This document shows, piece after piece, positions 1 through 64,000 of a stretch of 64,000 bases of DNA. The first letter of the stretch is position 1, and every line of letters begins with the position of its first letter. The DNA lies in assembly GCF_900637055.1 (NCBI RefSeq), contig NZ_LR134338.1:425001-489000 (forward strand), written 5' to 3'. The position numbers were made by a program, and so were the translations under genes. The DNA comes from Brevibacillus brevis (GTDB taxonomy: Bacteria > Bacillota > Bacilli > Brevibacillales > Brevibacillaceae). The notes beneath the pieces were generated by a model. The model made no database searches, was not told the DNA's origin, and saw only the letters and a program-made list of their open reading frames with translations.

Positions 1-61
1 GGTGTGGAAGCGCGGTAACGCGTGGAGCTGACGAATACTAATCGGTCGAGGACTTATCCAC
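1..61 (+). rRNA. 23S rRNA, 3' end (partial)
   Basis: The first ~60 bases match the conserved 3' end of bacterial 23S rRNA (CGAATACTAATCGGTCGAGG followed by ACTTATCC). The gene enters from outside the window. No 5S rRNA follows: only about 50 bases lie between this end and the first tRNA, so in this operon the 5S gene must be elsewhere, for example upstream, or missing. The exact mature 3' end is uncertain by a few bases. Confidence 0.93.
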
Positions 62-111
62 ACACTTAGCAATCATGCGTATTCAGTTTTGAAGGAACAA
101 GCCTTCTATAT

Positions 112-188
112 GGAGCTGTGGTGAAGTTGGAGTTCACGCCGGTCTGTCACACCGGAGGTCGCGGGTTCGAGTCCCGTCAGCTCCGCCA
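112..188 (+). tRNA. tRNA-Asp (GTC)
   Basis: A full cloverleaf with acceptor stem GGAGCTG/CAGCTCC, T-loop GGTTCGAGTCC and encoded CCA. The anticodon loop CTGTCAC reads GTC (Asp). It is the first of four tRNAs downstream of the 23S gene, presumably co-transcribed with the rRNA operon. Confidence 0.97.
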
Positions 189-219
189 TTCTTACTCAAG
201 AGTGGCGAACAAAGTATAT

Positions 220-295
<76 letters not shown>

Positions 296-300
296 TGTAC

Positions 301-376
301 GAGCCATTAGCTCAGTTGGTAGAGCATCTGACTTTTAATCAGAGGGTCGAAGGTTCGAGTCCTTCATGGCTCACCA
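301..376 (+). tRNA. tRNA-Lys (TTT)
   Basis: Cloverleaf with acceptor stem GAGCCAT/ATGGCTC, anticodon loop CTTTTAA (TTT, Lys) and encoded CCA. Only five bases separate it from tRNA-Phe, consistent with processing from one transcript. Confidence 0.97.
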
Positions 377-417
377 GTTTTTTCAATCGGACAAAATATG
401 AATAGTTGATAAGATAT

Positions 418-493
418 GCGGACGTAGCTCAATTGGTAGAGCGTCGCCTTGCCAAGGCGAAGGTCGAGGGTTCGAGACCCTTCGTCCGCTCCA
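418..493 (+). tRNA. tRNA-Gly (GCC)
   Basis: Cloverleaf with acceptor stem GCGGACG/CGTCCGC, anticodon loop TTGCCAA (GCC, Gly) and encoded CCA. Last tRNA of the cluster; a terminator hairpin follows directly. Confidence 0.97.
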
Positions 494-504
494 TTTTTGT
501 TCGT

Positions 505-545
505 AAACACCACTTGCTATGGGCCAGTGGTGTTTCTTGCTTTAT
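505..545 (+). terminator. Rho-independent terminator of the rRNA/tRNA operon
   Basis: A perfect 10-bp stem AAACACCACT/AGTGGTGTTT (505-514 with 526-535) is followed by a T-rich stretch. It closes the rRNA-tRNA transcription unit. The remaining bases up to 639 presumably hold the promoter of the TPR gene. Confidence 0.75.
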
Positions 546-639
546 CCGCTGAACACTTTAAAAGACGAGTCAGCTTGTAGGGTGCTGATGCTTCTGGTAC
601 GATACTTGGAGTGTAAGCTCCTACGATGTTGGAGGTTTT

Positions 640-2283
640 ATGAAACATAACAAAAGTATTTTGAAGAAAACGACCGTCGTTGACTTTAAGCAAGATGCTG
701 CTTTTTTTGTTGACCGGGGAATGCGTTGTTTGAATCGGTACGACTATGATAAAGCATTGCGTTCATTTCGCCGAGCAGTTGAAATGGAGCCGACGAATGC
801 AGAATGCCATTGCCATTTGGCTAGTGCCTTAGCTGAAACCGGACAGTTTGAAGCGTCGAATGAAGTCCTCTATGAAGTGATAGAAAAATGGGACCCATCC
901 ATGACAGAAGTGTATTTCTACATGGCGAACAACTATGCCAACTTAGAAGATTACCATATGGCAGAAGAAATGGCTGTTCGTTATTTACAAGAGGACAGTA
1001 CCGGACCGTATCGGGAAGATGCTGAAGAGCTCCTCGACTATATTTACTTTGAGCTGGACATGCCACCGCGACACTTCCTCCCAAGCGAAAAAGAGGACGT
1101 ATACAGCAAGCATGAACGAGCTCGTCGCAGCCTGGAAGAGGGACGTTTCCTGGAGGCACTGGATACCTTAAAAGAAATCGTCGAGGCCGATCCTGACTTT
1201 TTGCCGGCGTGGAACAATTTATCTCTCGCCTACTATTATGCTGGAGAATTCCAGAAGGCGATGGAGACAATCGAACAGACGCTGGATAAGGAAGAAGGAA
1301 ACCTGCATGCACTGTGCAATTTGGCGGTTTTGCTCTCCCATCACAATCAAACGACAGAGCTGTTGAGCTTGATTGATGTGCTGAAAAAGGTCGTTCCGTT
1401 CCATCCGGAAAATACCTATAAGCTCGCAACAACCATGGGAGTGCTCGGCCAGCATGATGAAGCGTATTTCCATTACCAACGCATGCTGCGAAATGGACGG
1501 CCGCATGAAGCGTGCACGTACCACTATGCTGCGATCTCAGCTTATTTGAGCGGGAAAAAGGATCAGGCACTGCGCTGGTGGCAAAAAGCCAAGCAGCTAG
1601 ATCCAGAAGCAGGAATCGCAGATCAATACATTCAAATGGTAAAAAACGAACAAGAAGGGGAGACTATAAAACCGATCCCCTACCAATACAATACGACCCA
1701 ACGTGATGTTTCTTGGGAAAAGGCTTCATTCACGGGAGTGGAAGATTTTAAAACAGATCCAATGATCCGAGCTTCCCTTCTCTGGGCATTGCAACATGGA
1801 CGCGATGAAGTGAAATTTGCGGTGCTGCAAACGTTGTCTCTGATTGGAGACGATGAAGCTGAAACTGCGGTCCGTCAATTTTATTACCAGACGGATAACC
1901 AGCAGCTGCAAAAGTTGGCTTTGCTGGCTTTGGCTGATATGGGTGCAGACATGCCAGAGGGAACTCCTGAAGGTTCGAATGATTCACCGACGACGGAAGA
2001 GCAAAAGAGCAGTATAGAAGAAGGCATAAGCCATTATTTGCTCTCGCAGGGCAAGCAAGAGGCGGGAGAATGGTGCCTCGATGTATGGCGCAAGCATCAT
2101 GAATATGCCCAAAGTCGTGTACAAGTGCGAAAAGAAGTAGCGTGGGTCGCAGCATTAGAATATGTATACGGAACGATAACCAACGAAAAGCAGTCACAAG
2201 CCCTTCTAGCTCAAAAATATGGCATTTCTGCCGCTACCTTGGCAAAGTGCGTCAAAGTTTTGTCGACACTTGATTTTAAATAG
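640..2283 (+). CDS. Tetratricopeptide repeat protein (YvcD-like)
   Basis: A 547-residue soluble protein with no signal peptide. Residues ~25-330 hold several TPR units (for example 'RYDYDKALRSFRRAVEMEPT' and 'GRFLEALDTLKEIVEADPDF'), which normally serve as protein-protein interaction scaffolds. The C-terminal ~200 residues are acidic and unassigned. The ATG lies after TTGGAGG. In Bacillus subtilis a TPR protein, YvcD, also precedes trxB, so the neighbourhood is conserved; its partner is unknown. Tandem TPRs are clear from sequence, but a specific role is not. Confidence 0.85.
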   Translation: MKHNKSILKKTTVVDFKQDAAFFVDRGMRCLNRYDYDKALRSFRRAVEMEPTNAECHCHLASALAETGQFEASNEVLYEVIEKWDPSMTEVYFYMANNYANLEDYHMAEEMAVRYLQEDSTGPYREDAEELLDYIYFELDMPPRHFLPSEKEDVYSKHERARRSLEEGRFLEALDTLKEIVEADPDFLPAWNNLSLAYYYAGEFQKAMETIEQTLDKEEGNLHALCNLAVLLSHHNQTTELLSLIDVLKKVVPFHPENTYKLATTMGVLGQHDEAYFHYQRMLRNGRPHEACTYHYAAISAYLSGKKDQALRWWQKAKQLDPEAGIADQYIQMVKNEQEGETIKPIPYQYNTTQRDVSWEKASFTGVEDFKTDPMIRASLLWALQHGRDEVKFAVLQTLSLIGDDEAETAVRQFYYQTDNQQLQKLALLALADMGADMPEGTPEGSNDSPTTEEQKSSIEEGISHYLLSQGKQEAGEWCLDVWRKHHEYAQSRVQVRKEVAWVAALEYVYGTITNEKQSQALLAQKYGISAATLAKCVKVLSTLDFK

Positions 2284-2329
2284 ATTATTACATTATAATT
2301 AATTTAAATAAGGAAACAGAACTGTGTGA

Positions 2330-3307
<978 letters not shown>

Positions 3308-3388
3308 CCTGCTTGTAACATGGGTGAAATAATTCAAGAGTAATCTATAGACAATGAATTGACCCCCTTATCTATATAAACAATTGTT

Positions 3389-3423
3389 GCGTGGCTGGCA
3401 TTCAGTCACGCATCTTTTTTTCT
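3389..3423 (+). terminator. Terminator after trxB
   Basis: Inverted repeat GCGTGGCTG...CAGTCACGC (3389-3411) followed by ATCTTTTTTTCT. It separates trxB from the rapZ unit. Confidence 0.75.
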
Positions 3424-3542
3424 AAAAAAGCTTGTACGCCTGTAGAAGACGTCATTGGAAAAACAGGGGAAGCGGTTCAAAAAGGTGCGAATAAGGTGGA
3501 CAATATGGTATGCTATTGTCAGAATCGTAGGAGGCGAGTTGC

Positions 3543-4424
3543 GTGACGGAATTGGGAAACGACAAGGCCATGAATCTCCTGATTATTACCGGAATGTCAG
3601 GTGCGGGAAAGACAGTTGCTGTACAAAGCTTGGAGGACCTGGGCTTTTTTTGTGTAGACAACCTACCCCCTGTACTGATTCCCAAATTTGCTGAGTTGGT
3701 CAAACAGTCTGGTGGGAGTATTGAGCGAGTCGCATTGGTGATTGACTTGCGAGGGCGTGAGTTTTTTGAAAATCTTGCCGTAACCATGGAAAGCCTCAAT
3801 CAGATGAATGGATTATCGTACCACATCCTTTATCTGGATGCGAACGATCAGACATTGGTTTCTCGCTACAAGGAAACACGTCGCAGACATCCGCTTTCTC
3901 CAAACGGTTCGCCTTTGGAAGGAATTCACGCTGAGCGCCGTTTGTTGCAGGAAATGAAGGGCTGGGCGCATCAGATTATCGATACGAGTCAAATGAAGCC
4001 AGTTCAGCTTCGAGAAAAAATCATCAACCAATACGGTCAACAAGGATCACCACTTACGATTAATGTTTTGTCGTTTGGTTTCAAATACGGCGCACCGATA
4101 GACGCTGATTTGATGTTCGATGTTCGTTTTTTGCCCAACCCGCATTATGTGGAGGATTTGCGTCCGAAAACAGGATGTGATCCAGACGTGGCAGAGTATG
4201 TGATGCAGCACAAGGACACAAAGGAATTCTTAGAAAAGCTTACAGACTTTTTGGGGTATACCCTGCCGCATTACCAGCGTGAAGGAAAAAGTCAACTTGT
4301 GATAGGAATTGGATGCACCGGTGGCAAGCATCGCTCGGTCGCTATTGCAGAACATTTGGGAGAAACCTTTGGCAAAGATTTTTCTGTCCGTGTCAGTCAT
4401 CGAGACATGGAAAAAAACAAATGA
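3543..4424 (+). CDS. rapZ: RNase adapter / nucleotide-binding protein RapZ (YvcJ)
   Basis: A 293-residue member of the RapZ/YvcJ P-loop family. The Walker A motif GMSGAGKT lies at residues 17-24, and the conserved C-terminal domain with HRSV-type residues ('[14 protein letters not shown]') is present. In Escherichia coli RapZ controls GlmS expression through small-RNA decay; in Firmicutes the protein hydrolyses nucleotides and its target is less clear. The start is a GTG after TAGGAGG. The next genes, yvcK and whiA, are its constant neighbours in Gram-positive bacteria. Confidence 0.95.
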
Positions 4425-4502
4425 GCATAAGATGGCAGGAAAGACTGAAGCGTACGTAAAAAGCCACCTGTGGTATGTGTATTAGAACTAATGAGGTGAC
4501 AT

Positions 4503-5513
4503 ATGCCTACTAAGGGAGTCGGGAGGCTACAGTCAAGGCCATTACGGGTAGTCGTTATTGGCGGAGGAACGGGTCTGTCCGTCCTTCTACGCGGTTTGAA
4601 GCACGAGCCGGTGCATATTACAGCGATTGTGACGGTAGCAGACGATGGGGGAAGCTCTGGACGTTTGCGAGAAGAAATGGATATGCTTCCACCTGGCGAC
4701 ATTCGAAACGTCTTGACTGCTCTGGCCGATACAGAGCCGCTGATGGAAAAAGTCATGCAGTATCGTTTTTCCACAGGCACGGGATTAGCCGGGCATAATT
4801 TGGGAAATCTATTACTTGCAGCGATGAACGAAATCACTGGAGATTTTGTCACCGCAGTCAAAACATTAAGCGGGGTTTTGGCAGTGCGTGGAGATGTATT
4901 GCCAGCTTCCACGCAATCGATTCGGTTGAAAGCGGAAATGACAGATGGATCTCTCGTAATCGGAGAATCCCAAATACCGTTGACTGGCAAAGAAATCAAG
5001 CGGGTGTTCCTTGATCCGGAGGATGCTGTTCCTCTGAGCGAGGCCCTGATGGCCATTGCCGACGCGGATGCCATTTTGATTGGGCCTGGCAGCTTGTACA
5101 CGAGCATTCTGCCCAATTTATTAGTACGCGGGTTATTTGAAGCGATTACACGCGCACAAGCCCCGAAAATCTACATTTGTAACGTCATGACACAACCGGG
5201 GGAGACAGACGGTTTTTCTGCATCCAAGCACGTGAATGTCATGTATGAACATGTAGATAGACCATTTCTGGATACGATCATTGTCAATTCAGCCGAGCTG
5301 CCTACCCATGTATTGGACAAATACGCGGAAAAAGGAGCAGCTCCTGTCCGATGTGACCTAAAGCAATTGCGCCAACTCGGTCTGCATGTGGTGGCGAAGC
5401 CATTAGTCACATTTGAGGATGGCTACCTACGTCATGATGCACATGCTGTCAGCAAGCAGGTTGTGTCACTCGTCAAACGTAGACGGAAGGTGCTGAAGAT
5501 AGAGAAGGAGTAG
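4503..5513 (+). CDS. yvcK: YvcK family gluconeogenesis/morphogenesis factor
   Basis: A 336-residue cytosolic protein of the YvcK/MgfK (CofD-like) family. The N-terminal '[16 protein letters not shown]' and '[13 protein letters not shown]' are signature motifs for UDP-sugar binding. In Bacillus it is needed for growth on gluconeogenic carbon sources and for correct PBP1 placement. The ATG follows AATGAGGTGAC. Its stop codon overlaps the region of the whiA start, pointing to translational coupling. Confidence 0.95.
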
Positions 5514-5521
5514 TGAAGTCG

Positions 5522-6469
5522 ATGTCATTCGCCGCGCATACCAAAAAAGAACTGACCATGACGGAGGGTGCCGATTGCTGCAGCAAGGCAGAGCTCTCAG
5601 CCTTGATTCGGATGAATGGAAGTCTGCAGTTTGGAGCCGGACGACTGGTGCTGGATGTGACGACAGAGAACGCGGCGATTGCCCGACGCATTTACACGTT
5701 AATCAAGAGGTTGTTTCAGATACACGCTGAACTGCTGGTTCGCAAAAAAATGCGTCTGAAAAAGAACAACGTCTACATTGTGCGTATTCCGAATAAGGCC
5801 AATGAGATCTTGCAGGACTTGGGCATCATGGATCAAAGCCTATCGTTTATCCCAGGAATCGCTCCTGAGATCGTGAAAAAATCCTGTTGCCGCGCTGCTT
5901 ATTTGCGGGGTGCTTTTTTGGCGGGGGGATCTGTAAATCATCCAGAGGCATCCAGCTACCATCTGGAGATTTTCACTTCCTATCAGGATTTTTGCGAAGC
6001 ATTGACCAAGATCGCCAATCGGTATAAACTAAATGCCAAGTGCATCGAGCGGAAAAAAGGGTATGTTCTCTATATCAAAGAAGGCGAAAAGATTACAGAG
6101 TTTTTGAGCTTGATAGGGGCTCATCAGGCGCTTCTGTATTTCGAGGACGTCCGAATCGTAAAGGACATGCGGAACTCGGTAAACCGTTTACACAATTGTG
6201 AAATCGCCAACATAAACAAAACGGTGAATGCAGCCACGAGACAAATGGAAAATATTCAGCTCATCGATCAAGAGATGGGATTGGAGAATTTGCCAAAACG
6301 TCTGCGTGAGGTCGCGGAGCTTCGAGTGGCTCATCCTGACATCAATTTGAAAGAATTGGGCGAGATGGTGCCAAGCGGAGTAGTAAGCAAATCGGGCATT
6401 AACCACCGCTTGCGAAAAATTAACGAAATCGCTGACAAAATACGAGAAAAACAAAATATTTCGATGTAG
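5522..6469 (+). CDS. whiA: DNA-binding protein WhiA
   Basis: WhiA joins an N-terminal LAGLIDADG homing-endonuclease-like fold to a C-terminal helix-turn-helix; in Streptomyces it controls sporulation genes, and in Bacillus it affects division and chromosome segregation. A GTG at 5513 overlaps the yvcK stop but lies only two bases from the GAAGGAG, so the ATG at 5522 ([11 protein letters not shown], typical for the family) is preferred, giving 315 residues. The C-terminus '[12 protein letters not shown]' is characteristic. Confidence 0.94.
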
Positions 6470-6518
6470 ATGCATGATATACTAAAGGATAATAGTCTAC
6501 AAGTAAGGAGGTCCATTC

Positions 6519-6776
6519 ATGGTTCAACAGCAGGTCGTGGTTCAGTTAAAGACCGGTTTGCAAGCTCGTCCAGCAGCCTTTTTCGTACAGGAAGCTAACC
6601 GTTTTGCATCGGAAGTATTCGTTGAAAAAGGCAACAAGAAGGTCAATGCGAAAAGCATCATGGGTATCATGAGCCTCGCAATCAGTTCTGGAACGGAAAT
6701 TACCATTTTGGCAGAAGGGCCGGATGCCTCCCAGGCAGTCACCAGCCTTACGAATCTGGTAAGCAAGGAAGAATAG
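6519..6776 (+). CDS. crh: HPr-like protein Crh
   Basis: An 85-residue HPr homologue. The phosphotransfer histidine of HPr is replaced by Gln15 (GLQARPA), while the regulatory Ser46 (NAKSIMG) is kept. This is the signature of Crh, which when phosphorylated by HPrK acts as a corepressor with CcpA but cannot carry sugar phosphorylation. The start follows AAGGAGG. It is the last gene of the rapZ-yvcK-whiA-crh unit, and a terminator follows. Confidence 0.96.
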   Translation: MVQQQVVVQLKTGLQARPAAFFVQEANRFASEVFVEKGNKKVNAKSIMGIMSLAISSGTEITILAEGPDASQAVTSLTNLVSKEE

Positions 6777-6785
6777 AGTCACGAG

Positions 6786-6820
6786 AGACACTTTTCCCTT
6801 TTAGGGAGGTGTCTTTTTTT
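6786..6820 (+). terminator. Terminator after crh
   Basis: Hairpin AGACAC...CCC/GGG...GTGTCT followed by a run of seven T. Confidence 0.8.
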
Positions 6821-6904
6821 GTTGGTCATCTTGATGAATATGTATCAATTCACTTCGGGCAGGGCATTTCTAACCATGTATATTGCATGAAGGAGGGATG
6901 AGAC

Positions 6905-7087
6905 ATGAGTAACCGTGATAAGTGTTACGAAGGCCGCGATTGTTATGATATGGACATTGATCGGATGGTGAACGAGGGACTGGGGGGCGGAGTTGTTTCC
7001 GACCAAAACGGCCTGATTGAAGAAACGTCTGTAGACACGATGACAGGGGCTACATCAGCCAAGCAAGCCCTTGACGATGACCAGTAG
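6905..7087 (+). CDS. Small acidic hypothetical protein
   Basis: A 60-residue, acidic, glycine-containing protein with a very strong ribosome binding site (GAAGGAGGGATGAGAC-ATG). It has no membrane segment. It lies 15 bases upstream of the sspH-like gene and probably shares its transcript, which hints at a sporulation role, but I do not recognise the family. Confidence 0.7.
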   Translation: MSNRDKCYEGRDCYDMDIDRMVNEGLGGGVVSDQNGLIEETSVDTMTGATSAKQALDDDQ

Positions 7088-7102
7088 AGGGGGGAGCCGC
7101 TT

Positions 7103-7288
7103 ATGAATGTAACGAGAGCACAATCCATCATGAAATCCGACGACCATATCAAGGTAGAGTACGAGGGACAAGCTGTTTGGATCGATGCTGTAGACGAAAA
7201 AACCTCGACAGCACGTGTGCATGACGAAAAAAATCCAGCACATAGCCAGACTGTCTACGTCAGTCAGTTAATGGAAGTATCACAATGA
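7103..7288 (+). CDS. sspH: H-type small acid-soluble spore protein
   Basis: A 61-residue protein whose pattern (MNVTRAQSIMKSDDHIKVEY, then 'VWIDAVDEKTSTARV') matches the H-type minor SASP family, found in the spore core of Bacillales and made in the forespore. The ATG follows AGGGGGGAG. A convergent pair of terminators separates it from clpP. Confidence 0.88.
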   Translation: MNVTRAQSIMKSDDHIKVEYEGQAVWIDAVDEKTSTARVHDEKNPAHSQTVYVSQLMEVSQ

Positions 7289-7295
7289 CCCATCG

Positions 7296-7340
7296 AAAAA
7301 GCCGAGCAAACGAAGGGAAGCCCTTGGGGTTTGCTCGGCA
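7296..7340 (-). terminator. Terminator of clpP (convergent side)
   Basis: An 11-bp perfect stem GCCGAGCAAAC/GTTTGCTCGGC (7301-7311 with 7329-7339). On the minus strand it is followed by five T, so it ends clpP transcription. Confidence 0.75.
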
Positions 7341-7348
7341 TACAAAAG

Positions 7349-7388
7349 AACACTCGGCCAGTAGTCCAGGCACGAGTGCTTCTTTTTT
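7349..7388 (+). terminator. Terminator of the sspH unit
   Basis: Stem ending CACTCG/CGAGTG (7351-7356 with 7373-7378) followed by CTTCTTTTTT. It is the plus-strand partner of the adjacent clpP terminator. Confidence 0.7.
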
Positions 7389-7400
7389 ACTACGTATCGC

Positions 7401-8003
7401 TTATTTTTTGGAAGACGGTTCGGAAGTGATGACTTTGTCAATCAATCCATACTCTACTGCTTCTGCGGCAGAGAGGAAGTTGTCGCGATCGGTATCCTTT
7501 TGGATGCGCTCCAAAGGCTGTCCAGTGCGTTCAGCCAGGATGGTGTTCAGATGATCACGCATCTTCAAAATACGTTTTGCGGCAATCTCAATGTCGCTCG
7601 CTTGTCCTTGGGCACCACCCAATGGTTGGTGGATCATGACTTCACTGTTTGGCAGAGCAAAACGCTTGCCTTTTGCCCCAGCAGCCAGCAGGAATGCTCC
7701 CATCGAAGCAGCCATTCCGATACAAATGGTGGATACATCAGGCTTGATGAAGTGCATAGTATCGTAAATCGCCATACCAGCAGTAATAGAACCGCCTGGG
7801 CTGTTTATGTACAAGTGAATGTCTTTCTCCGGATCTTCCGCCTGAAGGAACAACAACTGTGCCACAACGATATTGGCTACGGTGTCGTTGATTGGGGTTC
7901 CCAGAAAGATGATGCGGTCTTTGAGCAGGCGGGAATAAATGTCGTAAGCACGTTCCCCGCGGTTTGTCTGTTCAATGACGGTTGGAATTAAATTCATATG
8001 CAT
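7401..8003 (-). CDS. clpP: ATP-dependent Clp protease proteolytic subunit
   Basis: Serine protease core of the ClpXP/ClpCP machines, which degrade unfolded and regulatory proteins. The catalytic triad is Ser100 (GMAASMGAF), His125 (MIHQPLGG) and Asp174, equivalent to 98/123/172 in Bacillus. The first ATG (MHMNLIP) lies eight bases from GGAGG and is preferred over the ATG two codons later. Its 200 residues are full length. It is transcribed alone on the minus strand. Confidence 0.97.
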
Positions 8004-8134
8004 CTAGTCTTCCTCCTCTCTTTGTAACAATATCATACACAAAAGGTCAATGAAGGTCAAACACATAAGTGCGCTCCCTCACTACCATGTTTGCCAATTT
8101 CCCTCTGTCTAAACCTACTCGAAAAAGAAAACAT

Positions 8135-8356
8135 TCATTCCTTGGAATTCTCATCGGCTTCGGTCAAATCGACGGCGAGTTTCAGCGTGGCTTTCATCTT
8201 TTTTCCCTTGATGATCGTATACTCATCGACTTGTTTGGCTTGCAATTGATTGATGGCTTCCGCTAGCTCCTGTTGGTCTTTGTATGGTTCAATGGTCAAT
8301 AAGCATTCTTCGTCACTGGCCTCTTGATAAATGAGAAAAAAACGTTCCCCTGCCAT
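8135..8356 (-). CDS. Hypothetical protein, 73 residues
   Basis: A small charged cytosolic protein. The ATG at 8356 (MAGERFFLIYQ) is preceded by AAGGTGAGG at six bases, so it is preferred over an in-frame GTG at 8368. It has alternating beta-like and helical segments and no recognised domain. Its upstream region carries a DnaA-box cluster. Confidence 0.7.
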   Translation of the reverse strand: MAGERFFLIYQEASDEECLLTIEPYKDQQELAEAINQLQAKQVDEYTIIKGKKMKATLKLAVDLTEADENSKE

Positions 8357-8377
8357 GGCAAACCTCACCTTCGAAAG

Positions 8378-8409
8378 TTATCCACAATGTTATACACAGG
8401 TTGTGCACA
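8378..8409 (+). promoter_or_regulatory. DnaA-box cluster
   Basis: Two perfect DnaA boxes, TTATCCACA (8378-8386) and TTATACACA (8390-8398), are followed by the one-mismatch box TTGTGCACA (8401-8409). All three have the same orientation, with centres 12 and 11 bp apart, about one helical turn. The cluster lies just upstream of the 73-residue gene on the other strand. Such clusters outside oriC are known in Bacillus as DnaA-binding regulatory or titration sites. Confidence 0.65.
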
Positions 8410-8570
8410 AAAACATTTGTTCGCGGGATATTTATTTTTTCATTAGTCTGGTCATGTTTGGCGAGAGAATTACATAGGAAATGTATGGGATAAAAAAGAA
8501 GGAAAAAGTTGATTTATGTCGAACATTACAAAATTGGAATTCATTTCATGATATTTGAGGGGTGTTCATT

Positions 8571-9038
8571 ATGCTTCGCAAGTTTTCGACAATGATGCTG
8601 ACAGCGGCTCTTCTAACAGGAAGTGTAGCGGCAACGGCTGCGTTTGCCCAAACTGCTCCTGCTCCTGTACAGCAACAAAAAATCAAGGTTCAGCTAAACG
8701 GCAAGGAGTTCCCATTCCCACAAGAAATCGTTACTGAAAATGGTGTTGCGTATGTGAATGCGAGCACATTGGCGATTGCTTTGGGTGGTTCCGCAGCATG
8801 GGATAGCACGACCAAATCTCTGCTGGTTGCCAAAGACAACACGTACGCTCTGCGTATGTACGAGAACAAAAACTTTGCTTATAAAAACGGCAAAGAAACC
8901 AGTGTAGCAAATCCGCCACGTCCAGTGACCGGAGCAGTACTCGTTCCTCTCGTATTTATTGCCCAAGAATTGGGTGCAAAAGTAGAGTACGATGCAAAAA
9001 CGCTCACTTACAAGCTGAGCATTCCAATTAATTCCTAA
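8571..9038 (+). CDS. Secreted copper-amine-oxidase-N-like domain protein
   Basis: A 155-residue protein with a clear signal peptide (Lys-Arg N-terminus, hydrophobic core, AFAQ cleavage area). The mature part is one copper amine oxidase N-terminal-like domain ('QLNGKEFPFPQEIVTENGVA', later 'VPLVFIAQELGAKVEYD'), a wall- or surface-associated module common in Brevibacillus and Paenibacillus and usually without oxidase activity. The ATG at 8571, eight bases from AGGGG, is preferred over an upstream GTG. Confidence 0.82.
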   Translation: MLRKFSTMMLTAALLTGSVAATAAFAQTAPAPVQQQKIKVQLNGKEFPFPQEIVTENGVAYVNASTLAIALGGSAAWDSTTKSLLVAKDNTYALRMYENKNFAYKNGKETSVANPPRPVTGAVLVPLVFIAQELGAKVEYDAKTLTYKLSIPINS

Positions 9039-9060
9039 AAATGAATGGAACTTCTCATCA

Positions 9061-9094
9061 AGATAGCCACTTCTATGCGTAGAAGTGGCTATCT
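9061..9094. repeat. Perfect 15-bp inverted repeat
   Basis: AGATAGCCACTTCTA and its complement flank a TGCG tetraloop. There is no T-run on either side, so it is not an ordinary terminator; it lies 23 bases after the stop of the upstream gene. A protecting 3' hairpin or a transposon-derived remnant are both possible. Confidence 0.6.
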
Positions 9095-9115
9095 GCCTCA
9101 ATACTACACGTGTAC

Positions 9116-9150
9116 GCCTCTATTAGCAGACAGCGATAGAGGCTTTTTGA
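9116..9150 (+). terminator. Terminator
   Basis: Stem GCCTCTAT/ATAGAGGC (9116-9123 with 9136-9143) followed by TTTTT. Ends the secreted protein gene. Confidence 0.75.
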
Positions 9151-9253
9151 TTGATTCTTCTTTTAATCATTTCTATTGCAAATTTTCTAAAATATCCTAC
9201 AATAAGATTGTGATTCATAGTTTGCTCATAAATAAAGAGGGGGATGTTTTGCT

Positions 9254-10489
9254 ATGAAAAAACAGAAATCATTGTCGATACTGGCTGCAACATTTGCTTT
9301 GAGCACATTGCTCGCAGGCTGTGGTGGAGGTACAGGGACTGGTGGACAAAGCGCGACACCACAGCCGAGCAATAATAGCGGAGGAAGCACGGGCGGTGCA
9401 AGCGGAGCAACTGAGAAGCTCGTGATTGCTGTCGTTGGTCCGATGTCTGGTCAGTACTCCGATTACGGAAGCACAGCAAAAGCTGGTGCTGAATATGCGT
9501 TGAAAGAAAAGGCGGAGGCATTCAAAGCACTTGGCTTTGACGTTCAATTGTCCGCTCAAGACGACCAAGCTGACCCGAAACAAGGGGTAGCAGTCGCGCA
9601 AATGTTGATTTCGAATCCTGATGTAGTCGGGGTGGTAGGCCATGCTACAACAGGTGCTTCGATTACAGCAGCAGCCCAATACGAGCAAGAGAAGCTTGTG
9701 ATGGTATCTCCTTCCGCAACGGGATCAGATTTGACTGAGCAAGGCAAGAAGATCGTACACCGCATTTGTGCGCGTGATGATCAGCAAGGCTCCAAGGCTG
9801 CTATTTTTGCCAAAAATCAGTTGAATGTAAAAACGGCTTTCGTCATGCATGACAAGGCTGCTTATGGACAAGGTCTTGCGGAAGAAGTGAAAAAGCAATT
9901 TGAAAAAGACGGTGTACAAGTTCTCGGCTTTGAAGGGGTAACGGCAGGCGAGAAGGATTATAGTGCGATCATCACCCAAATCCTTGCGAAAAATCCAGAG
10001 ATGATCTACTTCGGTGGATACTACTCTGATGCAGGGATCATTGTGAAGCAAGCACGTGAAAAAGGCTTCAAAGGTGTCTTCATGGGTGGCGATGGCTACG
10101 ACTCCGCTGACATGGTGAAAATTGCTGGTGCGGAAAATGCCAATAACGTAGTCTTTACTTCTACTGTAGGCGATATTGGTGCTACCGAAGACGGCAAGAA
10201 ATGGATCACAGACTTCGAGAGCGCGACAGGCAACAAAGTAGGGATTTTCACTTCGTTTGGCTATGACTCCATGGGTGTTATGCTGAACGGACTGGAAGAA
10301 GCGATCAAAGCAAACGGCGGCAAAAAGCCAACTCGTGAACAAGTGCTGGAAGCTGTTCACAAAACCAAAGATTACAAAGGCAAATTCGTCAACGTAACAT
10401 TCAATGATAAAGGCGATAACGACTTTGCTTCCGTATACGTGTACAAGTATGAGGACGGAAAGAAAGTATTTATGGGTGAAGCGAAGTAA
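9254..10489 (+). CDS. Branched-chain amino acid ABC transporter substrate-binding lipoprotein
   Basis: A 411-residue lipoprotein with lipobox LAGC (Cys23), a Gly/Ser/Thr-rich linker to ~residue 53, then a periplasmic-binding-protein type 1 fold of the LivJ family ('KLVIAVVGPMSGQYSDYGST', 'GVVGHATTGASITAA'). It should capture branched-chain or related amino acids for a Liv-type importer, but no permease or ATPase genes lie beside it. The ATG follows AGAGGGGGATG. Confidence 0.92.
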   Translation: MKKQKSLSILAATFALSTLLAGCGGGTGTGGQSATPQPSNNSGGSTGGASGATEKLVIAVVGPMSGQYSDYGSTAKAGAEYALKEKAEAFKALGFDVQLSAQDDQADPKQGVAVAQMLISNPDVVGVVGHATTGASITAAAQYEQEKLVMVSPSATGSDLTEQGKKIVHRICARDDQQGSKAAIFAKNQLNVKTAFVMHDKAAYGQGLAEEVKKQFEKDGVQVLGFEGVTAGEKDYSAIITQILAKNPEMIYFGGYYSDAGIIVKQAREKGFKGVFMGGDGYDSADMVKIAGAENANNVVFTSTVGDIGATEDGKKWITDFESATGNKVGIFTSFGYDSMGVMLNGLEEAIKANGGKKPTREQVLEAVHKTKDYKGKFVNVTFNDKGDNDFASVYVYKYEDGKKVFMGEAK

Positions 10490-10564
10490 TTTTTCATTAG
10501 GAATAAGCCGTCTGGGACATACTAGGTTTGGCATGAATACCAGAATGAAAAGGAAGGGATTCTA

Positions 10565-10684
10565 ATGTCAAACAATCGAAACACGAAGAATGGCGGCAAT
10601 CAAGGACACAGCAGCAAGACGCAAGGCACCCAGAAGCAAAAGTCCGAAAGAGATCGTAACCTGAATAAGCAAGATCCACAATAA
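10565..10684 (+). CDS. Small hydrophilic protein, 39 residues
   Basis: A short ORF with a good ribosome binding site (AGGAAGGGATTCTA-ATG), encoding a very hydrophilic Asn/Gln/Lys-rich peptide without hydrophobic residues. The composition resembles minor spore proteins of the SspN/SspP kind, though I cannot assign a family. A terminator follows directly, supporting it as a real gene. Confidence 0.6.
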   Translation: MSNNRNTKNGGNQGHSSKTQGTQKQKSERDRNLNKQDPQ

Positions 10685-10691
10685 CAATGAC

Positions 10692-10736
10692 AAAAGCCCA
10701 CCCGTTTGAGCCAAAGGAGCTCGCGGGAGGGCTTTT
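10692..10736 (+). terminator. Terminator, probably bidirectional
   Basis: Stem AAAAGCCC-CCCG/CGGG-GGGCTTTT (10692-10736) between two convergent small genes. Confidence 0.75.
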
Positions 10737-10741
10737 GCTTG

Positions 10742-10876
10742 TTAAATGCCTTGCTTGCTGGGCAAACGCTTTTCGGGATGACCGTAGCCTTGATGTTGTC
10801 TGCTTCGCAGATTTTTCGCTTGGGATTCGCGAATTTTGGCCACGAACTCACTCGTGCTCATTTTAGTGAAATCCAT
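10742..10876 (-). CDS. Small DUF4023-like protein, 44 residues
   Basis: ORF on the minus strand with ribosome binding site GGAGGTG six bases before ATG. The product (MDFTKMSTSEFVAKIRESQA, then a basic tail ending in LPSKQGI) resembles the short DUF4023 family of Bacillales, as judged from memory of the helix-plus-basic-tail pattern. Function unknown. Confidence 0.62.
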   Translation of the reverse strand: MDFTKMSTSEFVAKIRESQAKNLRSRQHQGYGHPEKRLPSKQGI

Positions 10877-10911
10877 AGGGCACCTCCACTGATGATGGGA
10901 TGTACACCTTT

Positions 10912-12780
10912 CTAGGATGACCCAATTTGGTCCTGTACAATCGGAAGTGTAATCTCTACTACTGTACCTTCGTGCTCCCTGCTTTTAATTTCCAGGCTGC
11001 CGTTGTGGTCTTTCATGATTTTGCTGCTGATCATGAGGCCGAGGCCAGTTCCGTTTTCTTTTGTCGTGAAAAAGGGGGCGCCCAGCTTGTGAATCATTTC
11101 TTCAGAGATTCCACAGCCAGTATCCGTGAGCGTAATGAGCACCTGATGATTGTCTTTTAAAGTGGTGGCAATCAGAACTTCACCATGTCCGTCGATCGCT
11201 TCAATGGCATTTTTAATGATGTTGATAAAGACCTGCTTGAGCTGGTTTTCTTCTCCCGCAATGATCGGATGGTAAGCGAATGCGGTACGGAAATCGATGT
11301 TTTTCAAATTTGCTTCTGACCTCAATAGTGCCAAGACGCTTTCCAGCAAAGGGATGAGCGGAAGAGGCTTGATTTGAATGCTATGTGGCTTTGCCAAGAC
11401 TAGCAATTCACTCACAATAAAATTGATCCGGTCCAGTTCAGAGAGCATGATGTCGGCGTACTGCTGGTTATCATTCATGCTCGGATAAAGAAATTGGATG
11501 AAGCCCTTCAAAGATGTGAGCGGATTGCGAATCTCATGGGCGATTCCAGCAGCCAGTTCCCCAATCACGGACAGCTTCTCAGCCTTCCGTAATAATTCCT
11601 CGTTATTTCGGCGTTCTGTAATATCCCGCGATACGATGATAAAGCCGTCACAATCTCCCGTTTTTGTCAGGATAGGGGTACCCTTTGATTCGAGAACGAT
11701 CCATTTGTTATTTTTTGTTTGGAAACGAAACTCGCATATTTTTGGTTCTTGGCTCGCCAGCAAATGATGAAAGTGGTCAATGACAGTTTGCCGATCTTCT
11801 GGATGAATCTCGGCAAAGGTGAGCTGACGGCAATTTTCACTCGTTTCGATTACGCGTGAATGCGAAGGGGAGAGATAGAGGATATCCCCGTTTTTGTCTG
11901 TAATCAGAATAAGATCATCTGTGTATTCCGAGATGATTTTGTTCGTTTTCTCGCTTTTAAACAAGGCAGCCTCAGAGTATTTACGTTCTGTGACATTTCG
12001 CGAGACTAACATGATGTTTTGGACGTCTCCTACCGCGCTTAAAATGGGGATACCGCGTGTTTCAAAGGAAACCTCGTTTCCATTCCTATCCATAGAGCGC
12101 GTCTCGAAATGAACGGGTTGTTTCGTTGTCATGATCTCTTGAAATTTGTCCCGGAACATGGGGATATCCTCTGGATGTGTGAGTTGCAGATTGTTAGGGG
12201 AAGTAACCTCGGCTGGAACAAATCCCAATTGCTCGATTGATGGGGATGCATAGATACGTCGCATGGATAAATCATAAATCGTCACGATATCCTGGGTATG
12301 ATCAATGAGGAGACGATATTTGGCTTCGGTTTGACGCAAGGCCTCTTCAATTTTTTTGCGGTCGGAAATGTCACGGGTAATGCAGGAAGCACCAATAATT
12401 TTTCCCGTTTCATCTTTGATTGGAGCAGCCGACAGAATGACATCCATCTTCGTGCCATCTTTTCGCTGTCTGATGGTTTCGTAATTGGTTAGTAATACAC
12501 CCATGCTCCTGACCGCATCAAATAACTGTTTGGTTTCGCTCCTGTACTCTTCTGGAATAAAGCAGAGCGGTGAAGCGTAAATCTCCTCCATGGACCAACC
12601 GTAGTATTGCTCAAAAGCATGATTCACCAAGACGATATTGTTATCGAGATCACTAATCGAGATGGCATCTGTTGTAAAGTGGAAAAATGCTTTTAATATT
12701 TGATCTGGAAATAACACTTGCGTGATTTCCTTTTTCGAGCGTTTCTTTTTCCATAAGAAAGGGGTTTTAAGCTTGTTCAT
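10912..12780 (-). CDS. Multi-PAS sensor histidine kinase
   Basis: A 622-residue cytosolic kinase with no membrane segment. It holds three PAS/PAC modules (about 30-145, 150-270 and 275-395), then a HisKA domain with phospho-accepting His415 (AHEIRNPL) and a HATPase domain with N box NIIKNAIEA and GTGLGL. No response regulator lies beside it. Soluble multi-PAS orphan kinases of this design in Bacillales often feed the sporulation phosphorelay (KinA/KinE type), a plausible but unproven role. The ATG follows GGGGGAAATCTG. Confidence 0.9.
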   Translation of the reverse strand: MNKLKTPFLWKKKRSKKEITQVLFPDQILKAFFHFTTDAISISDLDNNIVLVNHAFEQYYGWSMEEIYASPLCFIPEEYRSETKQLFDAVRSMGVLLTNYETIRQRKDGTKMDVILSAAPIKDETGKIIGASCITRDISDRKKIEEALRQTEAKYRLLIDHTQDIVTIYDLSMRRIYASPSIEQLGFVPAEVTSPNNLQLTHPEDIPMFRDKFQEIMTTKQPVHFETRSMDRNGNEVSFETRGIPILSAVGDVQNIMLVSRNVTERKYSEAALFKSEKTNKIISEYTDDLILITDKNGDILYLSPSHSRVIETSENCRQLTFAEIHPEDRQTVIDHFHHLLASQEPKICEFRFQTKNNKWIVLESKGTPILTKTGDCDGFIIVSRDITERRNNEELLRKAEKLSVIGELAAGIAHEIRNPLTSLKGFIQFLYPSMNDNQQYADIMLSELDRINFIVSELLVLAKPHSIQIKPLPLIPLLESVLALLRSEANLKNIDFRTAFAYHPIIAGEENQLKQVFINIIKNAIEAIDGHGEVLIATTLKDNHQVLITLTDTGCGISEEMIHKLGAPFFTTKENGTGLGLMISSKIMKDHNGSLEIKSREHEGTVVEITLPIVQDQIGSS

Positions 12781-12974
12781 CAGATTTCCCCCGCATAGTC
12801 TATCAAGTATTTGAATGAGATAGTGTTGTCGTAACTATTCGAGATATAGGAGCCATTTTCCTATCAAAATTTGGAATAGTTTGTTATTCCATAATGAATT
12901 GGTTATGCATGAAGGTTCTGACTTGCATGGAAATCCGCTATAATGAGAGTTAGAAAAAAGTCGGGGGTGTATGC

Positions 12975-13133
12975 ATGACAACTGGTTTTATCGTTGCGTT
13001 GGTGCTCATTTTTATCGTCATCATCGGTGCGACGATTTTGGTTACAAACAAAGCTTATTCGCGTAAACCTGAACAAATAGATCCGATCCTGCCCAGTAAG
13101 GATATTGCTGGAAATAAGGAACTCGATCAATAA
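12975..13133 (+). CDS. Small single-span membrane protein (YtzI-like)
   Basis: A 52-residue ORF: an N-terminal hydrophobic helix (residues ~4-24) followed by a short hydrophilic tail, resembling the small Bacillus protein YtzI. The GTG-rich leader contains GGGGGTG before the ATG. A strong terminator follows. Function unknown. Confidence 0.65.
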   Translation: MTTGFIVALVLIFIVIIGATILVTNKAYSRKPEQIDPILPSKDIAGNKELDQ

Positions 13134-13152
13134 TGCCAGCAGGCAAAAGAAA

Positions 13153-13183
13153 AGGAGTGGTTATCTCAACCACTCCTGCTTTA
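13153..13183. terminator. Bidirectional terminator
   Basis: A 10-bp perfect stem AGGAGTGGTT/AACCACTCCT (13153-13162 with 13168-13177) with loop ATCTC, between convergent genes. Confidence 0.75.
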
Positions 13184-13208
13184 TTGACGGAATCGGAAAG
13201 TATATAGC

Positions 13209-14225
13209 CTACAGTTTGGAGAAGCGTTCTACGATGTCATCAACAAGCAGTTCAGCAGAAAGGATTCCGCCGCCTACGTTCCAGATCACTTCGTCAACTT
13301 GGAATGCCTTATTGTTTTTCGCGACATTCAGTTTTTGATAGAGCGGATCTTTCATCCATTCCTCGGTGTATTTATTAGCAGAGCCATCACCGGAATAATC
13401 GCCGATCCAGTAAAACATGACGTCGCCATCCATTTCAGCCATGAGCTCTTTTGGAATGTCTTTTTTGAACTCATCGATGTCTTGGGAGGCTGGTCGAGCA
13501 AAGCCAAGCTGGCTCAGAACAACGCCAGAGAAAGTGTCTTTCAAGTAAAGACGAGTTTTGCCAGCTACGAAACGTACGACAGAGACTTTCATCTTCGTCT
13601 TGTCACCCAGTTTTCCTTTTGCATCCTCAATCTTCTTATCGAAATCAGCCATCAGCTTGTCGCCTTCAGCTTTTTTATTCAGCGCTTCTGAGTAAAGGGC
13701 AAAGTTGATTTTCCATCGTCCTACGAGATCCTCGGAGAAGACGGTTGGGGCAATCGAGGAAAGCTGAGCGTATACTTTTTCTTGCCCTTGGCGTCCTTTT
13801 GTTCCCAGAATCAGGTCTGGCTTCAGGCTGGCGATCAGCTCAACGTTCGGTTGGTTCTCATCGCCCAATTCAACTGCATCCTTCATTTTCTCTTTAATAT
13901 GTGGATGCCATGGGTCACCAGGTTTGCCGAGGCCACTCATGACAGCCCCAACTGGTGTAATTCCTAATGCGAGAACAGCCTCTGTGCTTTCACTGGTGAG
14001 AGTGACGACACGTTGAGGAGTCCCTTTTATTTTTGTTGACCCCATAAAGTGTTTGACTTCTCTCTCTTCAGACGCTGCCGGTGCAGGTGCTGATGTAGTT
14101 GTTGATGCGGCTGGTGTAGAAGAAGACGAGTCGGATGAAGGCGTTGCCTGTCCTCCGCAACCTGTTACGAGCATGACAGCGGAAAGCATAGCCCCGAGCA
14201 TCAAACGCAGGGAAGTTTTGCGCAT
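13209..14225 (-). CDS. Fe3+-siderophore ABC transporter substrate-binding lipoprotein (system 1)
   Basis: A 338-residue lipoprotein with lipobox VTGC (Cys23) and a class III binding-protein fold (TroA/FecB type). The ATG at 14225 has GGGGGA nine bases upstream and gives a proper signal peptide, so the longer reading is rejected. A near-perfect Fur box lies 23 bases upstream. It is divergent from the two permease genes that follow. It is clearly paralogous to the lipoprotein at 17416 (both have 'IKGTPQR' and 'VELIASLKPDLILGTK'-like blocks). Confidence 0.92.
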   Translation of the reverse strand: MRKTSLRLMLGAMLSAVMLVTGCGGQATPSSDSSSSTPAASTTTSAPAPAASEEREVKHFMGSTKIKGTPQRVVTLTSESTEAVLALGITPVGAVMSGLGKPGDPWHPHIKEKMKDAVELGDENQPNVELIASLKPDLILGTKGRQGQEKVYAQLSSIAPTVFSEDLVGRWKINFALYSEALNKKAEGDKLMADFDKKIEDAKGKLGDKTKMKVSVVRFVAGKTRLYLKDTFSGVVLSQLGFARPASQDIDEFKKDIPKELMAEMDGDVMFYWIGDYSGDGSANKYTEEWMKDPLYQKLNVAKNNKAFQVDEVIWNVGGGILSAELLVDDIVERFSKL

Positions 14226-14247
14226 GATGGAAAATCCCCCTTTTAAC

Positions 14248-14262
14248 TGATAATGATTATCA
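14248..14262. promoter_or_regulatory. Fur box of siderophore lipoprotein gene 1
   Basis: TGATAATGATTATCA is a perfect 7-1-7 Fur box of the Bacillus type. Placed 23 bases upstream of the lipoprotein start, it should block transcription when iron is plentiful. Confidence 0.9.
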
Positions 14263-14368
14263 TTTTTCTTCACTACTGTATATGCTCATATGACAATGTG
14301 TCAATATATTTTTTGGAACCAAAGGAAAACTATAGATATTTTTGTGCGATCTTTTCCATTAGCGATAA

Positions 14369-14383
14369 TAAAAATCAATATCA
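14369..14383. promoter_or_regulatory. Probable Fur box of permease operon 1
   Basis: TAAAAATCAATATCA matches 11 of the 14 defined positions of the 7-1-7 Fur box. It lies ~115 bases upstream of the first permease gene in the divergent intergenic region. Confidence 0.55.
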
Positions 14384-14497
14384 TTGACTAGCCCTATCTG
14401 CAAGCTTAGACTGATTAGTGGGAGAAACTTACATACAGATGTAACGAAAAGGAAATAGACAGAATAGGGAGAATGCAACGGAAAGAAGGGAACAAGC

Positions 14498-15514
14498 GTG
14501 AATGTAATTTTGTCCAGCCGACTGCAAAAGACTACTGTACTCATAGTAGGACTCGTCATCTTGGCGGTCGTGATGGTAGCTAGTATCCTTTTTGGAATCA
14601 ATCGGTATTCGCTCACTACGGCAGTAGAGGCATACACTCAATTTTCCGGTTCGGAGGAACATTTGATTATTACGACATCCCGAATGCCGCGTACACTGAC
14701 AGCAGTAGCGGTGGGGAGCAGTCTCGCTGTAGCAGGTGTTTTGTTGCAGGCGTTGACTCGCAACCCTTTGGCTTCACCATCTCTTATCGGTGTGAACGCT
14801 GGAGCTGCAGCCGCTATAGTGACGACGATTGCTGTTTTTGGCTCGAAATTCCCAGTGTCGCAAATGATGTGGGCAGGCTTTATCGGAGCGGGTGTGACTG
14901 CATTGCTTGTATACGGATTGGCTTCCGCTGGGCGGGGAGGCATGACTCCGATTAAGCTGACACTTTCGGGTGCAGCGGTTGCTGCTTTTGCTTCGTCTGT
15001 GACTTCTCTGTTTATGCTGCTGCAAGAAAAGACGATGACAGAGGCCTTTTACTGGTTAGTTGGCTCTGTGGAGGGAAGACAGCTCGATCATTTTTTTATG
15101 CTCATTCCTTATTTGCTTGTAGGCTGGTTAGGTGCTATGCTACTGACCGGCTCGTTAAACTTGATGGTACTCGGTGATGATGTAGCGACTGGCCTGGGCC
15201 AAAAGATTATCTTGGTAAAAGCTTCAGCGATATTGATCGTGGTGCTCTTGGCAGGTGGGAGTGTCGCGCTCGCCGGACCGATTGCATTTGTGGGTATCAT
15301 CATCCCGCATCTTTGTCGTTTTTTAGTCGGTCTTGATCATCGCTGGTTGATTCCCTATTCGATTGTCTTCGGCGGAGCTTTTCTGGTTTGCGCGGACTTG
15401 CTTTCTCGCCTTGTATTGATGCCTATGCGTTTGGAAGTACCAGTAGGCGTAGCAACCGCCATGATCGGAGTGGCTTTTATCATCCCGCTGGTCAGGAGGA
15501 GGGCGTATGCATAG
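14498..15514 (+). CDS. FecCD-type iron-siderophore permease (system 1, first subunit)
   Basis: A 338-residue polytopic membrane protein of the BtuC/FecCD family with about ten membrane spans. Signature stretches include 'RMPRTLTAVAVGSSLAVAGV' and 'QALTRNPLASPSLIG'. It resembles the YfiZ/FeuB type of Bacillus. It overlaps the next gene by eight bases. No ATPase gene is near; in B. subtilis such systems share the distant ATPase YusV, and that is likely here. Confidence 0.93.
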   Translation: MNVILSSRLQKTTVLIVGLVILAVVMVASILFGINRYSLTTAVEAYTQFSGSEEHLIITTSRMPRTLTAVAVGSSLAVAGVLLQALTRNPLASPSLIGVNAGAAAAIVTTIAVFGSKFPVSQMMWAGFIGAGVTALLVYGLASAGRGGMTPIKLTLSGAAVAAFASSVTSLFMLLQEKTMTEAFYWLVGSVEGRQLDHFFMLIPYLLVGWLGAMLLTGSLNLMVLGDDVATGLGQKIILVKASAILIVVLLAGGSVALAGPIAFVGIIIPHLCRFLVGLDHRWLIPYSIVFGGAFLVCADLLSRLVLMPMRLEVPVGVATAMIGVAFIIPLVRRRAYA

Positions 15515-16547
15515 ACATGTAGTCATTCGGACCAAAAAACCAGCGCTCTCGTTTCATGTAAATAAGCGGGCGTTAGGAATGAATTTCATACTATTTTTGC
15601 TCTTATCTGTTGTGATTGTATTGAGTATTGGCTTAGGAAGCTTGCATATTCCTGTGTGGGAAGTCATCAAAGCTTTTGTGGGCGCGGGCAGTGAACAGAA
15701 TGAATTGATCGTGCTCGATTGGCGATTGCCTCGCGTTGTCGTTTCTGTCATGGTGGGGGCTTCCTTGGCAGTATCTGGGGCTATCTTGCAGTCCTTGGTG
15801 CGAAATCCGTTGGCTTCGCCTGATTTGATCGGAACTACAGCGGGAGCGACGGCAGCGGCGGTAGCATTTATTACATTCGCAAAAGATGTAAGTGTGCAAT
15901 GGATGCCATTGGTGGCCTTGATCGGTGGATTGTTAACCGCTACGCTTACGTATCTCACTGCCTGGAAGGAGGGAGTCTCCCCTTTCCGTCTCGCGCTTGT
16001 GGGTGTATGTATTTCAGCAGGCATGGGGGCATTAACGATCTTTTTCATGGTGATCACTCAAACCCGCAAAGCCTCAAACGCTCTCGGGTGGATGACAGGA
16101 ACCGTGTACGGTATGTCTTGGGTAAATGTGATGACCTTGCTTCCGTGGACTGTTTTGTTTCTCGGCGCTACGATTTTCCAAATCCGTTATTTGAATGCCC
16201 AGGAGCTCGGGGATGATATCGCCAAAGGTATTGGCGTAGCGATTGATAAGAAGAGATTGCTCCTGATTGCGATTAGTGTGGCATTGGCTGGTGCTGCTGT
16301 CGGAGTGGCAGGAGGAATCAGTTTTATCGGGTTGATGGCTCCACATATTGCGCGTAGGCTAGTAGGTTCTGCGTATGGCTACTTGCTGCCGGCTTCCGCC
16401 GTTTTGGGCGGGATGCTTGTCGTCTTGGCTGATTTGATTGGGAGAACGGTGTTTTTACCGCATGATTTGCCAGCAGGGATTTTTACCGCAGCGATTGGAG
16501 CGCCGTTTTTTGTGTATCTTTTGTATAAAACGAGGAATCATCAGTAG
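15507..16547 (+). CDS. FecCD-type iron-siderophore permease (system 1, second subunit)
   Basis: A 346-residue FecCD permease (YfhA/FeuC type), with ATG after GGAGGAGGGCGT inside the end of the upstream gene. It contains 'RLPRVVVSVMVGASLAVSGA' and 'RNPLASPDLIG'. Its length matches exactly the gene reconstructed across the prophage (19669-20245 joined to 53477-53940), which is its paralogue. A terminator follows. Confidence 0.93.
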   Translation: MHRHVVIRTKKPALSFHVNKRALGMNFILFLLLSVVIVLSIGLGSLHIPVWEVIKAFVGAGSEQNELIVLDWRLPRVVVSVMVGASLAVSGAILQSLVRNPLASPDLIGTTAGATAAAVAFITFAKDVSVQWMPLVALIGGLLTATLTYLTAWKEGVSPFRLALVGVCISAGMGALTIFFMVITQTRKASNALGWMTGTVYGMSWVNVMTLLPWTVLFLGATIFQIRYLNAQELGDDIAKGIGVAIDKKRLLLIAISVALAGAAVGVAGGISFIGLMAPHIARRLVGSAYGYLLPASAVLGGMLVVLADLIGRTVFLPHDLPAGIFTAAIGAPFFVYLLYKTRNHQ

Positions 16548-16570
16548 GAAATAGCTTTTTAACGAAAAAA

Positions 16571-16607
16571 AGCAGCCCGTTCTCCTTAAGGAAGCGGGCT
16601 GCTTTTC
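16571..16607. terminator. Bidirectional terminator
   Basis: Stem AGCAGCCCG/CGGGCTGCT (16571-16579 with 16595-16603), with T-run on one side and A-run on the other, between convergent permease and TetR genes. Confidence 0.8.
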
Positions 16608-16633
16608 TTCCAAGGGTGCAGAAGAAGCTCCTA

Positions 16634-17212
16634 CTAGAGAAGAAGTTCGCGCATCGAGGCTGTCAATTGAAAAGCAAGTCGCCCCATCTCTTTACAGGAC
16701 TCTTGAAATCGTCTCAATGTCCACTCAATCAAAAGCACATGGAGGGTGGAGGACATCGATCTTTGTGCATAGTAGTAGAGGCTCTCCTGGTGATGATGGT
16801 TCTCTGGATTTGCCTTGTTTGGAAAACGCTCTTGAATAGAAAAGTCAACGCTCCGAAAAATGATCTGTCGCACTTTCCTGTCACCACTGCAAATGTTCTC
16901 TATTAAGGAAGGGGGAGAGTGCTGCTGCCACATCTCGAAAAAAGCTATCAGCATATCTTCATTCAGCTCGTTCTCTTCATCTATGATCCTCCAGTAGGTC
17001 GCATACTGAGCGCACAAATATTCATATAAGATTTCGTCTTTATCCTCGTAATTGCGATAAAAGGTTTGTCTGGCAAGCCCTGCTTTTCGTGTGATCTCGG
17101 TAATGGAGATGTGGGAGTATTGCGTTTTTTCCATGAGTTGAAGCAGAGCAAGAGTGATCCATTCTTTTGACGGTTGTGTTCGATTTCTTACGTTGAGATT
17201 CAAATGTGACAC
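16634..17212 (-). CDS. TetR/AcrR family transcriptional regulator
   Basis: A 192-residue protein with an N-terminal TetR helix-turn-helix ('ISITEITRKAGLARQTFYRN', residues ~36-55) and a C-terminal ligand-binding or dimerisation region of unknown ligand. It is divergent from the second siderophore lipoprotein gene, so control of that locus is possible, but no operator could be identified with certainty. Confidence 0.9.
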   Translation of the reverse strand: MSHLNLNVRNRTQPSKEWITLALLQLMEKTQYSHISITEITRKAGLARQTFYRNYEDKDEILYEYLCAQYATYWRIIDEENELNEDMLIAFFEMWQQHSPPSLIENICSGDRKVRQIIFRSVDFSIQERFPNKANPENHHHQESLYYYAQRSMSSTLHVLLIEWTLRRFQESCKEMGRLAFQLTASMRELLL

Positions 17213-17377
17213 ATCCTTGCTTTTGTCTATTTTCGAATGGTTTTTCCTGAATTCAATTGAAAATGGAAGATATCTATATTAGTGTACAATTGTAACATTT
17301 GATCTCCCTTTGCGCAGTGGGAGAACGTGGTGGAAGAGGAAGCACAGATAGATAGGCCTATTTTTTTACTTCCAAAT

Positions 17378-17392
17378 TGATAATGATACTCA
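17378..17392. promoter_or_regulatory. Fur box of siderophore lipoprotein gene 2
   Basis: TGATAATGATACTCA matches 12 of 14 defined positions of the Fur box and lies 23 bases before the start of the lipoprotein gene, the same spacing as in system 1. Confidence 0.8.
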
Positions 17393-17415
17393 TTACCGTA
17401 AAAGGGGACACAACT

Positions 17416-18387
17416 ATGTTTAAAACAGGAAAGCTCTCACTGCTAGTGACGATGATCATGTCGCTGCTTTTGGCTGCTTGCGGTACGGAAACGGCTGCTC
17501 CAGCCCCACAGGCACAAACAGAGCAGCCGCAGTCAGAACAGGTCCGCAAGATTACACATGCCATGGGTGAAACAGAAATCAAGGGTACCCCACAACGCAT
17601 CGTTGTTTTGACCAACCAGGGGACAGAAAGCTTGCTTGCATTGGGAATCAAGCCGGTAGGAGCAGTTAAATCATGGATCGGAGAACCGTGGTTCGACCAT
17701 ATTAAAGATCAGATGAGTGGGGTTGAAGTCGTAGGGGACGAGACACAACCTAACATGGAGCTGATTGCCAGCTTAAAGCCCGACCTGATCCTCGGAACAA
17801 AAGTGCGACAAGAGAAGATTTACACGCAGTTATCAGCGATTGCGCCAACCGTTTTTACAGAAAACCTTGGTGACAGCATGATTGAAAACTTCGAATTATA
17901 TGCGCATGCGGTAAATAAGGAAACAGAAGGAGCGAAAGTCCTGGCTGATTTCGATAAATTGATCGCCGAGACTAAAACCAAGCTAGGTGACAAAGCGAAG
18001 ATGGAAATCTCGTTGGCACGATTCCAGCCTGGGAAAGTACGTGTCTACTATAAACAAAACTTTGCAGGGGTTATTTTCGACAAGCTAGGCTTTGCACGTC
18101 CAGCGGAGCAGAACAAGGCGGAGTTTTCCAAAGATATCGCAAAAGAGCAGATCAATGTACTGGACGGAGATGTTTTCTTTTACTTCACCTCTGACCGTAA
18201 TGGGGATACCGGAGCTTCGAAGACCGCACAAGAATGGCTAAGTGATCCACTCGCGAAGAACATGAAGGTGGTACAGACAGGCCGTGCGTATCAAGTAAAC
18301 GAAGCTATTTGGAATACGGCCGGGGGAATCCTGGCAGCGGACTTGATGGTGAAGGATATCGAGAGGATCTTTGCGGACATCAACTAA
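17416..18387 (+). CDS. Fe3+-siderophore ABC transporter substrate-binding lipoprotein (system 2)
   Basis: A 323-residue lipoprotein with lipobox LAAC (Cys22) and a FecB/TroA fold, paralogous to system 1. The ATG at 17416 follows AAAGGGGAC; upstream in-frame starts would spoil the signal peptide. Unlike in most such loci, a terminator and an antisense tRNA gene separate it from its permease genes. Confidence 0.92.
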   Translation: MFKTGKLSLLVTMIMSLLLAACGTETAAPAPQAQTEQPQSEQVRKITHAMGETEIKGTPQRIVVLTNQGTESLLALGIKPVGAVKSWIGEPWFDHIKDQMSGVEVVGDETQPNMELIASLKPDLILGTKVRQEKIYTQLSAIAPTVFTENLGDSMIENFELYAHAVNKETEGAKVLADFDKLIAETKTKLGDKAKMEISLARFQPGKVRVYYKQNFAGVIFDKLGFARPAEQNKAEFSKDIAKEQINVLDGDVFFYFTSDRNGDTGASKTAQEWLSDPLAKNMKVVQTGRAYQVNEAIWNTAGGILAADLMVKDIERIFADIN

Positions 18388-18406
18388 TAGAAGAGATAGG
18401 AAAATA

Positions 18407-18434
18407 AAAAAGGCTGGAAGCATCCAGCCTTTTG
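18407..18434. terminator. Bidirectional terminator between lipoprotein 2 and tRNA-Arg
   Basis: Stem AAAAGGCTGG/CCAGCCTTTT with loop AAGCAT. It serves the lipoprotein gene on the plus strand and the tRNA on the minus strand. Confidence 0.8.
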
Positions 18435-18445
18435 GTTAGCAATTA

Positions 18446-18520
18446 TGGTACGCCTGAAGGGAATCGAACCCCCGCACATGGTTCCGGAGACCATTGCTCT
18501 ATCCACTGAGCTACAGGCGT
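18446..18520 (-). tRNA. tRNA-Arg (CCG)
   Basis: On the minus strand: acceptor stem ACGCCTG/CAGGCGT, anticodon loop CTCCGGA (CCG, reading CGG, Arg), T-loop GGTTCGATTCC and encoded CCA. It is intact and sits within the siderophore locus, antisense to it. It is not the prophage insertion site, since the prophage is 1.7 kb away and uses transposition. Confidence 0.95.
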
Positions 18521-18665
18521 ATAGTGTTTTTTAATGACACTATTTCATTATATGACAGCGATCAGGCAAAATGCAAACGAAAAAAGTGGTTTTAGTGGAT
18601 TTTTTCATGAATATGAACTCGGTCCATATCTAAATGGGCAGCAGCATGAGAGAAGGGGATCGAAC

Positions 18666-19676
18666 GTGCAATCTTTTTTATGCAGCCGTGTTCAAAAATG
18701 GTCTGTACTGATTATGGGGATCGTGATTCTTGCGTTGGCCATGACGGCAAGCGTACTGTATGGATTGCAAAACTTACCTCTATCAACAGCCATTGAGGCG
18801 TATACTCAGTTCGATGGGAGCACAGAACATCTTATTATTAAGGATACGAGAGTACCTCGGGCAATTACGGCTGCATTTGTCGGAGGAAGCCTGGCTGTAG
18901 CGGGAGTTCTTCTGCAAGCACTCACCCGCAATCCGTTAGCTTCCCCCTCTGTTTTGGGAATCAATTCGGGAGCGGCCCTGTTCATTGTGATTGCGTTGTT
19001 TTTGGCAGGGAACGTTTATTCCTTTACACAGTTGATGTGGATTGGATTTTTGGGCGCGGGATTTACGGCTATTCTGGTTTATTTGCTTGGATCAGCGGGA
19101 CGAGGTGGGAGCTCGCCGTTAAAAGTGACACTTGCGGGCTCGGCTGTGGCCGCTTTTGCCTCTTCGTTGACTTCCTTATTGATGCTCATGAGTAACCAGA
19201 CGTTAGAGGAAGCGCTCTATTGGCTGGTGGGATCTGTGTCTGGACGCGATTTGCAGCACGCCTTGATGATTATTCCCTATTTGTTCTGTGGGTGGATACT
19301 GGCATGTTTTATGGCAGGCTCTCTCAATTTGATGGCACTGGGTGACGATGTTGCCACAGGTCTGGGACAAAAGATTATATGGATAAAGACGGCGATCGTA
19401 TTGGTTGTCGTACTTCTCGCAGGTGGGTCTGTAGCCTTGACCGGCCCCATTGGCTTTGTTGGAATCATGATTCCCCATATTGCGAGGTATTTGGTCGGCT
19501 TTGATCACCGTTGGATTTTGCCTTACAGCGTCGTGTTAGGTGCCATATTCCTCGTTGTGGCTGACGTGATCTCCCGGTTCTTGCTTGTGCAGGAAGAAGT
19601 CCCTGTAGGAGTAGCTACTGCCGTTCTAGGAGTGCCGTTCGTCATTGCCATTGTAAGGAGGAGGGCACATGAATAA
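18666..19676 (+). CDS. FecCD-type iron-siderophore permease (system 2, first subunit)
   Basis: A 336-residue BtuC/FecCD permease closely similar to the one at 14498. The GTG at 18666, seven bases from AGAAGGGGA, gives the family length; an in-frame ATG at 18534 would add 44 atypical residues. It overlaps the start of the next gene. Its partner subunit is split by the prophage, so the complex is probably not made. Confidence 0.9.
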   Translation: MQSFLCSRVQKWSVLIMGIVILALAMTASVLYGLQNLPLSTAIEAYTQFDGSTEHLIIKDTRVPRAITAAFVGGSLAVAGVLLQALTRNPLASPSVLGINSGAALFIVIALFLAGNVYSFTQLMWIGFLGAGFTAILVYLLGSAGRGGSSPLKVTLAGSAVAAFASSLTSLLMLMSNQTLEEALYWLVGSVSGRDLQHALMIIPYLFCGWILACFMAGSLNLMALGDDVATGLGQKIIWIKTAIVLVVVLLAGGSVALTGPIGFVGIMIPHIARYLVGFDHRWILPYSVVLGAIFLVVADVISRFLLVQEEVPVGVATAVLGVPFVIAIVRRRAHE

Positions 19677-20245
19677 CTTTAAAGTGATTCGAAGTCAGAA
19701 GCCGATGTTCTCTTTTCATGTGGAAAAAAGGTCGATGGGCATCTTGATCCTTTTGGCTATTCTGCTGGTGGCTGCTGTCGTCATTAGTATCGGATTGGGC
19801 AGTACACGCATTCCCGTGTTGGAAGTTTTGAAAACCTTGGTTGGTTTGGGAAATGGCACTGAGCAACTCATCGTGCTCGAGTTGCGTCTGCCGCGCATTG
19901 TGCTCTCGGTACTTGTGGGTGCAGCGTTGGCTGTGTCCGGTGCTATTCTCCAAGCCCTCGTCCGCAACCCGCTGGCTTCGCCAGATTTGATCGGGACGAC
20001 AAGTGGTGCAACAGCTTCGGCTATGGCTTTCATCGCATTTTCCAACGGAGCGTACAGTATTCACTGGCTGCCAGTTGCTGCGCTAATCGGTGGATTTTTT
20101 GCTGCTTTTCTCACTTACATAACTGCTTGGAAACGTGGGGTCTCTCCGTTTCGCTTTGCTTTAATAGGTGTTTCGATCTCAACGGCAATGAGTGCATTGT
20201 CTATTTATTTCATCTTATCTGGTCCAATCTATCTCGCTTCCCAAG
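19669..20245 (+). pseudogene. FecCD permease (system 2, second subunit), 5' part interrupted by the prophage
   Basis: The N-terminal 192 codons of a FecCD permease, including 'RLPRIVLSVLVGAALAVSGA' and 'RNPLASPDLIG'. Translation runs on into the prophage and stops at 20289, adding 14 prophage-encoded residues. Joining 19669-20245 to 53477-53940 gives a continuous 346-codon gene, equal in length to the paralogue at 15507, and restores the reading A-S-Q-A-L-G-W-M at the junction. The gene is therefore inactivated by insertion. Confidence 0.95.
20241..20245. repeat. Target site duplication, left copy (CCAAG)
   Basis: CCAAG directly precedes the TG end of the prophage and recurs directly after the CA end at 53472-53476. 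A 5-bp duplication is typical of Mu-like transposition. Confidence 0.93.
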
Positions 20246-20298
20246 TGTATGCGGACGCGCAAAATGAGAAAACGCGACGCGCAAAATGAGATAGTCCG
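20246..20298 (+). repeat. Left end of the prophage with transposase binding sites L1 and L2
   Basis: Two direct repeats, GACGCGCAAAATGAGA at 20254 and 20276, lie exactly 22 bp (two helical turns) apart. The AAATGAGA core of L1 begins 16 bases from the terminus, just as the matching GAATGAGATA core does at the right end. By analogy with Mu these should be MuA-type transposase sites. A weaker match, GAATGAAATA, lies at 20311. Confidence 0.8.
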
Positions 20299-20324
20299 AT
20301 TCAGTAGGTTGAATGAAATAATGT

Positions 20325-20365
20325 ATAAAAGGGTCCCTGAATATGCTAACAGGAGACCCTTTTAT
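20325..20365 (-). terminator. Terminator of the prophage late operon
   Basis: A perfect 11-bp stem ATAAAAGGGTC/GACCCTTTTAT (20325-20335 with 20355-20365) lies downstream, on the minus strand, of the holin gene. It would stop late transcripts before they leave the left end. Confidence 0.75.
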
Positions 20366-20371
20366 ATTGCA

Positions 20372-20442
20372 TTTAAACGCTCTTTAAATCAAGTTTGAAG
20401 GGTATTTTATACGAACATACATTCGTTTAAATCTAGTTTCCC
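20372..20442. repeat. Phased TTTAAA array 1 (left end)
   Basis: TTTAAA (20372), TTTAAA (20383), TTTGAA (20394) and TTTTAT (20405) start exactly 11 bp apart; TTTAAA (20426) and a half-site (20437) continue with 11-bp spacing. It lies between the late-operon terminator and the holin gene. See arrays at 24237, 31602, 37832, 44239, 46899 and 53248. Confidence 0.65.
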
Positions 20443-20479
20443 TTCAAGGCGAGTCGTTCCCACAAGCCCTAGAAGCCCG

Positions 20480-20737
20480 TTATTTGCTCGTTTTGAAAAG
20501 CTGCATAGTGTTCTTCGCCCCACTATGGAAACCTACTATAGAAGCAGCGAGCAGTATTCCAGCGATCAGGCCAACTCCATTCATCCCAATGAAGTACAGG
20601 CCAACTGGGACGCATAGCACAACAGCAAGGAGCGGGATAAACTTCTTCGGCACACCCAATTGAATAGCGATCCAAAGGAGAAAGAGCATCGCAGGGATTA
20701 CAGTTGCATCGAATACTGACAAGTCAAATTGTAACAT
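20480..20737 (-). CDS. Putative holin
   Basis: An 85-residue protein made almost wholly of two to three hydrophobic helices with a short basic C-terminus, directly after the amidase gene (its ATG shares the A of the amidase TAA). Size, topology and position fit a phage holin, which would permeabilise the membrane and time lysis. No specific holin family could be named, so other small membrane proteins remain possible. Confidence 0.7.
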   Translation of the reverse strand: MLQFDLSVFDATVIPAMLFLLWIAIQLGVPKKFIPLLAVVLCVPVGLYFIGMNGVGLIAGILLAASIVGFHSGAKNTMQLFKTSK

Positions 20738-21663
20738 TACAGCTTCACCTTGCCTTTCAATTTTACAGTTTTTGTATCTTCAGACCAGTCAACATCCATG
20801 CCCATGACGTTTGCAATTTCCCGAACCCAGGCGAAGCCAGTACCCTCGATCAAAACAGAGCTGTTCAAGACGTAGCCGGAGAAAAGGACCATTCTCGACG
20901 CTTCACACCAACCCACCGCATCACCCTTGCCGAGAGCATCAGCCAATTTTCGTACTGGAATGTATGCTTTTCCATCTTTCAAGAAACCTGTGATTTCTGT
21001 AGGTTTTGCGTCGATTTCAAGCTTCACAACAGTTTGGCTATTCACAGTATTCACAGGTTTGCTCATAGGTGGATTTACAAGCGCCTGAATCTGAGCTTCA
21101 ACGTCTTTTTTGAATTTGGTGAATAGAGCTGGCTGCTCAACCCACGGTTTAGGGCAGAGCTTCCGCCATCTTGTGCCGTGTGCATTCACTTGCTCAATAT
21201 CATAGTGTCTTATGTTGCGATCCGTCTTGTACCCAAAAAGGAGCTGCAACAAAGCACCCACTTTAACGGCTGAAGCAACAGTGTCAGGGTGGAAGCTGCC
21301 GTCTTTTTCGATACAAAGCTCGATTCCAATTGCATTCAGGTTATACCAGCTATTCCCGGCGTGATAGGCACGTTCCCAAAGGGGAATGATAATCCGAATA
21401 TCTTTTTGGTAAATGAAGATGTGAGCGCCAGCGTAGCGGTCTGGGATGTTGTCATTCGGGTTTTGATTCCTCAAATTATCGAAATATTGCTGCTCACGCT
21501 TCGCAGTAGCTCCAGGATCGGCAGTGTAGTGCCACACCGCCGAAGATTGAGACTTGAGGGCTTGTCCATCCCTAGAAAACTGGTTTACATGGATGAAGTC
21601 CTCGACAGCTATTTCTAGCAATTGCTTGTAATACTTGTTGCTCTGGATTTGTGATTTATTCAA
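20737..21663 (-). CDS. Endolysin: N-acetylmuramoyl-L-alanine amidase
   Basis: A 308-residue lysis enzyme. Residues ~35-175 form an Amidase_2/PGRP-like zinc domain with candidate ligands His45 (VWHYTAD), His153 or His162, and Cys170 (KLCPKP); it would cleave the amide bond between muramic acid and the stem peptide. The C-terminal ~90 residues ('DAKPTEITGFLKDGKAYIPV', 'FAWVREIANVMGMDVDWSED') look like copper-amine-oxidase-N-like repeats, the same module as in the host gene at 8571, probably for wall binding. No signal peptide, consistent with holin-dependent export. Confidence 0.88.
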   Translation of the reverse strand: MNKSQIQSNKYYKQLLEIAVEDFIHVNQFSRDGQALKSQSSAVWHYTADPGATAKREQQYFDNLRNQNPNDNIPDRYAGAHIFIYQKDIRIIIPLWERAYHAGNSWYNLNAIGIELCIEKDGSFHPDTVASAVKVGALLQLLFGYKTDRNIRHYDIEQVNAHGTRWRKLCPKPWVEQPALFTKFKKDVEAQIQALVNPPMSKPVNTVNSQTVVKLEIDAKPTEITGFLKDGKAYIPVRKLADALGKGDAVGWCEASRMVLFSGYVLNSSVLIEGTGFAWVREIANVMGMDVDWSEDTKTVKLKGKVKL

Positions 21664-21676
21664 TAAAATTCACCTC

Positions 21677-21814
21677 TTACTGGCCCGAAGCCATGATCTC
21701 TTGTTTTTCTCCCTCGGTGATATAGCCTTTTGTAACGGCTGTGGTCAGTTCAGCTTCAGTCCACGCGCCGGATTCCCATCTCATCGCGCAATACGAATAA
21801 AGTTTGCTCGCCAT
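21677..21814 (-). CDS. XkdX-like phage protein
   Basis: A 45-residue ORF with ribosome binding site GGAGGGATTAAG-ATG. The pattern 'W...GAWTEAELTTAVTKGYITEGEKQEI' matches the short XkdX family found between tail-fibre and lysis genes in Bacillus prophages. Function unknown. Confidence 0.75.
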   Translation of the reverse strand: MASKLYSYCAMRWESGAWTEAELTTAVTKGYITEGEKQEIMASGQ

Positions 21815-21829
21815 CTTAATCCCTCCGTT

Positions 21830-22138
21830 TTATGCCAGCAAGAGTGCATCTAGTGCATCTTGTGTGATTTTTAATTGTTGCTCTAGCTGCGCAATCTTTT
21901 CATCTTGCGTTAAAGGCTTATCTACATACTCATAAGAAAACTCTTTTGTTGTCGGATTGAAATATAAAACCGCTTCTTTCCCTGCGATATTGTCCGGGGT
22001 GGGTACTGTCGGAACAAGTACGCCGCCTGCATTTTCTGCATCCGCCGCATTGTTTATGCCGATCTCCTCCGGCAAATAATGAATTGTCAATACTTTGGCT
22101 TTTCCTCCAACTGGTGACTCATGGCGAATAAAAATCAT
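21830..22138 (-). CDS. Tail-fibre-associated small protein (XkdW-like position)
   Basis: A 102-residue protein; the ATG at 22138 follows GGAGGGGTTAAGC. Its C-terminal half is a short coiled-coil (EKIAQLEQQLKITQDALDAL) after a region with 'VLYFNPTTKEFSYEYVD'. Proteins of this type follow tail-fibre genes in many Gram-positive phages. Role unknown, perhaps fibre assembly. Confidence 0.7.
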   Translation of the reverse strand: MIFIRHESPVGGKAKVLTIHYLPEEIGINNAADAENAGGVLVPTVPTPDNIAGKEAVLYFNPTTKEFSYEYVDKPLTQDEKIAQLEQQLKITQDALDALLLA

Positions 22139-22140
22139 GC

Positions 22141-23118
22141 TTAACCCCTCCATTTGATATTGTATAAAACTCTTGTGGTGTAATAACGATGCACAAGCAC
22201 CTGAGAAACCCCATCCGATGCAATTTGTTCCCCGCTATTGGGCGGAGTATCTGTCCATGTAAAATCAGTAACGCCGGGATATATAACCACCGGGCTGCCG
22301 TTATCAGCACTTATATAAATATTGCTATTTGGGAATAGTTGGTGCGTGCCGTACATACGCCCGGATGATCCTCGGTTTTCCAACCCAACCCCATTAACGG
22401 TATTGGCATAGGTATCCATTCTCCATCGGTAAAACAAGGAATAATAATTGGCCCCATCCTGCACCAATGCGTTTAGCAAAACAATACCGTCAACCTTCGT
22501 GAAGAATAACCCAACGGTCTGATAGGTTGTTGAACATAGCGCCACCCTCACGCCATCCGACAACCTCGCAACAACAATGGACGTTGAAGAATACTGAAAT
22601 GCCGCCAACCCCAACTCTTCATTAATCGCAAACCATGTGTAACCATAGCCAAGGTTGTAACCAGCATCTGCTGTTGTGGTTGTGGACTCCGTAACAAGGT
22701 CGCTCTTTCTGACTTTATAAATCTTCTTTCCTGCCGCATCCATGACATATAAATAGTTTGCTGTTTGCGCTATAGCTGCGCCTGCCGGAAATGCTGCGCT
22801 TTGTGCCACAAGGTTCAGCGCCAAATCGTACTTATAAATGGCTACTCCGCTTGAAAGCACATAAATATAGTTTCCGTCAAGCAAGTAGTCTGTAAGTGGG
22901 TTAATTGTCTTTGTGATAACGGTTTGATCGTCTAACTTCTGGCGAGTAAATTCGTTGGTATTCGGGCCATGTCCATACATATACCCGTTTTTCAAAAGGA
23001 TTTTTCCGTTGTAAAAACTCGCACCACCGTATTGTGCAACCTTCTCCAATACCATTACTTTTTTCTTATTCCCGCCCGATCCGATGCCATGCGCTGCCAA
23101 TAATTGTGCTGTATCCAC
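22141..23118 (-). CDS. Putative tail or receptor-binding protein with beta-propeller-like repeats
   Basis: A 325-residue protein between fibre and XkdW-like genes. It contains repeated YxY/F-type blades ('GNYIYVLSSGVAIYKYDLAL', 'ANYLYVMDAAGKKIYKVRK'), reminiscent of a beta-propeller. The position argues for a virion surface role, possibly host binding, but no family was recognised. Confidence 0.65.
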   Translation of the reverse strand: MDTAQLLAAHGIGSGGNKKKVMVLEKVAQYGGASFYNGKILLKNGYMYGHGPNTNEFTRQKLDDQTVITKTINPLTDYLLDGNYIYVLSSGVAIYKYDLALNLVAQSAAFPAGAAIAQTANYLYVMDAAGKKIYKVRKSDLVTESTTTTADAGYNLGYGYTWFAINEELGLAAFQYSSTSIVVARLSDGVRVALCSTTYQTVGLFFTKVDGIVLLNALVQDGANYYSLFYRWRMDTYANTVNGVGLENRGSSGRMYGTHQLFPNSNIYISADNGSPVVIYPGVTDFTWTDTPPNSGEQIASDGVSQVLVHRYYTTRVLYNIKWRG

Positions 23119-23136
23119 GATTTCTTTCCTCCCTTC

Positions 23137-24225
23137 TTAACCGCAATTCAGATAATCACCGTCGGCATCATAGGTAACCGGGTTATTGACTGTAGAAATG
23201 ACAGTTACCCCATCCAGTTCATACTTTACAACCTGCATGGTTGGGTAATTCCCATTAGCATCTACTGCGCCCGTCAATGTTGTACGAATTGCTAAAGTAC
23301 CATCAGGCCGCAAATAATCAACCTGCGTAAATTTTCCATTCGCATCCTTGCCGCTGCGTCGTACCAAGTAGTTGGGGCTAACCACGTCAATGTCTCCCAG
23401 CTTCATCTGCGAAGCACCGAGGATGTTAATTTTCCCTTTCCCTGCGAGAGTTTTATCTGCCGCCTTTTCAAACCTAACATCAAACCTGTTTGATCCGTTA
23501 TCGAGAGCTGTGCCTTGCGCCGTCATGCGGATACGGTAGGCGCTTCCTTGATCTACAATTAGACCGCCTTGATCCCCAGTGCCACCAGCCATGCGAGCAA
23601 TCAAATATCTCACTGCTGCCGATGCGTCTACAATTACATTTCCAGTGAAAGTGTTGTCTTGGTCGAGTGCTGCGGCCTTCTCCAATGTGGTTCTTGGCGC
23701 AGTTTTCCAGTCAGCTTTCCCAGTAATGGCTTTAATCATATTAGCGATTCCGCCAAGCAGAGCGGACAACAACCCTGTGTTTGTGGGTGCTATCGTCTGG
23801 TCGATGGTGCGGTTTGCAATTTTCGCATCAGACACCGATCCATCTGCAACGCTTGCAGCCTCTCCAGTGATGCTGAAGGCTCCCTTACCCGTAGCGTCCA
23901 GGCGCGGGACCTTATTTGCTCCGTTGGCTGCGACTTCAGTCATTGGAACAAAATCAGCGGGGACCTTTCCGCCGATGCTGGCTGCATCGCCCGTGATGCT
24001 AAAGGCTCCTTTGCCCGCAGCGTCTAGGCGCGGGACCTTATTTGCTCCGTTGGCTGCGACTTCAGTCTTGTCGAGCTTTGTATCATTCAGAAACTTGTCA
24101 TTGTTTATGAGGTCTTGATAGGGACCGTTCCACAGCTCAGGAGTTGCATCATCGCCCTGTACAATGCCGCGAACACGATCTTTAAACTGAGACTGTCCGA
24201 TAAGATCAGCCAAATTGTTCACCAC
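23137..24225 (-). CDS. Tail fibre protein
   Basis: A 362-residue protein with tail-fibre composition (Ala, Gly, Asn, Asp, Thr). Residues in the N-terminal third contain two copies of a ~29-residue block beginning AANGANKVPRLDA at an offset of 42 residues, followed by 'SDAKIANRTID', a common fibre motif. It probably forms a trimeric fibre that recognises the host wall. It lies downstream of the baseplate genes. Confidence 0.8.
   Translation of the reverse strand: MVNNLADLIGQSQFKDRVRGIVQGDDATPELWNGPYQDLINNDKFLNDTKLDKTEVAANGANKVPRLDAAGKGAFSITGDAASIGGKVPADFVPMTEVAANGANKVPRLDATGKGAFSITGEAASVADGSVSDAKIANRTIDQTIAPTNTGLLSALLGGIANMIKAITGKADWKTAPRTTLEKAAALDQDNTFTGNVIVDASAAVRYLIARMAGGTGDQGGLIVDQGSAYRIRMTAQGTALDNGSNRFDVRFEKAADKTLAGKGKINILGASQMKLGDIDVVSPNYLVRRSGKDANGKFTQVDYLRPDGTLAIRTTLTGAVDANGNYPTMQVVKYELDGVTVISTVNNPVTYDADGDYLNCG
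23855..24067. repeat. Direct repeat inside the tail fibre gene
   Basis: Two copies of a ~87-bp unit lie 126 bp (42 codons) apart; the last ~45 bases, including GGCGCGGGACCTTATTTGCT, are identical. Near-identity at DNA level suggests recent duplication or ongoing recombination, which could vary fibre length. Confidence 0.75.
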
Positions 24226-24236
24226 CTTGAATAGCT

Positions 24237-24276
24237 TTTAAATATCGTTTGAACGGCATTAAAACCGTTCTTTAAT
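24237..24276. repeat. Phased TTTAAA array 2
   Basis: TTTAAA (24237), TTTGAA (24248), TTAAAA (24259) and CTTTAA (24270) start 11 bp apart, in the gap between two fibre genes and into the last codons of the upstream one. Confidence 0.6.
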
Positions 24277-24648
24277 CTTGAAGGTTCCATCCACCATCAT
24301 TTGACCGAAGGTGATGGCCCCGAACGTCATCCTGTAGGCCAGTGTGCCGTCAGCGTAATGCAAGCCAGCTTCTGTGATCGAATAGCCATCAAGCGTACCC
24401 TTGGGAACAATCGTGGTGTAAACCAGGATGGTCGGATCAGTAGGATCATGCTGTACAGAGCATGGGAGAATAGCCACTTGGTTTTCCATCGGGTCTGTTC
24501 TGCCCGGCTGTACTGGTGTGGTTATGTCTCCAGGAGCATGACCACCAGTACCAAAACTCATCTGTGTGATTCCAGGCGGTGCGGTTCCATTCAGGCAAGC
24601 ATTGGCTAAATCAATGCCGCGCTGCCTCGTTGTTACAATGTTGCTCAA
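24259..24648 (-). CDS. Tail fibre N-terminal domain protein
   Basis: A 129-residue protein resembling the DUF3751/tail-collar N-terminal region of P2- and Mu-type fibres ('VYTTIVPKGTLDGYSITEAG'), which attaches the fibre to the baseplate. It overlaps the preceding gene by four bases. Here it is a separate protein, so it may be a connector for the fibre encoded at 23137. Confidence 0.72.
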   Translation of the reverse strand: MSNIVTTRQRGIDLANACLNGTAPPGITQMSFGTGGHAPGDITTPVQPGRTDPMENQVAILPCSVQHDPTDPTILVYTTIVPKGTLDGYSITEAGLHYADGTLAYRMTFGAITFGQMMVDGTFKIKERF

Positions 24649-25607
24649 AGTCTAACCCTCCTTGTGCTGTCGCTGTATTCAATCTGCAAGCGTCTTTCTG
24701 TGCTGCCGCCAACCTTCCAAGAGCCATCCACTTTCCAATTCACCGGGTCCGCCGACAAGATGATCCGCTCATGGACTGTCATCATGTCGTCTATCGCCAT
24801 TGCCTCCTGGTTGACCACAAGGCCAACCTCCGGCTGAAGGATGGGCAAGGCAGTTTCAGCGGTGATGATCAGACTGATTTCCCCGGCTGGATCGGTGACT
24901 TGTGGTGTTTCAAAGGTTCTGTTGAATCGGATGGAGTAAAGCTTTGCCTCGGCAGGCTTCATGAATTGAATGGCGTCTGCCACGATCCGCAAGTGATGGG
25001 GAAGGAATGGCTGATCTGGTTCGTTAAGATCGACCATAAACTCAGCCCATCGCTTGGAAAGGTCCTCGCCGTTTGGTGTGTCCAGGTTGTATCCGACTCC
25101 GATTTTCCATGTGCCGTCAATCTTCAGAGCTGCGCTGCCTTGGTTGAGAACGTGATACGTTCCAACCTTCCAGCTCCCATCAATTTGCAGCCCGTCGATC
25201 TTGAGGCGGACAATCTGACCGATCTTGTTCTCGCTGTATTTCAGCTTGTAGAAGGGCAAGACGATTGCGCCTGGATAACCGATGAGAGCAAGCGCTCTTT
25301 TCATTCCTGGTTCTGTTCCGATTTCTTGATGAAGGGGAACAGCAGCCAAAAGGCGGTTGCGGTACTCTTCGACGGTCTCCCCACGATAGCGAGGCATGTT
25401 GCGATCTCGCCCGTGAAGGGCAAGCGCTGCTTCCGAAGCGGTGGGGATCATAGCGTCACGACGGATTTTAAAGACATCAAGCTTTGCTTTGTCAAAGAAG
25501 CTTCCCAAGCCCTGGGAAAAATAATAGATGTCGTTTTCCTCATCGGTGGGCTGAAGCTTAAAAACCCGATGAACCATTTCATAAAAGTAGTTGCCAAAGG
25601 CGCTCAT
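24645..25607 (-). CDS. Phage tail protein I / Mu gp48-like (YmfQ family)
   Basis: A 320-residue protein directly after the baseplate J gene. The N-terminal half contains 'RGETVEEYRNRLLAAVPLHQ', typical of YmfQ/DUF2313 or gpI wedge proteins; the C-terminal half has repeated 'KIDGSWKVG' units (several copies between residues ~170 and 310). It probably links baseplate and fibres. The overlap of four bases with the J gene indicates coupled translation. Confidence 0.78.
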   Translation of the reverse strand: MSAFGNYFYEMVHRVFKLQPTDEENDIYYFSQGLGSFFDKAKLDVFKIRRDAMIPTASEAALALHGRDRNMPRYRGETVEEYRNRLLAAVPLHQEIGTEPGMKRALALIGYPGAIVLPFYKLKYSENKIGQIVRLKIDGLQIDGSWKVGTYHVLNQGSAALKIDGTWKIGVGYNLDTPNGEDLSKRWAEFMVDLNEPDQPFLPHHLRIVADAIQFMKPAEAKLYSIRFNRTFETPQVTDPAGEISLIITAETALPILQPEVGLVVNQEAMAIDDMMTVHERIILSADPVNWKVDGSWKVGGSTERRLQIEYSDSTRRVRL

Positions 25608-26764
25608 GATTGTTTCACCGCCGCTTGGTATGTCAGGTTAATCGTCCCGATCTCAAGCCGTTGATTCTTCAATGGCAGCAGGTCTTGAGCTGGAGAAGTA
25701 AGCTTGACGCTAACCGTATAGGGAATAGTTCTCAGATTCCCTTCGATTCGATCAACGGGCAAACCGAATTTGTCCACTTTCTCAACCAGCGGATAGTTGT
25801 CTTTGTCGTCAGGATCAATGCGAACCATCACCTGAAGAACCTCGGTATGTTGTGGTAAGAGCGTTGTCGGGTCCCCATAATCCGGGTCATAAAAGATCGT
25901 CCCTTCGATGTTCACCGGGATCATGGTAGGCGCTTTTGCCAAAACGTCTGCAATGATGCTTTTCTTCTCATTCAGCTTTGCTTGGGCCAACTCGATCAGT
26001 TCAGCAGGAGGCGCACCCGCGACGCCGCCGATGTAGACGTCCACGGTTCCTTGGCCCCTTGGGTGGGTATCATCAACGGATACCCAAAGGACTCCTGGAA
26101 CACTCCGGGCGATGGACTCATAGGTGAGTGCATTCCCGCCGCCCTGGGCCAGCTCCGTCCAAACGAGCTGCCTTCTCAGATTCAGAGAGTCGTCCGATTC
26201 ACGGTCAAGTCCTTCAGCCGTGATCCAATCGTCGCGGTTTGTAACAGCGTCCACTGGTAAGTGTGTGACGATCTGCGTAATGGTGTTGGCAGGGACGTTG
26301 TAAGCAGCTCCAGGCGATTCAGCTCGGATCGGGACAGGTAGCTCCGTTTGACCCGCCGGGAACAGCATGCGGGCTGTCGATAGGTAGCGGTAGGTTTTCC
26401 CCTGCATATCCGGCTTTGTCCGAAAGATGCTACCCTCCGGGATGATGCTGTCCGTTGTGGCGTCGCTCCTGGTGAGGATGACCTTTCCTTCCGTCTGCCG
26501 CGCAAGAATCCGCTGGACGTTATGCTCGGCTGCTTTCAGGTCTGCCCAGTCACCCGTTGGATTGAAGATCGAATTGACCACGGATCGCAACAGGTTCCGA
26601 ATGTCACGCCCACCGCGCCAGAAAGCCTCCAAAAGCGTTCGCCATACGCCGCCCGGTTTGGTGTTACGCAGCCCCAACTTTTCGACGTTCGGGTCCTTGC
26701 TCATTTCATCAATCCATACAGGAGCTGAAGGCATTGGATCAATCAATTCTTGAGGATCAATCAA
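25604..26764 (-). CDS. Baseplate J-like protein (Mu gp47-like)
   Basis: A 386-residue homologue of the Baseplate_J family, a wedge component of contractile tails. Typical stretches are 'RQLVWTELAQGGGNALTYES' and 'VPGVLWVSVDDTHPRGQGTV'. It overlaps the gp46-like gene by eight bases. Its presence, with a sheath gene, marks the virus as a myovirus. Confidence 0.9.
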   Translation of the reverse strand: MIDPQELIDPMPSAPVWIDEMSKDPNVEKLGLRNTKPGGVWRTLLEAFWRGGRDIRNLLRSVVNSIFNPTGDWADLKAAEHNVQRILARQTEGKVILTRSDATTDSIIPEGSIFRTKPDMQGKTYRYLSTARMLFPAGQTELPVPIRAESPGAAYNVPANTITQIVTHLPVDAVTNRDDWITAEGLDRESDDSLNLRRQLVWTELAQGGGNALTYESIARSVPGVLWVSVDDTHPRGQGTVDVYIGGVAGAPPAELIELAQAKLNEKKSIIADVLAKAPTMIPVNIEGTIFYDPDYGDPTTLLPQHTEVLQVMVRIDPDDKDNYPLVEKVDKFGLPVDRIEGNLRTIPYTVSVKLTSPAQDLLPLKNQRLEIGTINLTYQAAVKQS

Positions 26765-27155
26765 GGAGGACCACCCCTTGATAGCTCACGGAGAAGTCAA
26801 CTACCGTGGGCTGAGTCTGTAGACTGCGATCTACTGGACGGAAGGATACTCGCCCCCGAATGCCGTCCAAGCTCCAGCGGGTAATGGTGACATGGATTGA
26901 ATTTTCGTCAACCTCATACTTTTTCACGGTTTCAGCAATGACGTTGGCGATTGCAGCTTCCGCCTCTTCGCTTTGTTCCATATGCAGAAACTGGAGCAGT
27001 GGAGCGCCATACTCAGAATGCAGGTCAATTTCGCCTTTTTCCGTGATAAATTCGTGCCTCACTTCCTGAATGGTCAGCTCTTCATCATCTATGAGAGCAA
27101 GGTCTCCGTCCGCTGTTCTGACGAATTGGCCATTTTTGAGCTGTAGATCAGCCAT
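26757..27155 (-). CDS. Baseplate wedge protein, gp25/W-like (Mu gp46-like)
   Basis: A 132-residue protein of the DUF2634/GPW-gp25 type ('ADGDLALIDDEELTIQEVRH', 'EYGAPLLQFL'). The ATG at 27155, preceded by AAAGGATG, is preferred over an upstream start. It lies between the gp45-like and J-like genes, the same order as in Mu. Confidence 0.82.
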   Translation of the reverse strand: MADLQLKNGQFVRTADGDLALIDDEELTIQEVRHEFITEKGEIDLHSEYGAPLLQFLHMEQSEEAEAAIANVIAETVKKYEVDENSIHVTITRWSLDGIRGRVSFRPVDRSLQTQPTVVDFSVSYQGVVLLD

Positions 27156-27159
27156 GTTA

Positions 27160-27459
27160 TCACATCCTTTCAATGATTCTGGCTTCGGTGGGATCGCCGT
27201 ATGGGAAGGCCACTAATACTTTATCGCCGTTCAATAGGTCAAGGAATCGCCTGGAATCGTAGGTTGCCAGCAGTACAGGAATTGCCTCATCTGGCTGACC
27301 ATCTTGTGTGAGAATTTGCACGTCAGCTTTCCCGCCTCCGGCCTTCATCACCGTGCCATACATCGGATACCTGAAAGGAGCAAACCAGTCTGGGTGTTCA
27401 TTGCGGAGAACCTGAAGAATGAAGCTCTGTAGCATCCGCACGTCTTGCATTTCACTCAT
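27160..27459 (-). CDS. Baseplate protein, Mu gp45 position
   Basis: A 99-residue protein with beta-rich character ('YGTVMKAGGGKADVQILTQD', 'DKVLVAFPYGDPTEARI'), resembling an OB-fold baseplate spike or assembly protein. It is shorter than Mu gp45. Assignment rests mainly on position between the hub and gp25-like genes. Confidence 0.65.
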   Translation of the reverse strand: MSEMQDVRMLQSFILQVLRNEHPDWFAPFRYPMYGTVMKAGGGKADVQILTQDGQPDEAIPVLLATYDSRRFLDLLNGDKVLVAFPYGDPTEARIIERM

Positions 27460-28196
27460 GAGGCTGTCACATCCTCAAAAGTGAAGATAGTACGGAGGGA
27501 CCCGCCTTCACTGATATGCCGGATCGACTTCACGAGAACGACGTCGGATTTCACTTGCGGATGGTCGATGATAACCTCCATCGAATGGAACAGGCTGGGC
27601 ATGCAGACCGTTTTGACTTCCACCATGTTTCCTGTTTTCAGCAGATTGACGATGTTATTCCCTCGCTCAAAGGCCGGGCATTCGTCAATGTCATCGGCAG
27701 GATGAAAGTGTCCTTTGCCATCCGCATCGAAGTAGGGAAGAAACGAATAACCAAAAGCTCTTGCTAGTTTTCTGGCTTCGTCATAAGCGCTCCAACCGTG
27801 AAAAATGACGCTCGGCTTTATCGGGCTGGGATCTTCCGGGAGAACAACTTCTGAATGACCGCACTCACGGAAGAGCAAACCTGCTGATTCATGGAAGTCA
27901 ACATCCCGCAGCGCCTTTGTCACTTTTGTTTTCAGCATGTCCACCATAAAGTCTTTGATGAGAATTTCCGTTCCGACGGAGGCGATCCGCCCCGTGAATA
28001 CTCGTTCCGTTTCCTCAATTCCAAGCCATACCTCGACACGCTGATCCTTTTGCAATCTCATTCCTTGTGCCAGCTCATCTTCTAACGTGAGCCGGGCGAG
28101 ATCGGCAGGAGAGTCAGCAGCGTGGTAGATGTCCACCTTCAGGATGCCGCCAGTCAGTTCCAGGTCATCGGTGTGTAGCTCTACGTTTAAGGCCAT
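27456..28196 (-). CDS. Baseplate hub protein, late control D-like (Mu gp44-like)
   Basis: A 246-residue protein with 'RVEVWLGIEETERVFTGRIA' and 'GHSEVVLPEDPSPIKP', consistent with the gpD/gp44/XkdQ hub family that forms the central ring of the baseplate. It begins right at the end of the preceding gene (shared base) and overlaps the next by four. Confidence 0.78.
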   Translation of the reverse strand: MALNVELHTDDLELTGGILKVDIYHAADSPADLARLTLEDELAQGMRLQKDQRVEVWLGIEETERVFTGRIASVGTEILIKDFMVDMLKTKVTKALRDVDFHESAGLLFRECGHSEVVLPEDPSPIKPSVIFHGWSAYDEARKLARAFGYSFLPYFDADGKGHFHPADDIDECPAFERGNNIVNLLKTGNMVEVKTVCMPSLFHSMEVIIDHPQVKSDVVLVKSIRHISEGGSLRTIFTFEDVTAS

Positions 28197-28717
28197 TATT
28201 CTTTCAGACCTCCCAGGCGGTGCGGCGTATCGTCGTCCACGGCTGGCGATTTCTTCAGAGGGTCTTGGACCGTGACAAACGTCGGCATTGGATCGGACTT
28301 CTTCTTCTTCGTTTCGCCTTTTTTCTTCTTGATGAGGCTTACAGGGACCGGGATATATTCGATCATGTCCAGTGATGCCGTGATATTATCGCTTTTCTCG
28401 CTGGACTCTTTGGTGTTGAAATTGGTGATCTTTACCTTGCTGATCCCACGGGCCAAGAGGTGAGGATCGCTGATCGGATAAACAGGGGGGACCTTTCCCT
28501 GCTTCGCCAGTTTTTCAATCTTTGCGATCTTGTCCAGGTAGGTCCCTTGTTCGTCATCCATAATCAATAGCGAGAGGCGAATCGTCTTGTTTTGGTATCC
28601 TGTCGCGTCTTTGATCTTGTCTTTTTTGCCCTCAATTTCGAGGGTATCCGTTACGCTTTCGCCATCAATTTCAACTTTTTGAACGATGGCGGGAAGTAGC
28701 TGTCCGTTTATCATCAT
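28196..28717 (-). CDS. Tail/baseplate protein (Mu gp43 position)
   Basis: A 173-residue protein starting at 28717 (MMINGQLLPAI) after AGGAGTG; longer in-frame extensions overlap the tape measure gene and are rejected. It has a Lys-rich stretch (KKKKGETKKKKS) near residues 128-139 and 'TLEIEGKKDKIKD', resembling the XkdP-like hub chaperone region. It lies between tape measure and hub genes, so a role in connecting tail tube and baseplate is likely. Confidence 0.68.
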   Translation of the reverse strand: MMINGQLLPAIVQKVEIDGESVTDTLEIEGKKDKIKDATGYQNKTIRLSLLIMDDEQGTYLDKIAKIEKLAKQGKVPPVYPISDPHLLARGISKVKITNFNTKESSEKSDNITASLDMIEYIPVPVSLIKKKKGETKKKKSDPMPTFVTVQDPLKKSPAVDDDTPHRLGGLKE

Positions 28718-28730
28718 GACGGCTGCACTC

Positions 28731-31073
28731 CTATTCTTCGTGTGCTTCCAAGTAGCGACGAATGCCCGAAAGCAAGCTGTGATCTGAGCTGCCGCTTTGG
28801 TACAGATTGAAATTGTACGTGTTCTGTCTGCTCTCAACGGAGCTGCTGCTTTGGCTGATTGATCCGCCGCTGCTTCCGTCGGTTGTCGCATCTTGACCAA
28901 AGAAGCCGGAAAACATGCTGCTGCTTGAGCGTCTAGCAAACGAATCACTGGCGGACTCCATTCCTGCGTCTCCAGCAAACGCCGGAACAACCGGGATGGA
29001 AATGGGTTGAATGCCTTGCAGCATCGGGTCCATTGCTTTTTGCAGCGCCTGTGGAAGAACACGTCCGGCCTGGGCAATCCCTTCCGCGATGGTTCCTGGA
29101 ACAGCCCGACCGCTTCTTGTCAGCTCGGAGAGAGGGCCTTCCTTCGCATCGGAGAACGGGAGCAACTGCCGAAGTTTTGTCAATGCTTGCTCCATGACTT
29201 CATAAGGCTTGTTGATGACTGATTGAATCCCTTGGACAAAGGCTTCAATCAAGCCAGCTCCGCTGTTCTTGAACGTCTGCCAAAGGTTGGAGAGGTAGGC
29301 GACAATCTGATCCCAGTGTTGAGCAATCAGCATCGGGACGCCGATGATCGGCATGAAGATTGCCAAGAATGTAGGTCCCCATTGTTGGAGGAAAGCAATC
29401 GCTTGATTAAGAATCCCCATGACCCAATTCCAACCGTTCATGAACCATGTCGTCATGGTGTTCCAAAGCTCGATAGTCTTGTCCCGAACCATGTCATAGT
29501 TCTGGCCTAACCATATCAGCGCCCCCATCAAGGCCACGATTCCCACGACAATCCATGTGAAAGGATTGGCGAGAAGTGCAACGGTTGTCGCCCAGATGGA
29601 CGGAAGCAGCGCCCAGAATCTCACTGCTAGGGTGACGGCACTCTGCGCTAACATTCGGAGTCCTACCATTCCCAAGCGAAACGCAGCAACTGAGCTTTGA
29701 TACAGGGCCGTTATCATGCCCCACAATTTTGTTCGGAGCGTTCCGATTCCTTTACCTGCCCAAACTAGCCCTTGCCATAGCTGCATGAGGGAGGAAGCCA
29801 TATACAGCACAGCAGTAGTAGAGAAGGCCAGCACTGCCAGCAAGCCGAATATCACGGTTCCCCACAGCAGAAATTGACCGATAATTTGCGCTAGAATCGG
29901 ATGGGCTTGCATAAAGCCGCTTAACGATTGGACCACACTTTGTATGGGAGGGATCATACTTTGCAGTACAGGGAGTAGGGCATCCCCCAACTGTAATTGC
30001 ACGGCCTTGATATTGTTTTGCAGGATTTGCCACTGAGCTGTAGGAGCCTGCTCCATAATGGCCTGCATCTCTGCTGTGACCCCAGCAGAATCCCCAAGGT
30101 CCTGCAAAGCTTTCTTCATGTTGTCAATTTGAGGAAGAAGAAGCTGCACCGCTCGAATCCCCTCATCTCCAAACGCTTTTTGAAAGGCCATCTGTACTTG
30201 AGGCGAAGCCTTAGAGAGGTCCCCGTACTTGTTCTGAATTTGTTCCAGGGTAGCAATAAAGTTGAAGCTGCCGTCAGCATTTTTGGCGATGGCGAATCCC
30301 AGTTCACCCGATGCTTTCAGGATTTGCCTCATGAATGCTGAGTAGGCTGTACCTGCCATTGATCCTTGCAGACCTGCGTTGTTGAGCTGGCCTAAAACGA
30401 TATTCAGCTCTTCAAACCCATGCTTCGCGCCCAAAGCGGACGGGATTGCGTACTTTAGCGATTCATTCATGGTGTTTAAGTTTGCGTATTGGAAGAGAGC
30501 TTGAGACTTAGCCATCACATCGGCTAGTCGTGTCATCTCACCCGTTACATCTTTTGTCTTATCACCCACGTTGTTGTAAACAACCGCCAAAAGGTTTGCC
30601 GCCTCGATGTTGTCTCCTTTGGTTGCAGTGGCAAGGGCTAGGGCTTGTCTTGTACCCTCTAATGCCTGGATGTCATTGAGGCCCGCCGATCCCATTGTCG
30701 TATTGGCGTCCAAAAATTCAGCAACTGCTTGTTTATGGGCCATACTCCATTCAATGGCGGCATTCTTTGACGCTTCCAACGATTTTTGCATGCTCCCCAT
30801 AGTGGATGTGGTCACAACCTCCAGGGGAGCTAACGCATCTTGGACTGCTACCGCAGGCTGTATCAACCCACCTATCAGGCCAACTCCTGACGCTGCCAGT
30901 ACCGCAAACGCTGTTCCGGCAACGGCAGCCTGATTCCCGATGGTCCGTAGGGTTTGGCCTGTTTGGGCAACAGATTCCCGGACTCGTTGCATCTGTTGAA
31001 CAATTCGACCAGCAGGGCCGGACATCTTATCAATCAAGTCCAGGATAAACCCAAGTTTGAATATGCCCTCGAT
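28731..31073 (-). CDS. Tail tape measure protein
   Basis: A ~780-residue protein of the TP901 type: amphipathic coiled-coil N-terminus, central hydrophobic helices (about residues 440-600), Ser-rich C-terminus. It sets tail length and is packed in the tube; at 1.5 A per residue it predicts a tail near 115-120 nm. The start is unusual: no ATG or GTG is in frame near the expected N-terminus. An ATC at 31073 has AAAGGGG at seven bases and lies just after the frameshifted chaperone stop; alternatives are ATA 31064, TTG 31139 and ATG 31025. Confidence 0.85.
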   Translation of the reverse strand: MEGIFKLGFILDLIDKMSGPAGRIVQQMQRVRESVAQTGQTLRTIGNQAAVAGTAFAVLAASGVGLIGGLIQPAVAVQDALAPLEVVTTSTMGSMQKSLEASKNAAIEWSMAHKQAVAEFLDANTTMGSAGLNDIQALEGTRQALALATATKGDNIEAANLLAVVYNNVGDKTKDVTGEMTRLADVMAKSQALFQYANLNTMNESLKYAIPSALGAKHGFEELNIVLGQLNNAGLQGSMAGTAYSAFMRQILKASGELGFAIAKNADGSFNFIATLEQIQNKYGDLSKASPQVQMAFQKAFGDEGIRAVQLLLPQIDNMKKALQDLGDSAGVTAEMQAIMEQAPTAQWQILQNNIKAVQLQLGDALLPVLQSMIPPIQSVVQSLSGFMQAHPILAQIIGQFLLWGTVIFGLLAVLAFSTTAVLYMASSLMQLWQGLVWAGKGIGTLRTKLWGMITALYQSSVAAFRLGMVGLRMLAQSAVTLAVRFWALLPSIWATTVALLANPFTWIVVGIVALMGALIWLGQNYDMVRDKTIELWNTMTTWFMNGWNWVMGILNQAIAFLQQWGPTFLAIFMPIIGVPMLIAQHWDQIVAYLSNLWQTFKNSGAGLIEAFVQGIQSVINKPYEVMEQALTKLRQLLPFSDAKEGPLSELTRSGRAVPGTIAEGIAQAGRVLPQALQKAMDPMLQGIQPISIPVVPAFAGDAGMESASDSFARRSSSSMFSGFFGQDATTDGSSGGSISQSSSSVESRQNTYNFNLYQSGSSDHSLLSGIRRYLEAHEE

Positions 31074-31077
31074 ACGA

Positions 31078-31586
31078 TCACCCCTTTGGCTTTGACATTT
31101 TGGCTTTAAACTCCATAAGCCAGGAGGCTTGCCCCGCAAGGATCAGAAAATCTTCATGGGAAAGCTGCTGCTGATCGAGCGGGGATACATGGAGCGTGTC
31201 GGCAATCAGGGCCTCCATTGCTAAGAATGGGTTAGCCTCGACCAGCTCTTTGGCCTTTACAACTTCTTGCTGAAAAAATCAACAGATGTACCCGCCAGTT
31301 TTTGCAGTTCTGTCCCGATCCCGATGACAAGACCTGGCTGGACCTCAAATTCCTTGTCAAGTTCTTCGCGCGTCGGGAAAACCAGCGTGTCCATAATGAG
31401 GTTTCGCAAGCCGCGATAAGTGTCTTTCATCGACTCTTTCAGGAAGCGAGAAAGATTGTCCCGCTCTGGCTTTTTGAAAAGAAGATAGTAATCGTCGTTA
31501 GAGATTTCATGGAGTTCCCCATGTTTCTTTTTCAGTTCTTGGGCTTGCTCGTCGGAAGGTTTTGCAAATTTCAAGGTTTCTTTCAT
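31078..31586 (-). CDS. Tail assembly chaperone, -1 frameshift product (gpGT-like)
   Basis: The short chaperone frame (31257-31586, 109 residues, starting MKETLKFAKPSDE) ends at TAA. A second frame, -1 relative to it, runs open to TGA at 31078-31080 and has no start of its own. Shifting at the slippery heptamer (31272-31278) would give a fusion of 169 residues whose extension begins QQEVVKAKEL. This two-product arrangement directly before the tape measure gene is conserved in long-tailed phages (lambda gpG/gpGT, Mu gp41/42). Confidence 0.85.
31257..31586 (-). CDS. Tail assembly chaperone, short form (gpG/Mu gp41-like)
   Basis: The zero-frame product of 109 residues, made when ribosomes do not slip. 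It is helical and charged, typical for chaperones that coat the tape measure protein during tail assembly. The ATG follows AGGAGGAAAAACC. It lies between the tube gene and the tape measure gene, the canonical place. Confidence 0.85.
   Translation of the reverse strand: MKETLKFAKPSDEQAQELKKKHGELHEISNDDYYLLFKKPERDNLSRFLKESMKDTYRGLRNLIMDTLVFPTREELDKEFEVQPGLVIGIGTELQKLAGTSVDFFSKKL
31272..31278 (-). promoter_or_regulatory. Programmed -1 frameshift slippery heptamer T TTT TTC
   Basis: On the minus strand, zero-frame codons GAT TTT TTC precede the slip; the heptamer T-TTT-TTC allows both tRNAs to re-pair on TTT-TTT after a -1 shift. It lies five codons before the zero-frame stop. It is the canonical X XXY YYZ form and opens the frame ending at 31078. 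Confidence 0.85.
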
Positions 31587-31601
31587 GGTTTTTCCTCCTG
31601 A

Positions 31602-31629
31602 TTTAAATGGCTTTTAAACGATTTTTAAA
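31602..31629. repeat. Phased TTTAAA array 3
   Basis: Three perfect TTTAAA at 31602, 31613 and 31624, exactly 11 bp apart, fill the gap between the tail tube and chaperone genes; the last one includes the tube gene stop codon. Confidence 0.65.
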
Positions 31630-32059
31630 CATTCGATTTGCCGTTCCAGAGGATCGGCTTGGAGAGGATGAGGCCCAATTCTACTTTGACCTCTTTGTCG
31701 CCCTGGCTTGGGTTTGTGCTTGTCTTATTCACATGGCATGCTGGAAGAGTGTCGGTAACTTTCGGCTGATCGTCATTCGCATAGGATACCGTGATCGGGA
31801 AGGCAGGCAGGCGATACAACGGCTTTTTCATTTTGGCTGCATACTCCAGCAGCTTGTTATATTCTTCACGCCGTATGTTTAGCTTCGCTTCAGGTTTGTA
31901 GTTTCCGTTACCAGTTCCGACAGGTAAAGCGCCTTTCCCGTACAAGACTTCCTTTTCCAGCTCATCGCTGTAGTCAATGGATTCAACGTCGATCAGGATG
32001 CCATGCGGGAGTGTAATTGTAATGCTCTCCCAGTCATACTTTTGTCCATTTACCGCCAT
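31625..32059 (-). CDS. Tail tube protein (Mu gp40/XkdM-like)
   Basis: A 144-residue protein directly after the sheath gene (stop and start share a base). Starting MAVNGQKYDWESITI and containing 'VSYANDDQPKVTDTLPAC', it fits the inner tube proteins of contractile tails. It should polymerise around the tape measure protein. Confidence 0.85.
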   Translation of the reverse strand: MAVNGQKYDWESITITLPHGILIDVESIDYSDELEKEVLYGKGALPVGTGNGNYKPEAKLNIRREEYNKLLEYAAKMKKPLYRLPAFPITVSYANDDQPKVTDTLPACHVNKTSTNPSQGDKEVKVELGLILSKPILWNGKSNV

Positions 32060-33474
32060 CAGTTAGCACCTCCAAACGGGTTTTCAAACCCGATCTCAAG
32101 CTCCATGTCCCGATATGCCCCGCGAGGCGTGATCCGAATTACAGCCTTCATGGGTTCGCCAGCAAGGATGTTTTGCTCTGGCTTGATGACGACACGGGCC
32201 TTTGTAATCTCTTCAGCGTTCAGCATAGGGTTGAGCGCCGCTGTCAAGAGGTTTTCCATTGGCGTGAAGTCGATGTTCCCAGTAGCATCATCGAATGGGA
32301 TTTCGTTTTGCTCTTGCAAGAGAGCTGCTGCGCGAACCAAACGAGCTGCCTTCAGCATGACCCGTGTCCGTTCCCCATACAGATAATCAGAGCCGGTTGG
32401 CGCCATCATGCGGAAGTTGGTGCAGTAGATACCTTGGATTCCGTCATATCGGCGTACCGTGGTATATCGGGCATTGTCCAGAGCAATGATGTGGGCCTTT
32501 TTGATTCCAGCCGGGCGCAACTCCGTTGCAGAAAGAGCGCCATCCAGGACACGGCCTGCACTTCGATGAACAGGAATTTGAGCCACCCGGCCCACGATGA
32601 TCCCGGCAGGGTTCCGCTCATCTTCTTTCCCATTCAGAAAGTCAGCTTTGCTGATCCCGGCAGTAACCACGGATACCAAGATTGAAGAAAAGTTCGCGGC
32701 TTGGTCAAGCATCGCTTTGACGTACTGGTCAATCGATTCACCTTTGTTGATGTCCCTGGTTTCACAGATACCGAAAACGAATTTGCCATCTTCTTGTACA
32801 GCGGCAAGCTTGGAATCAAATAGCGTCCAGACAGCCGGAGTGCTAGGCCCAACGATGTGAATAAACTCGTATGGGTACTCACTTTCAAGAACGAAATCAA
32901 GCGCATTGACCAGGCTTGTCGTGGACATTTGCGGAGCAGTTGCAGAGAAAGTGTATTTATCATTTGCTTTAAAGCTGTTTTCTGGTGTGTCGCCAGCAGG
33001 CGTAAAGGTAATGGTTAGGCCGGAATCCGGCAGCTCATAGCTGCCTGTGATCGGGACCGTGATCGGAGCTGTCGGCGCTTGCCCGTCGATGGTCAGTGTA
33101 AAAGTTGCTTGATTGAGACCGCCAGAGGTTACAATTTGCAGCTCCACTTGAATCTCATCCGTCGGCTTTCCCGAAACACTTACCGATCCCGTTCCCGTTC
33201 CCGTTTTTTCAACGGCGCTCACTGTGCCATCAATGTCAGCAGTGGCCCGAACCGCATACATGTTGCTTGTCCCTTCTGCAAACGCATCTGAGAGAGCGCG
33301 AACCAGCGGCCCTTTTCCGAATTGTTTGGCACTGGACGGGCCAGAAATGGCAATGATTTCACCTTCCGGGCCTGCTGCGGCGACACCAATTTTCACATGC
33401 AACCCTGTTGAATTAGGGGGAACAACCCCAAGCCCGCCATCTTCCAGGTTTACGTTAATGTCAGGAATACTCAT
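32059..33474 (-). CDS. Tail sheath protein (Mu gpL-like)
   Basis: A 471-residue sheath subunit. The N-terminus resembles Mu-like sheaths ('NSTGLHVKIGVAAAGPEGEI'), and the C-terminal domain contains 'RYTTVRRYDGIQGIYCTNFR' and 'PRGAYRDMELEIGFENPF'. It contracts to drive the tube through the wall. Residues ~95-180 form an Ala/Thr/Ser-rich inserted domain that probably decorates the tail surface. Confidence 0.92.
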   Translation of the reverse strand: MSIPDINVNLEDGGLGVVPPNSTGLHVKIGVAAAGPEGEIIAISGPSSAKQFGKGPLVRALSDAFAEGTSNMYAVRATADIDGTVSAVEKTGTGTGSVSVSGKPTDEIQVELQIVTSGGLNQATFTLTIDGQAPTAPITVPITGSYELPDSGLTITFTPAGDTPENSFKANDKYTFSATAPQMSTTSLVNALDFVLESEYPYEFIHIVGPSTPAVWTLFDSKLAAVQEDGKFVFGICETRDINKGESIDQYVKAMLDQAANFSSILVSVVTAGISKADFLNGKEDERNPAGIIVGRVAQIPVHRSAGRVLDGALSATELRPAGIKKAHIIALDNARYTTVRRYDGIQGIYCTNFRMMAPTGSDYLYGERTRVMLKAARLVRAAALLQEQNEIPFDDATGNIDFTPMENLLTAALNPMLNAEEITKARVVIKPEQNILAGEPMKAVIRITPRGAYRDMELEIGFENPFGGAN

Positions 33475-33707
33475 GATTTTTCACCTCCGATTGGCGCACC
33501 CAGGAATTTTTTGAGAGCTGCCTTAAACTGCTTTTCAGTCATAGCCTTGCCCTGGCTCCAGCCTTCATGGACCATGAGCGCTTTTGCTTGCCATGTGGGA
33601 ACGTCCAAACGTACAAACAAACTCTCAATGGATTCCATTCCATCGGGGACGACAGGCGCTTGCTCTTGCTGGTCAGTTTGTTTCGTTGTTTCCAAGGTCA
33701 AATTCAA
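33471..33707 (-). CDS. Small protein upstream of sheath (Mu gp38 position)
   Basis: A 78-residue soluble protein overlapping the sheath start by four bases and the upstream gene by 35. It contains 'WQAKALMVHEGWSQGKAMTE', a helix-rich region. The family is not recognised; position suggests a tail assembly role. Confidence 0.65.
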   Translation of the reverse strand: MNLTLETTKQTDQQEQAPVVPDGMESIESLFVRLDVPTWQAKALMVHEGWSQGKAMTEKQFKAALKKFLGAPIGGEKS

Positions 33708-34170
33708 CTCCTTCGATTATGACTTTCATTTGCGCGGCCTTCTGCTCGGAGTAGACCCCGCCTTTAGCGGTGACAATGACTTCAAACCCAACTGCCTGAG
33801 ACATGATGCTTGTATCCTCAAGCGTCTTGATGGCCCCAGGCTGTAGCGCAATCGCGTAATCCCCATCAAGCAGCCTTCTTGGAAGCTTTGTCAGAAAGGC
33901 GAGCGCCTTGCTTTCGGCTTTCGGAAGGTCTTTGTCCGTTATCAGGACACTAAAGGGGATGGTCAGCGTATAGAGCTGCCAGATAAATCGACCTGGGCGG
34001 ATCGCTACACGCTGCCGATCCGTTTTGATCTCTCCCGGTTCCATCAGGATGAAGGCAGAGGGTGTATGTTGATACGCCTTTTCATCTGCAACAGAGGTAT
34101 AAATCAGCTTTTCAGCGATCCCGGTTTGCAGCAAGGCGGATTTCAGACCATTTTGGACGGCCTGGATCAT
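33673..34170 (-). CDS. Tail terminator-like protein (Mu gp37/K-like)
   Basis: A 165-residue protein between the morphogenesis gene and the sheath block. Mixed alpha/beta with 'GRFIWQLYTLTIPFSVLITD' and 'AVGFEVIVTAKGGVYSEQKA'. Size and position match tail terminators, which cap the tube and join it to the head. Assignment is from position and general character. Confidence 0.68.
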   Translation of the reverse strand: MIQAVQNGLKSALLQTGIAEKLIYTSVADEKAYQHTPSAFILMEPGEIKTDRQRVAIRPGRFIWQLYTLTIPFSVLITDKDLPKAESKALAFLTKLPRRLLDGDYAIALQPGAIKTLEDTSIMSQAVGFEVIVTAKGGVYSEQKAAQMKVIIEGVEFDLGNNETN

Positions 34171-34673
34171 ACAAAGCCCCCTCCAATCTCACGAATGATT
34201 ATTTCTTTGATCTCTTGCTCGTCATCATCAGAAAGCCCGATAAACTGGCGCTTTGGCATCTCGATCTTTGGGATGGTGACTTTTTTACGGAAGATGACCT
34301 GCCCGTTTACAAAGAAGCGAAGAGAGCGCTTGTTTTTCGCCCTGACGACATGTTCCCTGATCTCTTCGCCGTTGTTATGAGTCTTTGCATACGGGACGTT
34401 GGTTCCCCATTCTACCTGCCTCGGAGTAGCCCGAAAGGTGATTGAGTTTCGCAAACGCGCTTTTCTGACGAGCGTCTTTCCGCCTTCGCGTTCGGCCCGT
34501 TTCGATTTGGGCCAAGGTGTTCCATCCGGCGCGGTCCCCGTTTTGAATCTGTCCCTCGTGCTGTCCACCATAGCTGAACCAATCTTCTTGTTGATTCGGA
34601 GCATGTTGGCCTCGCCCATGTGGTTCAGCAGGGACATTGCCTTTTTCCAGTCCCCAAACTCTGTGCTGCTCAT
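34167..34673 (-). CDS. Phage virion morphogenesis protein (gpG/PF05069-like)
   Basis: A 168-residue protein with the typical block 'RFKTGTAPDGTPWPKSKRAE' and 'LRNSITFRATPRQVEWGTNV', characteristic of the phage virion morphogenesis family (Mu gp31, P2 gpS relatives). It takes part in tail completion or head-tail joining. In Mu it follows gpF; here it lies after the DUF1320 gene, a rearranged order. Confidence 0.85.
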   Translation of the reverse strand: MSSTEFGDWKKAMSLLNHMGEANMLRINKKIGSAMVDSTRDRFKTGTAPDGTPWPKSKRAEREGGKTLVRKARLRNSITFRATPRQVEWGTNVPYAKTHNNGEEIREHVVRAKNKRSLRFFVNGQVIFRKKVTIPKIEMPKRQFIGLSDDDEQEIKEIIIREIGGGFV

Positions 34674-34674
34674 G

Positions 34675-35118
34675 TCAGTAGCCTTTCATCTGTTCCCGTG
34701 AGAATATCCGGGGAGCCGTTTGATAGCTCATGGAATGAGAGGAAGAAGGAGCCTCGCCGCCCGTGTCACTGGTTGGCGGGATAATCTCCATTGATCCGGC
34801 TGCAATCTTCTCCAGCATGCGAACTGCATTGTTGTACCTGGTGACGATCACACCGTCCGCGCTGCTCTCATCAATGCCCCTGCGAGAAAACAGGTTGTAA
34901 AGCGTAATGTCCAAGGTCAGCTTGGAGAGGATCGGCGGCACGGGGGATAAGGGCAAGGTGTATCGCATCGCAAGAAAGGCGTCCACTTCCGCGCTGGCCT
35001 CCTGGATCATCTTGGTGACAATATCCCAGTTGATTTCTCCAGTCCCATCGTCATCCGTCAGTCTCATCAGGATGTCGGGTGAAAGCTTGCTTTCTACGTC
35101 AGAGGCTACAGCGTACAT
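34675..35118 (-). CDS. DUF1320 head-tail connector protein (Mu gp36-like)
   Basis: A 147-residue protein starting MYAVASDVESKLSPDILMRL, with 'EVDAFLAMRYTLPLSPVPPI', the hallmark of DUF1320. In Mu the homologue gp36 belongs to the head-tail interface. Confidence 0.88.
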   Translation of the reverse strand: MYAVASDVESKLSPDILMRLTDDDGTGEINWDIVTKMIQEASAEVDAFLAMRYTLPLSPVPPILSKLTLDITLYNLFSRRGIDESSADGVIVTRYNNAVRMLEKIAAGSMEIIPPTSDTGGEAPSSSHSMSYQTAPRIFSREQMKGY

Positions 35119-35131
35119 GTGTCAGCCCTCC

Positions 35132-35488
35132 TTATTCCGGCTGTTGGTTAGGGTCTTGCTGTGGATTTTCCTGGGCTGGATCATTGGCTTTTGTCGGATC
35201 GTCGTCCGGCTCGCCAGCCTGGGCAGGATTTTCACCTTGCCCCTGACCTTGTTCCTTTTTACGGCGGTTTCCACCGCGCTGGCCTTTGCCCTTGTCGTCG
35301 TCCTCGTCATGCTCATCTTCAGGAAGGGGGACGTCCTCTTCCACAATGAGCATAGGTTCTTCCTTCAGAAGCTTGAGCTGCAATTCGGTGAACCGATCCG
35401 CTGGATAGACTACCCGCTGGGCAGGGTGTTTTATCCCCGCCCGGCGGAAGCCATTAGCTTTACTGGTAATGGCGATTCCCTGACTCAT
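35132..35488 (-). CDS. Mu gp35-like head protein with acidic/Gln-rich tail
   Basis: A 118-residue protein. The first ~50 residues ('ITSKANGFRRAGIKHPAQRV') resemble the FluMu N-terminal/HI1506 module; the rest is low-complexity Asp/Glu/Gln/Pro/Gly-rich. It follows the major head gene, sharing a base with it. Confidence 0.75.
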   Translation of the reverse strand: MSQGIAITSKANGFRRAGIKHPAQRVVYPADRFTELQLKLLKEEPMLIVEEDVPLPEDEHDEDDDKGKGQRGGNRRKKEQGQGQGENPAQAGEPDDDPTKANDPAQENPQQDPNQQPE

Positions 35489-36381
35489 TAGGCATCCACC
35501 CCGGTAGAGCCGTAGGCCAACTGCCAGAGGCCATAGCCAGCGTTATCCCGCGAATCGACGCCGTAAACATACTGTTTTTTCATAAAGACGTTCTCATCTG
35601 TCGGCTGATCCAGCGCGTCAAAATGAGGTTTTTTACGTTCCTGGAAGATGATCGGCTTCACTGGTTTAGAGGTATCCAGGAGGAACCAAGCGTTCGGATC
35701 GGAAGCCAACCAAGGAGCGACGAGCAGCTCTGCGCTGTTTCTGTTCACGTTGGTTTCGCCGTTTTCGTTGTTCTCAGCTTGCAAGATTTTGAGACCCATT
35801 TCGCGGAGCTGCGGCGGAACAACCAGGACGGTAGGCGTTACGTTCAATGGGTTTCCATGCTCATCTTTCAAGCTCATCATCTGAGCGTAAGCCGAGCTGT
35901 ATGAAGCACTGGTCAGCTTTTTCGTGCCTTTGTTGGACTGAACCGGGCCGTCTCCGTCTTGGTGTTCCTCATCGAAGAAGTATTGCCCGTCATAGCACTT
36001 CTCGGCGAACCCTCTCGCCAGGAGAGTGAAAACCAGCTCGTCCGGGTGATTAGCAGCACTTTGCGCCAAGCCTTCGATCATCGGAGTGTAGACGCCGATC
36101 TGATCGTCCTCGATGTCATCGCGGTCTACCGCGATGGTTGCCTCAAAGCTTTTGTTTTTGATGGTGTAGCCATGCGTCGCAAGATTGTCCAGAACACGGG
36201 AACCGATCCATTCACGCATGCGCGGGAATTTGCCCAGCCATTTGTATTCCTCATCACGGGCCGTGGAAGGCACTAGCGTAGCGATCTTTGTCCACATAGG
36301 CTTGGCGTTTTGCAGAGCCTGATTGAAAATGACTTTAAAGCCTGTGTAAATGCTTCTTAAATTGGTTGCGTTGATAATCAA
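35488..36381 (-). CDS. Major capsid protein (Mu gpT-like)
   Basis: A 297-residue homologue of the Mu major head subunit gpT: 'FNQALQNAKPMWTKIATLVP', 'EYKWLGKFPRMREWIGSRV' and 'NAGYGLWQLAYGS' are typical. It assembles the icosahedral head with the I-like protease/scaffold encoded two genes upstream. Confidence 0.93.
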   Translation of the reverse strand: MIINATNLRSIYTGFKVIFNQALQNAKPMWTKIATLVPSTARDEEYKWLGKFPRMREWIGSRVLDNLATHGYTIKNKSFEATIAVDRDDIEDDQIGVYTPMIEGLAQSAANHPDELVFTLLARGFAEKCYDGQYFFDEEHQDGDGPVQSNKGTKKLTSASYSSAYAQMMSLKDEHGNPLNVTPTVLVVPPQLREMGLKILQAENNENGETNVNRNSAELLVAPWLASDPNAWFLLDTSKPVKPIIFQERKKPHFDALDQPTDENVFMKKQYVYGVDSRDNAGYGLWQLAYGSTGVDA

Positions 36382-36394
36382 TTAGGTCGACCTC

Positions 36395-36796
36395 CTATCG
36401 AATCTCTACCCAAACGCCTTTAGCGTCCAGGGAGATTACCTTTCCTGCGCGAATGTTTGTGCCTGCCGTAGAGACGCGAACCGTTTCGTCATCCTCAATG
36501 AAACAATCTTCCAGCAATTGTGCTGCGGTAACAGGGTTTGCCGTACTGTTTTTGTAGAGGAAGATCCCGCGCCCAACGGCGATGCTGTTTTCTCCAGCCC
36601 CGCTGTATCGGTTGTCAACATGTGCTTCAGCACGTCCGGCGACTTTCAGGCCAGCCGTTGCAGCAGCAGGTACAGCCTCGCCAGCAGCATTGATCGCAAC
36701 CAACCCGCCTTGATAGATCACGGTGTTTGCTGCAATCGGGAGGATCAGCCTGTCGGCTGTTGCCATTTGTTTGGTGTTACGGTCTTGGGTCAACAT
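36395..36796 (-). CDS. Capsid decoration-type protein (Mu gp33 position)
   Basis: A 133-residue small beta-rich, Ala/Val-rich protein between the protease/scaffold and major head genes. 'GRAEAHVDNRYSGAGENSIA' resembles head decoration or cement proteins. It shares a base with the upstream gene, so coupling is likely. Confidence 0.72.
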   Translation of the reverse strand: MLTQDRNTKQMATADRLILPIAANTVIYQGGLVAINAAGEAVPAAATAGLKVAGRAEAHVDNRYSGAGENSIAVGRGIFLYKNSTANPVTAAQLLEDCFIEDDETVRVSTAGTNIRAGKVISLDAKGVWVEIR

Positions 36797-37824
36797 TACT
36801 GATCGCCTCCGTATTTCTTATAAGTTTCAGCATCAATGCCCAGGAGGTTGTTGACGTTGGCCTGGCTGTCATCCAACCCGCCAACACCCGGATTCTTCAG
36901 CGCGTAGGTTGTGCCGCCACTACCCATAGGAACGAGCTGCGGCGCTGTCTCTACGAATTTACGGAATCCTTCCAGGTCAACTTTGGCATAATTTTCCGCC
37001 CAATCCTTCTGCGCCGGAGTAATCTTGCCTTGTGTCAGCGCCAGTTGGATCACTTCCTCGCGATCCCGTTTATCAAGTCGTTCCTGAAGCTCCTTGACAA
37101 CGGAATTATTGTCACTGGATGCCTTCAGGGAGAGAACCGTTGCGCGAATATCTACGTCACTGGCATTTGTTCCCATACCCAATGCCTGGGCGATTGTGGA
37201 CTTGAACGCCTCGTATTGTGCTTCCGGCTTCGCACCCTTGTTTTTTGCCAGCTCTTGAATGGCAGCAAGCACTTCTTCTTCCGTCGCTGTCTCAGGAAGG
37301 CCAAGAGCAGCAGCGAGCTTTTTCAAAAATTCGTTCATTGGTTGTTCTTCCTCCGTTTCTTGATCTTTGAATGAGACGGGAACCATCCCGTCGATAGCAG
37401 GAAAGTTGGTCAATCCGGCATTGATGAAGCCAATGACCTTGCCATCTTCCCTGACATGGATCACAGGGGAGAGGTAACGATATTCGCGGTTGGCAAGGTA
37501 CTCCTTGGCCCGATCCGTCCATTCAACTCGTCCCCATAATCCGGCGTCTCCCTTATCTACCAGCTCCATAATCCATCCAGCAGCAGGCGCTTGTTGACCC
37601 GTTAGGGTTTGGTGTTCGTAATCTATCACCGCATCATTCGCCTTTGCCTGGAAGTCTCTCAGGATCAATCTGATAGACTCTTCATCTACCAAAAACTTGC
37701 CTTTTTTGGTGTTTGTCCATCCGCGAGGGAGCAGTTGGACTTCACTCGGAACCTCATTCAAGGAATGAATTTCCGTGAGGGCAATTTTTCGTAGAGGAAG
37801 TTTTGACCTCTTTGCCACATGCAC
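36796..37824 (-). CDS. Head maturation protease/scaffold (Mu gp32, I protein-like)
   Basis: A 342-residue homologue of the Mu I protein. The N-terminal protease part contains 'ANDAVIDYEHQTLTGQQAPA' and 'YRYLSPVIHVREDGKVIGFI'; the C-terminal part is a helical scaffold. As in Mu, an internal start around the linker could give a separate scaffold (Z), for example MNEFLKKLAAALG at residue ~163, preceded by GGAGGAAGAACAACC. Confidence 0.9.
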   Translation of the reverse strand: MHVAKRSKLPLRKIALTEIHSLNEVPSEVQLLPRGWTNTKKGKFLVDEESIRLILRDFQAKANDAVIDYEHQTLTGQQAPAAGWIMELVDKGDAGLWGRVEWTDRAKEYLANREYRYLSPVIHVREDGKVIGFINAGLTNFPAIDGMVPVSFKDQETEEEQPMNEFLKKLAAALGLPETATEEEVLAAIQELAKNKGAKPEAQYEAFKSTIAQALGMGTNASDVDIRATVLSLKASSDNNSVVKELQERLDKRDREEVIQLALTQGKITPAQKDWAENYAKVDLEGFRKFVETAPQLVPMGSGGTTYALKNPGVGGLDDSQANVNNLLGIDAETYKKYGGDQ

Positions 37825-37831
37825 ACCCCCG

Positions 37832-37868
37832 TTTAAAACCCGTTTAAATTGCTTTAAAAGCGTTTAAT
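37832..37868. repeat. Phased TTTAAA array 4
   Basis: TTTAAA at 37832, 37843 and 37853 and TTTAAT at 37863, spaced 11, 10 and 10 bp, in the 86-bp gap between the gpF-like gene and the protease gene. Confidence 0.65.
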
Positions 37869-37910
37869 AGACTATCGCAGGTATATTTTTACCCTCACCT
37901 CCCTAAACTG

Positions 37911-38600
37911 TTAATTTGGGCCTTCTAGGAGCCTTCTTTCAGCTCGATCTGCTAGAGGCTTTGGTAGACTATCAAAACTCGGTTTCCAAACCGCAGCAGG
38001 CGAGTGATTGAATCCCTCGTCCGGCAGCAGCTTTGGCGCATCCTTTTGGACCGTTAGGCCGTTTCTCTTAACGGATGAAGCCGACCTTGCGCGGACGCTG
38101 CACCGACAGCGAAAGCCATTCGGCGGAAACCAGGAGGCCCAGAACGGATGATTGGCAGGATAGACAAGGCCGTCCATTGCCATGTGAGAAGGCCGGGTTC
38201 GTTTATCTCCCACGGCGTCATATTCCCAGTAGGGAAACTCTTCGAGGATGTCAGGATCGGTGAGCTGCTTCCATCTACCAGCGTTGTAGCTCGATTGAAC
38301 AACCGTTAAAAAAAGAGTCTCAACTTGATAGGGCTTGACCTCATAACCAGCTTTTTCAAAAAGGTCCTTGGTCTTGTCCTGAAACTCTTCAAACGTGTCC
38401 CCATCTGATAGGGCATCCTCGATGGCTTGATAGACTTGGGCGACCATGTGCGCTGAAGTTGCTAGAGCGGAAGAGAAGGCTTTTGCTTTGCTCTCTGCTG
38501 CCAGCGCTTTGTATTCGTCCGGCGACATCGGAACACGCAGCCGCCAGTAGTCTATGGCTTCATCCATCGGTAGCAGCGTGATTTTTTCAAAGTCAGCCAT
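37911..38600 (-). CDS. Mu F-like minor head protein (gp30-like)
   Basis: A 229-residue head morphogenesis protein of the Mu gpF family with the signature 'RTRPSHMAMDGLVYPANHPF' and the Cys-containing 'PPNGFRCRCSVRA'. The ATG at 38600 overlaps the end of the portal gene. It is probably ejected or bound at the portal vertex. It is shorter than Mu gpF, whose C-terminal extension is missing. Confidence 0.88.
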   Translation of the reverse strand: MADFEKITLLPMDEAIDYWRLRVPMSPDEYKALAAESKAKAFSSALATSAHMVAQVYQAIEDALSDGDTFEEFQDKTKDLFEKAGYEVKPYQVETLFLTVVQSSYNAGRWKQLTDPDILEEFPYWEYDAVGDKRTRPSHMAMDGLVYPANHPFWASWFPPNGFRCRCSVRARSASSVKRNGLTVQKDAPKLLPDEGFNHSPAAVWKPSFDSLPKPLADRAERRLLEGPN

Positions 38601-40104
38601 CCTGGTCCACCTCATCCAATACAGCCTTGCGACCAAACAGGGAGGCAGCGAAGATAGATTGCTGAAGCGTCTCCTGAAGAGGATCAAACTCCATCTTTTC
38701 AATCAGCTCTTCAAGCTGCTGCTTGGCTTCTTGGAAACTACTACTTTTTGCAATTACTTGTTTGATGGTTTCTATCATCTGTCCAACGGGATCGCCAGCA
38801 GCTTGTACGGCATCCTGGACAAACCGATCCACATTTGCCTGGGCCGGGTTCGTCCTTGGCGGTTTGATAGAATCCCTTTCGGAGAATGAGAGAGTAGTCA
38901 CTGGGTTTTGCTTTGGCGCTGTCAGAACGGCCTCGCCATCTTTTGGCTGCGGGATTCCAAACTTCTCGTAAACGTGGTTGGCCGGGAGCGCCACGCCCAT
39001 GTCTTGTACCTTCTTGTAAAGATCAGCCGCTGCCAACATGTCCTCTGGCGGTTCATAGTGGAATTTCAGCCAGGGCAGTAAATGGGAATCCCCAAAGTTG
39101 AAGAAGATCAGCGGCTTGAATAGATAACGCCTGAAGGTTTCAGCCAATCCCTTGCAATCTGCTTCCAGCAGGTCTTGACGTACCTCGCCATGCGTTTGAC
39201 CCAAGGCTCGGCTGCCGGATGATCCGACGTCACTTGAAAGGGTTTGCCCCAATACAGCTTGGGCCATTTCGGAGTTGGCAAGAGCAACCATGTCCTTGAA
39301 AGGATCAGCAGACTTTTGCGCCGTCTGGATAAACTCAATCATCGTGTTTTTGGAGATCACGGCTGCTGCATCTGATCCGATAGCTTGAACGGCCCTTTCC
39401 AGAACCGCTCTATCATGATCGGGCGTTCCAGGTTCATACTTCCCGACCCGGATCGGCATTCCAAAGACCTCCAGGAACGTCATCCAGTCCTTAATGGAAT
39501 AGTTTTTGAACATGTACATCCAGGCGCAGGAGCGGATGATCCCAGCTCTGACCATTGATCCGCTTCTTGCCTTGTAGCGATGAATCATGAATTTGTTGGT
39601 CGGAAGCAGCATGCCCGTTGGGTTCTCGTCTGTTATCAGGCGCATGTTGCCTTCCAGGTCGAAGGTAAAGCGCCTTGTGTCCACCCACGGGATTCTTTTG
39701 GGAAGCACCATCCCTTGGTCATAATTCCACTCGATTTCGCAGACGGAGAAGCCTTTGCCAATCGCGTCCAAGAGATCAAGCAGGGTATCTTCCAGCCCTT
39801 CAAACTCCATCGCTTTCTTAACCAGCTCGGCCCGGCGCTTTGCTTCCTCGGATTCGTCGGCAGGCATCACCTCCCAGTTGAGTCCCAGCACGGCGTTTTT
39901 CCTTGTCTGGAGAAGGGAACCAAGCTTCAGGTCTTTTTCTTCCATCTCTGCGAAGGCTTCCATTTGCAGAGCGATGTCGCCCTCATCGGCCTGTCTCAGA
40001 ATCCGGGCCAGTTTCTCAGGAGTAAGGCCGGATGTCGGATAGGAGTAAAAACGATCACGCACCGACACAACGGCTATTCGATTCATTTCAGGTGTTTGTG
40101 CCAT
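38593..40104 (-). CDS. Portal protein (DUF935, Mu gp29-like)
   Basis: A 503-residue DUF935 portal. 'LLDLLDAIGKGFSVCEIEWN' and 'AQAVLGQTLSSDVGSSGSRA' are characteristic. Twelve copies should form the ring through which DNA enters the head. It starts on the stop of the terminase gene (shared base). Confidence 0.93.
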   Translation of the reverse strand: MAQTPEMNRIAVVSVRDRFYSYPTSGLTPEKLARILRQADEGDIALQMEAFAEMEEKDLKLGSLLQTRKNAVLGLNWEVMPADESEEAKRRAELVKKAMEFEGLEDTLLDLLDAIGKGFSVCEIEWNYDQGMVLPKRIPWVDTRRFTFDLEGNMRLITDENPTGMLLPTNKFMIHRYKARSGSMVRAGIIRSCAWMYMFKNYSIKDWMTFLEVFGMPIRVGKYEPGTPDHDRAVLERAVQAIGSDAAAVISKNTMIEFIQTAQKSADPFKDMVALANSEMAQAVLGQTLSSDVGSSGSRALGQTHGEVRQDLLEADCKGLAETFRRYLFKPLIFFNFGDSHLLPWLKFHYEPPEDMLAAADLYKKVQDMGVALPANHVYEKFGIPQPKDGEAVLTAPKQNPVTTLSFSERDSIKPPRTNPAQANVDRFVQDAVQAAGDPVGQMIETIKQVIAKSSSFQEAKQQLEELIEKMEFDPLQETLQQSIFAASLFGRKAVLDEVDQDG

Positions 40105-41747
40105 TAGTACGCTCCTTTCTTCCTAAACCTCGATCTGACCACTGGCGTGTATTCGGCAGGCCCCGTCATCCTGCTTTGGCCCAGGGCCAGTTGCAAGGCG
40201 ATACGGGCTGAGTTGATCGCCATACCAAAGTGGTTGGCGACATTCTTCTTGTAGTGAATGGTCGCGTCCTCACCGCTGCCGGATGTTTCTTTGACCAGCT
40301 TTTTCAGATGCAGCTTGACGGTGTTGATGGTGACTTCTTCCTTCGGATTGCGCGGTTTGGGGAGAAGAGCAAGCGGCGGGTTGGCAGCAAATAGGTCTGT
40401 CGTTTCGTCAAGGGATTCGTCCCGATCTACAGTGACCTTGTTGACGGCCTTTTCGCCTTCGCCTTCTTCACCTTCCTTCAGCTCCGTGCCTTTGAAATAC
40501 TGAATGTACCCCCGACATTTTGTAAGCTGCCGGACGATCTTCTTCGATTCGGTTTTGTACGGCATAGCGTCAATGACCAACGCGCCAGGGTTGAACGCTT
40601 CTTCGATGTGTTTGACCAGCTCGGACAGTTCTTCAACCTCTACCTCAAAGAATGCGATAGGGAGCATTCCTTCTGACCCATAGGGCTGGGCAATCGCAAC
40701 GTGGGCTTTGTCGCCCATGTCGATCCCGACGCCCGTCACAACATCGCTATGATCGTGGAAGTAGTAGTCGGACAGCTCTTCCAGACGTTGCAGGACAGCA
40801 GGCGAGATCGGCTGCATGTTGCCGGAGTCAGGAAGAGCAAGGACGCTTCGCCTGAAGGTCGCCCGTTTCGATGGGCGATCCTTTGCTTTTTCCCATCTTT
40901 CATAGATCAGGGAAAGCTTTGTGTCTGGAATGATGAGCTGCGGTACACGGTAGCCAAGGCGACTGTCCCGGTCTGGATGTTCAGCGACCCAACGAGCGTT
41001 GGTGACGTCTAGCTTATGACCGCATTTTGGACAGACAAGAAAAACGTCTCCATTCTTTTTCACGATGTTGTCAGGGAAGTCACTCTCAAGCGTGGCCTCT
41101 CGTCTGCAACCGTAGCAGGTGACTATCCATTGCCGCTTATCTGAAGCGTCAAATAGTTCGTCGATCCCATCTGATTCAAACAAGGCAACGGAGAAGTATT
41201 TCTGCCAGCCAAGTGATCCAGGCGCGGAAATACGGTCTTGCGCCAGCTCCATATTTTCCGGGTTGATGAGCGCCACTTCGTCAAAGATGATCTCGTCGGC
41301 AGGAATGGAGATTGCCCCCGTTTTACTGACAAGACCACGGATATAAAAGAAGTGGGTCCCGATTTGCTTCAGGCTCTTTTGGTCGGTCCCACGTATGCGG
41401 CTGCTGAGATATTCGCTGCGCTGGACATACGGATCAAACCGGGTTGGGCCGAACATATTTGCCATTGCATCAGTTGGTAGATAGTAGATGATGTTTTTGC
41501 CCAGGACGTCTACCATGTAAAGCGTGTGGGCGATTGCTAGAGTAGAGAAACCCGTCTGAGCGCCTTTCTCTACAGTCATGTGCGGGTGGGTGTGATAATT
41601 GTCCACGATTTCTTTCATGAAGCCTCTGCCGATAGGATCATAGGGCCTGCCATCGTCAAGAGTCAGATGCTTTCGGCAATACTCGATAAACGAGATCGCC
41701 TGATCTTCGCGTTTGGGAACAAGGTCTTTAAGCAGGGACATTGGCAT
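40104..41747 (-). CDS. Terminase large subunit (Mu gp28-like)
   Basis: A ~547-residue packaging motor. The ATPase part has a Walker A-like 'VEKGAQTGFSTLA' and Walker B 'IIFDEVALI'; a zinc ribbon follows (CYGCRRE ... CPKCGH), then an RNase H-like nuclease ('VTGVGIDMGDKAHVAI'). Start is uncertain among three nearby codons; ATG 41747 has GGAG four bases away. It overlaps the small subunit gene by about 20 bases. Confidence 0.9.
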   Translation of the reverse strand: MPMSLLKDLVPKREDQAISFIEYCRKHLTLDDGRPYDPIGRGFMKEIVDNYHTHPHMTVEKGAQTGFSTLAIAHTLYMVDVLGKNIIYYLPTDAMANMFGPTRFDPYVQRSEYLSSRIRGTDQKSLKQIGTHFFYIRGLVSKTGAISIPADEIIFDEVALINPENMELAQDRISAPGSLGWQKYFSVALFESDGIDELFDASDKRQWIVTCYGCRREATLESDFPDNIVKKNGDVFLVCPKCGHKLDVTNARWVAEHPDRDSRLGYRVPQLIIPDTKLSLIYERWEKAKDRPSKRATFRRSVLALPDSGNMQPISPAVLQRLEELSDYYFHDHSDVVTGVGIDMGDKAHVAIAQPYGSEGMLPIAFFEVEVEELSELVKHIEEAFNPGALVIDAMPYKTESKKIVRQLTKCRGYIQYFKGTELKEGEEGEGEKAVNKVTVDRDESLDETTDLFAANPPLALLPKPRNPKEEVTINTVKLHLKKLVKETSGSGEDATIHYKKNVANHFGMAINSARIALQLALGQSRMTGPAEYTPVVRSRFRKKGAY

Positions 41748-42270
41748 TCGACTCCACAATCAGGATGAGCTTGTCCAAAAGGTCTGGATCATTCGTGATG
41801 GTTTCGCGCAGCTCCGCCTTGATCCGGTCCGCAGCTTCCTTCACAGCTTTTTCCGCTGTAAACTTTAGCTTTTCGCGGGCGATGGTGGAGCGCTCAAGCG
41901 TAGCCAGTGCCTTGATTGCGTCAAGCGTTGCTTTCCCTGGCTTCTTCGGACTGTTGACCAGCATCTCCATGAGAATCTGAAAGGCCACCGTCGAGGTAGC
42001 TTCTGCCATATCAGTGTTTGGCCCGTTGCTGCTTTCGATGATTGCCTTTGCTTGGTCTCTTGCAATGCTGATCGCTTCTAGTTTTGCAAGAAATTTCTTA
42101 CCATACCGTTGGAGACTCGCTTCGCTAATGTCATGACCAGCAGAGACAACCATTTCATGAATCTGCTTGTATGTGAGCCTGCCGTTTACAATAGCGTCGT
42201 TGATCGCTTTTTGTAGATTGGCAGGTAGCTTGGTGACTTTGGAATGGCTTCGGTTGCGATCTTCAGCCAT
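41728..42270 (-). CDS. Small terminase-like protein (DUF3486, Mu gp27-like)
   Basis: A 180-residue helical DNA-binding protein starting MAEDRNRSHSKVTKLPANLQ, the DUF3486 signature, with 'RLTYKQIHEMVVSAGHDISE' as helix-turn-helix. It probably recognises phage DNA for packaging together with the large subunit. Confidence 0.9.
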   Translation of the reverse strand: MAEDRNRSHSKVTKLPANLQKAINDAIVNGRLTYKQIHEMVVSAGHDISEASLQRYGKKFLAKLEAISIARDQAKAIIESSNGPNTDMAEATSTVAFQILMEMLVNSPKKPGKATLDAIKALATLERSTIAREKLKFTAEKAVKEAADRIKAELRETITNDPDLLDKLILIVESNANVPA

Positions 42271-42572
42271 TAAAATCTGGCTCCTAAGTTGATCCCGGCA
42301 TCAGGCGGAATGTTGCCTTCCAGCAGGTCTTTACCTTTGGCGGTGAGTCTGACGGTATTTCTTGCAATTGAGCTGCTGCCGATGGTTTCAGTTACGACGA
42401 GCTGCTTTTCAGAAAGATAAGCGAGATGGGCTTTTACTTCTCGCTCAGATGGTGCGTAATTTAACTCCTGAAGGTGCTGGCGGACGAGATCGACGGACAG
42501 TGGATCAGGGTAAGCTCTCTCGGTGATCCGCAATACCCAGCCGCGCATTTCTTTTGCATCGTCATTAAGCAC
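42270..42572 (-). CDS. Winged-helix-like phage protein (Mu gp26 position)
   Basis: A 100-residue protein resembling the VpaChn25_0724 type found just before DUF3486 in Mu-like phages. 'REVKAHLAYLSEKQLVVTET' suggests a winged helix. Role unknown, perhaps packaging. Confidence 0.75.
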   Translation of the reverse strand: MLNDDAKEMRGWVLRITERAYPDPLSVDLVRQHLQELNYAPSEREVKAHLAYLSEKQLVVTETIGSSSIARNTVRLTAKGKDLLEGNIPPDAGINLGARF

Positions 42573-42885
42573 GGTGGTTTCCTCCCATTGCTGAAACTAT
42601 TTTGTGAATCTCGGTGATGTGTTCGCCGATTCTATCAATCTTTTGATCTATCTTGTTGATCTCCCGGAAAAACTCGTCTTTGCGGACATACTCCTTGGAA
42701 ATGTCCTCTTTGGTCTTGACAAACTTTTCTTCCAGGCTCTTGATGTCCGTGGATTGCTTGGTTTGCTCTTCCTTCATTCGGTTGTATGCGTCTCTCGCAA
42801 AAAAACCAATGACGCCAATCAAGATGTAGATGAGAGCAACGGCAATCGAGAGAAACGGAATGAGCAAGTCATACGAAAATTTCAT
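42565..42885 (-). CDS. Membrane-anchored coiled-coil protein (DUF2730-like, Mu gp25 position)
   Basis: A 106-residue protein: an N-terminal membrane helix (residues ~6-28) then a long coiled coil ('DIKSLEEKFVKTKEDISKEY'). ATG at 42885 follows AAAGGAGG. First gene of the late block, right after a terminator. Function unknown. Confidence 0.75.
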   Translation of the reverse strand: MKFSYDLLIPFLSIAVALIYILIGVIGFFARDAYNRMKEEQTKQSTDIKSLEEKFVKTKEDISKEYVRKDEFFREINKIDQKIDRIGEHITEIHKIVSAMGGNHRA

Positions 42886-42905
42886 TCGGAACCTCCTTTC
42901 GGGCA

Positions 42906-42939
42906 AAATAAAAAACCTCAATCCTTGTAGATTGAGGTT
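42906..42939 (-). terminator. Terminator between mor and the late operon
   Basis: A 10-bp perfect stem AACCTCAATC/GATTGAGGTT (42914-42923 with 42930-42939); on the minus strand it is followed by TTTTTTATTTT. It ends the early/middle transcript just after mor, so late genes need their own Mor-dependent start or antitermination. Confidence 0.8.
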
Positions 42940-43003
42940 ATCATTGGTAGATATTCACATTCCAAAAATGCTCTTGAGAAACTTAATTGATAGAAACACT
43001 TGT

Positions 43004-43342
43004 CTATTCCGCAATATCAAAGATATTCATTTGATCCGGGTGGGGAGTATCCGCTAGGATTTCACGGACCCATGATACCGTGATGTTGTACTTTTGTGCA
43101 AGTTCTTTGTAATTGGCCCCGTTGTATTCGGCTTTGATTCGCTTGTCTCGGATGGATCGGAAAATGGTTTCCTCTTTGGGGAGATAGAGCATGTCGCCAC
43201 CAAATTTCTTGATTAGCTTCAGTGTCGCTTCAATCCCGATGATTTCAGCAATTTCAAGAGCCGTAGAGGATAATTCCTTCAGTGTAACTTCCTGCATCCA
43301 GTCATCGAGCCTGATTTCTTCTTTTTCCTGGGCGAGACTCAT
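43004..43342 (-). CDS. mor: Mor/C family transcription activator
   Basis: A 112-residue homologue of the Mu Mor activator. The C-terminal helix-turn-helix is 'NYKELAQKYNITVSWVREIL' (residues ~75-94). Mor activates the middle/late promoter in Mu. The gene ends ~60 bases before a terminator and just upstream of the late block, as expected for the switch to late transcription. No separate C activator gene was found. Confidence 0.9.
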   Translation of the reverse strand: MSLAQEKEEIRLDDWMQEVTLKELSSTALEIAEIIGIEATLKLIKKFGGDMLYLPKEETIFRSIRDKRIKAEYNGANYKELAQKYNITVSWVREILADTPHPDQMNIFDIAE

Positions 43343-43755
43343 TTTCTTTGCACCTCCTGGCGTTTGCTCATCGCTTTTAGCGCCTCAATGATCTTGTTTG
43401 CCTCGGATCGTGTCTGCGCCCAGGGCTTGCCGATCATCTTTTTGGTAAACCCTTGCTGCCTTTCAGTTTCATGCCAGCCCAGCTCCGCAAATAGCTGCCG
43501 GATTTTTTGAGCTTGCCACGGCCCGACAATTGCGTTCGGGTCTTTCGTTTTGCTCCTGCTCTGTTTGGGCTTCGCGCTGCCTTTGTAGCCAAGCTGTTCC
43601 AGCCGTTTCATTACTTTTCGGAAGCCGTCAAGGGAGAGATCACGGCTGCTGGAGACTCCGGCTTCTTGCTGAAGGATTTGCCTGTACACATCGTCATCAA
43701 GGCTCAAGTCCTTTTTTGCAATGTGGAGGACGGCGAGCTGCTTGCGTTCAATCAT
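43339..43755 (-). CDS. gemA: GemA-like regulatory protein (DUF1018, Mu gp16-like)
   Basis: A 138-residue DUF1018 protein, with the typical 'IHIAKKDLSLDDDVYRQIL'-like N-terminus and 'GPWQAQKIRQLFAELGW'. In Mu, GemA changes host gene expression and DNA supercoiling. It overlaps mor by four bases. Confidence 0.88.
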   Translation of the reverse strand: MIERKQLAVLHIAKKDLSLDDDVYRQILQQEAGVSSSRDLSLDGFRKVMKRLEQLGYKGSAKPKQSRSKTKDPNAIVGPWQAQKIRQLFAELGWHETERQQGFTKKMIGKPWAQTRSEANKIIEALKAMSKRQEVQRK

Positions 43756-44207
43756 ACGGAGACACCCTCCAGTCCAGCCGTTACCTTTTCAATTTTTCGC
43801 TCCAAGACGTCAAACGGGTCATGGTCAATCGGATCACCGTTCATGATGTTGTATTCATGCAACCCGTTTTTAATTTGATCGCGCAGCTCATGCAGGTTCA
43901 AAGCTCGTTCGATCAACTGTAAAATCCCCATTTCTTCGTCTGTAATTCGGTGACTTTCCAGTAAATCAGGCTTTGACTCGGCCCTGGCTGAGATTCTACC
44001 CAGGAAGTAGGTAATCATAACCCCAAAGTAGTGTTCAAACTCAAAGGCATTCATTCGGTTTTTTCGCCATCTTTGGTCAATTTCTTGGGCGTATTTCTTC
44101 CGATTGACACGAGGCTTTGGTTCTTTACGGATACCAAGCATTTCCCGCATTTGTGCGGGCGTCATGCGATCCGTTTTCTTCCGTCTCTTTTTCCGTTTGG
44201 TTGTCAT
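43752..44207 (-). CDS. Hypothetical phage protein, 151 residues
   Basis: A basic N-terminus (MTTKRKKRRKKTDRM) is followed by a helical body. The ATG at 44207 has AGGGGGATGAGG in good position. It follows the ribozyme/hairpin region and precedes gemA. Family not recognised. Confidence 0.7.
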   Translation of the reverse strand: MTTKRKKRRKKTDRMTPAQMREMLGIRKEPKPRVNRKKYAQEIDQRWRKNRMNAFEFEHYFGVMITYFLGRISARAESKPDLLESHRITDEEMGILQLIERALNLHELRDQIKNGLHEYNIMNGDPIDHDPFDVLERKIEKVTAGLEGVSV

Positions 44208-44238
44208 CCTCATCCCCCTATGTATGGTTTCACAGATT

Positions 44239-44266
44239 TTTAAACGGAGTTTAAAAGCCTTTTGAA
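44239..44266. repeat. Phased TTTAAA array 5
   Basis: TTTAAA at 44239 and 44250 and TTTGAA at 44261, exactly 11 bp apart, between the 84-nt hairpin and the 151-residue gene. Confidence 0.65.
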
Positions 44267-44269
44267 ATA

Positions 44270-44353
44270 GGGATATACCCTGAAGATGCTAGGGAGCAGG
44301 AGGAAGGGGTAGTAAAGCTCCTGCTCGTATCCAGCACCTTCAGCGTATATCCC
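44270..44353 (-). ncRNA. Long 84-nt hairpin downstream of hammerhead A
   Basis: Nested complementary arms: GGGATATAC/GTATATCCC (9 bp), CTGAAG/CTTCAG (6 bp), TGCT/AGCA (4 bp) and GAGCAGGAG/CTCCTGCTC (9 bp), with short bulges and a ~15-base loop. It begins one base after the pseudoknot strand of the ribozyme. No T-run follows, so it is not a plain terminator. It may protect the new 5'-OH end made by ribozyme cleavage or help folding. Confidence 0.75.
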
Positions 44354-44354
44354 T

Positions 44355-44421
44355 GACCTGCCATCATCAGGCGAGGAAGGTCATCCCCTCGCGACACCCT
44401 GACGAATCAGGGTGTTTCGGC
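44355..44421 (-). ncRNA. Type II hammerhead ribozyme A
   Basis: Minus strand, in order: GCC (stem II), GAA, stem III (9 bp, 44415-44407 with 44402-44394, TTCG loop), cleavage base C at 44393 (GTC context), stem I GCGAGG/CCTCGC with loop GGATGACCTT, core CTGATGA (44370-44364), an extra T, GGC (stem II), then GGTC, which pairs with GACC of loop I as a pseudoknot. All invariant hammerhead residues are present. Predicted cut: between 44393 and 44392. The 5' half overlaps the last codons and stop of the upstream gene. Confidence 0.92.
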
Positions 44422-44643
44422 TTGTATTGCTGGCTCCATTTTCCTGACGATCAGCGTCAGCTCGTATCGTTCTGCCGGATCGAAGGACCCTACAAACGCA
44501 TTGGCTGCGGTCAGCACCCTCTCGACGTCCTTCCCTTCGATGTTCCGCATGATGTTCAGGGATACTTCTTCAGTAGGCTGGGGAATGGACTTCAATCTCT
44601 TTTGAGGATCGTTACCTCTTTGGCTGCGCGGTGTGGTTGTCAT
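44407..44643 (-). CDS. Small protein downstream of gam, 78 residues
   Basis: A hydrophilic protein, starting on the last bases of gam (four-base overlap). Its last codons (GCC GAA ACA CCC TGA) are also the stem II, GAA core and stem III strand of ribozyme A, so coding and ribozyme sequences overlap. The ribozyme cut would fall 14 bases after the stop codon. Family not recognised. Confidence 0.72.
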   Translation of the reverse strand: MTTTPRSQRGNDPQKRLKSIPQPTEEVSLNIMRNIEGKDVERVLTAANAFVGSFDPAERYELTLIVRKMEPAIQAETP

Positions 44644-45140
44644 TGGGCCTCAATCCTTTCAACTGCTGGTTTATAAAAGAATTTGTCTTTCGTATCGCGC
44701 TTTGCGCCGACTTTTGCGAGGGCCGCATCGTCGTACTTCGCCAACTCATCTTTGTCGATAGACTCTTTGGTGACGATGCAATCAAACATTTTGTTCTGCT
44801 TCAGTGCCTCCAGGATCGCCTTGACGTTTCGGGTGACAATGCTTGTGGTTTTTCGGAAGCCGACTTCTCCAAACGTCAGGGATTTCGTCTTGCTGTCCTT
44901 AAACTCATCAATGCAGGACTCGGTAAAAACCTGGATATGCTGTTCAAGCTCCGCCTTTCGCTGGAGCAGCGGAGTGACCACGGCTTCAGTATCGGCCTTA
45001 ATGTCGTTGATAAGCTGATTCATTTTCGCTTCAGCGGAGGAAACCTGGGCGTCAAGCACACTTATTTCCCGCATCGCTTGGTTGACTTCTTCCCAGCTTT
45101 GGAAAACGGGAGCTGCTTTCTTTTTTGCCAATCTCATCAT
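44640..45140 (-). CDS. gam: Host-nuclease inhibitor Gam-like protein
   Basis: A 166-residue homologue of Mu Gam, which binds DNA double-strand ends like Ku and protects linear phage DNA from RecBCD/AddAB-type nucleases. Central coiled coil ('DAQVSSAEAKMNQLINDIKA') and 'KSLTFGEVGFRKTTS' are typical. Start is ATG 45140 or 45137; the only SD-like sequence, AAAGG, is very close, so initiation may be weak or dependent on the upstream ribozyme structure, which ends 16 bases before. Confidence 0.88.
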   Translation of the reverse strand: MMRLAKKKAAPVFQSWEEVNQAMREISVLDAQVSSAEAKMNQLINDIKADTEAVVTPLLQRKAELEQHIQVFTESCIDEFKDSKTKSLTFGEVGFRKTTSIVTRNVKAILEALKQNKMFDCIVTKESIDKDELAKYDDAALAKVGAKRDTKDKFFYKPAVERIEAQ

Positions 45141-45156
45141 CCTTTGTGTAGTTTTT

Positions 45157-45227
45157 GGCCTGTCATCATCAGAGTGGGTAGGCCATTTCCCACTGACACC
45201 CCCGGAGGGCCGGGAGCGTTTCGACAG
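45157..45227 (-). ncRNA. Type II hammerhead ribozyme B
   Basis: Minus strand: CTGTC (stem II), GAA, stem III (10 bp with two G-U pairs, CCCT loop), cleavage base C at 45195 (GTC context), stem I AGTGGG/CCCACT with loop AAATGGCCTA, core CTGATGA (45172-45166), an extra T, GACAG (stem II), GCC. Loop I GGCC can pair with GGCC at 45160-45157. Stem sequences differ from copy A but all pairings are kept. It sits in the leader of gam. Predicted cut: between 45195 and 45194. Confidence 0.93.
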
Positions 45228-45228
45228 T

Positions 45229-45318
45229 TCAATCAGGAGAGTGAATTTGGATACCTTCCTTGTCAATAAGTTCCCAAAGTTCCTCAAGCGTCATATCTTT
45301 TGGGTCTTTACCAGACAT
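45229..45318 (-). CDS. Very small phage protein, 29 residues
   Basis: ORF starting MSGKDPKDMTLEELWELIDK with ribosome binding site GGAGGAAGTAGAA-ATG. Acidic amphipathic helix. The stop codon is immediately before ribozyme B. No family recognised; the strong ribosome binding site supports translation. Confidence 0.6.
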   Translation of the reverse strand: MSGKDPKDMTLEELWELIDKEGIQIHSPD

Positions 45319-45332
45319 TTCTACTTCCTCCC

Positions 45333-45488
45333 TCAATTCAAGCGTTGGCTTTGTGCATTCCAAGGGGTAAGCCCTCCGCCAACCTTGTAGTTATTCACAG
45401 CAGTGTTAGTCGTGTTCTGCTTGATCCAATCGGATATTTTACGAGGGATAATGACGGGCGGTTTACCCGGCCTGCGCTTCTGGCTCAT
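45333..45488 (-). CDS. Small basic phage protein, 51 residues
   Basis: ORF starting MSQKRRPGKPPVIIPRKISD, with AAGGAGCTGTACAGG before its ATG, which lies inside the end of the upstream ORF in another frame. Basic, probably nucleic-acid binding, but unassigned. Confidence 0.58.
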   Translation of the reverse strand: MSQKRRPGKPPVIIPRKISDWIKQNTTNTAVNNYKVGGGLTPWNAQSQRLN

Positions 45489-45642
45489 CCTGTACAGCTC
45501 CTTCTAATTTTGAATGGAAGAAGATCATATCTTCGATGGTGAATGCACCACGAAACCCTTTGATTTTGCTGTTGTAGTTGTTTGCGTAGTGATCTGCGTT
45601 GCAAGTTCTTTCGATGATGTCAGGCAGATAATCGTATTCCAT
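45463..45642 (-). CDS. Small phage protein, 59 residues
   Basis: ORF starting MEYDYLPDIIERTCNADHYA, with AAAGGAGCTGAAAAGC before ATG. It overlaps the next ORF by 26 bases. Family unknown. Confidence 0.58.
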   Translation of the reverse strand: MEYDYLPDIIERTCNADHYANNYNSKIKGFRGAFTIEDMIFFHSKLEGAVQDEPEAQAG

Positions 45643-45647
45643 GCTTT

Positions 45648-45845
45648 TCAGCTCCTTTTATCCATGTCCACCGCATCATTGCAAGTGGGGCAATGCCTGT
45701 ACAACACATGAGCTTTGAACCGTAGTTTGAATGGCCCCCGATGACCGCAAACGCAGACACCCGGTATTGCATCCCTTTCCAGTGGAGCAGGAAGGGAATC
45801 CCTCTCACGGAAATACTCGCTCAGAACCTTGATGTCACGTTTCAT
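45648..45845 (-). CDS. Small zinc-ribbon-like protein, 65 residues
   Basis: Contains CVCGHRG and HCPTCND, two Cys pairs ~23 residues apart, suggesting a zinc ribbon. It overlaps the helicase-loader gene by four bases (ATGA). Role unknown; early expression is inferred from position. Confidence 0.68.
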   Translation of the reverse strand: MKRDIKVLSEYFRERDSLPAPLERDAIPGVCVCGHRGPFKLRFKAHVLYRHCPTCNDAVDMDKRS

Positions 45846-46741
45846 TTCTTTTTCCTGTAATCATCGCCATGAACAGGAACCACATGCGTCATGCCCAGGA
45901 TTCGGCTCACAATCCGATCCCATCCAGGAAGAGATTCCAGCGTGTCCAGGTCCTCGTTGCTTGTGATGATGGTCGGGAGGTTATTAGAGGCGCGAGCGTT
46001 CAGGATGATGTACACCCGTTCCGTTACCCAAGGCGTGGACTTGCAGGCTCCTAGATCGTCCAGGATGAGAAGGTCCATTGTCTTGAGGGCTTCTAGCATC
46101 TTCTTTGTATCCTGAGACTCATCACCACCGGGCCGTAGGGACTCCATGAGATCGGGAACCGTCGCACAGATGCCAGCGACTCCTTGCCTCATCATTTCCT
46201 GAAGAATGGCATAGCTCAGATGGCTTTTGCCCGTTCCTGGATTACCAAACATAAAGAGTCCGTTTTTCTCTTCGGAACGGAGTTCCTGGAACCGCTCAAC
46301 GTATCGTTTTGCCATGCGCCAAGCTGTATGCTGCTCTGATCCAGGCGCGGCCTCGTAATTCTCAAGACGTTTGTCCAGGTACTTCGCTGGTATTCGTGCA
46401 ATTTTGAAGAGCTTGTCCAGGCGTCTTTGTTCATTTTCCTGAATGAGACATTTACATTCTTTGCGGCGGCAGACGCCATTTTCTTCATCCAGAAAGAGCG
46501 TCCAACCGCTGCCATCGCATTCACGATGCGGGCATTTGTCAGATATGCTCAGTTGAAAAAGCTTGAAATCGTAACACTCGCAGCGCACTTCAGAGCTACC
46601 TTTGCCTGGGAGCTGTACAACCTTCCACATGCTGCCGTCGCACTTATTAAATGGGCAGCTCGCTTCCTGTGACGTAGTGGTCGGCATATTTCCCGCGATG
46701 CTGGCCTTCAGTTGATCCAGAAACCCTTGCAGGCCCTCCAT
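45842..46741 (-). CDS. DnaC/IstB-like AAA+ ATPase (helicase loader type) with N-terminal Cys clusters
   Basis: A 299-residue protein. The N-terminal ~100 residues hold nine cysteines in CxxxxC, CxC and CxxxxC patterns, probably zinc-binding. The AAA+ part has Walker A GNPGTGKS (167-174 counted from an extra upstream codon) and Walker B 'MDLLILDDLGA'. ATG 46741 follows AGGTGA. It overlaps the preceding gene by ~95 bases. It could recruit host helicase for replicative transposition. Confidence 0.82.
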   Translation of the reverse strand: MEGLQGFLDQLKASIAGNMPTTTSQEASCPFNKCDGSMWKVVQLPGKGSSEVRCECYDFKLFQLSISDKCPHRECDGSGWTLFLDEENGVCRRKECKCLIQENEQRRLDKLFKIARIPAKYLDKRLENYEAAPGSEQHTAWRMAKRYVERFQELRSEEKNGLFMFGNPGTGKSHLSYAILQEMMRQGVAGICATVPDLMESLRPGGDESQDTKKMLEALKTMDLLILDDLGACKSTPWVTERVYIILNARASNNLPTIITSNEDLDTLESLPGWDRIVSRILGMTHVVPVHGDDYRKKK

Positions 46742-47093
46742 CAACGATCACCTGCCCATAGTTCTTTTTCTTGAATCCTTCCTGCTGTGCAAGGTTTCTC
46801 AGGATGCCTTGCGTGTAGTTCTCTTTCCTGTCCGGGTACTTGCTTGAGTGGATCACCGCCGCCTGGATAACCAGTTCAGGCGGGTAATCCATGAAGTATT
46901 TAAGCTGTGTTAAAACGACGTTTAAAGCAAGCTTCTCGGCCTTGCGAGTCTTTGCGATGCAAGCAAAGTATGCAGCTAGTTTTTGGAGATCGCTTTCGCT
47001 ATACCTCTTGAGCAGCACATCAGCAAGATGTTGCTGTTCATCGGTCAGAGCGTGTCGGCAAACCCGGAACACACTTTCCTTTTGTGCATCCAT
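46647..47093 (-). CDS. Hypothetical replication-type protein, 148 residues
   Basis: A helical protein; 'YPPELVIQAAVIHSSKYPDR' followed by 'NYTQGILRNLAQQEG' resembles the DnaD-like C-terminal motif that pairs with DnaC-type loaders. The last ~30 residues overlap the loader gene. Early operon. Confidence 0.62.
   Translation of the reverse strand: MDAQKESVFRVCRHALTDEQQHLADVLLKRYSESDLQKLAAYFACIAKTRKAEKLALNVVLTQLKYFMDYPPELVIQAAVIHSSKYPDRKENYTQGILRNLAQQEGFKKKNYGQVIVDGGPARVSGSTEGQHRGKYADHYVTGSELPI
46899..46926. repeat. Phased TTTAAA array 6 (inside a gene)
   Basis: TTTAAG (46899), TTAAAA (46910) and TTTAAA (46921) start 11 bp apart, within the 148-residue gene, the only array fully inside a coding sequence. 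Confidence 0.5.
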
Positions 47094-47102
47094 TCGGATG
47101 AT

Positions 47103-47336
47103 TCAGTCCTTTCGTGTAATGTCGTAGGAGAGGGGGACACCAAACCTTTCAGCAAAGTACATTTCCAACATGAGCAAGCGCCCTGGAGTCATCTTGTCAA
47201 TTTGCTTTTGTATACGGGCCTTGCCTTTTTCGGTGAGGACAAAATCCTCATCAGCTCGTTGGATCAGGCCGTCGTCATCTAGCTGCTGGAACACGCTGGC
47301 GATAAATCGGTCAAGAGTCGCTTTTTCCAAAGTCAT
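47103..47336 (-). CDS. Hypothetical phage protein, 77 residues
   Basis: ATG at 47336 follows GAGGG at eight bases and overlaps the upstream stop (ATGA-type). Helical with 'LDDDGLIQRADEDFVLTEKG', winged-helix-like. Role unknown. Confidence 0.62.
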   Translation of the reverse strand: MTLEKATLDRFIASVFQQLDDDGLIQRADEDFVLTEKGKARIQKQIDKMTPGRLLMLEMYFAERFGVPLSYDITRKD

Positions 47337-47512
47337 CCAACCAGCCCTCTTCTTGCCCACGATCCGCCGCCATCCAGTTGAGTAAGGCTGACCTGACGTT
47401 CAAGTGGCATCCGCTCAACATATCGAATCAGTGTAACGTCATTGCCAAGAATCTCATTGATAATCCATTGCTGACCCTCGAAAGATACAAACTTGCCTTT
47501 CCAAACGAACAT
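47333..47512 (-). CDS. Hypothetical phage protein, 59 residues
   Basis: ATG at 47512 (MFVWKGKFVSFEG) after GGAGGGATCGCCA. Beta-rich small domain. First gene downstream of the transposition genes, behind a terminator hairpin. Family unknown. Confidence 0.62.
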   Translation of the reverse strand: MFVWKGKFVSFEGQQWIINEILGNDVTLIRYVERMPLERQVSLTQLDGGGSWARRGLVG

Positions 47513-47620
47513 TGGCGATCCCTCCATAAAATTTGTTGTCGAAGGAAACACCCTTTCCATCGGAACATCAGCCGTGATATACTGGTCCCTGAAAAGTGAA
47601 TGGATCGGGTGTTATCCCGG

Positions 47621-47653
47621 AAAAAGTCTGAGCCGCTAACTCAGGCTTTTTTT
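47621..47653. terminator. Bidirectional terminator-type hairpin after the MuB-like gene
   Basis: Stem GTCTGAG/CTCAGGC (one G-T pair), with TTTTTTT on the plus side and TTTTT on the minus side. It follows the transposition genes and may limit read-through into the early block. Confidence 0.65.
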
Positions 47654-47660
47654 ATTGCCC

Positions 47661-48560
47661 TCATGCTCCAATCCCCATATATCGCGCCATGTCCATCAGA
47701 CCTTGCAGCTTTACGTTTTGGTTGGCGGCGCTGTTTACATACACGTTGACTGCACCACGAATGCCGTATTTGCTTCTGGAGATTCGCAGCAGGAAGTTTC
47801 GTTCTTCTTCTTGCAGGTGCGGGAACAGCAGTTCCATATCTTCCGGCTGAGTTAGTTCCGTGCGGACATTCTTTCTCATGGAGATGCGAGAGAACAACTG
47901 CGCGAAAGCTGCTTCGCCTCGGCCCGTCATTCGGGTATAAACTTCTTCGTTTCCGATCAGGACCAAACCGACGCCGCTTTCGTCCGCGATGGATCGCAGA
48001 TGATCCAGGGCTTTCAGCGGAAGATGCTGCGCTTCGTCTACGATGATAACCCTGCCGGATTCGACCAGTTTCTCGTTGATCTCTTCATACATCCGACGAA
48101 TGGATCGGCCTTCTTGGACTTTCAGTGCCTTTGCAAGTTTTTCCGTAACACCTTTAGTCGTTCCGAAAGCTGGCGACATAGTGATGACAACCGCTTCAGG
48201 ATGGTTGCGGGCATATTCCCGGATAGCTTCGGTCTTGCCGATCCCTGCGTCGCCGTAGACAATACCTAGCACGTTTGCAACATGGCAGTAAGTGATGATG
48301 TCCAGGACCGCTTGTGACTGAGAAGTATGTACAAAGTCCGGCTTCTGTGGTGCAACCTCCCTGGCCTCGTCAACTGTGAGGAAAGCCCGAATCTTACCAA
48401 AGAGCTTGTGAGGGGATGGATAGGTCTCTTTCAAAAACCGACTGAGAGCCGCAGGCGAGATACCCAACGCTCTTGCTACTCCTGACTGTGACATCCCCGT
48501 TTTTTCCATGTGGTCTTTTATGGCCTGGATCAGTTCCAACCATTCATTGGTGACAACCAT
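47661..48560 (-). CDS. MuB-like transposition ATPase
   Basis: A 299-residue AAA+ protein with an N-terminal helix-turn-helix ('SQSGVARALGISPAALSRFL', residues ~24-43), Walker A GDAGIGKT (103-110) and Walker B VIIVDEAQ (171-178). In Mu, MuB binds target DNA, activates MuA and provides target immunity. It follows the transposase gene by 12 bases, as in Mu. Confidence 0.93.
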   Translation of the reverse strand: MVVTNEWLELIQAIKDHMEKTGMSQSGVARALGISPAALSRFLKETYPSPHKLFGKIRAFLTVDEAREVAPQKPDFVHTSQSQAVLDIITYCHVANVLGIVYGDAGIGKTEAIREYARNHPEAVVITMSPAFGTTKGVTEKLAKALKVQEGRSIRRMYEEINEKLVESGRVIIVDEAQHLPLKALDHLRSIADESGVGLVLIGNEEVYTRMTGRGEAAFAQLFSRISMRKNVRTELTQPEDMELLFPHLQEEERNFLLRISRSKYGIRGAVNVYVNSAANQNVKLQGLMDMARYMGIGA

Positions 48561-48572
48561 GAAAACCGCTCC

Positions 48573-50507
48573 TTACTTCTTGGTTTTTTGAGCCGCACTT
48601 ATCATGCGAGATAGGTTAATGTTATTGGTTTGGCCCACAGCTTTTTTGAGAGGAGCTGCTTCGACTTTCCGCTCACCTGAACGAACCGGAGAGAGGACTT
48701 TTGCTTCAGCTTCAGTTGCTTCCTCAAGATTCTTGCGGGCTTGTCCCATCACAAGGTCCATTGGATCGGGTGCGTAAATTTCTGCGACAAGTGCTTCCTT
48801 GTAAGCTTTTACGCGCTTCTTAATCTTCTTGGACTCGCTTGCCACGTTCTTAATATCTTCCTTGCTGGCCCCGTATTCCAAAGCCTTTTTATGTGTGGCA
48901 GTCATCAGGAAACGGTCCTCCAGGTCATAGACCCGAACCTCTCCCAAATTCGCCGGATCGAATCGGACATAGACTTTCTTGCCGCGATACTGAGCAACAA
49001 GCTCTGTGTCGTAAAAATCGAGACCGTAACCGTAAAGCGTAAGCCGGACACCGTTTCTGCCAACCGTAACTGGCTTGGAAGAACGCATCAGCATCAGGTC
49101 TAAGTCCTCCGGCAGCGCAGTGCGTTTTTCAATTAACTGCTCGGCATATACTTGGTGTGGTGTTTTGCCGTTCATCCCATCGCCATAGTGTGGTTGATGA
49201 TCCAACCAGCCAAAAGCGAAGGTTTCAAAAGCTTCCGCAAACTCTTCTTCCGTGACGATGTTGTTCGGGTCTTTTAAGATTTTTAGCAGCCGCTCTGGAC
49301 GCTCCTTGACATGTCCACCCTGATAGGTGAGGAACAGTTTGGAGAAGTTTTCTTTCACTTCCCTGAAGGTCCGTTCAACCAGTTTCGCCTTTGCATTTTT
49401 TACCTTGGCATTCATCATTCGGATGCCCAATCGCTCAAACACCGCAGGCGGTTTGTGTTCACCATCGTTTTTCTTTGTCTTGCGCCGTCCACGTCCTCCA
49501 ATGTCGCTTGCGAGGAAGTCCATACCGTTGTCGGTGTAGACCACTTTGGGGATGCCATACTTGAGGATGCCTTTCCGTATTGCCAGGAGGTTTGTATCGG
49601 AGTTTGGGTTTTCAGATACGACAATGGACATTGTTTTTCGGCTTCGGACATCGGTGTACATGGTTACTTGTGGGCGATAGGTTGATCCGTCTGGACGCCT
49701 TACCACTACGTCAAACTTATGGTTGTCTGCGACCCAAATATCATTGCTTGCAAGTCCTTGATAAGAACGGCGGGCAAATGGTGCGACTTTATCATCGAAG
49801 TCTTTTTCGCCGTATCTATACATGCGGATGACTGCATAGGGAATGGTTGTGATCCTTCGCTCGAAAGCCTTACATGATGGTAACGGGCCGAAGTTGTTTT
49901 CCTTGGCCCAAATGCTCACCCATCTGTAACACGCTTGGGCGCTGGGCCTATTCTCATCAAGGTAATACTGCTGAAATATACTCCAGACCACCTCGGGTAT
50001 AGTTGACTCACCACGATTCCAACCGCCTCGGCGATCTACTAGGGCAGCGTCTCCCTGTTCCATCCAGGACTTGTATTTCCGATGTAGCGTTTTGGCTGTC
50101 ACTTGATTTTCAGGATGGGCAAGATTCCAGTTTTCGCAGAACATTTCATCAAGCTCAGCTTTGGTCATTCCAGGTTGAGATCGGAAGGCTTGCCACTGAT
50201 CGAAGCACTTTCTCCAGTAACCAATTTGCTCACGCTCTTGATCGCTAAATACTTCAAGTGGAGCTTGCGCTTTTTGATCCGTGCTATTTTCAACTACTTC
50301 TTTAAACAACTTGACTGCTTTTTTCTGCGCCTGGATCGGGAGAGAAGAAACAGGGATTTGATACTCAATTCCTCCGCGCCCTCGCGTTCCAGTTTTTACA
50401 GCATTAGCTTTTAGCTTGTTGCTACTGATTTGCTTTTGTACCGCTCGCTCGGATATGCCCATGAGACGAGCGGTTTCCTTGACGGTTAAAAGTTGCAACT
50501 CGCCCAC
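48573..50507 (-). CDS. MuA-like DDE transposase
   Basis: A 644-residue transposase. Residues 1-55 hold a Mu-type DNA-binding helix-turn-helix ('TVKETARLMGISERAVQKQI'); the rve core has catalytic Asp261 (VADNHKFD), Asp326 (YTDNGMDF) and Glu379 (KLVERTFRE), matching the D269/D336/E392 pattern of MuA; the Mu transposase C-terminal beta-barrel and a basic tail follow. It performs integration and replicative transposition using the end sites at 20254-20298 and 53362-53455. Confidence 0.96.
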   Translation of the reverse strand: MGELQLLTVKETARLMGISERAVQKQISSNKLKANAVKTGTRGRGGIEYQIPVSSLPIQAQKKAVKLFKEVVENSTDQKAQAPLEVFSDQEREQIGYWRKCFDQWQAFRSQPGMTKAELDEMFCENWNLAHPENQVTAKTLHRKYKSWMEQGDAALVDRRGGWNRGESTIPEVVWSIFQQYYLDENRPSAQACYRWVSIWAKENNFGPLPSCKAFERRITTIPYAVIRMYRYGEKDFDDKVAPFARRSYQGLASNDIWVADNHKFDVVVRRPDGSTYRPQVTMYTDVRSRKTMSIVVSENPNSDTNLLAIRKGILKYGIPKVVYTDNGMDFLASDIGGRGRRKTKKNDGEHKPPAVFERLGIRMMNAKVKNAKAKLVERTFREVKENFSKLFLTYQGGHVKERPERLLKILKDPNNIVTEEEFAEAFETFAFGWLDHQPHYGDGMNGKTPHQVYAEQLIEKRTALPEDLDLMLMRSSKPVTVGRNGVRLTLYGYGLDFYDTELVAQYRGKKVYVRFDPANLGEVRVYDLEDRFLMTATHKKALEYGASKEDIKNVASESKKIKKRVKAYKEALVAEIYAPDPMDLVMGQARKNLEEATEAEAKVLSPVRSGERKVEAAPLKKAVGQTNNINLSRMISAAQKTKK

Positions 50508-50522
50508 GGTCTGCCTCCTTCC

Positions 50523-50837
50523 TTATTCAGCTTTTTGGCTTGTTTCTGTAGATGAATGATTGTACTGTTCCCACTCCTTGCTACTTTCCGAATACTTGGT
50601 GTAAATATCGTTGTAAAGACTCATCAGATATTCACGGCGTTTAGTTAGGAAAGAAATTTGAGTGCTTAACTCTTCAATTTCGGGTGTTATCTGTGCCGCT
50701 ATAGAAGCACAATGCAGCATGATAGATTCATGATGTTTCCTGTATGCTGAATTTTTCTTCGTTTCGTCAATAGTCGCCAAAGATTTCAACATTACGGATA
50801 GATCGCTGGGGTGGATCAGATGAGGCTTTTCGTTCAT
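50523..50837 (-). CDS. Hypothetical early phage protein, 104 residues
   Basis: A helical, coiled-coil-like protein between the Ner-like regulator and the transposase gene. Stop and transposase start are 15 bases apart. No family recognised. Confidence 0.65.
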   Translation of the reverse strand: MNEKPHLIHPSDLSVMLKSLATIDETKKNSAYRKHHESIMLHCASIAAQITPEIEELSTQISFLTKRREYLMSLYNDIYTKYSESSKEWEQYNHSSTETSQKAE

Positions 50838-50859
50838 TTAACTCCCTCTTTCAATCGAA

Positions 50860-51093
50860 TTACTCCGCTTTCGGAAGGCGGCGCTCCGTGAACAAAATGT
50901 CATCTATCAATTTTCGATACTTTTTTGCTGGTCTTGTCCCAGAAATGAGGTCTGACATTCTGTTTTCGGGAATTCCATTCCGTTCGCAGAATTCTTTTTG
51001 ATCCATCTGCAATTCAGCCAATCTTGTTTTGATCGCCCAGCCATATGGAGTGATTGGCTTTTTTCTCAACAAATTTCTCACCTCCATCGACAA
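50860..51093 (-). CDS. Cro/Ner-like helix-turn-helix regulator
   Basis: A 77-residue protein with 'MDQKEFCERNGIPENRMSDL' as a XRE-type helix-turn-helix. It is the first gene of the early operon and divergent from the repressor, the place of ner in Mu or cro in lambda, so it probably shuts down repressor and early transcription. Its coding region contains two further TTCCG-n4-CGGAA-like operator matches. Confidence 0.8.
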   Translation of the reverse strand: MSMEVRNLLRKKPITPYGWAIKTRLAELQMDQKEFCERNGIPENRMSDLISGTRPAKKYRKLIDDILFTERRLPKAE

Positions 51094-51164
51094 AGTAAGT
51101 CATAGTCAGATTGATAGTGCTACGCTATAATTTGTGGTAACTCACTTCCCACAATTTCATTTTA

Positions 51165-51178
51165 CTCCGAATACGGAG
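51165..51178. promoter_or_regulatory. Putative repressor operator O1
   Basis: CTCCGAATACGGAG, an inverted repeat with a 4-bp spacer, in the divergent region between the Ner-like and repressor genes. Confidence 0.65.
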
Positions 51179-51194
51179 CGAACACAATACTTTT

Positions 51195-51210
51195 ATTCCG
51201 TTTTCGGAAT
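51195..51210. promoter_or_regulatory. Putative repressor operator O2
   Basis: ATTCCGTTTTCGGAAT, a perfect inverted repeat with the same half-site (TCCG/CGGA) and spacer as O1, 30 bp from it centre to centre. Related sites lie at 50864-50875 (TCCGCTTTCGGA) and, imperfectly, at 50958-50972. Confidence 0.68.
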
Positions 51211-51233
51211 GAAATTTTAGGGGGAATTAAAAA

Positions 51234-52247
51234 ATGGCACTACTCAAACGGAGTGATATTGATATGACAACAACTTTCGGGGAGAGGTTAAGGGAGCTAA
51301 GAACCGCAGAAAAGCTTTCAATGGATGCGTTAGCAAAAGAAATCGGAACTTCTTCAAGCAGAATCAGCGACTGGGAAAACAAAGGAGGCGATCCATCCTC
51401 CGTTTTCGTAGTGAGACTTGCCGAGAAGTTTGGCGTCACTCTGGAATGGCTCCTTACTGGAGAGGGACCTAAATACAAAAACACTGAACCTCCAGTTGTT
51501 TTAGACACCAATGTCTGGAACAACATTTTTTCGGGTCAAAAACGGGAATTGAGTACCCAATACGATGAGAGTATCAACAGAAGAACCATGATTATTTCTC
51601 ATAGACAAGGAAGCGGAAAGACTGCATCGACTTTATTTCTCAATAATCCTCTTTATTCCGCTATAAGCGCACTAGACAAAGAAGATATCGAGCTACTTAC
51701 TCCGCTAATAAAAAGACTCGCTCAGAATAAAGCACCTCGCGAATTCACCCAACAGATGGGTAGAGGCACACGGATCACAGGTCAAATTATCGCTGAAGAT
51801 AGAGAAACGGGTTATGAAGATGAAGGAGAGACTTTTGTTGAAATTCCTATCTTGGGACAAGCTGCTGCTGGCGTACCGATCTCAGTATTTAGGCTAATTG
51901 ATGGGTATATTAAAGTGCCGGAACAATATAAGAATTGTTTCTCTGTCCGTGTTCGCGGAGATAGTATGGTAGGTGCTGGTATTAAGGATGGTGGCTATGT
52001 CGTTGTGAGGCAGCAAAACGCCGTTGATAATGGAGACATTGCTTTAGTTATGATTGGGGGAGCTGACGAAGAGGAAGTCACCATCAAGAGATTTAAGAAA
52101 GACGGTAACAAAATTCATTTAATTTCCGAGAACGACAGGTATCAACCCCTTATTTACGGAGCAAATGACGGAGTGCATATCCTGGGCAAAATTGTTGAGT
52201 GGTTTTCACCTGAAGAAGCTGTATCCAGAATGAATCAAACGATATAA
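51234..52247 (+). CDS. LexA/cI-like self-cleaving prophage repressor
   Basis: A 337-residue protein: XRE helix-turn-helix (residues ~14-70, 'MDALAKEIGTSSSRISDWEN'), a ~130-residue linker, then an S24 peptidase domain with cleavage site Ala212-Gly213 (GQAAAGVP), catalytic Ser244 (RGDSMVG) and Lys285 (TIKRF). It should keep the prophage silent and self-cleave with RecA after DNA damage. ATG follows AGGGGGAATTAAAAA. Mu's own repressor is not of this type. Confidence 0.92.
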   Translation: MALLKRSDIDMTTTFGERLRELRTAEKLSMDALAKEIGTSSSRISDWENKGGDPSSVFVVRLAEKFGVTLEWLLTGEGPKYKNTEPPVVLDTNVWNNIFSGQKRELSTQYDESINRRTMIISHRQGSGKTASTLFLNNPLYSAISALDKEDIELLTPLIKRLAQNKAPREFTQQMGRGTRITGQIIAEDRETGYEDEGETFVEIPILGQAAAGVPISVFRLIDGYIKVPEQYKNCFSVRVRGDSMVGAGIKDGGYVVVRQQNAVDNGDIALVMIGGADEEEVTIKRFKKDGNKIHLISENDRYQPLIYGANDGVHILGKIVEWFSPEEAVSRMNQTI

Positions 52248-52302
52248 CCACCATCGAATTGTGGTATAATTTGTAATAAAATCACAAAAAGGAGAATAGT
52301 TT

Positions 52303-53082
52303 ATGTCTCTTGTCTTTGGTGGGTTAAGTTTCGTTAGTTTTATTGGCTTTCTATTAGGAGTAATTGGAATATTTAGCCCCAATATTATGAACAAAGCTCA
52401 GAAGGGCCGGATGTTTTCAAGAAAACATTTTATTATCCAGGCTAGTCTAATGTTCATAGTCTGCCTAGTAATGATCCTGGCTTTCAGCATCTCCAAAGAA
52501 ATCAGCCCAACCTCCGCAAATGCCGACAGTAAACCCGCTGCCACACCCCAACCAGTCACCCAGGCCAAGACGGTAGTACAGGACAAGCCAGCAGAAGCAC
52601 CAAGCATTCAGTCAGCTCAGCCGCCTGTACAAGAATTATCTTCTTTAGGCGTTAAAACACAGGTAGTTATTTCATCATTCATGGAGCCGGGGAACGTAAC
52701 TACCGAACCTATTCAAGCGGTAACAGAATGGAAGAAACAAAACATTGGTGGTAAAACCTCCTACATATCGCATCCTACTGGTTTTTCTTACATAGAGGTT
52801 TTTGAAAATACTAATGGTGAAGTGAGCAGCATTTCAATGATTACTTCAGAATTGAACAGCAACACCCCGGTTCTTGAACAAATGACTTTAATGGGATTTG
52901 CAACTAAGATTGTAATTCCAGATGTAACACAGGCCGACATGAATAAAATTTTTGCCCTGGCTTCCGAATCAGTAAAGAAACCCAATGAACCACTTGAGTA
53001 TGACTTTAATGGTAAAAAATTCGAGTTTTCCTTTAATGATTCTGCTAAAAGTCTTGCTTTTAAGATCAAGCCAGCAAATTGA
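52303..53082 (+). CDS. Membrane-anchored hypothetical protein (possible moron)
   Basis: A 259-residue protein: two membrane helices (about residues 4-26 and 44-66), a Pro/Ala/Gln linker, then an extracytoplasmic domain. It is on the repressor strand next to the right end, with its own promoter-like sequence (TATAAT at 52265, AGGAG before ATG), the typical place for genes expressed during lysogeny. Function unknown; lysogenic conversion is a guess. Confidence 0.75.
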   Translation: MSLVFGGLSFVSFIGFLLGVIGIFSPNIMNKAQKGRMFSRKHFIIQASLMFIVCLVMILAFSISKEISPTSANADSKPAATPQPVTQAKTVVQDKPAEAPSIQSAQPPVQELSSLGVKTQVVISSFMEPGNVTTEPIQAVTEWKKQNIGGKTSYISHPTGFSYIEVFENTNGEVSSISMITSELNSNTPVLEQMTLMGFATKIVIPDVTQADMNKIFALASESVKKPNEPLEYDFNGKKFEFSFNDSAKSLAFKIKPAN

Positions 53083-53175
53083 GTTTTTTTATTCATTATT
53101 CCGCATGTTTATTCAATTGCTTTTTAAAAAGACTTCCACAAGAGAAACTTGCTTATAACACCAGTATTTTCAACT

Positions 53176-53213
53176 AACGAACCAGTTCGTAAGTTCGTTT
53201 GGAAAAGTTCGTT
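53176..53213. repeat. GTTCGT repeat cluster
   Basis: AACGAAC (53176), GTTCGT (53185), GTTCGTT (53193) and GTTCGTT (53207): one inverted and three direct copies within 38 bp. It could be an operator or a transpositional enhancer-like site; nothing comparable was seen elsewhere in the window. Confidence 0.6.
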
Positions 53214-53247
53214 AGGTACGGCGAGAAGATTTCCGTTTTTTACTCCC

Positions 53248-53298
53248 TTTCAAAGCCGAGTTAAACGCAATATAATGCGGTTTTAAACAGCTTTTAAT
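53248..53298. repeat. Phased TTTAAA array 7 (right end)
   Basis: TTTCAA (53248), GTTAAA (53260), TATAAT (53271), TTTAAA (53282) and TTTAAT (53293); the last three are exactly 11 bp apart. A further TTTAAA lies at 53307. Confidence 0.6.
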
Positions 53299-53310
53299 GA
53301 CCTAAATTTA

Positions 53311-53357
53311 AAAGGCGACCTTCGGACCCTTACAGTCTGAAATCGCCTTTTTTTCTC
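53311..53357 (+). terminator. Terminator at the right end (plus strand)
   Basis: Stem AAAGGCGA/TCGCCTTT (53311-53318 with 53343-53350) followed by TTTTCTCG. It would stop the repressor/moron transcript before the host gene. Confidence 0.75.
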
Positions 53358-53361
53358 GTTT

Positions 53362-53471
53362 TTTCTCATTTTGCTTTTCGTACTTGTCTTATCGTAGAAT
53401 CCTTGGTATAGCTCACTTTTCATCACTTTTTTTCGGTTTTCGTCATATCTCATTCTGTGTGTCTAAGTACA
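53362..53471 (-). repeat. Right end of the prophage with transposase binding sites R1 and R2
   Basis: Read from the terminus on the minus strand, TGTACTTAGACACACA is followed by GAATGAGATA (R1, 53455-53446) at the same distance from the end as the L1 core. A second copy, AGCAAAATGAGAAA (R2), has its core at 53371-53362. The sites share AAATGAGA with L1 and L2 and are inverted relative to them, as required for transposon ends. Confidence 0.8.
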
Positions 53472-53476
53472 CCAAG
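53472..53476. repeat. Target site duplication, right copy (CCAAG)
   Basis: CCAAG directly after the CA end, identical to 20241-20245. Confidence 0.93.
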
Positions 53477-53940
53477 CGCTTGGCTGGATGTCCGGGACTG
53501 TGTACGGGAGTTCGTGGAATCATGTGTTTAGTTTACTTCCGTGGACAGTCGGATTCTTCATTCTGATTATGATGCAGGCAAGGACACTGAATTCATTGGA
53601 GCTAGGGGACGAAATAGCAAAAGGATTGGGTGTTTCCGTCGAACGGAAGCGGCTCATTTTGATTGCCATTAGTGTGGCGTTGGCAGCGGCAGCAGTCGGG
53701 ATTGCAGGAGGAATAGGCTTTGTTGGCTTGATGGCTCCGCATATGGCACGCAAGCTGATCGGTTCAGGCTACAGTCGTTTACTCCCTGCCTCTGCCATAC
53801 TTGGTGGACTTTTCGTTTTAGTGGCTGATTTGGTGGCACGGACGCTGTTTGTCCCACTGGATGTGCCTGTTGGCGTGTTTACGGCAGCGGTAGGAGCTCC
53901 TTTTTTTATCATGATGCTTTATCGCAGCCGCCAAGGATAG
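53477..53940 (+). pseudogene. FecCD permease (system 2, second subunit), 3' part
   Basis: The C-terminal 154 codons of the permease split by the prophage, in frame with 19669-20245 once the element and one CCAAG are removed. 'GLMAPHMARKLIGSGYSRLL' and 'GVFTAAVGAPFFIMMLYR' match the paralogue at 15507. An ATG at 53488 could start a fragment, but no ribosome binding site supports it. Confidence 0.93.
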
Positions 53941-53950
53941 GAAAGACTCC

Positions 53951-53983
53951 AAAAGTGATCCTGACCACAAGGGTCACTTTTTT
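53951..53983 (+). terminator. Terminator of siderophore permease operon 2
   Basis: Imperfect stem AAAAGTGA-CCT/AGG-TCACTTTT followed by TT. Confidence 0.7.
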
Positions 53984-54088
53984 GTGCTGCTGTATCATAA
54001 TTTGGCAGGAAAATTGCATGAGAGAACGAATATAATGAAAATAAAGAGTCATCGAGCAGCATGAGCAAGTGCGAAGGAGGCGAGCTTC

Positions 54089-55462
54089 ATGAACATGGGA
54101 TTGGGGTTATTTCAAGAACAAACATTGAAATTAGTGATGACGCCGGAATTACGCCAAGCGATTACCATATTGCAGTATTCAGCCATTGATCTCATCTCCT
54201 ATTTGCAGGATCAGGCAAATGAAAATCCTGTTTTCGACCTTGAAGTGGCTGGAGAAGTCGCTTCTGCAAAAGCAGAGAAACCAGCTCCTGAGATTGACTG
54301 GAAAGAAATTGTGGGCAATCGCGCGACAGGTGAGTACGGCTCGTCGAAAAATGAAAGCACTTACAATCCGCTGGATCACGTCCAGCAAGGTGCGGAGACG
54401 CTGTACGAACATCTGGAGCGTCAACTCGGCTATGTAAAAGGATTCTCGTCGCTGCAAAAACAGATCGCTCTCTTTTTGATCGGGAATCTGGATGAGAAGG
54501 GGTATTTGGAAATTACATTGGAGGAAGCGAGTGCGCGCCTGGGCGCTGAAATGCTGGAGATTGAGGACGTGTTGTCCGTTTTGCAGCATTTTGATCCGGT
54601 AGGCGTAGCTTCACGCAGCCTGGAAGAATGTCTTTTGCTGCAGCTCGGGCATTTGGCGCTCGATGATGAAAAGATCGTTCAGGTCGTTCGCAACCACCTG
54701 CAAGATTTGGCGGACAATCGCTATCAGCGGATCGCAGACAAAATCGGATGTACACCGCAAGAGGTACAGGCGATGGCAGACCTGATCCGTACGCTGAATC
54801 CGCGTCCAGGGGCGGCTTTTTCCACAGTAGAGACAAGATATGTCATTCCAGATGTGACGGTAGAGAAGGTCGGGAATGATTATGTAGTATTGGTCAATGA
54901 TGTTGCTGCACCGCGACTGAAAATCAACAGCTTCTATGAAAAAATGCTGAGCCAGCAAAAAAGTCAGGATGAAGCCAAACAGTTCATTCACGATAAGCTG
55001 AATGCCGCCATGTGGCTGGCAAAAAGTCTGGAGCAGCGCCGCTTGACGCTTATGCGTGTAACACAGGCCATCCTCGATATGCAACGGGAGTTTTTTGATC
55101 GGGGAATTCATTATTTAAAGCCCATGACGCAAAAGGAAATAGCAGAGCGGGTCGGCCTGCACGAATCGACGATCAGCCGGGCAACCAGCAACAAGTACGT
55201 CCAAACACCGCGCGGAATTTTTGAGCTGAAGTATTTCTTTACGTCAGCACTCTCTACTTCCAGCGGGGAAGCGACTTCTTCTGAGAGTGTGAAGCGCAGG
55301 ATCAAAGCACTGATCGAGCAAGAAGATCGGAAGTCTCCGTTATCTGATCAAAAGTTGGGTGAGATGCTCCTTACAGAGGGGATTGAAATCTCCCGCCGCA
55401 CGGTTGCCAAGTACCGGGAAGAGATGCTGATCCCATCGTCGGCCAAACGAAAGAGGTTTTAA
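54089..55462 (+). CDS. rpoN: RNA polymerase sigma-54 factor
   Basis: A 457-residue sigma-54 (SigL). Region I is Gln/Leu-rich ('ELRQAITILQYSAIDLISYL'), followed by the core-binding domain, a helix-turn-helix ('MTQKEIAERVGLHESTISRA') and the RpoN box near the end (SRRTVAKYREEMLIPSSAKR). It directs transcription at -24/-12 promoters with enhancer-binding activators. ATG follows AGGAGGCGAGCTTC. In Bacillus it also lies near the cggR-gapA operon. Confidence 0.96.
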   Translation: MNMGLGLFQEQTLKLVMTPELRQAITILQYSAIDLISYLQDQANENPVFDLEVAGEVASAKAEKPAPEIDWKEIVGNRATGEYGSSKNESTYNPLDHVQQGAETLYEHLERQLGYVKGFSSLQKQIALFLIGNLDEKGYLEITLEEASARLGAEMLEIEDVLSVLQHFDPVGVASRSLEECLLLQLGHLALDDEKIVQVVRNHLQDLADNRYQRIADKIGCTPQEVQAMADLIRTLNPRPGAAFSTVETRYVIPDVTVEKVGNDYVVLVNDVAAPRLKINSFYEKMLSQQKSQDEAKQFIHDKLNAAMWLAKSLEQRRLTLMRVTQAILDMQREFFDRGIHYLKPMTQKEIAERVGLHESTISRATSNKYVQTPRGIFELKYFFTSALSTSSGEATSSESVKRRIKALIEQEDRKSPLSDQKLGEMLLTEGIEISRRTVAKYREEMLIPSSAKRKRF

Positions 55463-55740
55463 TGAGAATGAATGAAAAAACGTTTGAAATTGTTTTGTAC
55501 GGACGAAAGAAATGTCATTTGTGCGACGAGGTGGAGCTCTACATCCGAGGTCTGGCGGAGGAGTTCCCCCTTCGTATGCGCATGGTTGATATTGAAAGTG
55601 ATCCGGTCTTGCATGAAGAAATGATGTTTGTCATTCCAGTAGTTGAGATAGATGGAGAGATCGTGTTTCGCTCCATTACACATGTGGTGACGCTCGAGGA
55701 GCTGCGAAACGAATTAGATAGACGTGCCGCTCAGTCATGA
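55462..55740 (+). CDS. Glutaredoxin-like protein (thioredoxin fold)
   Basis: A 92-residue protein with a CHLC redox motif near the N-terminus (YGRKKCHLCDEVE) and the cis-Pro stretch 'FVIPVVEIDGE'. It belongs to the glutaredoxin-like DUF836 group; a thiol-disulfide role is expected. Its start overlaps the end of rpoN, so the two are co-translated; a second ATG is two codons later. Confidence 0.88.
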   Translation: MRMNEKTFEIVLYGRKKCHLCDEVELYIRGLAEEFPLRMRMVDIESDPVLHEEMMFVIPVVEIDGEIVFRSITHVVTLEELRNELDRRAAQS

Positions 55741-55752
55741 GTGGCACTTTTT
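55724..55752 (+). terminator. Terminator overlapping the end of the glutaredoxin-like gene
   Basis: A 10-bp perfect stem GTGCCGCTCA/TGAGTGGCAC, which includes the stop codon, followed by TTTTTATAT. Confidence 0.8.
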
Positions 55753-55770
55753 ATATAGGCTCGGGGGAAC

Positions 55771-55799
55771 TTGCAAGATTTTGTTAAATATGATACATT
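55771..55799 (+). promoter_or_regulatory. Putative sigma-A promoter of the cggR operon
   Basis: TTGCAA (-35, 55771-55776), 17-bp spacer, TACATT (-10, 55794-55799), upstream of the CggR operator. Elements are only moderately close to consensus. Confidence 0.5.
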
Positions 55800-55834
55800 C
55801 GAGTTGTAGCAAGTGATCTTTTTTTTGCACCAAG

Positions 55835-55871
55835 CGGGACAAAAAATGTATATACAGGGACATAAAACGTC
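55835..55871 (+). promoter_or_regulatory. CggR operator
   Basis: CGGGAC-N6-TGTA-N4-CAGGGAC-N6-CGTC follows the direct-repeat layout of the B. subtilis CggR operator (CGGGAC-N6-TGTC-N4-CGGGAC-N6-TGTC) with a few mismatches. It lies between the promoter and cggR, so CggR should block its own operon unless fructose-1,6-bisphosphate is present. Confidence 0.78.
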
Positions 55872-55906
55872 CCGATCAACAATTTGTAACCAAGGAAGAA
55901 GGCCAA

Positions 55907-56932
55907 ATGCGACGTTTACTGGAACTGCAACAAAAATTGTTGCCTGACTTGATTCAGGTTTTGCGTCAGCGGTACATGTTGCTCCGATCCATCTATCATT
56001 TGCAGCCGATTGGCAGAAGAGGTCTCGCTCAAGCCATGGATACCACTGAGCGTATTTTGCGGGCAGAAGTGGAACTGCTAAAAGAGACGGGGCTCCTTTA
56101 TGTAACGGCTGCCGGAATGAGCCTGAGTGAAGAAGGACAACAAGTCTTGGACGACATGGAGCCTCTCGTCGGAGAGCTATTCGGCCTTACTGACTTGGCG
56201 GAGCGCCTGCAAAAAAAGCTGGGCATACCAGAAGTCATTGTGGTGCAGGGCAACGCAGACCAATCGCCTTGGGTAAAGGAAGAGCTGGGACGGGTAGGGG
56301 CAAGGGTCCTCAAACAGGTCGTGCAAGAAGGAGACATTGTAGCGGTAACAGGTGGTTCATCCATCGCTAGCGTAGCAAGTCATCTGACGCCTTCTGCTTC
56401 GTTCAAAAACGTTCAGTTTGTCCCTGCTCGCGGTGGACTGGGAGAACGCGTAGAGCTGCAAGCGAATACGCTCGCTTCCGCCATGGCAGCGAAAACAGGT
56501 GCTTCTTATCGGCTTCTTCACGTACCGGATCGCCTCCATCCAGAAGCCTTGCAGACATTGGTCAAAGAGCCGCAAGTGCAAGATGTGTTGTCGCTCTTGG
56601 GCGAGACTCGAATCGTTTTGCATGGAATCGGGGATGCCGTCAAGATGGCGAAAAGGCGAAATTATTCGGAGGAAGAGCTCGCAGAATTAGTGGAGACGGG
56701 TGCTGTATCAGAAGCATTCGGCTACTACTTTAATGAAGCGGGAGAAACGGTCCACAGAATGCCGACCATTGGTTTGCAGCTTGAGGAAGTGCACAAGGCA
56801 GAAACGGTGCTCTCCATTGCGGGGGGCGAAAGCAAGGCAAAAGCGATTCTTTCCTTTGCTAAGCAATCGTGTCAGAATGTACTCATTACGGACGAAGGGG
56901 CAGCTTACACGCTGTTGTCCACACGATTGTAA
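55907..56932 (+). CDS. cggR: Central glycolytic genes regulator CggR
   Basis: A 341-residue SorC/DeoR-type repressor: N-terminal winged helix ('IGRRGLAQAMDTTERILRAE') and a sugar-phosphate-binding domain ('VAVTGGSSIASVASHLTP'). It senses fructose-1,6-bisphosphate and controls the glycolytic operon downstream. The ATG follows AAGGAAGAAGGCCAA. Confidence 0.95.
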   Translation: MRRLLELQQKLLPDLIQVLRQRYMLLRSIYHLQPIGRRGLAQAMDTTERILRAEVELLKETGLLYVTAAGMSLSEEGQQVLDDMEPLVGELFGLTDLAERLQKKLGIPEVIVVQGNADQSPWVKEELGRVGARVLKQVVQEGDIVAVTGGSSIASVASHLTPSASFKNVQFVPARGGLGERVELQANTLASAMAAKTGASYRLLHVPDRLHPEALQTLVKEPQVQDVLSLLGETRIVLHGIGDAVKMAKRRNYSEEELAELVETGAVSEAFGYYFNEAGETVHRMPTIGLQLEEVHKAETVLSIAGGESKAKAILSFAKQSCQNVLITDEGAAYTLLSTRL

Positions 56933-56950
56933 CGGAAGGAAGTCGGTCGC

Positions 56951-59339
<2,389 letters not shown>

Positions 59340-59364
59340 CACGTAAAATAGAACTGTTGTGGAA

Positions 59365-59389
59365 AAAAAGGGAGAGCAATCTCCCTTTT
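59365..59389 (+). terminator. Intergenic hairpin between gapA and pgk
   Basis: GGGAGA/TCTCCC with GCAA tetraloop and an A-run before, TTTT after. It may act as a partial terminator or mRNA-stabilising 3' end for an abundant cggR-gapA message; the downstream genes are clearly in the same operon. Confidence 0.6.
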
Positions 59390-59438
59390 CCCATATCTTT
59401 TTTCCGAATAAAAAGCCAATGATTTGGGAGGATCGTTC

Positions 59439-60623
59439 ATGAACAAGAAATCTATCCGCGATGTTGAGCTGGCAGGCAAGCGCGTATTCTGCCGTGTCGA
59501 CTTTAATGTGCCGATGCAGGACGGGGTAATCACCGACGATACACGCATTCGTGCTGCTGTACCAACCATCCGTTTCATGATGGAGGCAGGGGCCAAAGTA
59601 ATCCTGGCGAGCCATTTTGGGCGTCCTAAAGGCCAAGTAGTGGAAGAGATGCGTCTTACTCCTGTCGCAGCCCATCTATCCTCGCTCTTGGGCAAGGACG
59701 TGCGTAAGCTGGAAGATTGCCATGGTGCTGACGTAGAAGCGGCAGTGGAACGGATGGAATCTGGCGACGTCATCCTGTTGGAAAACGTGCGCTTCCATGC
59801 GGGAGAAGAAAAGAACGATCCAGAACTGGCAAAAAGCTTTGCGGCCTTGGCTGATCTGTTTGTCAATGATGCATTCGGGACAGCTCACCGGGCACATGCT
59901 TCTACAGCGGGAATCGCTGAGTACATACCCGCAGTTGCGGGCTTGTTGATGGAAAAGGAGATTCGCTTCATGGGCGGAGCCTTGTCCAATCCGGAGCGTC
60001 CGTTTACAGCGATTGTCGGCGGTGCAAAAGTAAAAGATAAAATTGCTGTCATTGAAAATTTGTTGACCAAAGTTGATCACCTAATTATCGGCGGCGGTAT
60101 GGCGAATACATTCCTCAAAGCACAGGGGTATGGCATTGGTGCTTCTCTGTGTGAAGACGACAAGCTCGATCTCGCACGTACGTTGATGGATCAGGCAAAA
60201 GAGCGCGGCGTTCAATTGCTGATGCCAGTTGATGTAGTGGTAGCTGACCGTTTTGCGGCAGATGCAGAAAAGCAGGTCGTGGCAATCGATGCAATCCCAG
60301 ATGGCTGGATGGCACTCGATATCGGGCCAAAAACAGTGGAACAGTACCACAGGGTCATTGTAGATTCGAAAACGGTTGTATGGAACGGTCCGATGGGCGT
60401 ATTTGAAATGGATGCCTTTGCAGGCGGCACGATTGGCGTAGCCAAGGCGATGGCAGCATGCAGCGGTACGACCATCATCGGTGGCGGTGATTCCGTAGCA
60501 GCTGTGGAGAAAGCAGGCGTAGCCGAGCAGATGACACATATTTCTACAGGCGGCGGAGCGTCCCTGGAATTCATGGAAGGCAAGGAACTGCCAGGCGTAG
60601 CTGTGTTGGCAGATAACCAATAA
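59439..60623 (+). CDS. pgk: Phosphoglycerate kinase
   Basis: A 394-residue kinase that makes ATP from 1,3-bisphosphoglycerate. '[20 protein letters not shown]' and '[13 protein letters not shown]' are family motifs. ATG 59439 follows TTTGGGAGGATCGTTC; the in-frame codon at 59424 lies before this ribosome binding site and is rejected. Confidence 0.98.
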
Positions 60624-60644
60624 GAGCGAAGAGGGGGAGTTTGC

Positions 60645-61403
60645 ATGCGAACACCAATTATCGCGGGGAACTGGAAGATGTTCAAGACGATGGCCGAGGC
60701 AAGAGCGTTTGCGCAGGAAGCCAAGGCAGGCAATAATACTTCTGGAGTACAAAAAGTCATTTGCGCACCTTTTACAGCGTTGGCTGCACTTAAGGAAGAG
60801 CTGACGGGTACGGATATTGCCATCGGCGCGCAAAACATGCATTTTGAAGAGCAAGGTGCGTATACTGGCGAAATCAGCGCGTCCATGCTGAAAGAGATTG
60901 GTGTGGAGTACGTGATCCTTGGTCACTCCGAGCGCCGTCAATATTTCCATGAAACAGATGAGACGGTGAACAAAAAGGTTGTAGCCGCGTTAGCAGCAGG
61001 TCTCGTACCGATTGTGTGCGTAGGCGAGAGTCTGGAGCAGCGGGAAGCGGGCGAGACAGCTGACGTAGTCCGTACGCAGACAGAAGGTGCCTTTGCTGGA
61101 GTAGACGCTGCACAAGTGGCGGATACGGTTATTGCATACGAGCCGATTTGGGCGATTGGCACAGGCAAGTCTTCCACGGCAGAGGATGCGAATGAAACGA
61201 TTGCGATTATTCGCAGCGTAATCGGAGAACGCTTCGGACAAGCGACAGCGGAGAAAGTGCGCATTCAATACGGCGGAAGCGTAAAGCCGGAAAACATCGC
61301 AAGCTACATGGCACAGCCGGATATCGACGGAGCATTGGTCGGTGGAGCGAGCCTCGTAGCGGACAGTTACTTGCAGCTTGTGGCAGGAGCTACGTCGCGA
61401 TAG
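60645..61403 (+). CDS. tpiA: Triosephosphate isomerase
   Basis: A 252-residue TIM-barrel enzyme interconverting dihydroxyacetone phosphate and glyceraldehyde-3-phosphate. Catalytic Lys11 (GNWKM), His94 (GHSERR) and Glu166 ([11 protein letters not shown]) are all present. The ATG follows GAGGGGGAG, 21 bases after pgk. Confidence 0.98.
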
Positions 61404-61415
61404 GAGGAGAAAGCA

Positions 61416-62957
61416 ATGGCACAAAGACCAAAACCGGTTGCCCTTTTGATTTTGGATGGTTTTGCTCTGCGTAACGAAACGCATGGAAACGCAGTAGCAC
61501 AAGCCAACAAGCCGAATTTCGACCGTTACTGGAACCAATACCCTCATGCGACCCTGGAGGCAAGTGGGCTGGCTGTTGGACTGCCAGAAGGACAGATGGG
61601 GAACTCCGAGGTAGGCCATCTTAATATCGGGGCAGGGCGTGTTGTTTATCAGGATCTGACGCGCATTACCAAGTCGATTCGAGAAGGCGCATTTTTTGAA
61701 AACGAAACATTGATCGCTGCTTTCCAGCACGCGAAGCAAAACGGCAAGCAGCTCCATCTGTTCGGGCTTTTGTCCGACGGTGGTGTACACAGTCACATTG
61801 ACCACCTGTTTGCGATGCTCGAGTTGGCGAAAAAGCAGGACTTTGCGGATGTGTTCATTCACGGTTTCCTCGATGGCCGGGATGTATCGCCTGACAGTGC
61901 AGTGGGCTATATCGAACAGCTGCAAGCCAAAATCGCAGAGATCGGCGTTGGCCGCATTGCTACCGTACAAGGTCGCTACTATGCGATGGATCGTGACAAA
62001 CGCTGGGAACGCGTAGAGAAGGCGTATCGTGCCATGGTGTACGCAGATGCTCCGGCTTATCGTGATCCGGTTCAAGCGGTAAAGGAATCCTACGAAAAGT
62101 CCATTATGGATGAGTTCGTCATGCCAACCGTGATTCTCGACGAGGCAGGAAAACCAGTGACGACCGTTCAAAGCGGCGATTCGATTATTTTTTATAATTT
62201 CCGCCCAGATCGTGCGATTCAAATGTCGCAGGCATTCACGAATGAAGATTTCCGTGGCTTTGACCGCGGAGATGAGCGCCCACGCGATCTGCATTTTGTG
62301 TGCCTGACGCATTTTTCCGAGACGGTTGACGGGTATGTCGCTTACAAGCCTTCCAATCTGGATAACACGTTGGGAGAGGTGCTTTCCCAGCACGGTTTGA
62401 AGCAGCTGCGCATTGCCGAGACGGAGAAATACCCGCACGTGACATTCTTCTTCAGCGGCGGGCGTGAAAAGGAGTTTCCAGGTGAGAAGCGTATCTTGAT
62501 TCCTTCGCCAAAAGTAGCGACGTACGATTTGCAGCCGGAGATGAGTGCACCAGAGCTGACAGACGCTGTTGTCGCTGAGATCGAGGCAGATAATTTTGAT
62601 GCGATCATCCTGAACTTCGCCAACTGCGACATGGTGGGTCATTCCGGCATGATGGAGCCAACCATCAAAGCAGTCGAGACAGTCGATGCATGCTTGGGCA
62701 GAGTAGTCGATGCAATCGTAGCAAAAGGCGGCGTAGCCGTCATCACGGCTGACCACGGCAACGCGGATCTGATGCTGGATGAAGCGGGACGTCCGATTAC
62801 TTCACATAGTACGTATCCGGTGCCTGTAATCGTGACCAAAGACGGAGCTGCTCTGCGCGAAGACGGTATTTTGGCCGACTTGTCGCCAACGCTTTTGGAG
62901 CTTTTGGGGGTAGCGCAACCAGTTGAAATGACAGGTAAATCGTTACTTGCAAAATAG
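61416..62957 (+). CDS. gpmI: 2,3-bisphosphoglycerate-independent phosphoglycerate mutase
   Basis: A 513-residue alkaline-phosphatase-fold mutase (iPGM) with the catalytic Ser64 ([10 protein letters not shown]) and metal-binding '[10 protein letters not shown]'. Manganese-dependent; in spore formers it also controls 3-PGA levels by pH. The ATG follows AGGAGGAGAAAGCA, 12 bases after tpiA. Confidence 0.98.
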
Positions 62958-63012
62958 GCTTCACTGGGACACACTGTAAGGGTAGCTTGGCGTTTATCGA
63001 AATAGAGTGTAA

Positions 63013-64000
<988 letters not shown>

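Follow-up and report, generated by a model that had tools for sequence, protein, structure and literature searches.

Results

Early operon of the Mu-like prophage

We analyzed a window of 64,000 nucleotides (positions 425001-489000) from the genome of Brevibacillus brevis (GCF_900637055.1), which consists of one contig of 6,726,998 bases (NZ_LR134338.1); all positions given below are those of the window. Its minus strand carries an early region in which MuA, MuB, Gam, GemA, and Mor follow one another in order, together with a DnaC-like loader (Table 1), and these Pfam and PHROGs matches confirm what the initial annotation had read from the sequence alone, namely, that gam belongs to the early polycistronic operon of a Mu-like prophage. 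Gam is a protein that binds DNA ends, and its gene has two start candidates here, ATG 45140 or TTG 45131. Downstream of Mor, a terminator-like stem of 11 bp is followed by a T-run (42939-42914, minus strand), while the other minus-strand terminator-like matches within the operon are weak and the total over 42900-51300 is no higher than in shuffled sequence.

Two ribozyme-like elements in sense orientation, HHR1 and HHR2, flank gam and the small gene that follows it. HHR1 is placed between a 29-codon open reading frame (ORF), whose stop codon lies 3 nt ahead of the 3-bp stem II, and gam, and the stop codon of the 78-codon gene (44409-44407) falls within stem III of HHR2.

Table 1. Features of the prophage early operon and of the two hammerhead elements (window positions)
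Feature	Position	Strand	Basis or remark
Early operon, Mu-like prophage	43004..50507	-	MuA to Mor; Pfam and PHROGs matches
MuA	48573-50507	-	Pfam/PHROGs
MuB	47661-48560	-	Pfam/PHROGs
DnaC-like loader	45842-46744	-	Pfam/PHROGs
29-codon ORF	45229..45318	-	Sequence reading; stop 45231-45229; not present in L013
HHR1, type II hammerhead	45154..45226	-	RF02276, 37.6 bits (match 45226-45154)
HHR1 stem III	45219-45196	-	
HHR1 C17	45195	-	
HHR1 stem I	45194-45173	-	
HHR1 CTGATGA	45172-45166	-	
HHR1 extra U	45165	-	
HHR1 stem II	45164-45162 with 45225-45223	-	GAC with GTC
HHR1 pseudoknot	45156..45185	-	Possible pairing of loop I UGGCCU (45185-45180) with tail AGGCCA (45161-45156)
Predicted 802-nt RNA	44393..45194	-	HHR1 stem I hairpin at start, HHR2 stem III hairpin at end; putative cleavage product
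gam, Mu Gam-like protein	44640..45140	-	PF07352, 3.6e-36; phrog_491, 6.3e-37
78-codon gene	44407..44643	-	ORF; phrog_23385, 4e-4 (family without known function)
HHR2, type II hammerhead	44352..44422	-	RF02276, 40.4 bits (match 44422-44352)
HHR2 stem III	44415-44394	-	
HHR2 C17	44393	-	
HHR2 stem I	44392-44371	-	
HHR2 CTGATGA	44370-44364	-	
HHR2 extra U	44363	-	
HHR2 stem II	44362-44360 with 44421-44419	-	GGC with GCC
HHR2 pseudoknot	44354..44383	-	Possible pairing of loop I UGACCU (44383-44378) with tail AGGUCA (44359-44354)
Near-perfect 84-nt hairpin	44270..44353	-	Immediately 3' of HHR2, ahead of the 153-codon gene; fold and alignment
153-codon gene		-	ORF; 3' of HHR2 and the 84-nt hairpin, before GemA
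GemA	43339-43755	-	Pfam/PHROGs
Mor	43004-43342	-	Pfam/PHROGs

Anatomy of the two hammerheads

The two minus-strand elements had been proposed to be type II hammerheads, with a covariance-model search as the check. In a genome-wide search (6,726,998 bases) against Rfam, both match RF02276 (Hammerhead_II) above the curated gathering cut-off of 37 bits, HHR1 barely so, by 0.6 bits, and no further RF02276 match was found. Direct reading recovers the invariant core (CUGANGA, GAAA, A15.1-U16.1, and H17) and a GTC cleavage triplet in each element, with predicted cuts at C45195/A45194 and C44393/G44392, 802 nt apart, exactly at the sites and spacing given in the initial annotation; both elements are very probably able to cut themselves. 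Stems I and III are closed by loops and stem II is open in both copies, as in the type II layout. The stems measure, for HHR1 and HHR2, respectively, 10 and 9 bp (stem III), 6 and 8 bp (stem I), and up to 5 and 3 bp (stem II), the value of 5 bp applying if A45161 and G45160 pair with C45227 and T45226 and not within the pseudoknot. Folded alone, stem III reaches -16.4 kcal/mol in HHR1 and -13.7 kcal/mol in HHR2, and stem I reaches -7.1 and -10.7 kcal/mol. The isolated fold of HHR2 displays stems I, II, and III; when HHR1 is folded alone with its flanks, by a program that cannot model pseudoknots, its two pseudoknot strands pair into a nested hairpin in preference to stem I. Both copies carry an extra unpaired U between A9 of the core and stem II, so that stem II does not abut the core. 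This extra U recurs in L028 and L047 and in the downstream copy of the related phage contig L014 and is missing from the upstream copy of L014.

A feature that the initial annotation had left unmentioned is a pseudoknot between loop I and the tail following stem II, for which 6 bp are possible in HHR1 and in HHR2. One of these pairs is G-C in one element and A-U in the other, and the pairing is thus kept through a two-sided change. More generally, a pseudoknot of at least 4 bp is possible in 375 of the 452 distinct hammerheads among the matches listed, compared to a mean of 170 and a maximum of 194 over 100 shuffles of the tails.

Directly after HHR2 lies a near-perfect 84-nt hairpin, and the stretch 44262-44426, hammerhead stems included, folds at -83.5 kcal/mol (z -7.7). 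The hairpin exists in a single copy in the genome, its 19-base loop pattern was found only in L013 and L014 among the viral contigs, and its arms, compared by eye to those of L014, display one two-sided change that keeps pairing, several one-sided changes, and one broken pair. It has no T-run and matches no Rfam family at threshold; a mir-2756 match at 44267-44358 (28 bits against a gathering cut-off of 61) was dismissed as a chance match of a long hairpin. This hairpin may cap or mark the downstream RNA. Moreover, a mobile repeat carrying the ribozymes was considered and rejected for this genome, which holds two copies only, with differing stems, and the hairpin only once.

Conservation in sister phages

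A close Gam is encoded by eight viral contigs, of which the nearest are L013 (98% identical Gam) and L014 (90%), and in both of them the same hammerhead pair flanks gam and the 78-codon gene. Excluding gaps, HHR1 is identical to the window at 71/72 positions in L013 and 70/71 in L014 (98.6%, with 4 to 5 gap columns) and HHR2 at 71/71 and 68/71 (95.8 to 100%, with 0 to 2 gap columns), compared to 454/492 and 400/492 for gam (81 to 92%) and 132/164 and 94/164 for its third codon positions (57 to 80%). Ribozyme identity is hence above gam identity in the sister phages. The 84-nt hairpin and the stretch that follows it are identical at 82/84 and 45/46 positions in L013 and at 71/84 (84.5%) and 34/50 (68%) in L014. 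Since L013 is 98 to 100% identical all the way from HHR2 across the hairpin to the following gene, conservation there is not specific to the ribozyme, and it is the L014 comparison alone, with HHR2 at 95.8% against flanks at 84.5% and 68%, that singles it out.

The cassettes beside HHR1 have been gained or lost among these phages: the 29-codon ORF is not in L013, and ~159 bases are inserted between HHR1 and gam in L014. HHR1 of L014 is nearly unchanged, lacking one base 3' of the core and another at loop III. Between HHR1 and gam, L014 also holds an additional small ORF with CxxC-type motifs (L014:3820-3960) that is not in the window.

In the six other viral Gam relatives (50 to 69% identity), no hammerhead was found at E values up to 1, with L017, L018, and L019 ending short on one side of gam; L017 and L018, whose Gam rows are identical, may represent one phage. 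The order of gam and the 78-codon gene is kept in L015, L016, and L020 (viral) and in L021 and L022 (genomes), where no hammerhead was found, which argues that cleavage is not essential for gam expression. A search of the viral contigs with the 78-codon protein returned only L013, L014, and one weak partial match.

Placement of phage hammerheads

Pattern scans of viral contigs yielded at least 233 loci with a type II hammerhead, a sample chosen for holding the motif. In 17 of these 233 loci, the pattern matched and a stricter structural descriptor did not. The descriptor found 436 type II hammerheads in the 2.2 Mb of these loci and 3 in the same loci reversed, and the motif is therefore not a chance one. 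The form with the extra U makes up 178 of the 436 descriptor matches, a biased count, as one pattern scan had asked for that form. Two or more hammerheads on one strand within 3 kb occur in 88 of the 233 loci, among the matches listed.

Placement was examined on 369 distinct hammerheads among the matches listed, 67 of the 436 having been removed as duplicates or as lying near a locus end. Of these 369, 295 have the stop codon of a sense ORF (at least 60 codons) no farther than 40 nt from their 5' edge, 253 have a Shine-Dalgarno sequence and a start codon directly 3', and 200 have both features, again among the matches listed. The mirrored places on the opposite strand gave 70, 12, and 2, respectively, and 1845 random places gave 390, 105, and 35. 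For 231 of the 369 listed, the nearest stop codon is 10 nt or less from the 5' edge, compared to a random expectation of ~21; the start codon, where found, lies at a median of 19 nt beyond the pseudoknot tail. Neighboring hammerheads 150 to 2000 nt apart form 204 pairs over 89 loci, which include genome loci as well as the window and its sister phages. The median distance is 560 nt among the matches listed, and a sense ORF with a minimum of 40 codons lies within 199 of these 204 pairs. The factor common to the phage hammerheads examined is thus their placement between the stop codon of one cistron and the Shine-Dalgarno sequence of the next, and this sense placement is a quantitative rule that any functional account must explain.

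Longer series also exist, as the viral contigs L169 and L234 hold runs of six type II hammerheads per phage region, with mostly small ORFs between them.

Genes enclosed by hammerhead pairs

In a stricter-filter search of 398 Bacilli genomes, RF02276 was found in 18 and PF07352 in 22, and among the places listed, the two lie close together only in the window's own genome; in G227 and G347, they are on separate contigs, so that closeness cannot be judged there. Around the 24 other PF07352 loci of this sample, the structural descriptor found no type II hammerhead, and Rfam found no RNA family at threshold within ~1.5 kb on each side of the 20 loci covered (all but L068-L071). In an Rfam scan of 10 gam loci (six from genomes and four viral relatives), hammerheads appeared in L028 only, a Ruminococcaceae genome bin in which the pair, 800 nt apart, precedes MuA instead of flanking gam; L025 and L027, to which the structural descriptor alone was applied, gave no hammerhead by this method. 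Conversely, a gam-like gene is present in 3 of the 233 hammerhead-bearing viral loci, among the matches listed, and one of these, L166, is the L013 contig.

Pairs do recur in Mu-like phages: they lie upstream of MuA in L028, L104, L131, L143, and L205, between MuB and GemA in L089, and between gam and GemA in L312, while the hammerheads of the Mu-like loci L096, L157, L178, and L284 are single or far apart. With pairs at such varied early junctions, gam is one enclosed gene among many. We therefore abandoned gam as a preferred hammerhead partner, and a special link with gam was not supported, the bracketing pair being found only in the window, L013, and L014 among the gam loci examined.

Among 111 enclosed proteins scanned (a sample of 110 out of 183 together with Gam of the window), 66 PHROG families were matched, and of the 25 listed, 3 have a named function and most have none; 16 Pfam families were matched, with Gam coming solely from the window. 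The variety of the enclosed families, among those listed, indicates that no single gene type explains the pairs.

Discussion

We propose a model in which HHR1 and HHR2 are genuine type II hammerheads that probably act as cotranscriptional cistron separators, leaving hairpin-ended RNAs in the Mu-like early transcript. Each element would fold and cut itself as the RNA polymerase passes, dividing the early RNA of ~8 kb into three: MuA, MuB, the DnaC-like gene, and small genes would fall on the upstream piece, gam and the 78-codon gene on a middle product of 802 nt, and the 153-codon gene, GemA, and Mor on the downstream piece. Because stems I and III of a type II hammerhead are both closed, each cut would fall between two hairpins, so that stem III, carrying a 2',3'-cyclic phosphate, would terminate the upstream RNA, and the first base of stem I, carrying a 5'-OH, would open the downstream one. 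Hence, the gam RNA would start in a 5'-OH hairpin and end in a cyclic-phosphate hairpin; a separate RNA with these ends is plausible from the sequence and has been proposed earlier for prophage pairs generally. From what is known generally of bacterial mRNA turnover, we infer that hairpin-capped ends devoid of a triphosphate would resist decay, likely uncoupling the stability and level of the gam mRNA from those of its neighbors. Moreover, ribosomes translating the upstream cistron would cover the 5' half of each element, and cutting may thus depend on upstream translation, a coupling suggested by the positions of the stop codons.

This cistron-separating role draws support from the placement of the phage hammerheads counted above, from the higher identity of the ribozymes than of gam in the sister phages, from the hammerhead pairs at Mu-like early-operon junctions in L028, L089, L104, L131, L143, L205, and L312, and from the precedent of cleaved tandem sets in bacteria (PMC3088659). 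Against it stand the score of HHR1, so close to the cut-off, the extra U, the competing fold of HHR1, the sharing of bases between stem II and the pseudoknot, and the more distant phages in which gam and the 78-codon gene occur and no hammerhead was found.

The same geometry could instead serve to lower expression, the cuts exposing neighboring messages to RNases or removing their leaders, with gam kept low until upstream translation blocks cutting. Such down-regulation, which we regard as unlikely, would agree with the stop codons crowded within 10 nt of the 5' edges (231 of the 369 hammerheads, among the matches listed) and with the 78-codon gene terminating within stem III of HHR2, where ribosomes would unfold the element; however, the new ends would be hairpins, which are usually protective, and the stop placement may simply reflect the compactness of phage operons. 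If the elements were inactive relics, or passengers moving with cassette exchange at cistron junctions, their patchy presence (they were not found in related phages of the same gene order) and the coming and going of cassettes around HHR1 among the sister phages would be expected. Relics should nevertheless lose the pseudoknot and the core, and here all three phages retain a complete core, stems, and pseudoknots in HHR1 and HHR2 alike, at an identity exceeding that of gam, so that we give very little credit to this explanation.

Two further possibilities concern what might become of the cut ends. The proteins of the RtcB family join 5'-OH to 2',3'-cyclic phosphate ends, and the host encodes two of them (G000:C1:2092280-2093554 and 6547113-6548426, E values of 1.9e-118 and 1.9e-86). 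An excised 802-nt RNA, as also raised in the initial annotation, could be joined end to end into a stable circular gam RNA, to which the chemistry of the ends would be suited if cleavage occurs. The two routes to such a circle fare differently: the 5' strand of HHR2 stem II (GCC) forms only 1 bp with the 3' strand of HHR1 (GAC), which disfavors self-ligation by a re-formed hammerhead, whereas the two RtcB copies would still allow ligation by a host protein. Altogether, we consider a circle rather improbable. The reverse chimera, between the 5' half of HHR1 and the 3' half of HHR2, reaches 5 bp including a G-U in the window and in L013 and 4 bp in L014, and the outer halves might therefore be religated, splicing gam out of some transcripts. 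Hammerheads, however, favor cleavage over ligation unless docked. Across the 204 pairs, a stem II of 3 bp is reached in 139 circle-compatible and 146 splice-compatible combinations, compared to ~74 and ~79 with random partners; these frequencies are about equal, with no clear preference for splicing, and shared descent alone would explain them. Perreault et al. (PMC3088659) reported that spliced and circular products both escaped detection. Of all the fates and roles considered here, splicing appears to us the least probable.

Beyond this locus, the cistron-separating role of the gam pair leads to a broader and more tentative proposal, whose chances we put clearly lower, in which type II hammerheads would be a general operon-splitting device of phages, ribosome sensitive and hairpin capping. 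A terminating ribosome would hold the 5' half of the element open, its departure would permit the cut, and after cutting, the upstream mRNA would end in a hairpin and the downstream mRNA would start with one bearing a 5'-OH. If true, one early transcript could be divided into units of differing lifetimes and a single function could be assigned to phage hammerheads, with the gam pair as a clean test case. The gam locus indeed offers a compact natural test, in which a gene of known role stands between two nonidentical ribozymes at a distance of 802 nt. Nevertheless, type II hammerheads are matched in frequency by types I and III in bacteria (PMC3088659), and capping at both ends is thus no general requirement.

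The arrangement described here is of a kind known in phages since 2011, and the locus adds one case to that set; what is newly added is the specific gam case with its conservation data and the placement count. Perreault et al. (2011; PMC3088659) described natural type II hammerheads with a pseudoknot in the majority, as well as prophages in which several hammerheads surround a single gene or a short block, and reported that three tandem bacterial sets were cleaved in vitro, one of those in Escherichia coli too; they proposed processing into gene-length mRNAs as well as circularization. Our elements resemble theirs (RF02276) in the core, the permutation, the pseudoknot between loop I and the tail, the prophage setting, and the flanking of single genes and differ by the extra U in both copies (also seen in other phages) and by an enclosed block that holds gam. 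The triple hammerheads at Agrobacterium ardA, cleaved in vitro and in E. coli according to the same source, likewise stand in succession around single phage-related genes, although the enclosed genes differ. That source also mentions, for haloviruses, a variant hammerhead 13 nt upstream of a start codon, a precedent for proximity to start codons.

A 2023 study (PMC10085705) mentions an unexplained enrichment of bacterial hammerheads and twisters in the vicinity of Mu-like phage genes and of other ribozymes; our pair shares both kinds of neighbors, and the enrichment statement itself names no pair bracketing gam. A 2017 review (PMC6155905) treats the role of prokaryotic hammerheads as an open question. 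A hammerhead pair around gam was not found in our literature search, which covered sources other than the two likeliest ones.

Tandem hammerheads also characterize the retrozymes and viroid-like circular RNAs, in which they release mostly noncoding repeat units through ribozymes able to religate. The predicted release of a unit RNA is common to both; however, in the window the ribozymes are not alike, they enclose coding sequence, and the stem II halves of the excised unit, pairing at 1 bp, are mismatched for a circle.

Other type II hammerheads encountered in the course of this work are arranged differently. L085:7058-7925 (G102:C20) holds seven in tandem and L086:9050-9530 (G235:C1) about four, at a spacing of 122 to 150 nt, with short, G-rich, C-poor spacers that look noncoding. 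Both arrays lie directly 3' of an HNH-type nuclease gene, recognized by Pfam in L085 and by eye in L086. A Replic_Relax match and a weak TraG-like one were additionally obtained in L085. Unlike the phage pairs, the two arrays would yield RNAs of ~120 to 150 nt. Finally, another group of type II hammerheads is present in L003-L011, from the window's genus and family, most of them sharing the flanks AGTCGAAAC ... ACATA; these stand one per place, with up to three per genome, in genus relatives without a gam match.
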